DNA of 41,909 nt from a virus: positions 1 through 41,909 of the IMG/VR virus record IMGVR_UViG_3300030202_000864. One strand, written 5' to 3'. Shown piece by piece: positions 1-41,909 of this stretch; within the stretch, counting starts at the first letter, position 1, and the number at the start of each line of letters is the position of its first letter. A model generated the notes under the pieces. It had not been told where the DNA came from and made no database searches. It was given only the letters and a program-made list of their open reading frames with translations. A program made the translations under genes and the position numbers.

Positions 1-6
1 TAAGAA

Positions 7-1089
7 ATGGCCGCACCATTTCAGAATTATTCCGGCGGTGTCCTTCTGGCGGACATCGTAAAAAGGAATAATCTCAGCGCTTATGTGGCTGAGGCAATCA
101 AAGAACGCAGCCAGTTCATCAAATCTGGCGCTGTGGTGCGTAATGCACTGCTTGACGCTCGTGAAGGTGGCACCCGGATTCAGGTTCCTGAGTTCAACCC
201 CGTTGCACCGACTGAAGAAATCTTCGACGGCACCGCAACTTGGGGCACCAGTGGCGCTGGTTATCTGACCCCTCAAAAGGTTGGTACCGGAACCCAGATT
301 GCATCCATCGTTCACCGTGGTTTTGCCTACGCCGTGGATGACGTTGCAGTCTTGGCTGCTGGTGAAGATCCAATGCTTCACATCCGCAACCAACTGGCTG
401 ATGCCATCAACAAGCTGAACACTGCTCGCCTGTTTGAGCAGCTAACCGGCCTGTTCCACACTGCTCTTAACGGCCACCGCCTTGAGAAGCAATTGGGTGG
501 TTCTGGTTCTACCGCTGAAGCCAACTACCTGACCGCTGCAACTGTTGCAGAAGCTCGCTCCAAACTGGGTGAGCGCGGTGAGGAGATGGATCTCCTGATC
601 GTTCACCCCTCTGTGGCTTACTACCTGTATCAGGTGGGCCTGCTGACCTTCTCTACCTCTGCACTTGCTGCTTCTGGCGCGGTGACTTGGGGTGGCGGCG
701 GTGTTGGCGTCGGTGCTCGTGAGGTTGGTGAGTTTGCTGGTTGTCGCGTCATTGTTGATTCTCAGGTCAACATCAACGACCCGACCACGACTGGCAACCG
801 TCAGGAGTTCCGTTGCTACATGATGAAGTCCGGCACCATCCTTGAGGGTGTGCAGCAGGATCTTCGTATTGAAGCTGACCGTAACGTGCTGTCCAAGCAG
901 GACGTGCTGTCTGTGGATTACCACTCTGCTTATCACGTGATGGGCACCAAGTGGGGTTCTGCTTCTGACAACCCGACCAACGCAAACCTGCGTACCGGCA
1001 GCAACTGGTCTGCCACCTACGACATTGACCTCATCCCTATGGTTGAGATCTTCGTCAACACTCCTCTGGATAACGGCCTCAAGTCCTGA
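7..1089 (+). CDS. Major capsid protein (HK97-fold type)
   Basis: Forms the icosahedral shell. The 360-residue product is soluble, starts at ATG after a weak purine stretch, and has no signal or membrane segment. The N-terminal part (about 1-70) looks helical and is followed by a beta-rich core, as in phage coat proteins. Identification rests on size, composition and place: the scaffold-like gene at 41172-41876 would lie directly upstream if the molecule is circular, and neck genes follow. No separate protease is visible. A strong terminator follows the gene, consistent with abundant transcript. The exact capsid family cannot be fixed by eye. Confidence 0.85.
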   Translation: MAAPFQNYSGGVLLADIVKRNNLSAYVAEAIKERSQFIKSGAVVRNALLDAREGGTRIQVPEFNPVAPTEEIFDGTATWGTSGAGYLTPQKVGTGTQIASIVHRGFAYAVDDVAVLAAGEDPMLHIRNQLADAINKLNTARLFEQLTGLFHTALNGHRLEKQLGGSGSTAEANYLTAATVAEARSKLGERGEEMDLLIVHPSVAYYLYQVGLLTFSTSALAASGAVTWGGGGVGVGAREVGEFAGCRVIVDSQVNINDPTTTGNRQEFRCYMMKSGTILEGVQQDLRIEADRNVLSKQDVLSVDYHSAYHVMGTKWGSASDNPTNANLRTGSNWSATYDIDLIPMVEIFVNTPLDNGLKS

Positions 1090-1105
1090 TCCTGACGAGA
1101 CAAAT

Positions 1106-1137
1106 GGCCCTACCATTAGGTGGGGCCTTCCCTTTTT
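1106..1137 (+). terminator. Rho-independent terminator after capsid gene
   Basis: Nine-base stem GGCCCTACC (1106-1114) and GGTGGGGCC (1119-1127) with one G-U pair and a 4-base loop, followed by TTCCCTTTTT. It lies 17 bases after the capsid stop and just before the next start, so it may be partial and lower expression of the neck genes relative to capsid. Confidence 0.75.
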
Positions 1138-1143
1138 GCTGCT

Positions 1144-1674
1144 ATGGCTGCCACGATCAACGCCACGCTCCAGAGTGAGACAGCCAACAGCTTTGTGACG
1201 TTGGCAGAAGCCAATGCGTATTTTGAAACCGTCCCAAGCAGCACGCAGTGGGACAACAAGTCTGACGACAACAAAAATCGTGCATTGATCTCGGCTACAC
1301 GCTGGATCGACACGTTGAATTTTTACGGTGATCGTTGCGATCAAAGCCAAGCGTTGAGCTGGCCTCGCAACAACTACCATGTGGATCGTGTTGAGCTTGC
1401 TTGCTCCGCGATTCCAAACGACATTAAATACGCTACTTATGAGCTAGCGAACGCGCTGGCCAATGACACGGACTCGATTACGGGGACTACCGGCGATACG
1501 GGACTATACAAATCCGTCAAGCTCGGAGAAATGGAAGTCGAGTACAACACTTCTAGTCAGGCTACTGGAACTGTTAATAACGTATTCGACGTTTATCCTT
1601 GGCTTCAGTCTTATCTCGGCGCTTACTGTTTGGGCGGCAGCGGTTCGTATCAAGTCCGCACTGTGAGAGGCTGA
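1144..1674 (+). CDS. Head-tail adaptor / head completion protein
   Basis: 176 residues from ATG 1144. An upstream GTG at 1120 lies inside the terminator stem, so I prefer the ATG. The N-terminus has the T.NSF.TLAEAN.YF pattern seen in phage proteins often annotated as 'DnaT-like ssDNA-binding', which are gp6-type head-tail connectors. The place directly after the capsid gene and before head-closure and tail-terminator genes fits an adaptor binding the portal ring. The stop is 1 base before the next ATG, so the genes are cotranscribed. Function is inferred from family resemblance and order. Confidence 0.65.
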   Translation: MAATINATLQSETANSFVTLAEANAYFETVPSSTQWDNKSDDNKNRALISATRWIDTLNFYGDRCDQSQALSWPRNNYHVDRVELACSAIPNDIKYATYELANALANDTDSITGTTGDTGLYKSVKLGEMEVEYNTSSQATGTVNNVFDVYPWLQSYLGAYCLGGSGSYQVRTVRG

Positions 1675-1675
1675 C

Positions 1676-2059
1676 ATGGCTGGAGCGCTCGACAGTCTTT
1701 TCAAAAACGTTGCTAAGCAGGTCGTTGCTGATCTGGGTAAGTCGTTAGATACGACTATTACCTATACACGCAAGGCTTCTGCTAGTTACAGCCTTGCGAC
1801 TGGTGCTGTAACGACGACTGACACAAGTTATTCGTTTGACGCTCCAATCGAATTTATTGTTTCTGACGAGGAGGGTGGGTATCAAGAGAACACTGCTCGG
1901 CTTTACATAACGCCTGATCAGATTGGCGACAACCAAGCAACACTGCAGGACGAGGTGTCATTGCAGTTTGCTGGATCGGCAAGAGCCGCCAAGATTCAAG
2001 ACATCCGGACATTTAGGGGCGATCAAGAGTATATGTATATTCTTCGAGTGGTGTTCTGA
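1676..2059 (+). CDS. Probable head-closure (neck) protein
   Basis: 127 residues, beta-rich, with a patterned C-terminal part (FRGDQEYMYILRVVF) typical of small neck proteins. It lies between the adaptor and the tail terminator, where siphoviruses encode the head-closure ring. Its TGA overlaps the next ATG by one base. The first codons carry a TGGAGCG motif (1681). I recognise no specific family; the call is positional. Confidence 0.5.
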   Translation: MAGALDSLFKNVAKQVVADLGKSLDTTITYTRKASASYSLATGAVTTTDTSYSFDAPIEFIVSDEEGGYQENTARLYITPDQIGDNQATLQDEVSLQFAGSARAAKIQDIRTFRGDQEYMYILRVVF

Positions 2060-2484
2060 TGACGCTTGTAAACGCTAGAGCTGCATTTGAAACTGCGATC
2101 AACACTGCAGTGACAGCAGCGGATGCCACGGTTTCAGTGGTGTTTGACAATATGCCCTTTACAACGCCTGGCAAGGACAAGAAATACGTTTTGGTGACGA
2201 TCAACTTTGATCAATCAACGATCCAGCCTCATGGCGCAGCCATTGATCAATACGCTGGAACAGTGCAATGCGGCATTTTTACGCCAAGGGACAAGGGAAG
2301 TGCTGCGGCAGCCGCGATTGCAGAGTCAGTTATTGATGGCTTGACCTCTGTGAATGCTTCTGGCTACACGGACACGTATTCAGTAAAACCACGTGTCGGT
2401 CAGGTTGCCGGGCCAACTGCTGTCACGCAGGAAAATAACAGTCATTTTGTCAGCGTGGTTAGCTGCTTGTTTACCGCGGTGTAA
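2059..2484 (+). CDS. Tail terminator / tail completion protein
   Basis: 141 residues resembling the DUF4128/lambda gpU-like tail terminator group: an N-terminal helix (NARAAFETAINTAV), then strands with VSVVFDNMPFTTPGKDKKYV and a C-terminal strand ending VSVVSCLFTAV. Such proteins cap the tail tube and join it to the neck. Translationally coupled on both sides by one-base overlaps. Assignment rests on the fold-like pattern and gene order. Confidence 0.55.
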   Translation: MTLVNARAAFETAINTAVTAADATVSVVFDNMPFTTPGKDKKYVLVTINFDQSTIQPHGAAIDQYAGTVQCGIFTPRDKGSAAAAAIAESVIDGLTSVNASGYTDTYSVKPRVGQVAGPTAVTQENNSHFVSVVSCLFTAV

Positions 2485-2957
2485 TGGCCAAGCCAATCAG
2501 CGAGCTAACGAACGATATTCGCAAGTTAATTGAAGATGGACGCGCAGCTGCGGGGCCAGAGATTGTGTTTAGCTTGCAAAAGGCTGGCCCTTGGTGGACT
2601 GGAAACTTTGGTGAGTTGTGGGAGTTAAGTCCTAGGCCGGTCGAACCAGTCGTTAGTAATCAGCGTGACTGGGAAGATGAAAACATGCCGACCTCTCGAG
2701 ATTTTCAAAAGCGTCCTGCCCTAAAGATTCCGATTAACAGCCCTCTCTATATCGGCAACTTGGCTGATTATGCGGGATATGCGGTCAATAATCCGCAAGC
2801 AAAGCTTGACGGTAAGACATATGGAGAAGCTAGGCCTCCACAGCGAAGCACAGCACCTAACGGTCCACGTTGGTACAAGATTTATACAGAGACGAGCAGA
2901 GATACGGGCTTGTTTCATGATCTAGACAAAGCATTTGCATCTGTGCGCTTGGGATAA
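2484..2957 (+). CDS. Neck/tail protein, HK97 gp10-like
   Basis: 157 residues. The central part, with SPLYIGNLADYAGYAVNN, resembles the 'PLYI-N--PYA-YV/LE' stretch of HK97 gp10-type head-tail joining proteins. A W-rich N-terminal segment (GPWWTGNFGELWEL) precedes it. It begins on the last base of the previous gene and closes the neck cluster before the tail chaperones. The gp10-like label is a weak family match. Confidence 0.5.
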   Translation: MAKPISELTNDIRKLIEDGRAAAGPEIVFSLQKAGPWWTGNFGELWELSPRPVEPVVSNQRDWEDENMPTSRDFQKRPALKIPINSPLYIGNLADYAGYAVNNPQAKLDGKTYGEARPPQRSTAPNGPRWYKIYTETSRDTGLFHDLDKAFASVRLG

Positions 2958-2965
2958 GCTATATT
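2935..2965 (+). promoter_or_regulatory. Weak candidate promoter upstream of tail chaperone
   Basis: GCTATATTGT (2958-2967) exactly repeats the -10 region of the much stronger promoter at 35955-35983. The only -35-like hexamer is TTGCAT (2935-2940) with a long 19-base spacer. It sits 20 bases upstream of the chaperone ATG. The shared 10-mer is the main support. Confidence 0.25.
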
Positions 2966-2985
2966 GTGCTAGTTGACTGAGTTTT

Positions 2986-3357
2986 ATGGCTGAAACACGC
3001 GCAATCGACAAGCTGTGTGAGGCGTTTAGCGTCGAGCAACGCAGCAGCTACACAATTAAAAGCGGTGAAGAGGTTGTTCTTAAGCTGTATTGGAAGCCTT
3101 TGACGATTGCTGATCGTGATGCAATCAACAGCTCGTTAAAAGCATTGAACGTCGGTGCGGCTGAAGACAATCTGGATTTTGCGATCCAGATGGTCATTTG
3201 CAAGGCAGAAGATGAAGCTGGCAAACGAATCTTTTCGGACGGCGACCGTGCCAAAATTCGCAATCGCCTGCCTTTGAGCATTGTGCTGGACATTATGTCC
3301 AAGATGCAGAGCATGGATGAGGTGGAAGAAGCAGACGACCTCAAAAGCGAGGATTGA
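2986..3357 (+). CDS. Tail assembly chaperone (G-like)
   Basis: 123 residues, acidic C-terminus, lying just upstream of the tape measure gene, the hallmark position of the lambda G/T chaperone pair. The core contains LYWKPLTIADRDAINSSL, the usual start of phage tail chaperone domains. The reading frame ends at TGA 3355-3357 followed by TAAGG, and a second open frame (+1) continues with chaperone-like sequence to 3547, so an extended fusion product is likely. These proteins hold the tape measure during tail polymerisation and are not in the virion. Confidence 0.65.
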   Translation: MAETRAIDKLCEAFSVEQRSSYTIKSGEEVVLKLYWKPLTIADRDAINSSLKALNVGAAEDNLDFAIQMVICKAEDEAGKRIFSDGDRAKIRNRLPLSIVLDIMSKMQSMDEVEEADDLKSED

Positions 3358-3547
3358 TAAGGATCACTTCCTGTTCCTACAGTTCTTTATCGCTGAAAAG
3401 CTAGGCATGACACTGGCTCAGCTTCGAGCCAGCATGTCGATGGAAGAGCTGATCGCTTGGAGCGCGTACTGTTCGGTCAAGTCTGATCGGGAGCAGAAGG
3501 AGATCGAGCGCAGTCGTCAGCAGGCTCAATACCGCCGTGTGCGCTAA
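3317..3547 (+). CDS. Tail assembly chaperone C-terminal part (GT-type extension)
   Basis: Open frame offset +1 (or -2) from the preceding gene. The informative part begins near 3352 with IDKDHFLFLQFFIAEKLG, then MTLAQLRASMSMEELIAWSAY, matching the second domain of phage tail chaperones. No good start lies at the junction: ATG 3317 has a poor leader, ATG 3407 would drop the domain start. Expression through a programmed shift near 3340-3357, or reinitiation at TGATAAGG, are the alternatives. I give the ATG 3317 version only as a container for the frame. Confidence 0.5.
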   Translation: MRWKKQTTSKARIDKDHFLFLQFFIAEKLGMTLAQLRASMSMEELIAWSAYCSVKSDREQKEIERSRQQAQYRRVR

Positions 3548-3572
3548 CCTGAAGGCAATGTCTTCGGGTTAG
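3544..3572 (+). promoter_or_regulatory. Stem-loop abutting the tape-measure start
   Basis: Eleven-base stem CTAACCTGAAG (3544-3554) and CTTCGGGTTAG (3562-3572) with one G-U pair and a 7-base loop. It contains the chaperone stop codon and ends 2 bases before the GTG start of the tape measure gene. There is no T-run, so it is not a standard terminator; it should occlude ribosome entry and may couple tape-measure translation to that of the chaperone. Confidence 0.6.
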
Positions 3573-3574
3573 TC

Positions 3575-6319
3575 GTGGCTGCTGAGTACGAAGTCAATAT
3601 CAAGCTTAATAGCAAGGAGATTGAGACTCAGCTTGGCCAGATAGATAGAAAAATTGCCAAAATTGGAAAGCCCAAAGGTGGAAGCTCCGGAAAAAGAGCT
3701 GGTATTGCTGGGCTTCTCCCTAGTTCGACGGAATTAAAGGCCGCTGAAAGAGGTCTTACTCAACTAACTGCTAAAACAAAAAACATTCAAAGCATTCAAG
3801 ATAAATTTTCCGAGAGAAGGATTCGTGCGTTAGCTCGAAGCAATAGTCTTAATGAAAAAGAACTACGATTAAACCGACAGCTGACTAACGAAGCTAGGCA
3901 GCGTTTGCGTTTGCTTAGCCAGTCAGGAGCGAAAGGCTTTGATGCAACGCGGCCTCAAGGTCGTCAGATGTCTGAAAATATAAATGCTCTTGCAAATGCT
4001 CAGGAGAAAAGAGCAAGGCTTGCGAATAAAATCAACGAAATCGAGGCCAAAGGCCTTAATGTTGACAAGTTAAGAAAACAGCTAGGAAAAGCTACAACTG
4101 AGCAAAGTGCAAGGCGTTTTGCTAGCGCTACTAAAGAGTTTAGGTTGCTTGAGAAAACAATAAGACTAGAAGAGTCGAAACTAAAGATTTTAAAACAACA
4201 ACAACAAGGCTTTGCGTCTAGCCCAATTCGTGGTGGTGCGAACATGCCGGGATCGCCGCTTGCTCTTCAAGGAGGAATGAACCGACTTGGGCAGGTAGGT
4301 CTTGGTGCTGGTTTTCCGTTGCTGTTTGGTGGTGGTCCAGGGTCAGTTATTGGCGGCGGCCTAGGAGGACTAACGGGATCTTTCGGAGCGCAAATTGCTC
4401 TTAGTGCTGCCGGGCAGCAGATAGATCAACTTATAGGACGCACGGTTGCGTCAGCTGAGTCTTTGGGCTCTGTTGGCACGGCGCTTGATTTCTTGAGAGA
4501 ACGGTCGCTTTTTAGTTCAAAAGAGTCTGAACAGCTAGCAAGAAAGCTTGAAAATCAAGGTGATTTAACTGGTATAGCGGCGCTAGTCACGCAAGAACTT
4601 AATGAAGCTCTTGGTCCGGGTGGCATTCAGAAGATGCAAGATCTTGCTGAGCAAACAAGGCTGGCTAAAGAACAGTGGGGGCAGCTGACAACAAACCTTG
4701 AGCTTTTAATTGCAGGTCCTTTAGCAGAGTTTTTAAAGATTGTTAACGCAACTCTTGGAATCAAGGTTGCACAGTCTCAATTTGCGCGGGCGTTAACGAC
4801 TCTACAGGAAAAAGACCCTCAAAGGCTGAGGGAAATGTTGCCTTCGTTTGAAGGAGCAAAAGATTCGACTAAAGCTATTGCTAGTAATTTGGCTTTTGGT
4901 CCAAATATGGCTGGAGGCATATTCAATATGCAGGGCCTTTCAGAGGGGGCGTTGACAAGTTTTGCAGAGCAAATGAATTCTATAATTCGCGGCATGGGTA
5001 CACCGGATGGTGTTATACCAATTACGGAAGAAGACCGCAAAAGGTTTAAGCCTAAGAAAGGCAGCGGAGTAAAAGAAGAAGAGCGTCTTCAGAAGCGTTT
5101 GGGCAAACTTGAAGAAGAGCGCAAAAAAGTTCTTGAGATTTCTCGTTTTAGGGACAAAATTGCTGCAGCAGAGGCGGCTGAAGATGATGAGCTTGTTATC
5201 CGACTGCAAGGTGAGCAGCGGATAGCTGAAATCGAAGCTAGCCGGTTAAAGGCTTTAGTTGGTGTTGCCGATCAACGTGAAAGAGACGCTATCAACATTG
5301 GTAAAGCTACTGAAAAGCTAGCTGCTCATCGCACTACAGAGCGTGAGCTAGCAGAGCTGCAGCTTCAAAGACAGGAAAAATTTGAAGATACCATTGAAGA
5401 CTTGGAGCATCAGCTTGCGCTTGCTACGGCAACGACTGAGGCAGAGCGTGAACGGCTTCGGATCGAAAAAGATTTGCAAGAGCTAAGAGAGGGTGGAATG
5501 TCCGAGTCACAACTTGGACAGGTTGGTGATTTGATGCGGCAAATATCCGCAGAAAATAATCCTCTTAACCAATTTATTAAGCAATCAGTTGAGAGTTTGA
5601 ACAACCTTGAGCAGCACGCTGTTCAGGTATCTCAAGGTATCGGTAACGCCATTGGCAGCTCGCTTGTCAACGGAATGCAGAACCTGATCACTGGCGCGAC
5701 AAGCGTCAAGCAAGTCTTTGCGGACATGCTGAAGAGCATTGCTGATGTGTTGGCTCAGCAAGCTGCACAGATGATTGCAACGTATATCGCGATTGGTGTT
5801 GCTCGATTGTTTGCTGGGATGGGCAGTGGAGGTGGTGAAACAACTCCGCCAACTACATTGCCTGGTTCAGCTAGTCAGAGTGGATTAGGGCTAAACATCA
5901 ATGGAGTTGATCAAGGAATAAGTCCGTTTGGTCCAGGCAGTGTTGCAGTAGCAAGTGGTGGCTATGTTTCCGGACCCACTCGCGCTCTTGTCGGTGAAGG
6001 CGGTGAGTCTGAGTACATCATTCCTGAGTCGAAGATGCGTGAAAGCATGTCGCGTTATTCACGCGGTGCTCGTGGCGGTTCTGTTATTCCTGAAACGGGC
6101 GGCTCTGGAACGTCAGGCGAAGGTGGCGGAACAGCAGTTGCCGCACCAATCGACGTTCGATACACCGTCGAACGCATCAACAGCGTTGATTATGTGACTG
6201 CTGATCAATTCCAAGCTGGCATGAGGCGAGCTGCTGACGAGGGTGCTAAACAGGGAGAGCAGAAGACACTGAAGCGGTTGCAGATGAGCAGCAGCACTCG
6301 TAAGAGGATTGGAATGTGA
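3575..6319 (+). CDS. Tail tape measure protein
   Basis: 914 residues from GTG 3575; sets tail length and travels through the tube at infection. Long charged helices and coiled coils fill about 1-215 and 480-700 (K/E/Q/R-rich). A Gly-rich hydrophobic region lies at about 225-285 (GLGAGFPLLFGGGPGSVIGG). A helical C-terminal segment (about 710-760: GMQNLITGATSVKQVFADM, IATYIAIGVARLFAGM) resembles lambda gpH ends. At about 3 bases of gene per angstrom-scale rule this implies a tail well over 100 nm. It has no TGGARCG motif over its entire length, unlike most of the genome. Confidence 0.9.
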   Translation: MAAEYEVNIKLNSKEIETQLGQIDRKIAKIGKPKGGSSGKRAGIAGLLPSSTELKAAERGLTQLTAKTKNIQSIQDKFSERRIRALARSNSLNEKELRLNRQLTNEARQRLRLLSQSGAKGFDATRPQGRQMSENINALANAQEKRARLANKINEIEAKGLNVDKLRKQLGKATTEQSARRFASATKEFRLLEKTIRLEESKLKILKQQQQGFASSPIRGGANMPGSPLALQGGMNRLGQVGLGAGFPLLFGGGPGSVIGGGLGGLTGSFGAQIALSAAGQQIDQLIGRTVASAESLGSVGTALDFLRERSLFSSKESEQLARKLENQGDLTGIAALVTQELNEALGPGGIQKMQDLAEQTRLAKEQWGQLTTNLELLIAGPLAEFLKIVNATLGIKVAQSQFARALTTLQEKDPQRLREMLPSFEGAKDSTKAIASNLAFGPNMAGGIFNMQGLSEGALTSFAEQMNSIIRGMGTPDGVIPITEEDRKRFKPKKGSGVKEEERLQKRLGKLEEERKKVLEISRFRDKIAAAEAAEDDELVIRLQGEQRIAEIEASRLKALVGVADQRERDAINIGKATEKLAAHRTTERELAELQLQRQEKFEDTIEDLEHQLALATATTEAERERLRIEKDLQELREGGMSESQLGQVGDLMRQISAENNPLNQFIKQSVESLNNLEQHAVQVSQGIGNAIGSSLVNGMQNLITGATSVKQVFADMLKSIADVLAQQAAQMIATYIAIGVARLFAGMGSGGGETTPPTTLPGSASQSGLGLNINGVDQGISPFGPGSVAVASGGYVSGPTRALVGEGGESEYIIPESKMRESMSRYSRGARGGSVIPETGGSGTSGEGGGTAVAAPIDVRYTVERINSVDYVTADQFQAGMRRAADEGAKQGEQKTLKRLQMSSSTRKRIGM

Positions 6320-6798
6320 CGCAGTTTGCTTTTGGCCACGTTTTACGGATTACGCCCAAGGACACCGTTGACTTTCGGTTTCAAAACTTTTTTATTGGTA
6401 AGCAGATGACGCACAACGGTGACGAATACCAATTCGTCCCGTTTGGTTTTTCTGGCGTCACTGTCAACCGCACAGGTGATGGCCTTGAGGCCAGCTTGGT
6501 CTTTCCAAACAATGACCTCAGCAGGTCGTGGGGCGTCAACGCTATTGAAGGCAGCTACCTGATGGAAGTCGAAGTTTTGATCATCGAAGACTCTGACCCT
6601 GACTCTGGCCTCACGGCAACGCACACCACTGTTCACACCTACACCGGTCAAGTCACTGGTGGTCAATGGGATAACGTCTCGCTGAACTTAGAGTTGAGTT
6701 CGGTCTTGGATGCTGTTGGAACGGACGTGCCAAGGCGATCATTGACGCAGCGCATGGTTGGTAACTTGCCGATTAGCAACAATGTCCGACTGCGGTGA
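6316..6798 (+). CDS. Minor tail protein (DUF1833-like, lambda L position)
   Basis: 160 residues from GTG 6316, overlapping the tape measure stop by 4 bases (GTGA). The arrangement FGHVLRITPKD..., YQFVPFGFSGVTVNRTGDGLEASLVFPNN fits the DUF1833-type minor tail proteins that link tape measure and tail tip. Next in order come the NlpC/P60 and J-like genes, the lambda L-K-I-J order. Beta-rich, no signal peptide. Confidence 0.6.
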   Translation: MTQFAFGHVLRITPKDTVDFRFQNFFIGKQMTHNGDEYQFVPFGFSGVTVNRTGDGLEASLVFPNNDLSRSWGVNAIEGSYLMEVEVLIIEDSDPDSGLTATHTTVHTYTGQVTGGQWDNVSLNLELSSVLDAVGTDVPRRSLTQRMVGNLPISNNVRLR

Positions 6799-7150
6799 TC
6801 TAATCGGAATGCCGTATCGCTTCGGCGCTGACGGCAGTGACGGTCATATCGACTGCATTCACATGTGCTATCTGGCATTGGAGCGGATGGAGGTTGACGC
6901 GCCACCGTTTAAGCAGGCTTGGTACGAAGCAAGCAAGTGGGAGATCTGTCGAGACCTTATGCGTTGGGGTTCCCGAGTAGATCGGCCTCAGTATGATGGG
7001 GATATTCTGCTGCTACCGCAGCAATCCTGGGCATTTGCAGTCACATGGCAGACGGGAATCTTGTACGTCAATCGAATGTCGGAGAAGGTTCAGTGGTCTT
7101 CGGCCCGTCTGTTTACGACTTGCCCCTGCTTCCGTTCGAGAAAGAGTTAA
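6782..7150 (+). CDS. NlpC/P60-like tail-tip peptidase (lambda K-like)
   Basis: 122 residues from ATG 6782, overlapping the previous gene by 17 bases. The NlpC/P60 start is clear: IGMPYRFGADGSDGHIDC, with the candidate nucleophile Cys25. Such proteins cut peptidoglycan cross-links at the tail tip during entry. The GDILLL strand that precedes the catalytic His is present (about residues 79-84), but the following segment reads AVTWQTGILYVN with no His where one is expected, so catalysis may be altered or use another residue. The 3' third overlaps the next gene in another frame. Confidence 0.65.
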   Translation: MSDCGDLIGMPYRFGADGSDGHIDCIHMCYLALERMEVDAPPFKQAWYEASKWEICRDLMRWGSRVDRPQYDGDILLLPQQSWAFAVTWQTGILYVNRMSEKVQWSSARLFTTCPCFRSRKS

Positions 7151-10100
7151 TCAAGACGATTGGGATAACGGAGAAGGAATATCGCAAGTTTGCTGCTGAG
7201 GTTAAGCGTCGTGGAGCGGTAAGACCTGCTGAGTATGCGCATATACCAGATATTCAGGCAACTGGTTTAGAACCAGGAACAGTTATTTTAATTAACCTTG
7301 CGATTTCGCTTGTACTTGGTGGTGTTGCCTACCTGCTGACACCAAAGCCGAAGATGCCTGAGGCATCAAAGCGGTCGCAGCTTGATTTAGGAAGCGTCAA
7401 TGCAGGCAACCGTTTCACGCAAAGCCGGGGCTTTGACACGCTTAACGAGCTTGCGGATTACGGCGCACCTATACCCATCATTTTTGGTCTTTACAACGAA
7501 GCGCAAAAGGTTGGCGGGATGCTCGTCACGCCAAAGCTGGTATGGTCACGGATGTTTAGCCATGGAACGCAGCAGTCAGCCAAGCTGATGTTTGTTGTGG
7601 GTGAACAAGGTTTCGCTGACGATATTGCACCTGATGGCATTTCGGTGCCGGATCTTGAAGGCATTTTTCTTGGCAATAATGCACTGGATGTTATCCACGA
7701 AGACTTTTTTGCTTTTTATTGGAAGAAGAATACAACCACTTCGCTTTTAGGCCCTCGCATTAAATTTCGCAATAAAATTTACGGCACTACTGGCAGCCCA
7801 GATGCAGGAGACCCTGCACAGTTCTCAGCCATTGATGATGACGCATTTATGTGTCCAAGCAACATTGCTGACAATAAAGAAGATTTTTGTCATGCGTACT
7901 CTCCATCAAACAACACGCAATTTGGAATGTTTGCAGCGATTCCAAATGGCAATGGTTATAGGGTTAATTACGAAACAGTTAGCATTATCGACGGCACTGA
8001 AAACAGTCAGGCTCATGCGCTTACGCTGCGTCGCATGAAAATTGTTGGCGACAAAGACCGCAACATTAATATAGGGGACGAAGATCTGCTAAAAGAAGTA
8101 CGCAAGCAGGATCAGGAAGGAGAAGGGCGGCAATACAGCCCAAGGATGGGCCTGGTTCGTTTGATTAAGCGCAATAATGGCGGTCAAATTACAGTAGATG
8201 GCGATTTTTCGGGTGAGCTGAAAGCTGTTGTAGACGTAAGGGCGAATGATCAGCTTATATTTCAAATCGATCCGTCAAAAATTGATGAAGACAAGTATCA
8301 ACGCAGCAACAATAGAGGAGGCGAAAATGTTGACGATATAAACTCAACCGTCATCGCAGAACAGCTTGCGGCTGACGACGCCATGCAGATTGGTGAAAGG
8401 TTTGCTATTGGTAATACTCTTTGGAAAGTAACTGATAGAAAGTTAGACCGTTATGAGCCTGACGATAATCAAAGCCAATTTATTACTCTGCGTTGCCTTG
8501 ATTCAGATGAATCACGGCAGAGACAAGTAGGCCTTGTAAGTCTCAAAAATGTAATTCAACCTAGTAAAGATTTTATTGCCGATGGCGGAGGTATAGGGGC
8601 TGGATTTTTCCCTCTGACTCGTATTTCTACAGGCTTGGTTAGAAATAACAGACCTGCTGTTGTTACTGAAATCGGTTTCAGAAGCAAAGTTTTTCAGCGC
8701 TTAAATGGTTTATGTTCCTTTAATAGCGTTCCAACTCCTGGCGAGCTGGATCGGTTTGAGGACGAGGAAGTCACTGTGCGCTCTGGAACGTACACGGGAA
8801 CGATCAAAAGATCTTCCGTGTTCCAGGTGTTTGTGCGTCAAGCCGGGCTGGATGAAAACGGAAACGCATTTATTTTTCAGCGCATAGATGAGTATTTTGT
8901 GGTCACGGGCAGCAAGCCTGTTGATCAATATAATTTTCTTCGTTTTACCCATCCTAACAATCTGCCGCCCACAGAATTTGAATACAAGTTTGTAAGCATT
9001 CCTGCCTCTGAGTTGCGAGGTATTTCAGGCGAGCAAACTGTCTACAGGCTTTCAGCTTCTATTTCTAGCGAGAAAAAAGACTTGCTGCGTGTTAACGCTG
9101 ATGTGCCTGGTATTGGAAGATTCGTGGTTGCCTTTAATGGAATTGAGACGACCAAAAAAATGATCGCTCTCAACAAAGAGTTTACGCGAGGCTCTTCAAC
9201 GGTTACTACCCCTGGAACGGTGAGCAAGCCTCAAGGCGTAAGCCGCAGCTTTGCGTTGCCGCAGGATCAGCCAGGAAACATTGTTACAGCAGAAGCCATA
9301 GAAAGAGAGGTAAATATCTCCAACAGTGACAATATAATTTCAGGAAAGAACGGAGCGTTTTTCCATACAATTTTTGGTAGTTGTGACAACGACCCAACTA
9401 ACGAGGGTGGTCGTAAAACAATCCAGACAAGAGAGATTTTAAGTGCTGACAAACGTCGATGGATGGCCGTTAAGTGGACGGTAGAAAAAGCCAGACTTCC
9501 TGAGGGTCATTATGCACGCAATAATGGTGCAACTTTTACATGGGCTTGGAGGGGTACTGAGGTAGTAGGAAGTTCTGACGGTTATAGCGTTGGCGATCAA
9601 GTTGAATTTAAACGGGGCCTTGGAGCGACTTCAGGCTCAGCAAGCGCATACCCTAGTTCTAATCCATTTGTGCCCAACAACCCTGGTGGGACGATGACGT
9701 TCTCCGGCCATAGATATAGGGTGACGGATACTGACAGCAAAGAATTTGCTATTGGCAAAACGCAAGGTTATTACTACGAAGTTTTTGGGAATGCCGCCAA
9801 CTTAGGGGTTGGTCAAAGCAAGACGATAATTCGCAATTATCCAAATGGCCCCAGGAAAATCAAAGTACAAATGACAGCAACCGTCAGAACTTTGACTGAT
9901 CATTTTAGTGGCGAAACGCAGGGCTGGAACCACCCTGAGACAATCACAGTGGATCAAGGTTCGGACACTACAAGCAACTGGAATGAGGGGGATACTTATG
10001 ATGACCTTGTAAGCGTTTCGTCTGACAATCCTTTTATCACTTCTTTTTTGCAAGTCGGGTTTAGATATAGCATTGGGAACGTCAAAAGAACAGAAGCGCA

Positions 10101-11463
10101 AAGCACCACGTCGGGTGGAACTGAATTTGAAAGCCAGAGTCAGTATGCAGACTTAAGTCTTTACAGAGGCTTGGTGCAGAAGTCAAACGAATCTGAGCCT
10201 GAGCACAATATCGTTTACGTCAATGAAATTGTTCCTAATGAGATAGTTCCTCTCTATAACAATTTGACGATTGCCGGTTTGTCGCTGAAGGCAAGCCGTA
10301 ATTTTACAAGTTTGGATCAGATGCGTGTCTGGCTTGGCAGCGGCCTGCACGTCAAAAGGCTGCATCCTGACTTGTCTGTTTACGACTTGGGAGGCCTTCT
10401 TGTTAATGGACAGGCTTCTGGCCCCAGCAATCTATTCACCGATTTGGTCTTCTATTTGCTGACCAATCAGATGGGTGGAGCGGGAGGATTGCTAAAGATG
10501 GATGAGAGTAATCCAAAGTTGCTTAATCAGGACGATTTTGTAGAGACTTCGCGCTTTTTGCACGCACAAAAGCTGTTCTTTAATGGAGTGGTTGGAGATA
10601 AAACCAACCTTCGTCAATACATCACCGACGCAGCACCTTATTTCTTGTGCAATTTTGTCATCATGGATGGCAAGTTTTCACTTAAGCCCGCCATTCCTCA
10701 CATGGCGGACAGTGGTCTGATTAACCTTGGTCCGGTGCCGATTGAGCAGTTGTTTACTGCTGGCAACATCCTTGAGGACAGCTACAAGCTTGAATATCTG
10801 AGAAGCGAGGAACGTAGGCCCTTTAAGGCAGTTATGCGCTACAGGCAAGAAACTAAAAACAAGCTGCCTGAGGAAAAGGTTGTGGAGGTCAAGCTGCCAG
10901 GGCAGTTGCAAGAGCACGACATCAGTCTTCTGCCTCAAGAGCAGTTTGACTTAACCCAGTTTTGCACTTCAGAGGATCACGCAATCAAGGTCGCCAAGTA
11001 TTTCTTGGGTATCCGCAAGCTGGTCTCGCACACCATTAGCTTTTCAACAACCGTGCATGGCTTGAGCTTGCGTGCAGGCTCTTACATCAAGGTCATAACG
11101 GAAGCTACTCCTTACAGCGCAGCCAATACAGGCACAGTCAACAGCAGCGGCGTTGTCACCAGCGTCAGTGAGCTGGCAGATGGAGAGTACAACGTTTCAT
11201 ATTTCAAGACTGGCTCGCAAGACGTGGAAGAAGGCGTCATGCAGGTGTCAGGCGGAATTGTTGCTGACAGCACGTTCCATGACACGGTTTTTACAATCAA
11301 GAGCACAACCGTTTCGCAGAACGTCTACGTCGTCGAGCAACTGACGTTTTCTCAGGAGGGAACGGTGGACATCGTTGCTTCAGAGCATCCTTGCGATGAT
11401 GATGGTGTAAGCGAGCTTGCGAAACTGATCGCAGGTGACTCTGTTATTACGGTTCGTTCCTAA
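7045..11463 (+). CDS. Host specificity / central tail hub protein (lambda J-like)
   Basis: 1472 residues. The N-terminal part has a charged helix (FEKELIKTIGITEKEYRKF), then a hydrophobic segment at about 79-98 (VILINLAISLVLGGVAYLL) and the strand ADYGAPIPIIFGLYN, as in J-type hub proteins. The long middle is beta-rich. The C-terminal third (DDFVETSRFLHAQKLFFNG... FLCNFVIMDGKFSLKPA) resembles the baseplate-hub core with FNIII-like end domains. It forms the tail tip and probably contacts the receptor. The ATG 7045 start makes a 106-base overlap with the NlpC gene; the N-terminal sequence within the overlap looks genuine. Confidence 0.8.
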   Translation: MADGNLVRQSNVGEGSVVFGPSVYDLPLLPFEKELIKTIGITEKEYRKFAAEVKRRGAVRPAEYAHIPDIQATGLEPGTVILINLAISLVLGGVAYLLTPKPKMPEASKRSQLDLGSVNAGNRFTQSRGFDTLNELADYGAPIPIIFGLYNEAQKVGGMLVTPKLVWSRMFSHGTQQSAKLMFVVGEQGFADDIAPDGISVPDLEGIFLGNNALDVIHEDFFAFYWKKNTTTSLLGPRIKFRNKIYGTTGSPDAGDPAQFSAIDDDAFMCPSNIADNKEDFCHAYSPSNNTQFGMFAAIPNGNGYRVNYETVSIIDGTENSQAHALTLRRMKIVGDKDRNINIGDEDLLKEVRKQDQEGEGRQYSPRMGLVRLIKRNNGGQITVDGDFSGELKAVVDVRANDQLIFQIDPSKIDEDKYQRSNNRGGENVDDINSTVIAEQLAADDAMQIGERFAIGNTLWKVTDRKLDRYEPDDNQSQFITLRCLDSDESRQRQVGLVSLKNVIQPSKDFIADGGGIGAGFFPLTRISTGLVRNNRPAVVTEIGFRSKVFQRLNGLCSFNSVPTPGELDRFEDEEVTVRSGTYTGTIKRSSVFQVFVRQAGLDENGNAFIFQRIDEYFVVTGSKPVDQYNFLRFTHPNNLPPTEFEYKFVSIPASELRGISGEQTVYRLSASISSEKKDLLRVNADVPGIGRFVVAFNGIETTKKMIALNKEFTRGSSTVTTPGTVSKPQGVSRSFALPQDQPGNIVTAEAIEREVNISNSDNIISGKNGAFFHTIFGSCDNDPTNEGGRKTIQTREILSADKRRWMAVKWTVEKARLPEGHYARNNGATFTWAWRGTEVVGSSDGYSVGDQVEFKRGLGATSGSASAYPSSNPFVPNNPGGTMTFSGHRYRVTDTDSKEFAIGKTQGYYYEVFGNAANLGVGQSKTIIRNYPNGPRKIKVQMTATVRTLTDHFSGETQGWNHPETITVDQGSDTTSNWNEGDTYDDLVSVSSDNPFITSFLQVGFRYSIGNVKRTEAQSTTSGGTEFESQSQYADLSLYRGLVQKSNESEPEHNIVYVNEIVPNEIVPLYNNLTIAGLSLKASRNFTSLDQMRVWLGSGLHVKRLHPDLSVYDLGGLLVNGQASGPSNLFTDLVFYLLTNQMGGAGGLLKMDESNPKLLNQDDFVETSRFLHAQKLFFNGVVGDKTNLRQYITDAAPYFLCNFVIMDGKFSLKPAIPHMADSGLINLGPVPIEQLFTAGNILEDSYKLEYLRSEERRPFKAVMRYRQETKNKLPEEKVVEVKLPGQLQEHDISLLPQEQFDLTQFCTSEDHAIKVAKYFLGIRKLVSHTISFSTTVHGLSLRAGSYIKVITEATPYSAANTGTVNSSGVVTSVSELADGEYNVSYFKTGSQDVEEGVMQVSGGIVADSTFHDTVFTIKSTTVSQNVYVVEQLTFSQEGTVDIVASEHPCDDDGVSELAKLIAGDSVITVRS

Positions 11464-12221
11464 TGGGTTTTCCAATCCTCAAGCCTTCTAGCCGTAGCTA
11501 TGACCCCGGAAGCTATCCGGTCAAGACTTTCAAGGCTCAAAACGGTAAGGAGCACCGGATTCTGTACGGCAGTGAAAGGTCAGACGTAAAGCTGAGTTTG
11601 TCCTACGCAAACATCGGCGATCCAAACGCTGAGCTTTTCCTTGATCACTACGACGAAGTGCAGGGGACGTTCCAAACTTTTTTCTTGCCGGGGCAGGCAT
11701 TAGGAGGCTGGAGCGGAAATGACGATGCCTTGAAGCCCGCAGCTACTGAGATTCCTACTGTGACCTATAACGTCGCGGTGGTTGCCGATAGCGGCAACAA
11801 ATATCGTTTTGACAACGATAGCTATACGGCTAATGCGCAGACCCTTGAGCTGACCGAGGGCACGATTTATTTGTTTAGCCAGCAGAACGCTTCTAACGCT
11901 GGGCACCCGTTCCGTTTTTCTACCACTAGCAACGGCACGCATAACAGTGGAACGGAGTACACAACTGGGGTCACGACATTTGGAACGCCTGGACAAGCTG
12001 GCTCGTACACAAGGATCCAGGTAGCAACTGGAGCGCCAACGCTTTATTACTACTGTTCTGTTCACTCTGGAATGGGAGGCCAGGCAAACACGCCTGCGGC
12101 GACAACGACTGCTTCGACATCTGCGACCCAAGCTCAGTACAGATATGAAGGCCCGCCACAGGTTGTCCAGGTGCGGCCTGGGATTAGCACTGTTACAGTA
12201 AATCTGATTGGCGTGATCTGA
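11463..12221 (+). CDS. Minor tail protein with inserted cupredoxin-like domain
   Basis: 252 residues, translationally coupled to the hub gene. Residues 1-90 and 224-252 (YRYEGPPQVVQVRPGISTVTVNLIGVI) look like one small tail-tip domain interrupted by about 130 residues. The insert has a blue-copper pattern: His148, then YYYC SVHSGM giving Cys198, His201 and Met204. These match type 1 copper ligands, though with C-x2-H-x2-M rather than the usual wider Cys-Met spacing. A T/S/A-rich linker (209-224) leads back to the tail domain. Such inserts are common in marine phage fibres as displayed domains; copper binding is not shown. Confidence 0.6.
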   Translation: MGFPILKPSSRSYDPGSYPVKTFKAQNGKEHRILYGSERSDVKLSLSYANIGDPNAELFLDHYDEVQGTFQTFFLPGQALGGWSGNDDALKPAATEIPTVTYNVAVVADSGNKYRFDNDSYTANAQTLELTEGTIYLFSQQNASNAGHPFRFSTTSNGTHNSGTEYTTGVTTFGTPGQAGSYTRIQVATGAPTLYYYCSVHSGMGGQANTPAATTTASTSATQAQYRYEGPPQVVQVRPGISTVTVNLIGVI

Positions 12222-12655
12222 TGGCAAAGGTCTACACCGGTAGGGATGGCGCATTACAGCTCGCTGGGACGACCCTTGCCAAGGTCGTTAATTTTCAGCT
12301 GTCGTCAAACCTAGAAACGCTTGAGACGACAACGCTAAACGAGCATATTCGTGTTTATGTGCCTGGCGTGGTCGGCTATAGCGGCAGCGCCACGTTGTTG
12401 TATTACAAAGAAGACGATGGCACATTTAACACCACCAACATTCTCAACAAGCTATATAAAACTGGTAACGAAGGCGTTAGCAGCAACGACACGGTTGAGC
12501 TGACCTTCCGTTGGATTGATGGAACGGACAACAACGACATCAAGCTGACTGCTTATATCACCAGCGCTTCAATTGGAGCGGCAACTGGCGACATTGTCCG
12601 AGCTGAGATTGCGTTCCAGGGGACAGGTGTATTGTCTACCGTAACGATCTCATGA
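12221..12655 (+). CDS. Tail tube-fold protein
   Basis: 144 residues. Shares with the two other tube-like proteins of this genome the pattern: short N-terminal strand (VYTGRDGALQLAG), ETTTLNEHIRVYVPGVVGYSGSATLLYY, and a C-terminal strand pair (IVRAEIAFQGTGVLSTV). This is the tail-tube/Hcp-like beta-sandwich arrangement of siphovirus major tail proteins. Lying between a tail-tip protein and the fibres, it may be a tube-tip or distal protein instead. Ends with a 4-base ATGA overlap with the next gene. Confidence 0.55.
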   Translation: MAKVYTGRDGALQLAGTTLAKVVNFQLSSNLETLETTTLNEHIRVYVPGVVGYSGSATLLYYKEDDGTFNTTNILNKLYKTGNEGVSSNDTVELTFRWIDGTDNNDIKLTAYITSASIGAATGDIVRAEIAFQGTGVLSTVTIS

Positions 12656-13521
12656 CCGTATATCTCGGAACGCACGGACAAATTGAGCTGAAGCGCGTTT
12701 TTAATGGCGGTGAATTGCAGTCAACGATTGACGTCGCTGACGTTAATGCAACGGTCAAACGGTTTAGTTTTGATTTTGAGCACGGTCAGTTAGTCACTGG
12801 CGACCAAATTGAAATTACAAGCACAGACGGCAGTGCTCTTGATTTCATCAACAGTTACACAGATTCGAGCGTAAAAAAGTTTATTTTTGTTGACGAGCTA
12901 GACGGCATAAGGCTTTACAACACTTTTGCATTAGCGGTAGCAGGTGGCACGGCTAACGCTGTTGCTCTTGCAACTCCCGGTAATGCTATTCCGATCAAAG
13001 TAAAAGTCGAAACCGTATCTGCCAAATTGCTGGCCCAGGTCAACAGCTTTGAGATTAATACTGAGCGTGAAACGGTAGACACAACCGTTCTGTCAGATGA
13101 GTTTCGTTCCAGGGTCAATACGTTAATTTCTGGTTCTGGCCGCATCAGTGCTTTTTGGGAGTACACAGGCGATACAGCTAACGAGCTGCCCATGTACTTG
13201 TTTGAGCTGGCGCATCGAACAAAGGTTGGCAGTAATTTTTCTGGGCAGTTCTATATCAAAAAATCTGGTTACAACCCAAGCGGTGTAAGCACCCGAAATG
13301 ATGACGAGATCTGGTGGAACGTAGAAGGTGTTATTACGGCAGCAGCTATACAGTTCTCGCCAGATAGCACTGTCCAGATCACGGCTGACTTTATTACGAC
13401 TGGCGAAATACAGTTGAGGATGAAGTTAGAAACGCCAGATGCTCTCTTGCAAGAGGACTCTGGTGACATACGCTTGGATCAAGACAGCGGCGCTAAACTG
13501 CTGTTACAGCAGGACGTTTAA
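12652..13521 (+). CDS. Large tail tube-fold protein
   Basis: 289 residues. About 1-120 form an N-terminal beta domain; about 121-262 repeat the tube-fold signature seen twice elsewhere: ERETVDTTVLSDEFRSRVNTLISGSGRISAFWEY and VQITADFITTGEIQL. The last 25 residues are a repetitive, acidic tail (LQEDSGDIRLDQDSGAKLLLQQ). It could be a two-domain distal tail or tube-connecting protein. Homology within the genome suggests duplication. Confidence 0.55.
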   Translation: MTVYLGTHGQIELKRVFNGGELQSTIDVADVNATVKRFSFDFEHGQLVTGDQIEITSTDGSALDFINSYTDSSVKKFIFVDELDGIRLYNTFALAVAGGTANAVALATPGNAIPIKVKVETVSAKLLAQVNSFEINTERETVDTTVLSDEFRSRVNTLISGSGRISAFWEYTGDTANELPMYLFELAHRTKVGSNFSGQFYIKKSGYNPSGVSTRNDDEIWWNVEGVITAAAIQFSPDSTVQITADFITTGEIQLRMKLETPDALLQEDSGDIRLDQDSGAKLLLQQDV

Positions 13522-13538
13522 CCCGGAGCTAGCCGCCC

Positions 13539-15971
13539 ATGGCTGACCTAAAAATTAGTGAGCTTAATGCGCTTGCTGGCTCCGCTTTAGCCACCGGAGA
13601 TCTGGTTGCTGTTGTCGATGCCAGCGCCAGTGAAACCAAGAAACTGACTGTTGGCGATCTAGTCGCTAACGGCGTCACTTTGATCAGTGACGACACGATA
13701 CCTGGCGCGAAGATTCTGTTTGCTGCAGGCGGCATTGCCACAGCAGACATTGCGGATGCTGCAATCACTACGGCCAAGGTTGCAGACGACGGCATCACGG
13801 CTGCAAAGCTTGCCAACGAATCAACAGTTGATCTGGTTACAACGCTGCCTGGCTCCGGAGCGTTTACAGGTCAACTTGCTGTCGATACTGATGACAACAC
13901 CCTGTACTGCTGGAACGGGTCTGCCTGGTTAAGTCTGAAGGCTGCTGGTTCGATCAACAGTGTTGCTGGCAGCACGGTCGGCATTGTTGACATCACAGTT
14001 ACGACAACCAGCGGCGCTGCCACGATTGCAGCCGTTATCAATGACACGTCTGCTGCTAACCAGTTTCTTGCTGGCCCGACCAGTGCTGGTGGTACGGCTA
14101 CTTATAGGACGATTGACGGTAGCGATATTCCAAAAGCTACTAGCAGCGCCAAAGGCGGTGTGATTGTTAACGGTGAAGGACTCCGCATGGACTCCAACAC
14201 CATTGAGGTTGATAACGACGTATCAGCTAGCTCAACGCATCACGTCGTCACCTATAGCGCCAAAGGTCTGATTACAGGTGGCCGTGCATTAACGGCTAGT
14301 GATCTTCCTGCTGCAACTAGCTCTGCCAAGGGTGCTGTTATCCCTGGAACGGGCTTAGCTGTTGATAGCAGCGGCAATCTGAATCACAGCAACACTGTTT
14401 CAACGGGCACCTTTACGAAGGTAACGATTGACGGCCAAGGTCATGTAACGACGGGGGCAACGCTTGCCGCTTCTGACATTCCTGATTTAGCAGCTTCAAA
14501 AATTACAAGCGGCACGATCCCGTCAGACCGTATCGCAAGTGATGCAGTTACTGCGGCAAAGCTTTCCGATTCTTCGGTCACCAAGTTCGGTGGTGCTGGC
14601 GCTACTGACAACATCGTTACCTTTCCCGACGGCGACTTCAAAGGTCAGTTCTTCTTTGATGAAAAGAACGAAGACCTTTACATCTACACCGGGCAATCGT
14701 TCCTGCCGATCACGGTTATCAGTGGCAACCTAATTAACGCTGGAACGTATAACGCCAACACGAACCTGCTGAGCAGTGTCACAACTGCCGGTTCTGCGGC
14801 TGGCTTTACGTCTGGAGCGGCACTACCTGCACCGGCTGGCACCAACCTCAACTACTACGTTGTTGTTGACACCTCAGGCACGGGCTCAGGTAACGCGCCT
14901 GCTGTGGCACTGGCTCCACCGGACATGCTGATCTCACTTGGCACGGGATCAACGTTCCAGCTGATTGACGTTTCCAACGCTATTGCTGGTCAGACTGCTG
15001 CCAACATTTCGGTTGTTCCGGTTGGCGGTGTTGCAGCTACCAACGTTCAGTCTGCAATCCAAGAGCTAGACACCGAAAAAATTGGTGCTGCTAGCCCGAC
15101 GTTTACTGGAACGGTGCTGCTGGGGCAGAACGCTGTGTTGGCGTTTGAAGGTTCTGCAGACGATGCAAACGAGACCACGATCACAGTCACTAACCCAACT
15201 GCTGATCGCACGATCACGTTCCCTGATGTCACGGGCAACGTCGTAACCACTGGTGATACTGGAACGGTTACAAGCACGATGATTGCGAACGCAACGATTG
15301 CGAACGCAGACATCAGTGCAAGTGCTGAGATTGCAGTTAGCAAGCTTGCAAACGGCAGTGCGCGTCAACTGTTGCAAACGGACTCTGGCGGATCCGGTGT
15401 TGAGTTCACAAGCAACGTTGATGTCCCTGGAACGCTAGACGTTACGGGCGTAGCAACGTTCGACAGCACTTCAACCTTTGCGGGTGTTGCCACGTTTAAC
15501 GCCAACATTGTGATGGAGGGCACGTCGGCTGATGATCACGAGTTGACGCTGACCTGCAACCCGACTGCTGATGTAACCGTCACGCTGCCTAATGCAACGA
15601 CGACCCTTGCTGGCCTTGCTGTTGCTCAGAGCTATACGAAGGCACAGCGCGGAACGCCTGTTGCGCTGAGCGATGGGGCAACGATTGCGGTTGATTTGTC
15701 GCTGGGAAATAATTTTTCTGTGACGCTTGGTGGCAATCGCACTTTGGGCGACCCAACAAATGCCACGGCTGGTCAGTCTGGAGTAATTGTTGTCACTCAA
15801 GACGGCACGGGCTCACGCACACTTGCTTACGCAGGCAGCAAATATAAGTTTGCTGGCGGTAGTTCAAGCGCACCAACTTTAACAACTACAGCTGGAGCTG
15901 TTGATGTTTTGGCCTACTATGTGGAAAGCTCGACCCGTATCACGGTCACTTCGCTGCTGAACGTCTCATGA
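13539..15971 (+). CDS. Tail fibre protein (trimeric, repeat-rich)
   Basis: 810 residues. The opening, LKISELNALAGSALATGDLVAVVDASASETKKL, is the common N-terminal adaptor of marine phage fibres. The body is Ala/Thr/Ser/Gly-rich with recurring units (AAKLANES..., ASDLPAATSSAKGAVI, TVLLGQNAVLAFEG, DRTITFPD, ADVTVTLPNATTTLAG) typical of fibrous beta-helical shafts. No enzymatic motif seen. Carries ten TGGARCG motifs. The stop overlaps the next start (ATGA). Confidence 0.8.
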   Translation: MADLKISELNALAGSALATGDLVAVVDASASETKKLTVGDLVANGVTLISDDTIPGAKILFAAGGIATADIADAAITTAKVADDGITAAKLANESTVDLVTTLPGSGAFTGQLAVDTDDNTLYCWNGSAWLSLKAAGSINSVAGSTVGIVDITVTTTSGAATIAAVINDTSAANQFLAGPTSAGGTATYRTIDGSDIPKATSSAKGGVIVNGEGLRMDSNTIEVDNDVSASSTHHVVTYSAKGLITGGRALTASDLPAATSSAKGAVIPGTGLAVDSSGNLNHSNTVSTGTFTKVTIDGQGHVTTGATLAASDIPDLAASKITSGTIPSDRIASDAVTAAKLSDSSVTKFGGAGATDNIVTFPDGDFKGQFFFDEKNEDLYIYTGQSFLPITVISGNLINAGTYNANTNLLSSVTTAGSAAGFTSGAALPAPAGTNLNYYVVVDTSGTGSGNAPAVALAPPDMLISLGTGSTFQLIDVSNAIAGQTAANISVVPVGGVAATNVQSAIQELDTEKIGAASPTFTGTVLLGQNAVLAFEGSADDANETTITVTNPTADRTITFPDVTGNVVTTGDTGTVTSTMIANATIANADISASAEIAVSKLANGSARQLLQTDSGGSGVEFTSNVDVPGTLDVTGVATFDSTSTFAGVATFNANIVMEGTSADDHELTLTCNPTADVTVTLPNATTTLAGLAVAQSYTKAQRGTPVALSDGATIAVDLSLGNNFSVTLGGNRTLGDPTNATAGQSGVIVVTQDGTGSRTLAYAGSKYKFAGGSSSAPTLTTTAGAVDVLAYYVESSTRITVTSLLNVS
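15281..15308 (+). repeat. Short tandem repeat in fibre gene
   Basis: GATTGCGAACGCA occurs twice, 15 bases apart, encoding IANA-TIANA. It is an in-frame coding repeat of the shaft, liable to expansion or loss by slippage. Confidence 0.7.
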
Positions 15972-18900
15972 GTATTCCTGGAGCTGCAAGTCCGCTGTTT
16001 ATTGGAGCGGCGGCTGGTGCTGCTGCGGCGTATCAGATTGATCGCAGCTTGCGGTTCAACAGCGGTGACTCCTCAAAACTTACACGTACCTTTAGTGCCA
16101 GCAATAGGAAAACATTTACATATTCCTGCTGGGTAAAAAGAACACAAACGGGAACCAAGCACAGCTTGTTTCATGCAGGTTCAACTTACTATCGCTTTGA
16201 CAGTGGTGATGATTTATATTTTTATCATCCGCAGGGCAACGTAAACACTGATGCTCTTTTCCGTGACCCTTCAGCGTGGTATCACATCGTTCTTGCTGTA
16301 GATACAACGCAATCTACAGCCGCAAATAGGGTAAAAATATATGTGAATGGGACTCTTGCGAGCCTTAGTGGCACATATCCAAATCAAAACGTAGATGTTG
16401 ACATCAACAGCGCAGCTGTCCACACGATTGGCAGCCAATCTGATTTTGACGTTTATCTAAACGGATATTTAGCCGAAATCCAGTTTCTCGATGGCACTGC
16501 TGTTTCTGATGCGTCTGACTTTGGTGAATACGACAGCAACAATGTTTGGCAGCCAAAAGAATACTCTGGATCCTATGGATCAACTGGATTTTATTTAAAA
16601 TTTGCGGACAACAGCAGCAACGCAGCCTTAGGAACGGATAGCAGCGGCAACAGCAACACTTGGACGGTTAATAATTTAGCGGCAGTTGCTTCAACTTTGA
16701 ACGGTGTCAGTTTTGACGGATCTGGAGACAGATTAACAGTAGTGGACGATGCAGATCTTGCATTCGGAACAGGTGACTTTACTGTTGAAATGTACTTTAT
16801 TGCTGACACTACTAGTGGCAATGATGTCTTGTACGATAGCCGGGGTGCTACTGGTAACCCCACAGATGGATTTTCTATCGTCAGAAATGGCAGTCAGCTT
16901 AGGACATATACAAGCGGGAATTATGCAGTAACGTCCTCTACGACTTTAAGCACAGGCCAGCTGTATCACCTTGCAGTTACGCGTGAAGGTACGACTCAAA
17001 AAATGTACCTTGACGGAACCTTGGTTGGCAGCGCAACTGTAAGTAACAATTTTAGTCAACAAAAAGCAACTATCGGTTCTGATGTTAATGGCGGCGAAAG
17101 CTGGGATGGATTTATCAGTAATGTGCGACTCGTTAAGGGTACTGCTGTCTACACAGCAAACTTTGCTGCGCCTTCAACAGCATTGACCAACGTAACAAAT
17201 ACTGTACTACTGTGTTGTCAGTCATCTAGTTCAACAACTGCATACACTGTTTCTCCTGGGACGATTACGGCGCACGGAGACGTGGCTGTCATGGCCTATA
17301 GCAATCCACCAGCAAACGGGATTGACAGCCTGATTGACACGCCGACGAATTACACCCCTGATTCGGGAAATGCAGGCGGGAACTACGCCACTATAAGTGC
17401 AGTAGACAATGCAGGCGTAACTTTGTCACAGGGAGGCCTAGAAATGGCAACCTCTGGATGGCAAAGTTTTAAGGCAACGATTGGGGTTACGTCGGGTAAG
17501 TATTATTGGGAGACTCAAAACAAACAGTCTGCAGATGCAATCCTTGGCGTAGCAACTCAGCAGGCCTCAGTTCTTCCAAGTGGATCTATCTTTGGCTCGT
17601 CCGGGCACGGTGGAGGTGATTCAAACCCTGCGTGGACTTGGGCTGGCGCGTACAGCTACTTCAACGGCACTTCAACCTATACAGGGCAAAGCAATCATTC
17701 GGCCTCAGACATAATTATGTATGCGCTAGACCTTGACAACGGCAAGTTGTGGTTTGGCAAGAATGGTACTTGGTTTAATTCTTCTTGGGGAACTAACGGA
17801 AACCCTGCTACTGGCGCTAATGCCACAGTTAGCGGTTTAGACACAAGTTATACATATTTTCCGGCTGGCACCTGCCATAGCGGCGGCGCTATTTATAACT
17901 TTGGCCAACGCCCATTTGCTTACACGCCACCATCAGGATTTCTCAGTCTTTGCACTACAAATCTTCCTGACCCAACGATTGCCGATGGTTCGACGGCAAT
18001 GGATGTTTTGACATGGACCGGCAACGCTGCAACAAGGACTCTTTCCGGACTTAATTTTACAAATACGGTTGGGCTCGCATGGGTCAAAAATCGAACTAAT
18101 GCTTTGAATCACGTTATGCAAGACGTTGTTCGAGGATTCACAACAGGGAAGAAACTAGCGCCAAATACAGCAGATGATGAAGGTGATAGCGGTGCTTTGG
18201 CTGATTCCTATGGATACATCAGCGGCGCATCATCTACTGGGTTCACGATTGATAAATCGGGCAGCGGACAAGATTGGGTACAAATGAATAACAGCTCAAA
18301 CAATTATGTAGCTTGGGCATGGTACGGTGGATCGTCAACGGGCAGCAACACTGATGGCAGCATCACAACTAATGTCCGCGCTAATGCGTCTGCTGGGTTT
18401 TCAATTGTGGGATATACAGGCAACGCAACGGTTGGTGCGACGATAGGGCACGGGTTAAATAGTGCGCCTGAATGGCTGGTGTTTAAAAATAGAGAAGAAG
18501 GAGCTGGCAACTGGTACGTCTATCACAAATCCGTTGGTCACACTAAATACCTGACATTAGACCGCACTCATGCTGCTTATTCGCATAGTTTTTTGAACAA
18601 TACTGCGCCAACCAATTCTGTTATTACCCTAAACAACACTGCTGAAGTTAATGCTACTGGGCAAGGCATAATTTGCTATGCGTGGACTTCTGTTGCCGGA
18701 TATAGCAGTTTTGGTTCGTACACCGGCACGGGAACTTCTGATAATTCAGCCCCGTTCATTTATACCGGAATGCGTCCTAGGTGGCTGCTTATAAAGAGAA
18801 CAGATAGCGCCAAGGCTTGGCAACTAATGGACACTACACGCGACCAAATTAACCCGGCTGATACTAGTCTTTTCCCTGCTGGCGCTGATGCTGAGTCAGG

Positions 18901-19042
18901 TAATAATGCTAATTACTATATAGACATACTATCTAACGGTTTTAAAATTAGAACTAGTCACGACAGTCGGAACGCATCTGGTGGAACATACATTTACGCC
19001 GCATTTGCTGAGCATCCGCAAAAAACGGCGAGAGCGAGATGA
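15968..19042 (+). CDS. Large lectin-type tail fibre / receptor-binding protein
   Basis: 1024 residues. Two concanavalin/LamG-like jelly-roll domains lie at about 26-235 (RSLRFNSGDSSKLTRTFS..., WYHIVLAVDTT, VKIYVNGT, GYLAEIQFLDG) and 240-415 (VSFDGSGDRLTVVDDADLAFG, LYHLAVTREG, MYLDGTLVG, GFISNVRLVKG). A SPRY-like region (about 495-650: SGKYYWE, LWFGKNGTWF, YFPAGTCHS) follows, then a C-terminal repeat region with GFSIVGYTGNATVGATIGHGL and PEWLVFKNRE. It probably binds cell-surface glycans. It has only one TGGARCG motif, at its first codons, suggesting later acquisition. Confidence 0.75.
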   Translation: MSIPGAASPLFIGAAAGAAAAYQIDRSLRFNSGDSSKLTRTFSASNRKTFTYSCWVKRTQTGTKHSLFHAGSTYYRFDSGDDLYFYHPQGNVNTDALFRDPSAWYHIVLAVDTTQSTAANRVKIYVNGTLASLSGTYPNQNVDVDINSAAVHTIGSQSDFDVYLNGYLAEIQFLDGTAVSDASDFGEYDSNNVWQPKEYSGSYGSTGFYLKFADNSSNAALGTDSSGNSNTWTVNNLAAVASTLNGVSFDGSGDRLTVVDDADLAFGTGDFTVEMYFIADTTSGNDVLYDSRGATGNPTDGFSIVRNGSQLRTYTSGNYAVTSSTTLSTGQLYHLAVTREGTTQKMYLDGTLVGSATVSNNFSQQKATIGSDVNGGESWDGFISNVRLVKGTAVYTANFAAPSTALTNVTNTVLLCCQSSSSTTAYTVSPGTITAHGDVAVMAYSNPPANGIDSLIDTPTNYTPDSGNAGGNYATISAVDNAGVTLSQGGLEMATSGWQSFKATIGVTSGKYYWETQNKQSADAILGVATQQASVLPSGSIFGSSGHGGGDSNPAWTWAGAYSYFNGTSTYTGQSNHSASDIIMYALDLDNGKLWFGKNGTWFNSSWGTNGNPATGANATVSGLDTSYTYFPAGTCHSGGAIYNFGQRPFAYTPPSGFLSLCTTNLPDPTIADGSTAMDVLTWTGNAATRTLSGLNFTNTVGLAWVKNRTNALNHVMQDVVRGFTTGKKLAPNTADDEGDSGALADSYGYISGASSTGFTIDKSGSGQDWVQMNNSSNNYVAWAWYGGSSTGSNTDGSITTNVRANASAGFSIVGYTGNATVGATIGHGLNSAPEWLVFKNREEGAGNWYVYHKSVGHTKYLTLDRTHAAYSHSFLNNTAPTNSVITLNNTAEVNATGQGIICYAWTSVAGYSSFGSYTGTGTSDNSAPFIYTGMRPRWLLIKRTDSAKAWQLMDTTRDQINPADTSLFPAGADAESGNNANYYIDILSNGFKIRTSHDSRNASGGTYIYAAFAEHPQKTARAR

Positions 19043-19060
19043 CCAGCCAAGTTACTAACA

Positions 19061-19085
19061 CCGCGCGTGCGCGGTAACATCGTTT
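19061..19085 (+). terminator. Candidate terminator after lectin fibre
   Basis: GC-rich dyad CCGCG-CGTG-CGCGG (19061-19074) followed by TAACATCGTTTTATC. The T-stretch is short, so this may be weak or only a hairpin separating fibre genes from the accessory genes. Confidence 0.4.
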
Positions 19086-19100
19086 TATCGCCCCAGATCC

Positions 19101-19634
19101 ATGCCTTATCAACTTGGCGACAGGACATTGGCTCTTGACGTTGCTTGGGAGCACAACGATGTCCAGTACCCAGCGAATTGGCTTCGCTTGAGCACAGAAC
19201 AGGATCGTGCAGAGCTTGGCATCACTTGGGTCGATAACGAGCCGTCGTGGGCTCAGAAGTGGTATTGGGGTTATGACTCTGACGGCAACCTGATTCCCAA
19301 GACCTACACCGATCTGAAAGCCAACTGGATCGCTCAAACCAAAGACACGGCTTACAACATGCTGCAGCCGTCTGATTATTTGTGGCCCAAGCTGCAAGAG
19401 GCAAACAGCAGCTTTTCTGCCGCCAAGACTGCCTACACCGCATCGCCTTGGAGCACTTGGCGTTCCACCATTAGGACTGAGTGCGCTGCGATGGTTGCCA
19501 AGATTGAGGAGACCGCAAGCGTTGGTGACACGTCACCTCATGCGGATTTTGGCAGAGTGCAAGCGTTGCAGGAATACATTGAAGGCAGCAGCTATAACGT
19601 GTGGACTGCTGACCCTGACAATGCAGAGACCTGA
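19101..19634 (+). CDS. Trp-rich fibre-associated or fibre-assembly-like protein
   Basis: 177 residues, very rich in Trp and Tyr. The N-terminal part (PYQLGDRTLALDVAWEHNDVQYPANWLRL) looks like the small chaperone or tip proteins that follow fibre genes; the C-terminal half is helical (ANSSFSAAKTAYTAS..., IRTECAAMVAKIEE). Being next to the large fibre it may help fold or decorate it. I recognise no defined family. Confidence 0.45.
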   Translation: MPYQLGDRTLALDVAWEHNDVQYPANWLRLSTEQDRAELGITWVDNEPSWAQKWYWGYDSDGNLIPKTYTDLKANWIAQTKDTAYNMLQPSDYLWPKLQEANSSFSAAKTAYTASPWSTWRSTIRTECAAMVAKIEETASVGDTSPHADFGRVQALQEYIEGSSYNVWTADPDNAET

Positions 19635-19800
19635 CCCGATGATCGCGTCTAAGCCTGGTGCGGAAGACGTGGAGGCTATGGCTAACCGTCAAGCATGGTT
19701 GGAAGAGCTGTATATGTACGACGGTCGCGATAAGCGTGACCATCCAATGCACGGCTTGTTTACTGGTCTGGCCAAGAAGTACCAGCAGTTTGCAGGCTAA
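19621..19800 (+). CDS. Small conserved-looking phage protein
   Basis: 59 residues from ATG 19621, overlapping the previous stop by 14 bases; ATG 19639 is an alternative. Sequence ANRQAWLEELYMYDGR and HPMHGLFTGLAKKYQQF resembles a small helical protein I recall from marine phage genomes. No domain known. The open frame extends further upstream but only as a shadow of the preceding gene. Confidence 0.55.
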   Translation: MQRPDPMIASKPGAEDVEAMANRQAWLEELYMYDGRDKRDHPMHGLFTGLAKKYQQFAG

Positions 19801-19877
19801 TGGTATGGATCACATTCAAAATCGTCACATAGACGAAGCAAGTAACGTGGTCTCGGAAAACGTTAACTCTCTTCCAA

Positions 19878-20231
19878 ATGATCAAACCTCTCGTAATCGC
19901 TGTTTCTGGTGTTCTCGCTGGTTCAGCTGCCTTGGCAGGCCCTTATGCCAACGTTGAAAACAATGCTGGCTATCAGGATGGCTTTCTTGGAAGCACGACA
20001 GACATCCATGTTGGATATGAAGGTGGCGACGGTGTCTATGGCTTCTACCTGCAAGGCGGACCTGCCTTGGTCTCTCCTGAAGGCGGTGACGTAGACATGG
20101 AACTGTCTGGCAAAATCGGTGGCAGCGTGCAAGCCACTGAAAATTTCAGCGTCTATGGTGAGCTGAGCTTCATTACTGCTGAAGAAGACCCTTCCATTGG
20201 CACCAAGCTTGGCGCTAAGTGGAACTTCTGA
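19878..20231 (+). CDS. Secreted beta-barrel-like (outer-membrane type) protein
   Basis: 117 residues. A clear Sec signal peptide (MIKPLVIAVSGVLAGSAALA, cleavage before GPYANVE) is followed by alternating strands (DIHVGYEGG, YGFYLQGGPALV, MELSGKIGGSVQAT, FSVYGELSFIT, GTKLGAKWNF) ending in Phe, the signature of outer-membrane barrel proteins. It would be exported to the host outer membrane. It may block receptors or alter permeability. Similar small proteins occur in cyanophages; function unknown. Closed by a strong terminator. Confidence 0.6.
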   Translation: MIKPLVIAVSGVLAGSAALAGPYANVENNAGYQDGFLGSTTDIHVGYEGGDGVYGFYLQGGPALVSPEGGDVDMELSGKIGGSVQATENFSVYGELSFITAEEDPSIGTKLGAKWNF

Positions 20232-20260
20232 GCTAGCCTGAGTTTGCAGAGACGCTTCTA

Positions 20261-20295
20261 CCTCTCCTGGTCTCACACAGCAGGAGGGGTTTTTT
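20261..20295 (+). terminator. Rho-independent terminator
   Basis: Nine-base stem CCTCTCCTG (20261-20269) and CAGGAGGGG (20281-20289, one G-U), then six T. It ends the transcript of the secreted barrel-like gene and lies 7 bases before the next ATG. Confidence 0.85.
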
Positions 20296-20301
20296 CTTGC
20301 C

Positions 20302-20538
20302 ATGCAAAAGCTTTTTAACGTAATGTCCGTCGCATCCTTCGTGATGTCAGGCGGCATGGTGATTGGATCGGTGTTGCTTTACAGCCGCATCCCATCGCTA
20401 ACCAAGCACTACATGAGTGAGCTAAAGCTTGAGTTGACCAAGATGGTCACTGATGTGGTGCCTGGTCAGATTGATGAAATCATGCCAGAACTGCCGACAA
20501 CTACTGGTCCAGCTGTGCCTTTCAAGTCACCATTTTAG
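20302..20538 (+). CDS. Small single-span membrane protein
   Basis: 78 residues with a transmembrane segment at about 8-27 (MSVASFVMSGGMVIGSVLLY) and a soluble tail with a Pro-rich end (MPELPTTTGPAVPFKSPF). Its start follows a terminator, so a promoter may lie close by or readthrough is used. The 3' end overlaps the minus-strand gene by 17 bases. Resembles small cyanophage membrane proteins; role unknown, a holin-like role is possible but unsupported. Confidence 0.55.
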   Translation: MQKLFNVMSVASFVMSGGMVIGSVLLYSRIPSLTKHYMSELKLELTKMVTDVVPGQIDEIMPELPTTTGPAVPFKSPF

Positions 20539-20842
20539 TGTTGGCAGTGAAATCCTCTGGGTCATGAGCTTCAGGGCCGAAGCCTTCCGCCTTGATCCGT
20601 TCAGCAATGTTCGCTTTTGGCGCGGGTGCCTCAGCTTTCTGCTCAAACGAGGCAAGCCATTCGCGTAACGCGTCACCAGTAGGCGTACCTTTCGGCCATT
20701 TGACCCAGCGCAAGATTGCTTTTGGATCGGTAAACGGTCTGGCAGTTTTGCCTGACATTACGGTGTAGACAACAGGCGGTCCTTCTCTTCTGCGGTTACG
20801 CTCAATCCACAGCTGACCTGCTGTAAACCGTTCAGATTTCAT
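20522..20842 (-). CDS. Hypothetical basic protein, 106 residues
   Basis: Soluble, charged: N-terminus KSERFTAGQLWIERNRRREG, a middle WVKWPKGTPTGDALREWLASFEQ and an Ala/Pro linker before a helical end. AGGAATCTCAGGC precedes the ATG, a usable ribosome site. The start shares the tetramer CATG (20840-20843) with the divergent gene. No family recognised. Confidence 0.55.
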   Translation of the reverse strand: MKSERFTAGQLWIERNRRREGPPVVYTVMSGKTARPFTDPKAILRWVKWPKGTPTGDALREWLASFEQKAEAPAPKANIAERIKAEGFGPEAHDPEDFTANTKMVT

Positions 20843-21599
20843 GCCTGAGATTCCTGAAATTGGGGTTCAACGTATCTCCGTTCCAGAGATTCTTGAATGG
20901 CGTTCACTGCCACCACAGAGTATTCCAAATGCCCCACCCATCACGCTTCAGCTTGGATTTCCAGTGGCGGATATTCCGGGCTGCGTGGAGACTCGAAACA
21001 CGGCACCTGGAGACGAACAGGTTTACACCGATGATCCGCGTGGCAACCTGGTTGCTTGTGGTGCGGAAATGCCTTCATACAAGCCGCTGGATTTCACGCC
21101 CGGCACTCTGACTTACAGCAGAGCAAAACCACCAGCCATTGATCCAGACATAGAAAAACCGGCTGAGGTCTTAAATCAGCCGGATCGCATCCCCTCTTCG
21201 CCGAGTGCCAATCTCGACATTCCAAATGTAGCTGCGGACTTGCCATGTCCTCCTCCTGACGCAATTCCTTTAGGTGCGAAAAACAAATCTCAAACTGCCG
21301 TCATTATTGGTTACAAGCGGATCGACGGTAAATGCGAAGCGGTTTATGAGCCGCTTGGAATACCGGCCATCATCGGGAATTATCTTCCTGGTGCGCCTGT
21401 TGTCTCTACGACTGCGGCGACTGTGGCTGTGGCGACGACGGTTGCCATCTTCGTCAAACCGTTAGGTGACATCTTGCTGAAGGCGGTCAAACCAATCGTC
21501 AAAAAAACGATCAAGAAGATCAAGGAGAAGTTGGGGAAGAAGGTAGTTGTTGAGTCTGCTTGGCAGCGCCGGAAGTTTCAGAGGGCTTTGCGTAAATGA
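20841..21599 (+). CDS. Proline-rich protein with C-terminal membrane segment
   Basis: 252 residues. About 1-140 are Pro-rich and low in secondary structure (VPEILEWRSLPPQSIPNAPP), with cysteines in GCVETR, VACGAEM and LPCPPP. A Gly/Tyr patch (VIIGYKRIDGKCEAVYEPLG) leads to a hydrophobic Ala/Thr/Val stretch at about 188-210 (TTAATVAVATTVAIFVKPLG), then a strongly basic Lys-rich end. This layout fits a virion or envelope-anchored protein. No ribosome site is visible before ATG 20841. Function unknown. Confidence 0.55.
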   Translation: MPEIPEIGVQRISVPEILEWRSLPPQSIPNAPPITLQLGFPVADIPGCVETRNTAPGDEQVYTDDPRGNLVACGAEMPSYKPLDFTPGTLTYSRAKPPAIDPDIEKPAEVLNQPDRIPSSPSANLDIPNVAADLPCPPPDAIPLGAKNKSQTAVIIGYKRIDGKCEAVYEPLGIPAIIGNYLPGAPVVSTTAATVAVATTVAIFVKPLGDILLKAVKPIVKKTIKKIKEKLGKKVVVESAWQRRKFQRALRK

Positions 21600-22251
21600 T
21601 TTTATGTGTGTGGGGCGGAATCTTTGGTGGCGGATTGTTTACGACAACATCAGCACAGATTGCTGAGAAGGGGCTGTCAGGGTGAAAGCTAACTCCGTCT
21701 CTGATGAGATCGGCGCAGTTCTTGAGGCGCTTGATCTCGTAGACCATGCGCTCGTTGGCAAGCTTGGCGTCTAGCAGTGCCACTTGTTTTTCAGCTGCTT
21801 TGCGACAGGTTCTGACATGATGCCTGTCTAGCGGCACAGAGATCGTGGCGGTGATGCCAGCGTTGATCGAAAAATTGTCCTTTTGCCCTGTACGAACAGG
21901 TTTATAGAAAAGGACATTGCCCGGATTATCGGGCCTGCCATCTGGGACGGGGTTACCTTCCGGATCAAACGCGCCAACCAGATCGATAGTGTCATAAACC
22001 GGTTCGTTGTAGTGCGACTCATACGGATCGGCCCAGCTAGTGGTGGAGCTAAGGAATGGATTGATGTTTAGCGTTGCGCCTTGGCAGCTAATCCCTCCAC
22101 CGTATGTATTTGTAAATTGGCGACTTGGCACGACTTGAACTGCCTGATTCGTCACACTTCCAGAGCTGTTAGCAACTGGGGCGGCAGTGCTTGAGACCTG
22201 TGCTTGTGCTGGAGCGGTGAGCAGTAAAAGCGTTGCTATGACTCGCTTCAT
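21520..22251 (-). CDS. Secreted protein, last gene of a four-gene export operon
   Basis: 243 residues with a Sec signal (MKRVIATLLLLTAPAQA, cut before QVSS). The mature part has RQFTNTYGGGISCQGATLN, then a helical segment with Cys residues (CRKAAEKQVALLDAKLANE, LKNCADLIRDG) and a Pro/His-rich tail. Periplasmic or envelope location is expected. Overlaps the upstream gene by 4 bases (ATGA) and converges on the + gene with 80 bases of overlap. Similar proteins occur in marine cyanophages; role unknown. Confidence 0.6.
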   Translation of the reverse strand: MKRVIATLLLLTAPAQAQVSSTAAPVANSSGSVTNQAVQVVPSRQFTNTYGGGISCQGATLNINPFLSSTTSWADPYESHYNEPVYDTIDLVGAFDPEGNPVPDGRPDNPGNVLFYKPVRTGQKDNFSINAGITATISVPLDRHHVRTCRKAAEKQVALLDAKLANERMVYEIKRLKNCADLIRDGVSFHPDSPFSAICADVVVNNPPPKIPPHTHKIIYAKPSETSGAAKQTQQLPSSPTSP

Positions 22252-22694
22252 TGGGTGAAGGTGCTTAGCGTCTCCGTGGTTGATTCAACGTCAGTCTCAC
22301 GCGTAATGATCGTGTGCTCTGTCAGTCCTGGACCTTGGAGCGTTTCAGCAAAGGAGAACGAAGCAGCCTCATTAACGATTTTCCACGATGGCTTGGATGA
22401 AGGGTCAAGTCCGCGCCAAACACTGCCAACACCATTCAAGCTGTTTGTCGTTGTAACAATGCCCATTGGGGCAATAGGGCCATTTGGAGCGACGTTAGTG
22501 CCAGAGGCTGTGTACTCATAACCCGTTCTATAGCGATACGAGTTGATGACCTCATTCACCTTGGTCTTTGTGGTCGTCGTTGATTTGAGTGTGCCCTGTT
22601 GAAAGTTAGGCACGACTGGAATGGACTTAGCTTCTGGAGCGGCGAGTGCGATGACGCACAGAACGCCCCAAGAGATCCAAATGCCTGTCCACAT
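22248..22694 (-). CDS. Secreted protein, third gene of export operon
   Basis: 148 residues. N-terminal hydrophobic segment (WISWGVLCVIALAAPEAKS) acts as signal or anchor. The mature part is Thr/Ser-rich with strand-like segments (TKTKVNEVINSYRYRTGYEY, EHTIITRETDVESTTETLS). It begins one base after the preceding stop and ends in an ATGA overlap with the next gene. No family recognised; envelope role inferred from export and neighbours. Confidence 0.55.
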   Translation of the reverse strand: MWTGIWISWGVLCVIALAAPEAKSIPVVPNFQQGTLKSTTTTKTKVNEVINSYRYRTGYEYTASGTNVAPNGPIAPMGIVTTTNSLNGVGSVWRGLDPSSKPSWKIVNEAASFSFAETLQGPGLTEHTIITRETDVESTTETLSTFTQ

Positions 22695-23186
22695 TTACTT
22701 GATTGTGAGTTCCGAGGTCAGTTGTCCGATTGCCAAGGTGTTTGCTCCACCTGCTGTAATAGTCATAGCGCCGTCTGAATGGATGGTGCCTGCAAGGTCG
22801 CCTGCAGTACCTGAGGCAGTTGAGACAACGCTGCCAAAGTTTGGAACAGTGCCTGTCGTCACTGCTGACGTTGGAACGGCGTCTGCCTGTGTGTAGCTCT
22901 GGCTAAAAGAGAATGCTTCGCCAGGTGTGTCTTGAGTGGCTGCAATCGTCCCTGGAGCGTAAACACCGCTGGTGATTGTTCCAGCTGAAATGGTGTTGGC
23001 TGTACTGCCGTCAGTTGTATCTACCCCAGAACCTGAGATAGAGAAGGAACTGCCAATTCTGTCTGCGCTTGTCACAGCGCCACCAACCTGCAGTGAGATT
23101 GATGACATGATTTTGTGGGTCAGATCAGCATGAGCTGGCGAGGCAGCTGCCAATGTGACTCCCAATACCAAAAGTGTGCGCTTCAT
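22695..23186 (-). CDS. Secreted Ser/Thr/Gly-rich protein, second gene of export operon
   Basis: 163 residues with a clear Sec signal (MKRTLLVLGVTLAAASPAHA, cut before DLTHK). The mature region is a low-complexity Ser/Thr/Ala/Gly beta-type sequence (ISGSGVDTTDGSTANTIS, GTITSGVYAPGTIAAT) ending in a short strand. It could polymerise or coat the cell surface. Starts within a 4-base overlap with the small membrane gene. Carries TGGARCG motifs on the strand opposite to its coding strand. Confidence 0.6.
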   Translation of the reverse strand: MKRTLLVLGVTLAAASPAHADLTHKIMSSISLQVGGAVTSADRIGSSFSISGSGVDTTDGSTANTISAGTITSGVYAPGTIAATQDTPGEAFSFSQSYTQADAVPTSAVTTGTVPNFGSVVSTASGTAGDLAGTIHSDGAMTITAGGANTLAIGQLTSELTIK

Positions 23187-23449
23187 TTGATGCCAGCTTT
23201 GGTGTCTTTGTTATCGACAATAGTAGGTTTCTTATTTCCGTTTCCATTGCTCTTCCGCTCGATACCAAACGAGGCCATAGCACCCGTCAAAAGTGACGCC
23301 ACGAACGTATTGTCCATCTTCATCTGAGGGAAGAAGCCCAGATAGGAAACGGTGAGCAGTGTGGCGCTCCAGACCAGCACAGCGCATTTGACGACATCAG
23401 CCACGCTGACGCCTTCCTTTTCGTGTTGATCTTCAGGGTTGGTGGCCAT
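23183..23449 (-). CDS. Small two-span membrane protein, candidate holin
   Basis: 88 residues. Two hydrophobic stretches, about 20-40 (VVKCAVLVWSATLLTVSYLG) and 48-65 (TFVASLLTGAMASFGI), are joined by a short polar turn and followed by a basic, Asn/Lys-rich tail; size and topology fit class II holins. It heads the four-gene minus operon and lies next to the C39 peptidase gene. The holin label is inference from topology and context only. Confidence 0.45.
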   Translation of the reverse strand: MATNPEDQHEKEGVSVADVVKCAVLVWSATLLTVSYLGFFPQMKMDNTFVASLLTGAMASFGIERKSNGNGNKKPTIVDNKDTKAGIK

Positions 23450-23491
23450 AGCAGAACAGAGCTACCGTTACAGCGTAACTAGGTCAATCCA

Positions 23492-23665
23492 ATGCTTCTA
23501 GTTCTCAAGCCGATCCTTATGACCGCCTGGAAATCACGGGCGTTCAAAGAGCTGATTTTGGCGATGTTGGAAAAGATCGTTGCAAGAACGGATAACGATT
23601 TGGACGACTTGGCAGTGAAGCATGTGCGTGAAATGCTATTGCCTGACACTAGGATTGAAAAATAG
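23492..23665 (+). CDS. Small helical protein (57 residues)
   Basis: ATG 23492 preceded by AGGTC; TAG at 23663-23665. The product begins MLLVLKPILMTAWKSRAFKE, contains the helix LILAMLEKIVARTDNDLDD and ends near LLPDTRIEK. It looks like a small protein I recall from cyanophages. It lies 3 bases before the GTG of the peptidase gene and is probably cotranscribed with it. Function unknown. Confidence 0.6.
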   Translation: MLLVLKPILMTAWKSRAFKELILAMLEKIVARTDNDLDDLAVKHVREMLLPDTRIEK

Positions 23666-23668
23666 GTA

Positions 23669-24412
23669 GTGTCCGGCATCATTCAGCTAATACTGCTGCT
23701 GCTAGTCATGGGGCTTGCACTGCTTCCATTCTTCAAATTTTTCCGTGGTACGCCCCACCAGTTGGCTGCAATTAAGGAGCTTGAGGAGTCAGTGCCAGAG
23801 GAGCTATTGGCGGAGGATGCAGATTGGTTTCAATCTTGGAAAGAGAGTGGATATGACCAGCAGGTCTACATGCCGTACTTCAAGCAGCTCGATAACAAGA
23901 CTGGAACGGGCTATAGGGAGTGTTTCAGTTCAGCAGCAGCCATGGTGGCGGCCTATTACAAGAAAGTTCGTACAGATGATGAATACAACAAGATTCGCGC
24001 CAAGTTCGGAGACACCACGTCAGTAGAAGCTCAGCTAGCAGCGTTACGCAGTCTTGGGTTAGAGGCTGAGTTCCGTAAAGACGGTGATGCAGACATGCTT
24101 GAAATGGAGATTGAACAGGGCAGGCCAGTGTTAGTTGGTTGGTTGCACGCCGGAAACATGCTTCGTGGTGAACCACCCATGTGCAATGGAATGGGTTGTG
24201 GGCATTGGAGCGTTATCAGCGGCTATGCAGGCAAGAACAGCAACGATCCAGAGTGGATCATGCAAGACCCTAGGGGATATCCCGAAATGGAGAAGGGTGG
24301 CCATAGCAACCCGCATTTGGGACGTAACGTCCGTGTAAGACAGGCTGCGTTTTACCAGCGTTGGCAGGCTGAAGGCCCTAGGACTGGCTGGGTAATTCTG
24401 GTGAATGAGTAG
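23669..24412 (+). CDS. Membrane-anchored C39-like cysteine peptidase, candidate lysis enzyme
   Basis: 247 residues from GTG 23669. N-terminal transmembrane or signal-anchor segment at about 4-25 (IIQLILLLLVMGLALLPFF). The Peptidase_C39_2-like domain has Cys85 (GYRECFSSAAAMVAAYY), His179 (GCGHWSVISGY) and Asp200 (MQDPRG) as candidate catalytic triad. Such proteins occur in marine cyanophages. An exported anchor, a cysteine protease fold and neighbours with membrane spans make a lysis role plausible, but cleavage of a protein target is equally possible. Confidence 0.6.
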   Translation: MSGIIQLILLLLVMGLALLPFFKFFRGTPHQLAAIKELEESVPEELLAEDADWFQSWKESGYDQQVYMPYFKQLDNKTGTGYRECFSSAAAMVAAYYKKVRTDDEYNKIRAKFGDTTSVEAQLAALRSLGLEAEFRKDGDADMLEMEIEQGRPVLVGWLHAGNMLRGEPPMCNGMGCGHWSVISGYAGKNSNDPEWIMQDPRGYPEMEKGGHSNPHLGRNVRVRQAAFYQRWQAEGPRTGWVILVNE

Positions 24413-24602
24413 CTGTTATTGGCTTTGGGCGTATATCAGTGCTTTTTGGACCACCGTCGTCGTGCAATGCGCTAGGCCAGCAAACTGGGATCAGTGCTTA
24501 CGGGTAAATGATTGGCTAGTGCCATGGGTGCGAGATGTGACTGAGATGTATCAGAAAGGTGCTTATCACGCTGAGAAGAGGATTTTGAAACAAGCTGAGT
24601 AG
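24405..24602 (+). CDS. Small exported or membrane protein
   Basis: 65 residues, overlapping the peptidase gene by 8 bases. N-terminal hydrophobic part (CYWLWAYISAFWTTVVVQC) with Cys residues, then a Trp-containing helix (VNDWLVPWVRDVTEMYQKG). It might be a spanin-like or accessory lysis protein; only its position supports that. No family recognised. Confidence 0.45.
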   Translation: MSSCYWLWAYISAFWTTVVVQCARPANWDQCLRVNDWLVPWVRDVTEMYQKGAYHAEKRILKQAE

Positions 24603-24624
24603 GATTGCTTTTTGCGTTTTCAGA

Positions 24625-25143
24625 ATGGCGGTTCTGTGTGACTGGGAGATCAGGTCTCGATGCGGACGCAGTCAGATGGTCGTTCCATTTGCAGAAGAGC
24701 TATTGAATCCAGCCAGTTTGGACCTGAGGCTAGGAAACAACCTAATGATTGAAACGATGCACCAAGAGGAGCTGTTGCGCCTTGACATCTCCGATCGAAC
24801 AGAAGAGGAGCCTTACAAGCTTCTCCCCGGCCACTTTTGCTTGGCTGAGACACTTGAACTGTTTAACCTGCCCGACGACATCAGCTGTCAATTTGTACTC
24901 AAGTCAAGCCGCGCACGATCTGGTCTTAATCACCTGCTTGCTGGTTGGTGCGACCCAGGTTGGCACGGATCAAAGCTGACATTAGAGCTAAAAAACGAAC
25001 GTCGTTTTCATAGCTTGCCTTTGTACCCAGGCATGAAAATTGGACAGATGGTGTTTCACGCAATGTCTAACGTCCCAATGCACAGCTATCGGGAGACAGG
25101 CCATTACAACAACCACTTGACAGTCATGCCGTCCGTGGCATGA
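24625..25143 (+). CDS. dcd: dCTP deaminase
   Basis: 172 residues. Deaminates dCTP to dUTP (or dUMP if bifunctional), feeding dTTP synthesis for phage replication. Family motifs in order: NPASLDLRLG (28-37), KSSRARSGL (93-101), AGWCDPGW then LTLELKNER with catalytic-type Glu121, YPGMKIGQMVF (134-144) and a C-terminal nucleotide-closing segment GHYNN. Length is a little below the usual about 190. The Ser and Arg of KSSRAR match nucleotide-binding residues. The dUTPase fold is shared, so dUTPase activity cannot be excluded, but the spacing favours deaminase. Confidence 0.8.
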   Translation: MAVLCDWEIRSRCGRSQMVVPFAEELLNPASLDLRLGNNLMIETMHQEELLRLDISDRTEEEPYKLLPGHFCLAETLELFNLPDDISCQFVLKSSRARSGLNHLLAGWCDPGWHGSKLTLELKNERRFHSLPLYPGMKIGQMVFHAMSNVPMHSYRETGHYNNHLTVMPSVA

Positions 25144-25165
25144 ATTGATAAGAATCTTCAGGGCT

Positions 25166-25381
25166 ATGGGCTGGGCTGACTGGATGGTGGTCAACCAAAG
25201 CCTTGAAGAGGAGTTGGAATTAGAGCGAAACGTTCGAGATGTGCAGGGATGCACTGACGAAAGTGCTTTGAAAGCGTTATGCGTGTCATTGGTGCGGACC
25301 AACTGGCATCAAGCCAAACTGCTTAAGCAGGCAGTTGGTCACATTGGTGAGCTAGATGCGTCGATAGTTGCGTCTGATTGA
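25166..25381 (+). CDS. Small conserved-looking helical protein
   Basis: 71 residues from ATG 25166 (a TTG at 25145 would add seven). Helical and acidic at first (NQSLEEELELERNVRDVQG), ending LVRTNWHQAKLLKQAVGHIGELDA. I recall similar small cyanophage proteins; no function known. Converges on the minus-strand RHH gene with a 43-base overlap. Confidence 0.55.
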   Translation: MGWADWMVVNQSLEEELELERNVRDVQGCTDESALKALCVSLVRTNWHQAKLLKQAVGHIGELDASIVASD

Positions 25382-25638
25382 TCGACTTTGGAGCGGCGGT
25401 TTCTTGCTCTGCCTTCAAGCCTGGCGTCTACAGCGTCTTGCCATTTTTGCTTGTCGTTGACTAGAGCTTCGCAATAAGCTTGTTCTTCAGTGTTCTCTGC
25501 GAGGTAGTCGTAAACCAGCTGACGGATCAGGGCTGATGGTTTGATGCCTTGAGAGTCGGCCTCTTGCATGAAGAGTTCACCGCGAAAGGGCTCAAGTAGG
25601 ACTTGGATATATACCCGGTTGCCGTGCTTTGTAGCCAT
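25339..25638 (-). CDS. Ribbon-helix-helix regulator-like protein
   Basis: 99 residues. The N-terminal part gives the RHH pattern: a strand (NRVYIQVLLEPF), helix (GELFMQEADSQG) and second helix (KPSALIRQLVYDYLAEN). A charged helical tail follows, with Asp/Ser at the end. Likely a dimeric DNA-binding repressor of phage genes. One of four RHH-like proteins in the window. Confidence 0.6.
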   Translation of the reverse strand: MATKHGNRVYIQVLLEPFRGELFMQEADSQGIKPSALIRQLVYDYLAENTEEQAYCEALVNDKQKWQDAVDARLEGRARNRRSKVDQSDATIDASSSPM

Positions 25639-25662
25639 CGGCTTTAAAATACTAGACGAATG

Positions 25663-25872
25663 TTACCATGTTATCGAGTCGTCAACCTTTTTCTTCCATG
25701 CAGTTGCTTGAGAAGAGCGTGCATTGGTGCGTTGACGGCGAGAGCCTTTTCTGACCTCTCTTGCTCCTTCCAGAAACATTGCAGCTCTCTGGAGATCAGC
25801 TGTTGTTGCGAGTTGAATCGCTTTGTTGAGACGCTCCATAACAATCTGACGCCCCGACTTCGGTTGCGGCAT
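25663..25872 (-). CDS. Small basic helical protein
   Basis: 69 residues. Begins MPQPKSGRQIVMERLNKAIQ, then a helix (TTADLQRAAMFLEGAREVRKG) and a basic tail. Helical and Arg/Lys-rich, possibly nucleic-acid binding. No family recognised. It overlaps a candidate small gene upstream in another frame, so one start may be wrong. Confidence 0.45.
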   Translation of the reverse strand: MPQPKSGRQIVMERLNKAIQLATTADLQRAAMFLEGAREVRKGSRRQRTNARSSQATAWKKKVDDSITW

Positions 25873-25969
25873 ACGTCATCGCTCCGGCAAGCGTTTGGTG
25901 GAACGTTAGCGTGTAAGACTCAGTTAGCACAATCCATTCATTATTGTGCCGAAAGATCTGTATGCTCAT
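25796..25969 (-). CDS. Possible small gene (57 codons)
   Basis: ATG at 25969 overlaps the stop of the upstream gene (ATGA), a coupling used throughout this genome. The product starts MSIQIFRHNNEWIVLTESYT and continues with FHQTLAGAMTYAATEVG. It overlaps the following gene by 77 bases in another frame, so it is uncertain. Confidence 0.35.
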   Translation of the reverse strand: MSIQIFRHNNEWIVLTESYTLTFHQTLAGAMTYAATEVGASDCYGASQQSDSTRNNS

Positions 25970-26223
25970 TTGTCACTTTTGAAAATGTGATAGAGCCTTT
26001 TAAATTCATGGATTGGTGTTGTTGTAAGGATGCTGACTTCAACATTGCAGCGTAGTGCGTTGATGATTTGTCGCTCCATGTAATCAATGTTGGATTCATA
26101 GGTGACTTGTTCAACGCTGAGCGGCTTGTCGTCTAGGTCAAACGAAGTGAAGCGCGTTATAGCGAGGGGAAAGTTCTCGTCTTCGATCTGACAATACTGA
26201 AGATGCACTGATTTAGTCGCCAT
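25966..26223 (-). CDS. Hypothetical protein (85 residues)
   Basis: Start placed at ATG 26223 (MATKSVHLQYCQIEDENF), 11 bases inside the end of the upstream RHH gene; a longer frame to 26382 would run through that gene and is unlikely. The sequence alternates strands and helices (FDLDDKPLSVEQVTYESN, VEVSILTTTPIHEFKRLYH). No family recognised. Confidence 0.5.
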   Translation of the reverse strand: MATKSVHLQYCQIEDENFPLAITRFTSFDLDDKPLSVEQVTYESNIDYMERQIINALRCNVEVSILTTTPIHEFKRLYHIFKSDK

Positions 26224-26476
26224 GTCCTGGGCTGAAGAGTTCGTTGAAGACTGTGGCGACAAGGCTTTCAGCCTGTTGCCTATCCAGACCATAGCTGGAT
26301 CGACGACGCACTTTCGTAACAGCTTTATGAAAATCACTGGTTGTAAGTCCGAAGTGATTGGGCGGTTGAGACAAGCGTTCACGAATCAATTCTGACCTGT
26401 GAATACCTTTTTCTTTGGCTTCAGTAGAGAGTCTTTCGACAAGCTCTTCTGGAAGGAGGGTTTTGATTTCTTTCAT
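26213..26476 (-). CDS. Ribbon-helix-helix regulator
   Basis: 87 residues. Classic RHH start: strand EIKTLLPEELVE, helix RLSTEAKEKG, then HRSELIRERLSQ. A second region (TTSDFHKAVTKVRRRSS) may extend dimer or effector contacts. It sits beside the iteron cluster and primase-helicase gene, so replication or copy control is a possible target. Confidence 0.65.
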   Translation of the reverse strand: MKEIKTLLPEELVERLSTEAKEKGIHRSELIRERLSQPPNHFGLTTSDFHKAVTKVRRRSSYGLDRQQAESLVATVFNELFSPGHGD

Positions 26477-26485
26477 GGGGAGATG

Positions 26486-26629
26486 TTACTTACGCTTTGG
26501 GCGTTTTTTAGTCTTTCGAGACGGTTTGATACGCGGTTTGTCCGGCTTGGACTGTATGCGAGCGATGGTCTCGTGATAGCCGGGTGGTTCTGGGACGCCT
26601 GAACGCTCCAAAATCTTGGTCCAGTTCAT
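26486..26629 (-). CDS. Small basic protein (47 residues)
   Basis: ATG at 26629 with GAGGG a few bases upstream; TAA at 26486-26488. Product starts MNWTKILERSGVPEPPGYHE, then TIARIQSKPDKP and a Lys/Arg-rich end. The 'PEPPGYxET' pattern recurs in small cyanobacterial and cyanophage proteins I recall. It lies immediately downstream of the iteron region in the direction of transcription. Function unknown. Confidence 0.55.
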   Translation of the reverse strand: MNWTKILERSGVPEPPGYHETIARIQSKPDKPRIKPSRKTKKRPKRK

Positions 26630-26647
26630 CCCTCACGCGCGTATAGA

Positions 26648-26820
26648 TGTCCAGGGTGTCCAGGGCGCTCCAAAACGTAGTGATCGCAATGGATTTGACC
26701 CTGGACAGTAGGGGTGGACAGGTTAGATGTGTCCAGCCTCTTCGTTAGACAGGTCAATCTCAACCGCTCCATCAAACAGACCCTGGACACCTCTTGATTG
26801 TCCAGGGGTAGTGTCCAGGG
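26648..26820. repeat. Iteron cluster TGTCCAGGG, candidate replication origin
   Basis: Six perfect copies of TGTCCAGGG or its complement in 173 bases: 26648-26656 and 26657-26665 (tandem direct), 26699-26707 (inverted), 26781-26789 (inverted), 26799-26807 and 26812-26820 (direct, 13 bases apart). Near copies lie at 26730-26736 and 26894-26900. The cluster spans the 3' end and downstream flank of the primase-helicase gene; iterons beside a replication initiator gene are typical of origins. Origin function is inference. Confidence 0.65.
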
Positions 26821-28957
26821 GTAGATCCCGCTCCATGACTGGTTTTATTGGAACGGTGGACACTCTCTCTCCCTCTCCACGTGCGAGGACAGCTGTCCAG
26901 TTCTTAGCTTGAGATTTCTTTGGAGCGTTTGAGACGATCAAGCCCCGCTTCTCAAGTCGTTGAAGTGATTTGTGAATCGCAGCTGGTTTGCCGTCGATCA
27001 GCGGATCACAGACCAGATCATCTTTGGAGCGTGACTCGGGATAGACGACGCGGAGCTTCTGGAGAACACGATCAGTGACGGAAGCAGGAGAAGTGTTGGT
27101 CACGTCCACCTCAGGCGTGAAATCAGAGATGGTGAAGCTGAGGTCGTCTTGCATCTGCATGACGAGCTGAGTGCCCATCCGACCAGAGCGTGACTTCTCG
27201 ATGGTGATGAGGCGGCTGTGAGCGCCTACAACGCCACGTTCCTCATCAGTGGGCTTACGGAGCGCCCAGGTCTCGTCAACGGCGTCCCTGATGGCTGAGG
27301 TGCCTCTGAAGCCACCGTTCTTGTTGGCGTGGTGAACGATAAGGATGGTGGCCTTAGGGAAGAGAACACCGTTGTTCTTGGTCAGCCAGTAGAGCGGAGT
27401 GGCGAAGTCAGACTTGTTCTCGTCAAAGGCTCGACCACCAGAGCAGCCGATCAGGGAGTCGATGACAACCAGCTTGGGCTGATGCTTTTTCATCAGCTTG
27501 ATGAACTGGGCATAGCGTTGAAGCTGCCAGTCCGTTTGGATCATGCTGTCTTTGGTGATGGGGAAGTCCACCTCTTGCAGCTGTTCTTTGAGTTGAACAA
27601 GAGGCTGGTCGCCATTCAGGAGAACAACAGGACCCTTTTGCACTGGAACGTGATTGCCACGGACGACAAAAGGTTTGCCAGTTGCGATGTGCTTAGCGAG
27701 AGCCCAAGCAGACATGGATTTACCGTCACCACCAGCGCCATAGATCAAGACGACAGAAGGGTGAGGGAGAACATCAGGGATGAGGTACTCACGCTCTGTT
27801 TCGGTCTCCATCAACTCCTGAATGCTCATGATGTCCTTGGCCTCTTCAAATGAAAGCTGGTCAACGATCAGCTTTTCGAGAGCAGTTTGATCGCGGTAGC
27901 CAGCCTGAAGAGCAAGGGTATTGAGCTTGTAGTTGACTTCAGCAGGATTATCGAGATCAAGGATCTTTTTGGCGCGGCGGATGACTTCATCGAAATCGAG
28001 AGTTGCCTGCCGGATTTCAGTTACAACTTTGGCTTCTGCGGATTCAACGATTTTTTTAGTGTCTTCTGAAAATCGTTTCCGCTTTGGGTCCTCCCGGTCT
28101 GCCAGCCAGATCAGGCTGCCGAGGCCAACACCATTGCCTTTGAAGGAATACCAAACCTCTTCACAAGGGTTGGAGTCTTCCCATTCAGAGGCGTAATCAG
28201 GATCTTGACAGGACCAAGAAGCCCAGAGGTGAAGACCCATATCGGTGGGCAACGCGGAATGAATTGCCATTCCGATCTTTACCCAGTGATCACGGGTGCC
28301 CTTTCCTTGGGGCGAAATCACTGACAGACATTCAAAGATGATCTGCTGGATCTCGTCTTGTGTGCGATCAGTGAAGTCCAGATCTTTTTTGTTGATGGTG
28401 CGGGGAGGCTGTTTCATCTCCGCTAGCAACCAGTCTGGAGCTGTAGGGATGTCAGCGAGATCGCCGTCTAAAAGATATTGACCGGGTTTAGATACCTTGC
28501 CGCCGGGATAAGCACCAAAGACAACACCTTGGCGGCCCCAGAGGATCTCGTAGTCTCCACCGTCTTCCTTACGGAGTCCATGACCCTTTACGTCGGCCCA
28601 CAGTTCTTCAGGGACACGGAAGAGATATTTGGCTGCGTTGGCCTTGGTGGAAGTAATTATTGGAGCGCCATCGAGCGAGGAGCCCCAAGCCTTCAGATAT
28701 TTGGAGAGGTTCCGGTCAACGTCCAGGATGACGATGCCATTGCCACGGATACCGGTGAAGACACCAACAGCTTTGAGGTCAGAGTTGCGCTTGACCGCGA
28801 GAGCTACATCGGCAGGTCCGAACTTCTGTTCGTAGCTTGCCTCTAGAGGGTTTTTGCCAGTGGCTGGCTTACCGGAAACCATCCGGGTGCCTTTGGCATA
28901 TATCGGTGCGTAAACGAGGCCTTCTGGCAGCGCCTTGACGAACTGATCGAAGTTCAT
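26723..28957 (-). CDS. Primase-polymerase / helicase fusion, replication initiator-like
   Basis: 744 residues from ATG 28957; an upstream TTG (28984) would add nine. Domain order: bifunctional prim-pol at about 1-180 with catalytic VILDVDRN (Asp79, Asp81) and a His/Lys-bearing core; PriCT-like helical region about 195-290 (GTRDHWVKIGMAIHS); RecA-like/RepA-type ATPase about 395-600 with Walker A GAGGDGKS (407-414), Walker B KLVVID (495-500) and VHHANK plus RGTSAIRD; C-terminal winged-helix-like part about 640-700. It would make primers and unwind DNA. No DNA polymerase gene is present, so the host enzyme probably extends the primers. Confidence 0.85.
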   Translation of the reverse strand: MNFDQFVKALPEGLVYAPIYAKGTRMVSGKPATGKNPLEASYEQKFGPADVALAVKRNSDLKAVGVFTGIRGNGIVILDVDRNLSKYLKAWGSSLDGAPIITSTKANAAKYLFRVPEELWADVKGHGLRKEDGGDYEILWGRQGVVFGAYPGGKVSKPGQYLLDGDLADIPTAPDWLLAEMKQPPRTINKKDLDFTDRTQDEIQQIIFECLSVISPQGKGTRDHWVKIGMAIHSALPTDMGLHLWASWSCQDPDYASEWEDSNPCEEVWYSFKGNGVGLGSLIWLADREDPKRKRFSEDTKKIVESAEAKVVTEIRQATLDFDEVIRRAKKILDLDNPAEVNYKLNTLALQAGYRDQTALEKLIVDQLSFEEAKDIMSIQELMETETEREYLIPDVLPHPSVVLIYGAGGDGKSMSAWALAKHIATGKPFVVRGNHVPVQKGPVVLLNGDQPLVQLKEQLQEVDFPITKDSMIQTDWQLQRYAQFIKLMKKHQPKLVVIDSLIGCSGGRAFDENKSDFATPLYWLTKNNGVLFPKATILIVHHANKNGGFRGTSAIRDAVDETWALRKPTDEERGVVGAHSRLITIEKSRSGRMGTQLVMQMQDDLSFTISDFTPEVDVTNTSPASVTDRVLQKLRVVYPESRSKDDLVCDPLIDGKPAAIHKSLQRLEKRGLIVSNAPKKSQAKNWTAVLARGEGERVSTVPIKPVMERDLPLDTTPGQSRGVQGLFDGAVEIDLSNEEAGHI

Positions 28958-28984
28958 GTAAGATTGGAACGGAATGTAAAACAA

Positions 28985-29028
28985 ACCCGATTCGTCCTCT
29001 AGCTGCGGGACGGGTCGGGTCTTTTTTT
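28985..29028 (+). terminator. Strong hairpin between divergent replication genes
   Basis: Thirteen-base stem ACCCGATTCGTCC (28985-28997) and GGACGGGTCGGGT (29008-29020) with two G-U pairs and a 10-base loop, followed on the + strand by seven T (29022-29028). Read on the minus strand it is followed by TTTGTTTTAC. It can terminate rightward transcripts running antisense through the primase-helicase gene, or attenuate leftward ones. It lies upstream of both divergent genes. Confidence 0.75.
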
Positions 29029-29116
29029 ATCCTACTAGAGGTTGCCGTGGCGTCAATCCCGTCTTACACTGTCAGGGCGTCAAAACCAGGCGCGACAACC
29101 TACACGACAAATTCTC

Positions 29117-29722
29117 GTGAAACTTTCCTCAGGATTTCTCGCCACCATCGAGAAAGAAAACGAAGGTTCATCTTCAGCAGATAACTATCTGCGTTACACG
29201 AAGCTGGACCAAGGCAAGCCTGCAAATTTCTGCCTGCTTGAGCAAGACCCGCTTGAGTATTGGCTTGTTTGGGGCGTAGCCAAGGAGAACGACTCAATGA
29301 AGCCTTTCCGTTTCCTTGAACAGCCCTCCCAGGCTGACATCGACCTTGAGCTTGGCTCTGACTACGTTCAGTCGATGAACTACGACAAGACTGCTGTTCG
29401 CAAGCCGTCTCAGTGCCTGACTTGGCCTGTCTACAACTGGGACATCAATAAGGTCCAAGTGCTTGAGGTGTCTCACATCTCATTGGCGCGTCAGTTTGCC
29501 AAGTACGGTCTCAACAAGAAATACAGCCGCAACCTGCTGGATTGGGACTTTGAGCTGTCGAAGATCAAGGCAGACATGGTGAAGTACGAGCTTCTGATCG
29601 TTCCTCGTGATGAGGACGAGCATGACGAGGCTGCAATGGAGAAAGCCTGGAAGGCTGCGGAGAAGGCTGGTTTTGATCTAAACCGGATCGTGACTGGTGG
29701 TGATCCGTTCAGCGAAAGTTGA
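29117..29722 (+). CDS. Probable single-stranded DNA-binding protein
   Basis: 201 residues from GTG 29117 (frame open to an ATG at 29042, which gives an odd basic leader). Pattern: LSSGFLATIEKEN, YLRYTKLDQGKPANFCLLEQ, KPFRFLEQPS, CLTWPVYNWDINKVQVLEVS, then LNKKYSRNLLDWDFELSKI and YELLIVPRDE. The 'W.VYN.....VQVLE...' and 'DWDF.L' run resembles OB-fold SSBs of phages (gp32-like). The acidic end (about residues 172-201) fits the protein-contact tail of SSBs. It is divergent from the primase-helicase gene. Confidence 0.55.
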   Translation: MKLSSGFLATIEKENEGSSSADNYLRYTKLDQGKPANFCLLEQDPLEYWLVWGVAKENDSMKPFRFLEQPSQADIDLELGSDYVQSMNYDKTAVRKPSQCLTWPVYNWDINKVQVLEVSHISLARQFAKYGLNKKYSRNLLDWDFELSKIKADMVKYELLIVPRDEDEHDEAAMEKAWKAAEKAGFDLNRIVTGGDPFSES

Positions 29723-29754
29723 CATGACATCACTTTGATGCCAGTGTGGTGTCA

Positions 29755-29777
29755 GGAGGGGGCTGCACTCCCCCTCC
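29755..29777 (+). promoter_or_regulatory. GC-rich hairpin upstream of ParB-like gene
   Basis: Perfect 8-base stem GGAGGGGG (29755-29762) and CCCCCTCC (29770-29777) with a 7-base loop, lying between the SSB-like stop and ATG 29803. No T-run follows, so it may be a processing or attenuation element, not a simple terminator. Confidence 0.45.
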
Positions 29778-29802
29778 CAACTGTTCACAGCGCATCACAA
29801 CC

Positions 29803-30741
29803 ATGAACTGGTTTAGCTTACTTCGATCTCAAGTTGTTCCACCCGAAAATTGCCCAGAAAATATAGCAATCGTCGACATCACGCCTGAATTAGCGGATCA
29901 ACTGCTGGCATCAAACTTTTCTGACAATCGATCTGTTTCCTGGGAGCATGTAAAGCGCATGGCCGCAGACATGAAGTCTGGGTTATGGGTACTAAGCAAT
30001 GATGCTGTCTGTATTGATGAAAATGGCTGCATGATAAATGCGGCACACCGGATGAATGCCGTCAAGCTGTCTGGAACGACGCAGCGGTTTGTCGTGGTAT
30101 GGAATATGCCTTTTAGTACTGCTCAAAAATTAGATGTTGGAAGAAAGAGAACAATGCATGAAAGAATTACGATAGCTGGAACTAGGATGACTATTAAAGA
30201 ATGCGCTATAACTCGTCACGCAATGAACGCTTACGCAAAAGCAGCACTTGGCACTGTTGAGTATGCCTACAATCGACATGATGCGCTTGTAGAGAAATAC
30301 TATCGTCGTCATTCCGAGTTTTTGCGATCTATGAACGCAAAGCAGATGTCAGGAGCTGCTTTTATTAAATCCGCTGCCTTGAAGATGTATGTAGAAATGA
30401 CTCATTATGCCTACAAGCATACTTTCAAGCACGATATGTCGGCTTATGACAGAAGCATGTTGTTTATAGACTTAGTTGAAAATGGTTTTTCTAAAAACGA
30501 TGTTCCTGTAGGGCCTGCTGAACATAGCGCTATCAAGCTTAAAAACATGAAAGAGCGAAGAAAAGCAGATTCAAAGGGAAACTACTGGGCAGACAAAGAT
30601 GCTTTTCAATACACTGTATCGATGGCCTTTAAATTTATGACTGGAGAGGTTGTAGAAAACGTATCAAAATATAAAACAGATCCTTTTATGGATTTTCTTG
30701 AGGCTCCAACCACTAACAGTAAAGATTTTTCTAATGCATAG
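29803..30741 (+). CDS. ParB-like domain protein
   Basis: 312 residues from ATG 29803. N-terminal section resembles ParB/sulfiredoxin-like domains: NRSVSWEHVKRMAADMKSG, LWVLSNDAVCIDENGCMINAAHRM, then VKLSGTTQRFVVVWNM, echoing the 'GRHRLxA' type box as INAAHRMNAV. The C-terminal part is helical (KSAALKMYVEMTHYAYKH). Such phage proteins may bind DNA or nucleotides. Base composition is more AT-rich than neighbours and there is one TGGARCG motif, so it may be a later arrival. Function uncertain. Confidence 0.5.
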   Translation: MNWFSLLRSQVVPPENCPENIAIVDITPELADQLLASNFSDNRSVSWEHVKRMAADMKSGLWVLSNDAVCIDENGCMINAAHRMNAVKLSGTTQRFVVVWNMPFSTAQKLDVGRKRTMHERITIAGTRMTIKECAITRHAMNAYAKAALGTVEYAYNRHDALVEKYYRRHSEFLRSMNAKQMSGAAFIKSAALKMYVEMTHYAYKHTFKHDMSAYDRSMLFIDLVENGFSKNDVPVGPAEHSAIKLKNMKERRKADSKGNYWADKDAFQYTVSMAFKFMTGEVVENVSKYKTDPFMDFLEAPTTNSKDFSNA

Positions 30742-30862
30742 AATTACGCTTCAAATCAGACCAGACCAGTACGCAAAGCTCAAAGAGCTAGTTCGTCCGG
30801 GCACGTCTATCGCATCCTTGGTACGACAAGCGTTGGACGAGTTTTTGAAAAAACAGAGCTAG
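30734..30862 (+). CDS. Mini ribbon-helix-helix protein (42 residues)
   Basis: ATG 30734 overlaps the ParB-like stop by 8 bases; TAG at 30860-30862. Product is just an RHH core: strand RITLQIRPDQYAKLKEL, then a second helix SIASLVRQALDEFLKKQ. Likely a small DNA-binding regulator, possibly of the ParB-like operon. The stop codon touches a terminator. Confidence 0.6.
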   Translation: MHRITLQIRPDQYAKLKELVRPGTSIASLVRQALDEFLKKQS

Positions 30863-30884
30863 GGGCCTTGCGCCCCCTTTTTTT
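30862..30884 (+). terminator. Rho-independent terminator
   Basis: Stem GGGGC (30862-30866) and GCCCC (30872-30876) with a 5-base loop, then seven T. It ends the SSB/ParB-like/RHH transcript. Confidence 0.8.
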
Positions 30885-30887
30885 AGG

Positions 30888-30914
30888 TATATATTAGTTT
30901 TGGGAAGGAGCGTC
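30888..30914 (+). promoter_or_regulatory. Possible -10 element and ribosome site before small gene
   Basis: TATATATT about 25 bases upstream of ATG 30916, then GGGAAGGAG, a good ribosome binding site 5 bases before the start. The upstream terminator means this transcript needs its own promoter; no clear -35 is seen. Confidence 0.4.
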
Positions 30915-30915
30915 T

Positions 30916-31077
30916 ATGGAAGCACCCGAGACAGTTACAACATTCATGGAGGACGGTACTGTCTCCGTGACTGTTGGTAATCTCACTGGGGTTGTTTCGA
31001 GCGCCCACTTAGCAGAGCCCAAAGCCAATCAGCTCCGTCAAAGGTGGCTGGAAGAAAACGCCATTCATGACGATTGA
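30916..31077 (+). CDS. Small protein (53 residues) upstream of nuclease
   Basis: Good ribosome site AAGGAG. Product begins MEAPETVTTFMEDGTVSVTV and ends with a helix (EPKANQLRQRWLEENAIHDD). TGA lies 10 bases inside the nuclease gene, so translation is coupled. Strand-then-helix layout may assist the nuclease; no family recognised. Confidence 0.55.
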   Translation: MEAPETVTTFMEDGTVSVTVGNLTGVVSSAHLAEPKANQLRQRWLEENAIHDD

Positions 31078-31882
31078 TACACAAGACGCCTTAGCTTCAC
31101 TGCGTCAATGGCAGTTGGAGCAAGACAACTCAGGCAGATTCCGTGTTTACAGGGATCAACATGGACAGATTTACCACTCTGTTACCCATATCCTGAAGAA
31201 CACTGCCCCTCAAACACAGAAAGATGCATTGGAACGCTGGGCACAACGTGCTGGCAGTGGTTTGGAGCGTGACATTGCTTGTGACCGTGGCACCATTGCT
31301 CATGAGCATTGCGAGTATGTACTCAAGACCGCAGCAAAGTTGGCTCGACAGAGCGCTAACAAGAAGGGTTCATGGAAGGTCTGGGATGATGGATTGGCTC
31401 GCGCTCCTAAGGCAGTCACCAACTGGGCACTCAAGAAAGCGGAGGAAAGCTCGCCGAAGGTTCCATGGCCAGCCCGTGAGTACGCCAGAGGTTTATCCGA
31501 CTGGTTGGTAAGCGGAAGCGTAACGGCCATTCATGCATCAGAGTTCAGCATCAGCAGTGACGAAGGGTTTGCTGGAACGGCAGATGCGTTAATTGACACG
31601 CCATTGGGTTTGACGATTTGCGATTTCAAGACGAGCAGCCGAGAGACTGACAAGCCAGAAGCGTGGTTGAAGGATCACCAGGACCAGCTCGGCGCTTATA
31701 GCCTTGGTTTGCGTGAAAGGGCTGGCATCCGTGTTGATGCTGGAGCGGTGGTAATTGCGAAGTCGAACGGTAATGTTCAGCTGCGAATGCTGTCGGAACT
31801 TGAGATGAGGGGATGCGAAGCTCGATGGACCGAGCGGAACAACCTGTATAAGGAGATGTTGTTGAGCGGAGAGGTTATGTAG
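31067..31882 (+). CDS. PD-(D/E)XK exonuclease (RecB/Cas4-like)
   Basis: 271 residues. Motifs of the RecB-type nuclease fold in order: GTIAHE (75-80), Glu159 in HASEFSI, GTADALID (170-177) with Asp173, ICDFKTSS (184-191) giving the D-x-K pair Asp186/Lys188, and DQLGAYSLGL with Gln207 and Tyr211. It probably processes DNA ends for recombination or degrades host DNA. It carries four TGGARCG motifs. Next to replication genes, so a role in phage recombination is likely. Confidence 0.75.
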   Translation: MTIDTQDALASLRQWQLEQDNSGRFRVYRDQHGQIYHSVTHILKNTAPQTQKDALERWAQRAGSGLERDIACDRGTIAHEHCEYVLKTAAKLARQSANKKGSWKVWDDGLARAPKAVTNWALKKAEESSPKVPWPAREYARGLSDWLVSGSVTAIHASEFSISSDEGFAGTADALIDTPLGLTICDFKTSSRETDKPEAWLKDHQDQLGAYSLGLRERAGIRVDAGAVVIAKSNGNVQLRMLSELEMRGCEARWTERNNLYKEMLLSGEVM

Positions 31883-32058
31883 TGGAGGAAGCGTTAGAGC
31901 TTATATATCGCGGTCAATGCAACGTTGCAGTGAAGGCAAAAGAAATAGGCGTCTCAACAGAAGAGCTGAAACGCCTGTTTCGAGATTATGCGGTCAAGCG
32001 TCCTATTGATGAGGATGTTTGGCGCGGCGACGTGGAACTAGGTTGGCCCTGGGCGTAG
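31882..32058 (+). CDS. Small HTH-like protein (58 residues)
   Basis: GTG 31882 overlaps the TAG of the nuclease by one base. Product VEEALELIYRGQCNVAVKAK..., then SVSTEELKRLF, a helix-turn-helix-like core, ending VELGWPWA. Similar small cyanophage proteins come to mind. Possible regulator; the 3' end overlaps the convergent minus gene by 21 bases. Confidence 0.55.
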   Translation: MEEALELIYRGQCNVAVKAKEIGVSTEELKRLFRDYAVKRPIDEDVWRGDVELGWPWA

Positions 32059-32295
32059 GAAGTTTTTTACGTCAATCCAGGTGTAATCACACCAGCAGAC
32101 AAAAACGTCCCACCATCGAACGGCAACAGGTGTTCTGCGTCGTTCAATATAGGTTTGAAGCCAGCGAACATCAGATAAAAGCTCAGAGGCTTCAAAGCTG
32201 GTGATTTTGTCTGCCAAGTACAAAGCTTCGATATGTTGCTTTGTGGTTTTGACGCGAGCATCCTCAACTGGTTTTTGATTTTGAAACCAAGCCAT
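32038..32295 (-). CDS. Hypothetical Trp-rich protein
   Basis: 85 residues from ATG 32295 (MAWFQNQKPVEDARVKTTKQ). A helical middle (EALYLADKITSFEASELLSDV) precedes a basic Trp-rich end (VRWWDVFVCWCDYTWIDV). ATG lies at the last base of the previous stop. Last gene in the minus cluster. No family recognised. Confidence 0.5.
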   Translation of the reverse strand: MAWFQNQKPVEDARVKTTKQHIEALYLADKITSFEASELLSDVRWLQTYIERRRTPVAVRWWDVFVCWCDYTWIDVKNFLRPGPT

Positions 32296-32489
32296 CAGAC
32301 ACATTCCTCCATTGCACGACGTTCGTAGTAGCGCTTAAGGGCTAAGCATTGATTGGCACGGACGAAGTTGCCCCAATCTTCAAAGATGACTGCTCGAGCT
32401 GCTTCATAACGGATAGCAGCAGGCAGAAGATCTGTTGGAACACGGGAGCCGGTGGCGGAATACTTGGTGCCGTTAAGGATGCTGCTCAT
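32295..32489 (-). CDS. Small hypothetical protein
   Basis: 64 residues, with a helical core (AIRYEAARAVIFEDWGNF) and a basic C-terminal helix (LKRYYERRAMEECV). Coupled to the upstream gene by a 4-base overlap. Function unknown. Confidence 0.5.
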   Translation of the reverse strand: MSSILNGTKYSATGSRVPTDLLPAAIRYEAARAVIFEDWGNFVRANQCLALKRYYERRAMEECV

Positions 32490-32776
32490 TGGTTGTACTT
32501 CCGGTTGTAAGCGTCGGTGTGCATTTCATCCAGAGTTGCTGGAGGTTCACCGCCGGTTTCATCCCAAAGGTATTGGGGCGTCGGGTCAAAGTTCAGTTCA
32601 TTTTCCAACTGGGGAATGATTTCAGATTCGAGAAGATCTCGCATTGAATGGCTCAAGTGTTCATCCATCATGTGGCGTTTATCTTCACGAGCGATAACAC
32701 CTTTAAGGATGTCGAGAGCGCGTTCGATTTTTTTTGATTCGGACTCTTGGACTGGCATGAAGTGGTACATCACCAT
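32486..32776 (-). CDS. Hypothetical protein, charged and helical
   Basis: 96 residues (first Met alternatives at codons 1, 3 and 7). Helices KKIERALDILKGVIAREDKR and LLESEIIPQLENELNF are followed by PTPQYLWDETGGEPPATLDE. Overlaps both neighbours by a few bases in the minus operon. No family recognised. Confidence 0.5.
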   Translation of the reverse strand: MVMYHFMPVQESESKKIERALDILKGVIAREDKRHMMDEHLSHSMRDLLESEIIPQLENELNFDPTPQYLWDETGGEPPATLDEMHTDAYNRKYNQ

Positions 32777-33042
32777 TCGACCTCTTGAATGAGTTGGTTA
32801 AGGGTTTTGAGTGATTGAAGACTGGAGAGCTGACGCTGACCATCACTGAGACCCTTCTGTAAGGCGTCAGGATCGGCAGTGCGGACAACTTGCTCTATCT
32901 CTTGCTTAACAAGCTTGAAGCAGAACTCAATACGTTCTGAGGGCTTGTAGGCCAGATGGCCAGAGGCCCTAGCCTTCTGACCACCCAGGATGAGCGAGAG
33001 CAGTTGATTGATGGAGCGTGTAGCGTCTTGGCGGGTGATCAT
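32770..33042 (-). CDS. Hypothetical helical protein
   Basis: 90 residues, almost all helical (TRQDATRSINQLLSLILGGQ, FKLVKQEIEQVVRTAD, SLQSLKTLNQLIQEVEW). Starts in an ATGA overlap with the upstream small gene. Function unknown. Confidence 0.5.
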   Translation of the reverse strand: MITRQDATRSINQLLSLILGGQKARASGHLAYKPSERIEFCFKLVKQEIEQVVRTADPDALQKGLSDGQRQLSSLQSLKTLNQLIQEVEW

Positions 33043-33206
33043 TTGAGGTTGCGGTTACGTTCAGCAGCATCAGGGATCGAGTTGTAATAGTCGTCCCATT
33101 CGGCTTGGCGTTGGCGTTCTTCAATCTCTTCATCAGAGAGAGGAGGCCAGGGGTCTTTGTATTCGGACGGTAGAAGGTCGTCGATGTCGTCAGTGCGAAT
33201 AGTCAT
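33039..33206 (-). CDS. Small acidic protein (55 residues)
   Basis: ATG at 33206, TGA at 33039-33041, with ATGA overlaps on both sides. Acidic and Pro-containing: MTIRTDDIDDLLPSEYKDPW, then LSDEEIEERQRQAEWDDYY. No family recognised. Confidence 0.55.
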   Translation of the reverse strand: MTIRTDDIDDLLPSEYKDPWPPLSDEEIEERQRQAEWDDYYNSIPDAAERNRNLK

Positions 33207-33355
33207 TGGTGATCAAGGAATGATTGAATGCGGGTTTGAAGCTCAGTAAGGGTTTGATGGCGCGGAGACTCGTGCCAACCGGAAGACTCCAGGAAGTCAA
33301 GCTCCCATGTAATGGAGTCAACCAGCAGCTCAAGTTCATGATCTGTGAAGGTCAT
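33203..33355 (-). CDS. Small acidic helical protein (50 residues)
   Basis: ATG at 33355, TGA at 33203-33205, both in ATGA overlaps with neighbours. Sequence MTFTDHELELLVDSITWELD, then HQTLTELQTRIQSFLDHQ. Soluble and helical; function unknown. Confidence 0.55.
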   Translation of the reverse strand: MTFTDHELELLVDSITWELDFLESSGWHESPRHQTLTELQTRIQSFLDHQ

Positions 33356-33786
33356 TGATTGCTGTCCTCCTGCTGTTTTTTTGCGGCAGCTTCTTTAGCT
33401 TCGTGATCTGCTTTGCGCTTGGCGTGCAGTGCAGCTGTGCGCTTGACCTCTGCACTGAGATCAAAGGCAGCATCTTTCTCCTCAAACGTCCGCTCACAGT
33501 CGTCAAGCACGTTGTCGGTAATGGAGTCAGCCCAGGGATGGTCGGCGTAGTAGTTAGTGCCGTAGGTAGGTGTTTGCAGGGGGTATTGCTTCATGCTCTC
33601 CACCTCCTCGTCGGTGAAGTCGCACTGAAGCTTTTCGACGTAATAGCTCTCTTCGTTAAACATGTAGCTGATGCCTTGTCCTAAGGCGAGCCAAATAAAC
33701 TGCTCAACAGAGCGGCGTTGGTCCTTAGCAACAGCAGTTAGGTAGTGATGCTGCTTATCGGTCAAGCGGAATGAGACGGTTTTCAT
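33352..33786 (-). CDS. RHH-like protein with charged C-terminus
   Basis: 144 residues from ATG 33786. The start KTVSFRLTDKQHHYLTAVAKDQRRSVEQFIWLAL is strand-helix-helix, as in RHH proteins. A Tyr/Asp-rich middle precedes a Lys/Ala/Glu-rich helical end (HAKRKADHEAKEAAAKKQ). A longer frame to 33819 adds eleven residues. Likely a DNA-binding regulator. A TGGARCG motif (33802) lies just upstream of its start. Confidence 0.5.
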   Translation of the reverse strand: MKTVSFRLTDKQHHYLTAVAKDQRRSVEQFIWLALGQGISYMFNEESYYVEKLQCDFTDEEVESMKQYPLQTPTYGTNYYADHPWADSITDNVLDDCERTFEEKDAAFDLSAEVKRTAALHAKRKADHEAKEAAAKKQQEDSNQ

Positions 33787-33824
33787 TGGTTTGATGATGA
33801 TTGGAACGGTGTGAGACAAAGGTC

Positions 33825-34181
33825 TCAGAACTTGTGAGACTGATCGCCGCCCATGCGGTAAAGGCGCTCAAAGGCTCTGGAAAGCTGCATCAGCTCTTGC
33901 ACGTTGTGTTGTGCTGAAGCTTCCATCCAGGCTTGTTCAAGGTCGCAGAGCATGGCGTTACGGCGTTCTGCCATCGGGGCTGGTTCGGTGTCAGCGTCCA
34001 GCTCGATGGTTTCGGCATCCATCTCAGCGCTGGCCGTTTCAACGTCACGGAAGCTTGTGGCGCGGCTGATGCCAAACAACCGTTGAAGGCGAAGAGCCAC
34101 GGCTGCTGGTTGGTAACCAAGGCTTAAAAGTCGCACAGCTTCCCCGACGTGTTTTTTTCTGGTGTCACTGGAGCGTTTCAA
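33825..34181 (-). CDS. HTH protein resembling a small terminase subunit
   Basis: 118 residues. The N-terminal half (VGEAVRLLSLGYQPAAVALR, then FGISRATSFRDVETA) is a helix-turn-helix as in small terminase proteins; the C-terminal half is helical (ERRNAMLCDLEQAWMEA, LMQLSRAFERLYRMGG). The layout resembles the better-placed TerS at 36313-36699. It may be a second packaging-site binder or a transcription regulator. Its stop is followed by the RHH-like gene. Confidence 0.5.
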   Translation of the reverse strand: MKRSSDTRKKHVGEAVRLLSLGYQPAAVALRLQRLFGISRATSFRDVETASAEMDAETIELDADTEPAPMAERRNAMLCDLEQAWMEASAQHNVQELMQLSRAFERLYRMGGDQSHKF

Positions 34182-34402
34182 GCCTGAGCCTCCAGGACAG
34201 CAGGCGAGAACAGGTGAACAAAACGAGCCAAGGTGTCGGCGTCTTGCTTGCTCAGATAAACCGCTATTGCCTCCAACAGGGTGTCGTTGGCAATCATTAT
34301 GGTTGTGATGTTCAAGCCGTCTTCAAAGGTGACGGAGCCGGTTCCGAATTTTGCTGTTGAGCCGTTCTTAAAAAAGAACGTACTACTAACGGTTGAGTCC
34401 AT
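34178..34402 (-). CDS. Hypothetical protein (74 residues)
   Basis: Start at ATG 34402 (MDSTVSSTFFFKNGSTAKF). The sequence is beta-like first (TGSVTFEDGLNITTIMIA), then helical (LLEAIAVYLSKQDADTLARF). ATGA overlap with the following HTH gene. It heads the long minus operon that runs down to 32038. Function unknown. Confidence 0.5.
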   Translation of the reverse strand: MDSTVSSTFFFKNGSTAKFGTGSVTFEDGLNITTIMIANDTLLEAIAVYLSKQDADTLARFVHLFSPAVLEAQA

Positions 34403-34426
34403 TAATAAATTGATGATGGAGCGGAG

Positions 34427-34458
34427 CAAGGGGTCATCCCCTTGACTCTTGTACTACA
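34427..34458. promoter_or_regulatory. Divergent control region with perfect dyad
   Basis: CAAGGGG-TCAT-CCCCTTG (34427-34444) is a perfect 7-base inverted repeat between the minus operon (first ATG 34402) and the + gene at 34495. TTGACT (34442-34447) and TACAAT (34455-34460) lie beside it, but at an 8-base spacing that does not suit a standard promoter pair. It may be an operator for one or both directions. Confidence 0.4.
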
Positions 34459-34494
34459 ATACAGACCATTCACGGAAACTGCAAGCGGCCATTC

Positions 34495-34680
34495 ATGACT
34501 GATCCGGCGCCTACAAAGACCATTCACTTCTGCCCGGATGAATGGATGCTCCTGCTCGAAGCTCTCCACTGCTACAAGGACACAAACGATGGTCGAAGGG
34601 TTGCCGGTCGCATCAACTGGATCCGATCCAAGCTTGTGGAATGCCATGGTGAAAATTGCTTGATCAAGCTCTCCGCATAA
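34495..34680 (+). CDS. Small protein (61 residues)
   Basis: ATG 34495. Product begins MTDPAPTKTIHFCPDEWMLL, with a helix LLLEALHCYKDTNDGRR and VAGRINWIRSKLVECHG. Soluble, His/Cys-containing but without a clear metal-binding pattern. It is the sole + gene between two minus clusters. Function unknown. Confidence 0.5.
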   Translation: MTDPAPTKTIHFCPDEWMLLLEALHCYKDTNDGRRVAGRINWIRSKLVECHGENCLIKLSA

Positions 34681-34702
34681 AAAAAGCCCGCTTTTGGCGG
34701 GC
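34680..34702 (-). terminator. Terminator for minus-strand gene at 34709-35191
   Basis: Stem GCCCGC-TTTTG-GCGGGC (34686-34702) preceded on the + strand by A-run, so minus-strand RNA ends in a hairpin plus U-tract. It lies just after the minus gene's stop. Confidence 0.8.
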
Positions 34703-34708
34703 CTAGCG

Positions 34709-35191
34709 TTAGGTGTAACTGGAGCGGTCACGGCTCATGCCGGTCCGTTTTTCCAGCTGTGAACCAGCAAGCTTTTCAGCTTGGCTCAGCATCCAGTTAT
34801 CCGCATCTATTCGGAATTGAACAGACTGGCTGCCGGTCCACTTGTCAGGGTCACCCCAGGTTTTGCCTTGGAAATACCATTCACCCTTCTTTTGGAAGAT
34901 TCCGAAACCACTGCTAAAGCATCCCAGAAGGACGTTTAACCGTGATTTCGTGGTGTTGGTACGCCAGCCGCAATCACTAAACCAAATGTGTTGACAATCG
35001 GGCCTTAAAGCGAAAATCTCGTTTCCGTGCAAACGAACCGAAATAATCCTTTCATAGCCCAGCTGTCCACTTATCGAGTGGTGCGACTGTGAAACCTCCA
35101 TGTTTCCCGAGTGCCAATAACATCCGGAAAACTCAGCCATCCAGAGAAGATCTCGGACGGCTTGGACTGTTTGCGCTTCAATCTTTCGCAT
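34709..35191 (-). CDS. Cyanophage-type hypothetical protein
   Basis: 160 residues from ATG 35191 (MRKIEAQTVQAVRDLLWMAE); a longer frame reaches 35287. Beta-rich, with GYERIISVRLHGNEIFALRP, HIWFSDCGWRTNTTKSRLN and FGIFQKKGEWYF. The 'LSDCGWxTxTTKSRLNxLL' run recurs in cyanophage hypothetical proteins I recall. Function unknown. Its transcript ends at the following terminator. Confidence 0.6.
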   Translation of the reverse strand: MRKIEAQTVQAVRDLLWMAEFSGCYWHSGNMEVSQSHHSISGQLGYERIISVRLHGNEIFALRPDCQHIWFSDCGWRTNTTKSRLNVLLGCFSSGFGIFQKKGEWYFQGKTWGDPDKWTGSQSVQFRIDADNWMLSQAEKLAGSQLEKRTGMSRDRSSYT

Positions 35192-35216
35192 TTGTTGGTG
35201 CGGTGATAAATGACAA

Positions 35217-35240
35217 GAAAAAAGCCCGCGATTAAGCGGG
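35217..35240 (-). terminator. Terminator overlapping the stop of the 35232-35624 gene
   Basis: AGCCCGC-GATTAA-GCGGGCT dyad at about 35222-35242, with A-run on its left on the + strand, giving hairpin plus U-tract on minus-strand RNA. The TAA stop of the gene lies in the stem. Confidence 0.75.
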
Positions 35241-35624
35241 CTCCATGGTTTCGTTGTAGATGGTGCGCTCTTGACAGTAAAGGTCAACAGCAGCCCAAAC
35301 CATCGCGTTTTTTAATTGGTCAACATCTTCTGCATTTTTGCAGAAGTCAGCGAGTGTAAATTCATGGTCACTAAGTAACCATTTCTCGATGTCGCTTTGA
35401 TGTTGATCAAAAAATGCGATTGTCTCGCGGTAATAGATAAAGTCAGAAACGCCAGAAATACAGCCATAGCTGGCCACATTTCTGATTTCCGACTCATCCG
35501 TGAACCGAGCCTCCAGGGCATCCCGAAGGCGACAGTCAGACATCAAAGCCATCTCAGCGCACCACGCGAACGAATTCTTGTGTGCCTGAATGGCTTTGGA
35601 ACGTTGCCGTTTGAATGGCAGCAA
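35232..35624 (-). CDS. DUF7222-like protein
   Basis: 130 residues with a TTG start (35624); internal Met codons at 25 and 28 are alternatives but would drop part of the conserved-looking region. Features SFAWCAEMALMSDCRLRDAL, then IRNVASYGCISGVSDFIYYRET and HQSDIEKWLLS. The 'GCxSGxSxxIYYxET' run fits DUF7222 of cyanophages. Function unknown. A candidate small gene overlaps the first part in another frame. Confidence 0.55.
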   Translation of the reverse strand: MLPFKRQRSKAIQAHKNSFAWCAEMALMSDCRLRDALEARFTDESEIRNVASYGCISGVSDFIYYRETIAFFDQHQSDIEKWLLSDHEFTLADFCKNAEDVDQLKNAMVWAAVDLYCQERTIYNETMEPA

Positions 35625-35679
35625 CGCCGAAAGAACCTGCCGCGACCATTGCCGCGACGAACTGTAGAAATGAGTTCAT
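35554..35679 (-). CDS. Possible small membrane protein (41 residues)
   Basis: ATG at 35679: MNSFLQFVAAMVAAGSFGVA, then TATFQSHSGTQEFVRVVR. A single hydrophobic helix and a short basic tail make sense as a small membrane peptide. It overlaps the start of the DUF7222-like gene by 71 bases in another frame; an upstream extension to 35769 is possible. Uncertain. Confidence 0.4.
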   Translation of the reverse strand: MNSFLQFVAAMVAAGSFGVAAIQTATFQSHSGTQEFVRVVR

Positions 35680-35899
35680 CTGTTCTGTTAGTGGGTTGAT
35701 TCGTTGGTCTCCTTGGGAGCGCACCTTACGAAGCGCAAAAATGCGAAACATCGCTTGACGCCTTGCCACAATCGCCCGGAGGCTTTGTGTTTTGGTGCGG
35801 TTTGCTCCCTATGCAGTTTTCAAGGTGCGCCGACTAGGTCGACTCCCATATTGTAAGACATTAGATCATCATCAGTAGAGTCTGACACAATACGAAACA

Positions 35900-35955
35900 G
35901 TAACATTACTCATGTTACACAGTAGTAATATTAGCAATACTAATCAATTACTACT
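35900..35955. promoter_or_regulatory. Two operator-like dyads upstream of strong promoter
   Basis: First dyad GTAACAT-TACTC-ATGTTAC (35900-35918) is perfect over 7 bases. The second is nested: AGTAGTAAT (35921-35929) pairs with ATTACTACT (35947-35955), and inside it ATTAG-CAATA-CTAAT (35930-35944). Its right edge touches the -35 hexamer, as for a repressor site. The surrounding 35840-36010 region is very AT-rich and otherwise gene-free. Confidence 0.65.
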
Positions 35956-35983
35956 TGACAGGTAGTTGTTCTTGTGCTATATT
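35955..35983 (+). promoter_or_regulatory. Near-consensus sigma70-type promoter
   Basis: TTGACA (35955-35960), 17-base spacer, TATATT (35978-35983), one base from the -10 consensus. It reads into the 46-codon gene at 36012. It is the best promoter visible in the window. Confidence 0.8.
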
Positions 35984-36011
35984 GTAGGAGTAGATAAAAC
36001 TACACTATTAA

Positions 36012-36152
36012 ATGAAACTATCTGAACAACTCAAAAAACAACTTCTTCAAGTTGAATCTTCTTTAGAAATTTGTCAACAAATCTTAAACAAAAAGTCTGA
36101 AGAAGAAGAGACAGAAGAATGGTTAGAAAATTGGAGCCGCTGGACCGACTGA
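36012..36152 (+). CDS. Small acidic coiled-coil protein (46 residues), AT-rich
   Basis: ATG 36012, TGA 36150-36152, with TAGGAG 20 bases upstream. Product begins MKLSEQLKKQLLQVESSLEI, then QQILNKKSEEEETEEWLENW: one amphipathic, very acidic helix ending WSRWTD. The codons are far more AT-rich than the rest of the genome. It has its own strong promoter, operators and terminator, so it is an independent, probably early, unit. The function may be regulatory or host-directed; no family is recognised. Confidence 0.55.
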   Translation: MKLSEQLKKQLLQVESSLEICQQILNKKSEEEETEEWLENWSRWTD

Positions 36153-36169
36153 CAATCGGTCTTTTTTTT
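36143..36169 (+). terminator. Terminator of the 46-codon gene
   Basis: Stem GACCGA (36143-36148) and TCGGTC (36156-36161), followed by eight T. The stop codon lies in the loop. The predicted transcript from 35990 is only about 180 bases. Confidence 0.8.
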
Positions 36170-36262
36170 GGCTACAGGGTGGGGGCGGTGTTGCAAAATC
36201 TCAACGCCACATCACCGCACGGGTACCCTGCATATATATCTGCTCAACAGCATTCGTGTAAT

Positions 36263-36286
36263 AAAAAAGCCCCCTTAAGTGGGGGC
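36263..36286 (-). terminator. Terminator for small terminase gene
   Basis: GCCCCC-TTAAGT-GGGGGC (36269-36286) with an A-run (36263-36268) that becomes a U-tract in minus-strand RNA. It lies beyond the stop of the minus-strand gene ending at 36313. The 36170-36312 stretch holds no gene that I can support. Confidence 0.8.
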
Positions 36287-36312
36287 AGGGGTCAAGTTTT
36301 TAAAACGCCGGG

Positions 36313-36699
36313 TCAGACGTCCTTATTTTCAATCGAGATTTTGAGTTCAGGCGCTTGAATATTGACGGTTTCAACGGACTCACCGATAACACGTCCAATA
36401 GAGTCAAGCACCTGACTGGCGGTCTGCAGTTGCCCCTTCTTGAGGGCTTGATGGAACAGTTTGGTGCGCATGTGTTGAAGACGCGCCAGCATGTTGTCGC
36501 GGTCAGCTTGCCAGTCTTCATCAACGAGCTTTTTAACTTCTGCCCAATCGCGCCATGCCGTATTGATTGAGATCTGTTCTTTCTCCTTGTGGTCGTACAC
36601 AAGCGCCCGAGCAGACAGTCCATCAAGCTGTCGTCGATAGAGCCGCCTAATGCGGTCTTCTTTGATTTGTGTGGTGCGATCCGTTAGGGGCTCAGGCAT
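36313..36699 (-). CDS. terS: Terminase small subunit
   Basis: 128 residues from ATG 36699 (MPEPLTDRTTQIKEDRIRRL). An N-terminal HTH-like part (LYRRQLDGLSARALVYDHKE, ISINTAWRDWAEVKKLV) is followed by a helical oligomerisation part (MLARLQHMRTKLFHQALKKG) and a short acidic end. It recognises phage DNA and starts packaging. It is divergent from the large subunit gene 99 bases away, an unusual arrangement since the two are normally cotranscribed. The longer frame to 36807 would overlap terL and is unlikely. Confidence 0.65.
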   Translation of the reverse strand: MPEPLTDRTTQIKEDRIRRLYRRQLDGLSARALVYDHKEKEQISINTAWRDWAEVKKLVDEDWQADRDNMLARLQHMRTKLFHQALKKGQLQTASQVLDSIGRVIGESVETVNIQAPELKISIENKDV

Positions 36700-36797
36700 C
36701 AACCTATCGACCTTTTTCCAGATAATAACCTCCCACACTGTCTTCTGGCACGGTGACAAGGGGGGTAGGGGTTGAAAACCTGTGTAATGTAATAGGC

Positions 36798-38051
36798 ATG
36801 AGCACAAAAGCAGAGCCTGTAAGCCTGAGATGGGCGCAGGGCCAAGTTTTCACAAGCGACAAACGCTTCCGCGTCTTAGTTGCCGGTCGTCGATTCGGCA
36901 AATCGTACCTTTCATGCGTTGAGTTACTTCGTGGAGCGCTCAACAGGCCGGGTGAAACCTTCTTTTATTGCGCTCCGACTTATCGGATGGCCAAAGATAT
37001 TGCGTGGAGAGCGTTAAAAAAGCTAGTTCCGAAGGTTTGGATCCACAGCAAGAACGAAACAGACCTGCGAATTGAGCTAATTAACGGTTCAACGATCGAA
37101 TTGAAGGGTACTGAGAACGCAATGGCGTTGAGGGGCCGGAGTTTGTCGGGCGTAGTGCTAGACGAAGCGGCATTTATGGATTCAGAGGTCTGGTTTGAGG
37201 TGATCAGGCCTGCATTAGCGGATAAAGAGGGCTGGGCGTTGTTTATTTCGACGCCAGACGGTACAGCTAGCTGGTTTTATGACTTGTGGTGTTATGTCCC
37301 AGACGACGAAACAAACGAATGGCAACGATGGAGCTATACGACGATTGAAGGCGGAAACGTCAGTAAGCATGAGGTCGAAGCAGCCCGCGCTCAACTTGAT
37401 ACGCGCACGTTCCGCCAGGAATTTGAAGCGTCCTTCGAGAACCTAACTGGTCTAGTCGCCATCAGTTTTTCTGATGACAACATTTCGACAGAGGCCAAGG
37501 ATATTTCAATTCAACCGCTGTTGCTGGGCGTTGACTTCAACGTGGATCCAATGAGCGGCATCTGTGCCGTCAAAGATGGCGACACGTTATACGTGTTTGA
37601 CGAAATCACGCTGACTGGCGGTGCCACAACCTGGGATTTCGCTGATGAAGTGACCCGTAGATACGGTGTGGATCGTCGAATTATTGCGTGTCCTGACCCT
37701 ACAGGCGGTGCAAGAAAGACAAGTGGTGTGGGCGTAACGGACCACGCAATCCTTAGGCGCAGTGGTTTTACGGTTCAATCGCCGCGATCACCGTGGAAGA
37801 TTCGCGACAAGATTACAGCCGTCAACACTGGCCTAATGGATGCTTCTGGAGCGCGAAGGGTCAAGATTCATCCACGGTGCAAGGAGTTGATCAAGTCGTT
37901 GCGAACGCTAACTTACGCGCCAGGCACTGGTTTGCCAAATAAGAACCTAGGCGTGGACCACGCTTTTGATGCTTTCGGGTATTTGGTGTTGCAGCAATTC
38001 AACCTTGCAAAACCTGAAACTTTGGGGCCAACGAGTTATCGGCTTTACTAG
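36798..38051 (+). CDS. terL: Terminase large subunit
   Basis: 417 residues from ATG 36798. ATPase: Walker A AGRRFGKS (29-36), Walker B VVLDEA (119-124), and coupling motif STPDGT (151-156). RNase H-like nuclease: LLGVDFNVDP with Asp246, CPDPTGGA with Asp300, and a final HAFDAFGYLV. It pumps DNA into the capsid and cuts the concatemer. It is divergent from terS and followed by small genes, then portal. Confidence 0.9.
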   Translation: MSTKAEPVSLRWAQGQVFTSDKRFRVLVAGRRFGKSYLSCVELLRGALNRPGETFFYCAPTYRMAKDIAWRALKKLVPKVWIHSKNETDLRIELINGSTIELKGTENAMALRGRSLSGVVLDEAAFMDSEVWFEVIRPALADKEGWALFISTPDGTASWFYDLWCYVPDDETNEWQRWSYTTIEGGNVSKHEVEAARAQLDTRTFRQEFEASFENLTGLVAISFSDDNISTEAKDISIQPLLLGVDFNVDPMSGICAVKDGDTLYVFDEITLTGGATTWDFADEVTRRYGVDRRIIACPDPTGGARKTSGVGVTDHAILRRSGFTVQSPRSPWKIRDKITAVNTGLMDASGARRVKIHPRCKELIKSLRTLTYAPGTGLPNKNLGVDHAFDAFGYLVLQQFNLAKPETLGPTSYRLY

Positions 38052-38190
38052 GATGGTTGGGTAACTTTGACAAAGGTCAAAGGACAAGTCTCTTGCAGCG
38101 GATCAGGAGTGAGGAATGCGGGTGCGTGAGCCGGTTCTAGTCCGCAATCATTTAGGGCGTTAGACTGAGATTGTCGTCGCATTTTGCGTC

Positions 38191-38298
38191 ATGCCTAAAG
38201 GTCCAGGGACTTACGGCACACAGAAAGGCCGTCCGCCCAAGAAAAAGAAGGGCATGAAGAAAGGCAGTAAGAAGATGCGGTGTAGCTGTGGCCAGTGA
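38191..38298 (+). CDS. Small basic Lys-rich protein (35 residues)
   Basis: ATG 38191; TGA at 38296-38298, inside the next gene by 11 bases. Product MPKGPGTYGTQKGRPPKKKK, ending CSCGQ. Very basic, with a Cys pair at the end; a DNA-binding role or packaging aid is possible. Similar small proteins are found near phage terminase/portal genes in marine phages. Confidence 0.55.
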   Translation: MPKGPGTYGTQKGRPPKKKKGMKKGSKKMRCSCGQ

Positions 38299-38488
38299 AA
38301 ACGTCCCAACCAACAAGGCGCTTTATGCTCGCGTAAAGGCTGAGGCCAAGCGCAAGTTTGACGTGTACCCGAGCGCGTATGCAAATGCGTGGTTGGTGCG
38401 CGAATATAAGAAGCGTGGTGGCACCTATCGCAAAGCAACCAGTGGCGGAACGAAAAAAACCACGAAAACCCGCAAAACCAAAAAGTAA
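38288..38488 (+). CDS. Small basic protein, DUF5872-associated
   Basis: 66 residues from GTG 38288. The first half (RVKAEAKRKFDVYPSAYANA, WLVREYKKRGGTYR) is a conserved-looking marine phage segment; the end is a Lys/Thr-rich tail. It overlaps the next gene by 47 bases. Function unknown; the basic tail suggests nucleic-acid contact. Confidence 0.6.
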   Translation: MASENVPTNKALYARVKAEAKRKFDVYPSAYANAWLVREYKKRGGTYRKATSGGTKKTTKTRKTKK

Positions 38489-38744
38489 AGGCCGTGGTGG
38501 CCTTGGCCGATGGTTTGACGAGAAGTGGGTCGATGTAAAGACCGGAAAGCCTTGTGGCCGTTCCAAAGGCGAAGACAGGGCTTATCCAGCGTGCAGACCA
38601 TCACGCAGGGTGTCGGATAAGACGCCAAAAACCACAAAAGAAATGAGCCCTGCAGAAAAGGCTCGTTTTAAGAAAGAAAAAACAGGTTCAAAGAAGATTT
38701 CTTATCAACATCGACGGCAAAAGGCGAAAAAGAAGAAGTCTTGA
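38442..38744 (+). CDS. DUF5872-like basic protein
   Basis: 100 residues from GTG 38442. A core RWFDEKWVDVKTGKPCGRS, then EDRAYPACRPSRRVS and EMSPAEKARFKKEKTGSKKI matches DUF5872-type phage proteins. Cys in PCGRS and PACRP could bind metal. Lys-rich ends. The N-terminal extension in this frame up to 38358 is a shadow. Role unknown; its presence near portal and terminase genes suggests a virion or packaging link. Confidence 0.6.
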   Translation: MAERKKPRKPAKPKSKGRGGLGRWFDEKWVDVKTGKPCGRSKGEDRAYPACRPSRRVSDKTPKTTKEMSPAEKARFKKEKTGSKKISYQHRRQKAKKKKS

Positions 38745-38804
38745 GATGGCTTGTGGGTTGTGAGCGGTTAGAATCAACCGTATAGACCCTTCCTATGTCT
38801 ACCC

Positions 38805-39227
38805 ATGGCCGTTATTCGCGGAGAAGAGGGTGCCGTTCAGTTTGAAGCGGCTGGTGGGACCAACGCAACCATCGTTGGAACTCGCAGCTGGACGCTGAAC
38901 ATCACCAAGGACACTCTTGATACCACCAAGCACGGAGACAACTTCCGTTCTTTTGTGGGCAGCCTTGTCAGTGGTTCTGGCACCGTTGAGCTGGTTTATG
39001 ACCCTGACGCAACAGGTCAAGCGCCTTTTCTTGAAGATGTAATTACTGCGGACGATCCTGCAGACGCATCTTTTGAGCTGTTTACTAAGGGCACCACAAG
39101 CGGCACTGATTCTGCGGTCTTCACCGGAATCATTACCAGCATGGACATTACGTCCAATGTTGGTGATCTGGTTGTTGTGACCTGCAACTTCGTGACCAGC
39201 GGCACGATTGCCCTCAACCTTGAATAA
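38805..39227 (+). CDS. Tail tube-fold protein (major tail protein candidate)
   Basis: 140 residues. It repeats the tube signature: DTLDTTKHGDNFRSFVGSLV, SGSGTVELVYDP, then VVVTCNFVTSGTIALNL. It is the most typical tube-like of the three paralogous proteins, yet lies among terminase and portal genes, far from the tail cluster. It is probably made in quantity if it is the main tube subunit, and there may be a promoter in 38744-38804, where I see no clear one. Confidence 0.6.
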   Translation: MAVIRGEEGAVQFEAAGGTNATIVGTRSWTLNITKDTLDTTKHGDNFRSFVGSLVSGSGTVELVYDPDATGQAPFLEDVITADDPADASFELFTKGTTSGTDSAVFTGIITSMDITSNVGDLVVVTCNFVTSGTIALNLE

Positions 39228-39238
39228 GGGTTAGGACA

Positions 39239-39499
39239 ATGGCAGAGCGCAAAAAGCGTAAGCGTGGTCCCAACCTTAGTGTTGGCCGTGGCGAAAAACT
39301 GCCTGCTAGTAAAGGTGCTGGCCTGACCGCTAAAGGTCGGGCTAAGTACAACCGGCAAACGGGTTCTAATTTGAAGCCGCCGGTTACTGGCAAGCCAAAG
39401 ACAAAGGAAGAAGCTGCCCGTAAGCGTTCTTTCTGCGCTCGAAGCCGTAATTGGACAGGTGAACGGGGTAAAGCGGCTCGTCGTCGATGGGGCTGTTAG
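39239..39499 (+). CDS. DUF6321-like basic protein
   Basis: 86 residues. Core KGAGLTAKGRAKYNRQTGSN and SFCARSRNWTGERGKAARRRWGC matches DUF6321 from cyanophages. Very basic, with two Cys. Probably nucleic-acid-binding, in the terminase-portal region. Function unknown. Confidence 0.6.
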   Translation: MAERKKRKRGPNLSVGRGEKLPASKGAGLTAKGRAKYNRQTGSNLKPPVTGKPKTKEEAARKRSFCARSRNWTGERGKAARRRWGC

Positions 39500-39519
39500 T
39501 AACTCAACTCTGAGGTGTC

Positions 39520-40971
39520 ATGACTTACTCCGTTCCCGGTCTCGTTAGAACGCATCTTGTCAGCTCTTCCTATATGGGAAGTGTTGACAGTCCGTTCGTG
39601 CGAACACGGGCCGTGATTGACCAGATGAAGGGCTGGGAGATCATGAAGGCCGTTACAAACGGCACGGAGTATTTACGTGACAACTGTGAGGCATTTCTGC
39701 CTCTAGAGCCCCGTGAGGACTACTCCGCATATCTGGCACGGGTTAATCGCTCTGTTTTTACGCCCTATACGCAACGGTTGCTTCGTGCAGCAGCTGGGTT
39801 AATCCTGCGAAAACCAATTAGCGTCCAAGGTGATCCCTATTGGACAGATGTTTTTAACAAGGACGTTGATGGGTGTGGCTCAGATTTAGATGAGTACGCT
39901 CGACGACTCTTGATCTGTGCCCTGACATATGGGCACTGCCACACGCTGGTTGATTTTCCTGCGCCTACGGACGCAAGAAGTCTTGCAGAGGAGCGTGCTC
40001 TTAATCGTCGGCCCTATTGGATTGAGGTGGATCCGACCCAGGTGTACGGTTGGCGACTGGACCGCGAGACCAATTACGGAAGTCTTACGCAAGTTCGGAT
40101 TGGGGAAAAAGCTGTAGTCCCTGACGGCGAGTTCGGAGAAAAAGTTTATGACCAAGTACGTGTCATCGAGCCTGGTCGTTATCGCGTCTTTAGGCAAGAA
40201 GAGCAAAAGAAAGAGATGCAAGGGAACTTCCCATACCCCTCTTCCTTCGATCAATCCGACGCTACAGCGCAGTACGAGCTGGTTGAGTCAGGCGATTTCT
40301 CGCTTGGGCAGATCCCCTTGGTAACGGTTTATGCAAATAAAACCGATACGTTGACCAGTAAGCCACCGCTACTGGACATTGCTCATCTCAATCTGGCCCA
40401 CTATCAGCGGCAAGCGGATCTTATCCACAGCCTCCACATCGCTTCGCAACCAATGCTCGTCCTTGAGGGTTGGGACGATCAAACAAAAGACATGGCTATC
40501 AGCGTTAATTACGCGATGGCGACCCAGCCGGGTAACAAGGTCTATTACGTGGAGCCTGCGGCAAGCGCGTTTGAAGCGCAATCGGCTGAGATCCAGGAGT
40601 TGCAACAACAGATGGCGACACTCGGCATCAGCACGCTGAGCCAGCAAAAATTTGTTGCTGAATCTGCGGACGCACGCCGTTTGGATCGTATTGACACCAA
40701 CTCAATGTTGTCGATGGTGTCTATGGATCTGGAGTCTGGTTTGCAGAAGGCTTACAACATGGCGGCTAATTATTTAGGTCTTGAGCCACCTGAGGTGAAA
40801 ATCAGCCGTGACTTCGACTTGCAGCGTTTGATTGGTCAAGACATTACAGCGATGGCTCAGCTGTTTGAAGACAACGTGATTGATCGCGAAGAGTTCCGCG
40901 ACATGCTGGTTCAGGGTGAAATCCTGCCAAACGCTGCTGAGTCGCCAGATTCCGCGCCAGAGTTACAGTAG
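39520..40971 (+). CDS. Portal protein (DUF4055 type)
   Basis: 483 residues. Forms the twelve-fold ring through which DNA passes. Family pattern: an N-terminal PFVRTRAVIDQMKGWEIMKA, then YSAYLARVNRSVFTPYTQRL, LGQIPLVTVYANK, LAHYQRQADLIHSLHIAS, and a helical end (LQQQMATLGISTLSQQK). Fits DUF4055-family portal proteins. It lies upstream of the scaffold and, across the window ends, the capsid gene, the standard order. It carries no TGGARCG motif. Confidence 0.8.
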   Translation: MTYSVPGLVRTHLVSSSYMGSVDSPFVRTRAVIDQMKGWEIMKAVTNGTEYLRDNCEAFLPLEPREDYSAYLARVNRSVFTPYTQRLLRAAAGLILRKPISVQGDPYWTDVFNKDVDGCGSDLDEYARRLLICALTYGHCHTLVDFPAPTDARSLAEERALNRRPYWIEVDPTQVYGWRLDRETNYGSLTQVRIGEKAVVPDGEFGEKVYDQVRVIEPGRYRVFRQEEQKKEMQGNFPYPSSFDQSDATAQYELVESGDFSLGQIPLVTVYANKTDTLTSKPPLLDIAHLNLAHYQRQADLIHSLHIASQPMLVLEGWDDQTKDMAISVNYAMATQPGNKVYYVEPAASAFEAQSAEIQELQQQMATLGISTLSQQKFVAESADARRLDRIDTNSMLSMVSMDLESGLQKAYNMAANYLGLEPPEVKISRDFDLQRLIGQDITAMAQLFEDNVIDREEFRDMLVQGEILPNAAESPDSAPELQ

Positions 40972-40992
40972 GACTAAATCGCTTCTTACAGC

Positions 40993-41157
40993 ATGGCCAA
41001 GTCTCTCGACAAGGTGTTGCAAGCAGATGGTTCCTATAAATGGGAACTTGTTGACTCTTGGAATCCTGCATCTGAAGAGAAAGCAGAAGTGGCTAAAAAG
41101 CCTGCTGCTAAAGCCAAAACGACTAAAAAAGCAAAAGCTAGTAAAGTAGAGGAGTAA
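40993..41157 (+). CDS. Small basic head-region protein (54 residues)
   Basis: ATG 40993, TAA 41155-41157. Product MAKSLDKVLQADGSYKWELV, then an Ala/Lys-rich tail (KKPAAKAKTTKKAKAS) ending in EE. The tail resembles DNA- or scaffold-interacting basic tails. Between portal and scaffold; function unknown. Confidence 0.55.
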   Translation: MAKSLDKVLQADGSYKWELVDSWNPASEEKAEVAKKPAAKAKTTKKAKASKVEE

Positions 41158-41171
41158 ATTCACTTTTAATA

Positions 41172-41876
41172 ATGGAAGAACAAGTCATCCAGGAGACGCC
41201 TGTGGTGTCGCCTGAACAGCCCGTGGCTGCGACTGAAACTCCTGCCGTCGATGTTTCTGCTTACGAGCAGCAAATTCAAACGCTCCAACAGCGTGCCACT
41301 GAAGCCGAAGAAAAATTTCAAGGCATCAAAGGCAAGCTTGACGACGTTTACAAAAAACAAGACGATCAACGTCGTAAAACCTTGGAAGACCAAGGGCAGT
41401 GGAAGGACCTTTGGGAAGAGGCCAACAAAACGGCTCAAACCAAAGACCAACAAATCGCTGATTTGGAGCGACAACTTGCTGAGCTTCGGACTTCAAACGA
41501 AACAGCAGCGATGAAAAACTCTGCGCTGTCTGCAATCAATCAAGCTGGTGCGATCAGCTCTGATCAGATGTTGCAGCTTGTGCAAGGCAAACTGAAAAAG
41601 TCTGATGATGGCAGTGTCAAAGTGCTGGATGGTGGCGTTGAGCAAGACATCAACGTCTATCTTGCCAAGCTTAAAAATCCTGGTTCTGGTTTTGAGCATC
41701 ACTTTAAGCCAAGTGCTCAAGCTGGCATGGGTGCTAAGCCAACTACTGGAACTGCTGGTGCTGCAGGTATCGCTAATCCTTGGTTGGAAGGTAGTATTAA
41801 CTTAACAAGGCAAATGGCCTTGGAAGCTACCGACCCTGATCTTGCAGCTGTGCTCAAGAGAGAGGCTGGTAAATAG
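41172..41876 (+). CDS. Capsid scaffold protein
   Basis: 234 residues: acidic Pro/Val/Glu N-terminus, a long coiled coil (about 35-115: QQIQTLQQRATEAEEKFQG, KKQDDQRRKTLEDQGQWKDL), a helical middle and a Gly/Ala-rich hinge before a short conserved-looking end (NPWLEGSINLTRQMALEATD). That end is typical of scaffolds contacting the capsid protein. No protease motif is seen. Directly upstream of the capsid gene if the ends join. Confidence 0.75.
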   Translation: MEEQVIQETPVVSPEQPVAATETPAVDVSAYEQQIQTLQQRATEAEEKFQGIKGKLDDVYKKQDDQRRKTLEDQGQWKDLWEEANKTAQTKDQQIADLERQLAELRTSNETAAMKNSALSAINQAGAISSDQMLQLVQGKLKKSDDGSVKVLDGGVEQDINVYLAKLKNPGSGFEHHFKPSAQAGMGAKPTTGTAGAAGIANPWLEGSINLTRQMALEATDPDLAAVLKREAGK

Positions 41877-41909
41877 TCCCTGTGGGACACCACTTCGAGT
41901 CTGTGACTT

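Follow-up and report, generated by a model that had tools for sequence, protein, structure and literature searches.

In Staphylococcus, SaPI Rep and SCCmec Cch2 use a C-terminal domain to bind short repeats that lie directly downstream of their own gene, and these helicases reportedly bind as two hexamers (PMC7581432). In pRN1 ORF904 and the replication protein of phage BIP-1, primase, helicase, and C-terminal winged helix are fused, and the origin is located just 3′ of the gene (PMC4234260). At oriV of RSF1010 (IncQ), a separate protein, RepC, reads the iterons, and primase sites are present on both strands (PMC4234260). The ori of phage lambda lies inside the initiator gene O, and the iterons of plasmids are known to require helical phasing (PMC5043065).

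The window studied here, which is the whole 41,909-base stretch of a viral record, carries a repeat cluster at the end of a primase-helicase gene. We consider this cluster likely to be the replication origin of its phage family, read by the family's own primase-helicase. In our best reading, the origin would work like those of SaPI Rep/ori, pRN1, and RSF1010, with a two-arm, partly coding architecture that is distinct from all of them. As in the SaPI and SCCmec systems, the repeats are downstream of their own helicase gene, whose product has a candidate C-terminal DNA-binding domain. Unlike those systems, the motor is RecA-type (RecA/AAA_25 matches) and shares one chain with a primase region, and the locus shows exact mirror symmetry, a half-coding array, a repeat-residue code, and a gap that changes in steps of ~11 bp. 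The three-part protein and an origin at the 3′ end of its own gene are shared with pRN1 and BIP-1, but published descriptions give those two large stem-loops lacking iterons as origins, and an SF3 helicase. A Foldseek search with the helicase domain placed RSF1010 RepA (1olo) first (3.9e-10), and RadA, KaiC, and T7 gp4 scored equally in VIA-align Z on the whole model; however, RepA, RepB′, and RepC are separate proteins rather than one fused protein, and the RSF1010 iterons are direct repeats rather than mirror-symmetric. The likeness to lambda is that of an iteron origin within an initiator gene, although O is not a helicase and the lambda origin has dimer-binding inverted repeats and an AT-rich region.

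The sequence-only reading had claimed six exact TGTCCAGGG/CCCTGGACA sites in 173 bases, no copies of this 9-mer elsewhere, and two GGTCCAGGG near-misses at about 4337 and 38201. All six sites were recovered at the positions it gave, at 26648 and 26657 (plus strand, in tandem), 26699 and 26781 (minus strand), and 26799 and 26812 (plus strand, 13 bp apart). No exact 9-mer was found outside 26648–26820 when the whole 41,909-base virus record was searched, and the near-misses are present at 4334 and 38200. Only 0.25 copies would be expected under an order-3 Markov model, versus the six observed. The functional unit seems to be a shorter core, TGTCCA, rather than the 9-mer, and three core sites are additional to the exact copies (26858–26862, 26730–26734, and 26716–26720). 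A specific short repeat is clustered near the putative initiator gene and nowhere else.

Eight sites with a TGTCC core form two four-site arms in exact mirror symmetry. Arm 1 runs from an outer site, TGTCCACCG, at 26854–26862 (minus), through TGTCCAGGG at 26812–26820 and 26799–26807 (both plus), to an inner TGTCCAGGG at 26781–26789 (minus). Arm 2 runs from an inner TGTCCAGCC at 26730–26738 (plus), through TGTCCACCC at 26712–26720 and TGTCCAGGG at 26699–26707 (both minus), to an outer TGTCCAGGG at 26657–26665 (plus). The core spacings are 46-13-14-(55)-14-13-46, the 55 bp being the central gap between the arms (26735–26784), measured from core start to core start. A ninth, extra site, TGTCCAGGG at 26648–26656 (plus), is restricted to the window's clade. 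Conserved boxes flank both arms, with CTATACGCGCG outside arm 2 (26636–26646, minus) and its mirror counterpart CTCTCCACGTGCGAG outside arm 1 (26873–26887), so that ACGYGCG boxes stand at both array ends. The arm spacers and flanks are inverted repeats as well; at positions outside the sites, across five window-clade arrays, identity was 0.43 in register versus ~0.25 out of register. Inverted sites such as 26781/26799 could pair in RNA, and the helicase transcript might then form hairpins at its 3′ end, serving as a terminator or processing signal. We find this extremely improbable, since no T run follows the hairpin and since steps of ~11 bp between the arms and the link to a DNA-binding domain suggest that the array acts as duplex DNA.

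An AT-rich unwinding element is a feature of most iteron origins, common but not universal. The array is 53% GC and has no AT-rich stretch inside it; across the region tested for such an element beside the iterons (26400–27050), the richest AT stretch reached 64% and was at least 130 bp from the array. Because this element is missing, we claim that the locus works like an iteron-type origin rather than that it has full membership in that class.

The primase-helicase gene (26723–28957, minus strand, 744 aa, identified by Pfam, PHROG, and fold matches) has its 3′ end within the array. Arm 1 is within the last codons, arm 2 starts just ahead of the stop codon, and the rest of arm 2 is beyond it. 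The arrangement thus resembles that of the staphylococcal systems, with repeats immediately after a helicase gene whose product has a candidate C-terminal DNA-binding domain, except that half of the array overlaps the gene end. Within the window's clade, the synonymous difference was lowest in iteron codons (0.013), intermediate in other codons of the tail (0.158), and highest in the rest of the gene (0.309), while amino-acid change in the tail exceeded that in most of the gene. Such strong synonymous constraint on the coding half supports a coding origin.

Our comparison set comprised 79 viral loci encoding primase-helicase relatives, several of them truncated, which with the window gave 80 sequences. 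All close relatives (helicase identity ≥84%) whose record covers the cluster have it at identical offsets, so its absence from close relatives, which had been named as a refuting observation, was not seen. These relatives do not always hold all six exact 9-mers, and one (L067) has a central insertion. By a strict test, the eight-site mirror array is present in 55 of the 80 sequences, and it is also present in most further relatives. Core-site density in sequences bearing the array was 14–24 per kb inside it and ~0.5–3 per kb elsewhere. The geometry is kept among relatives while the repeat changes at all array sites together: TGTCCCA or TGTCCCC replaces it at lower helicase identity (~45–78%), and TGTCACA or TGTTTCA does so in a few relatives that are more distant. 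Two loci (L041 and L042) show an in-place inversion of one site, the corresponding one in each arm. Four others (L314–L317) have six-site arrays of three sites per arm, with the middle site missing in both arms, and L074 and L083 resemble them when read by eye. These paired inversions and paired absences indicate that both arms follow a single plan as they evolve.

The primase-helicase consists of an N-terminal primase-like region, PriCT-2, a RecA-type hexameric-helicase domain, a C-terminal winged helix, and a disordered tail. PHROG primase families and PriCT-2 cover the N-terminal half. PriCT-2 spans residues ~218–295 in the numbering of a 753-aa form (Pfam PriCT_2, 2.6e-15) and the helicase domain residues ~387–614 (Pfam AAA_25, 4.9e-21); the start codon is most likely the ATG at 28957, giving 744 aa, and a stop codon just ahead of it in several relatives disfavors the TTG at 28984. 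A Pfam search with the first 200 residues gave no match, and neither the helicase alignment nor the C-terminal domain gave a useful match in a sequence search of solved structures. In an AlphaFold2 model made on the primase-helicase alignment (A1), for which pTM was just 0.45 overall, residues 627–689 (26891–27079, minus) adopt an H-H-H-wing arrangement and form a winged helix that is our candidate iteron-binding domain. Folded alone, this domain gave weak but consistent MarR-like matches (best E 3e-3, TMq ~0.65). The tail that follows (residues 692–744; 26726–26884, minus) is encoded by the array and is predicted to be disordered, with pLDDT of 27–43.

Relatives of this protein are numerous in metagenomic data, where hundreds were found. 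With the helicase as query at E 1e-5, no family member was found among 50,697 phage records, the best matches having coverage of at most 37% and identity below 32%. Scanning a genome collection with the helicase yielded only three MAG contigs (L086, L087, and L088), which are filed as bacterial. They are probably viral contigs binned with bacteria, and therefore we made no host inference from them.

The type of repeat tracks one residue of the recognition helix (658–670), His662 in the window (codon 26972–26974, minus). His or Gln at this position occurs with TGTCCA, Arg with TGTCCCA, and Lys with TGTCCCC. Outside the array-encoded tail, residue 662 was the best single predictor of repeat type (UC 0.956, next best 0.831). 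Among relatives fetched later, Gln again occurred with TGTCCA (in a distant subfamily), as did Gly, while Arg occurred with TGTCCCA and Lys with TGTCCC; the exceptions to the rule are L083 (Lys, TGTCACA) and L325 (Arg, TGTCCA). A tree built without the C-terminus indicated at least eight changes of repeat type. Two comparisons of independent pairs each gave four same and zero opposite (p = 0.125 in either case), a result that is suggestive and by itself not significant, as the independent events are too few. Because repeats and domain change together in evolution, the C-terminal domain of the primase-helicase probably recognizes the array repeats. The earlier claim that part of the cluster encodes the helicase C-terminus, making it a coding origin, is well supported as a candidate by the conserved geometry, the concerted switching, the synonymous constraint, and this coupling to the winged helix.

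Two small genes lie just downstream on the same strand. One encodes a small basic protein of 47 aa, predicted from sequence (26486–26629, minus), that had no match in Pfam and is absent beside the array in some relatives. The other (26213–26476, minus) encodes an RHH (CopG-like) protein whose Pfam RHH/CopG matches are weak (3e-4 to 6e-4). RHH proteins commonly bind short repeated sites, and most relatives have an RHH gene immediately downstream in the same orientation, so the neighboring RHH protein could instead use the cluster as an operator or as a partition (parC-like) array, for operon control or segregation of phage DNA. We regard this as very unlikely. In ten loci (L051, L053, L061, L081, L127, L129, L139, L143, L147, and L159), of which nearly all have full arrays, no RHH gene was found within 3–4 kb downstream; nearly identical RHH proteins sit beside a different repeat (L030, L056, and L058); diverged ones sit beside the same repeat (L018 and L023); and repeat type tracks the helicase C-terminus instead. 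The array is therefore decoupled from the RHH gene, including the part that encodes the binding domain. Of the original origin proposal, the candidate iteron cluster, partly coding, is well supported, while a role for the RHH protein as its reader is disfavored, that protein being missing, nearly unchanged, or diverged independently of the repeats.

The binding evidence fits equally well with an autoregulatory site, where binding by the helicase winged helix would govern transcription of the small genes downstream and not the start of replication, and the array does lie between the helicase and those genes. We think this improbable, since the gene contains half of the array, a simple operator would not usually combine mirror symmetry with a phased gap, and the array stays while the downstream genes vary among relatives.

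Spacing inside each arm is rigid, whereas the gap between the arms moves in steps of ~11 bp. Gap lengths among relatives were 21–24, 33–34, 44, 54–55, 67, 78, 100, and 111 bp; a period of 11.1 bp describes these eight clusters with a resultant of 0.97, and none of 20,000 random sets fit as well over periods of 9.5–12.5. Later loci added seven lengths (26, 35, 45, 47, 57, 89, and 92), which cluster at the fixed period (p = 0.007), are centered ~0.17 turn off the first set, and gave p = 0.07 in a phase-zero test; this subfamily has a slightly different arm spacing. L067/L298 is a natural spacing mutant in which a 56-bp insertion extends the gap to 111 bp from 55 bp and leaves the arms intact. 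We considered 11-bp tandem duplication as a source of the gap lengths and rejected it, as gaps read by eye had no such repeats. DNA loops reportedly show a repeat of ~11 bp in vivo, a cyanobacterium included (PMC3922697). We infer from these spacings contact between complexes bound to the two arms.

Under the origin reading, the C-terminal winged helix would bind the array sites, with residue 662 reading the bases that follow TGTCC. Each arm would then assemble one initiator-helicase complex, the two facing in opposite orientations on the same face of the DNA, after which the RecA-type motor would open the DNA and the attached primase region would lay the first primers, giving two forks. Loading of two hexamers by the arms and replication in both directions are the least certain of these steps. 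GC skew did not change sign at the array, so bidirectional replication is unsupported by it. A fuller version holds that two primase-helicase rings of the DnaB/RepA type are loaded oppositely and simultaneously on unmelted phage DNA, with no separate loader and no AT-rich unwinding element, with the arms in helical register in vivo, and with specificity reset by a single recognition-helix residue. Taken as a whole, this version is possible but doubtful. Natural variation among the relatives of this marine phage offers a ready test of co-evolution between an initiator-helicase and its origin, the variables being the type of repeat, a single candidate specificity residue, and a gap quantized in ~11-bp steps. 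Double loading of a self-initiating helicase would become directly testable in a compact phage system.

A similar motif is found in another setting. Among the matches listed, at least ~60 prophage or phage records have TGGGACA-N6-TGGGACA-N9-TGTCCCA beside small-terminase-like genes, and TGTCCCA arrays with 13/16 spacing and a small-terminase neighbor are present in L164–L191 and others (e.g., L191:604–716). The lambdoid array region of L191 had no match in the phage collection. Since the same heptamer and 13/16 spacing occur beside a small-terminase-like gene in at least ~60 prophage records of ~40 kb, the cluster studied here might be thought a packaging (cos/pac) site bound by small terminase. 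That is highly unlikely in our estimation, given that the large terminase gene (36753–38051) is ~10 kb from the array and that the arrays of this family sit at the helicase end and co-vary with the helicase. The small-terminase-adjacent arrays are probably cos/pac sites, a different use of a similar motif.

Elsewhere in the window, a dispersed 7-mer, TGGARCG, is abundant. Its complementary forms CGCTCCA and CGTTCCA occur 41 and 36 times, respectively, across 1–41909, the former at ~6 times the shuffled expectation. The 7-mer is strand-biased (56 plus versus 21 minus), with the bias reversed around 25.8–26.9 kb, and is partly codon-phased. The portal protein (39520–40971) has cyanophage S-2L as its best isolate match (38% identity) and an 82% match to a single-cell marine virus fragment, AG-345-A17. 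This phage of 41,909 bases also carries a dCTP deaminase-like gene (24625–25143; phrog_1663, 2e-51).
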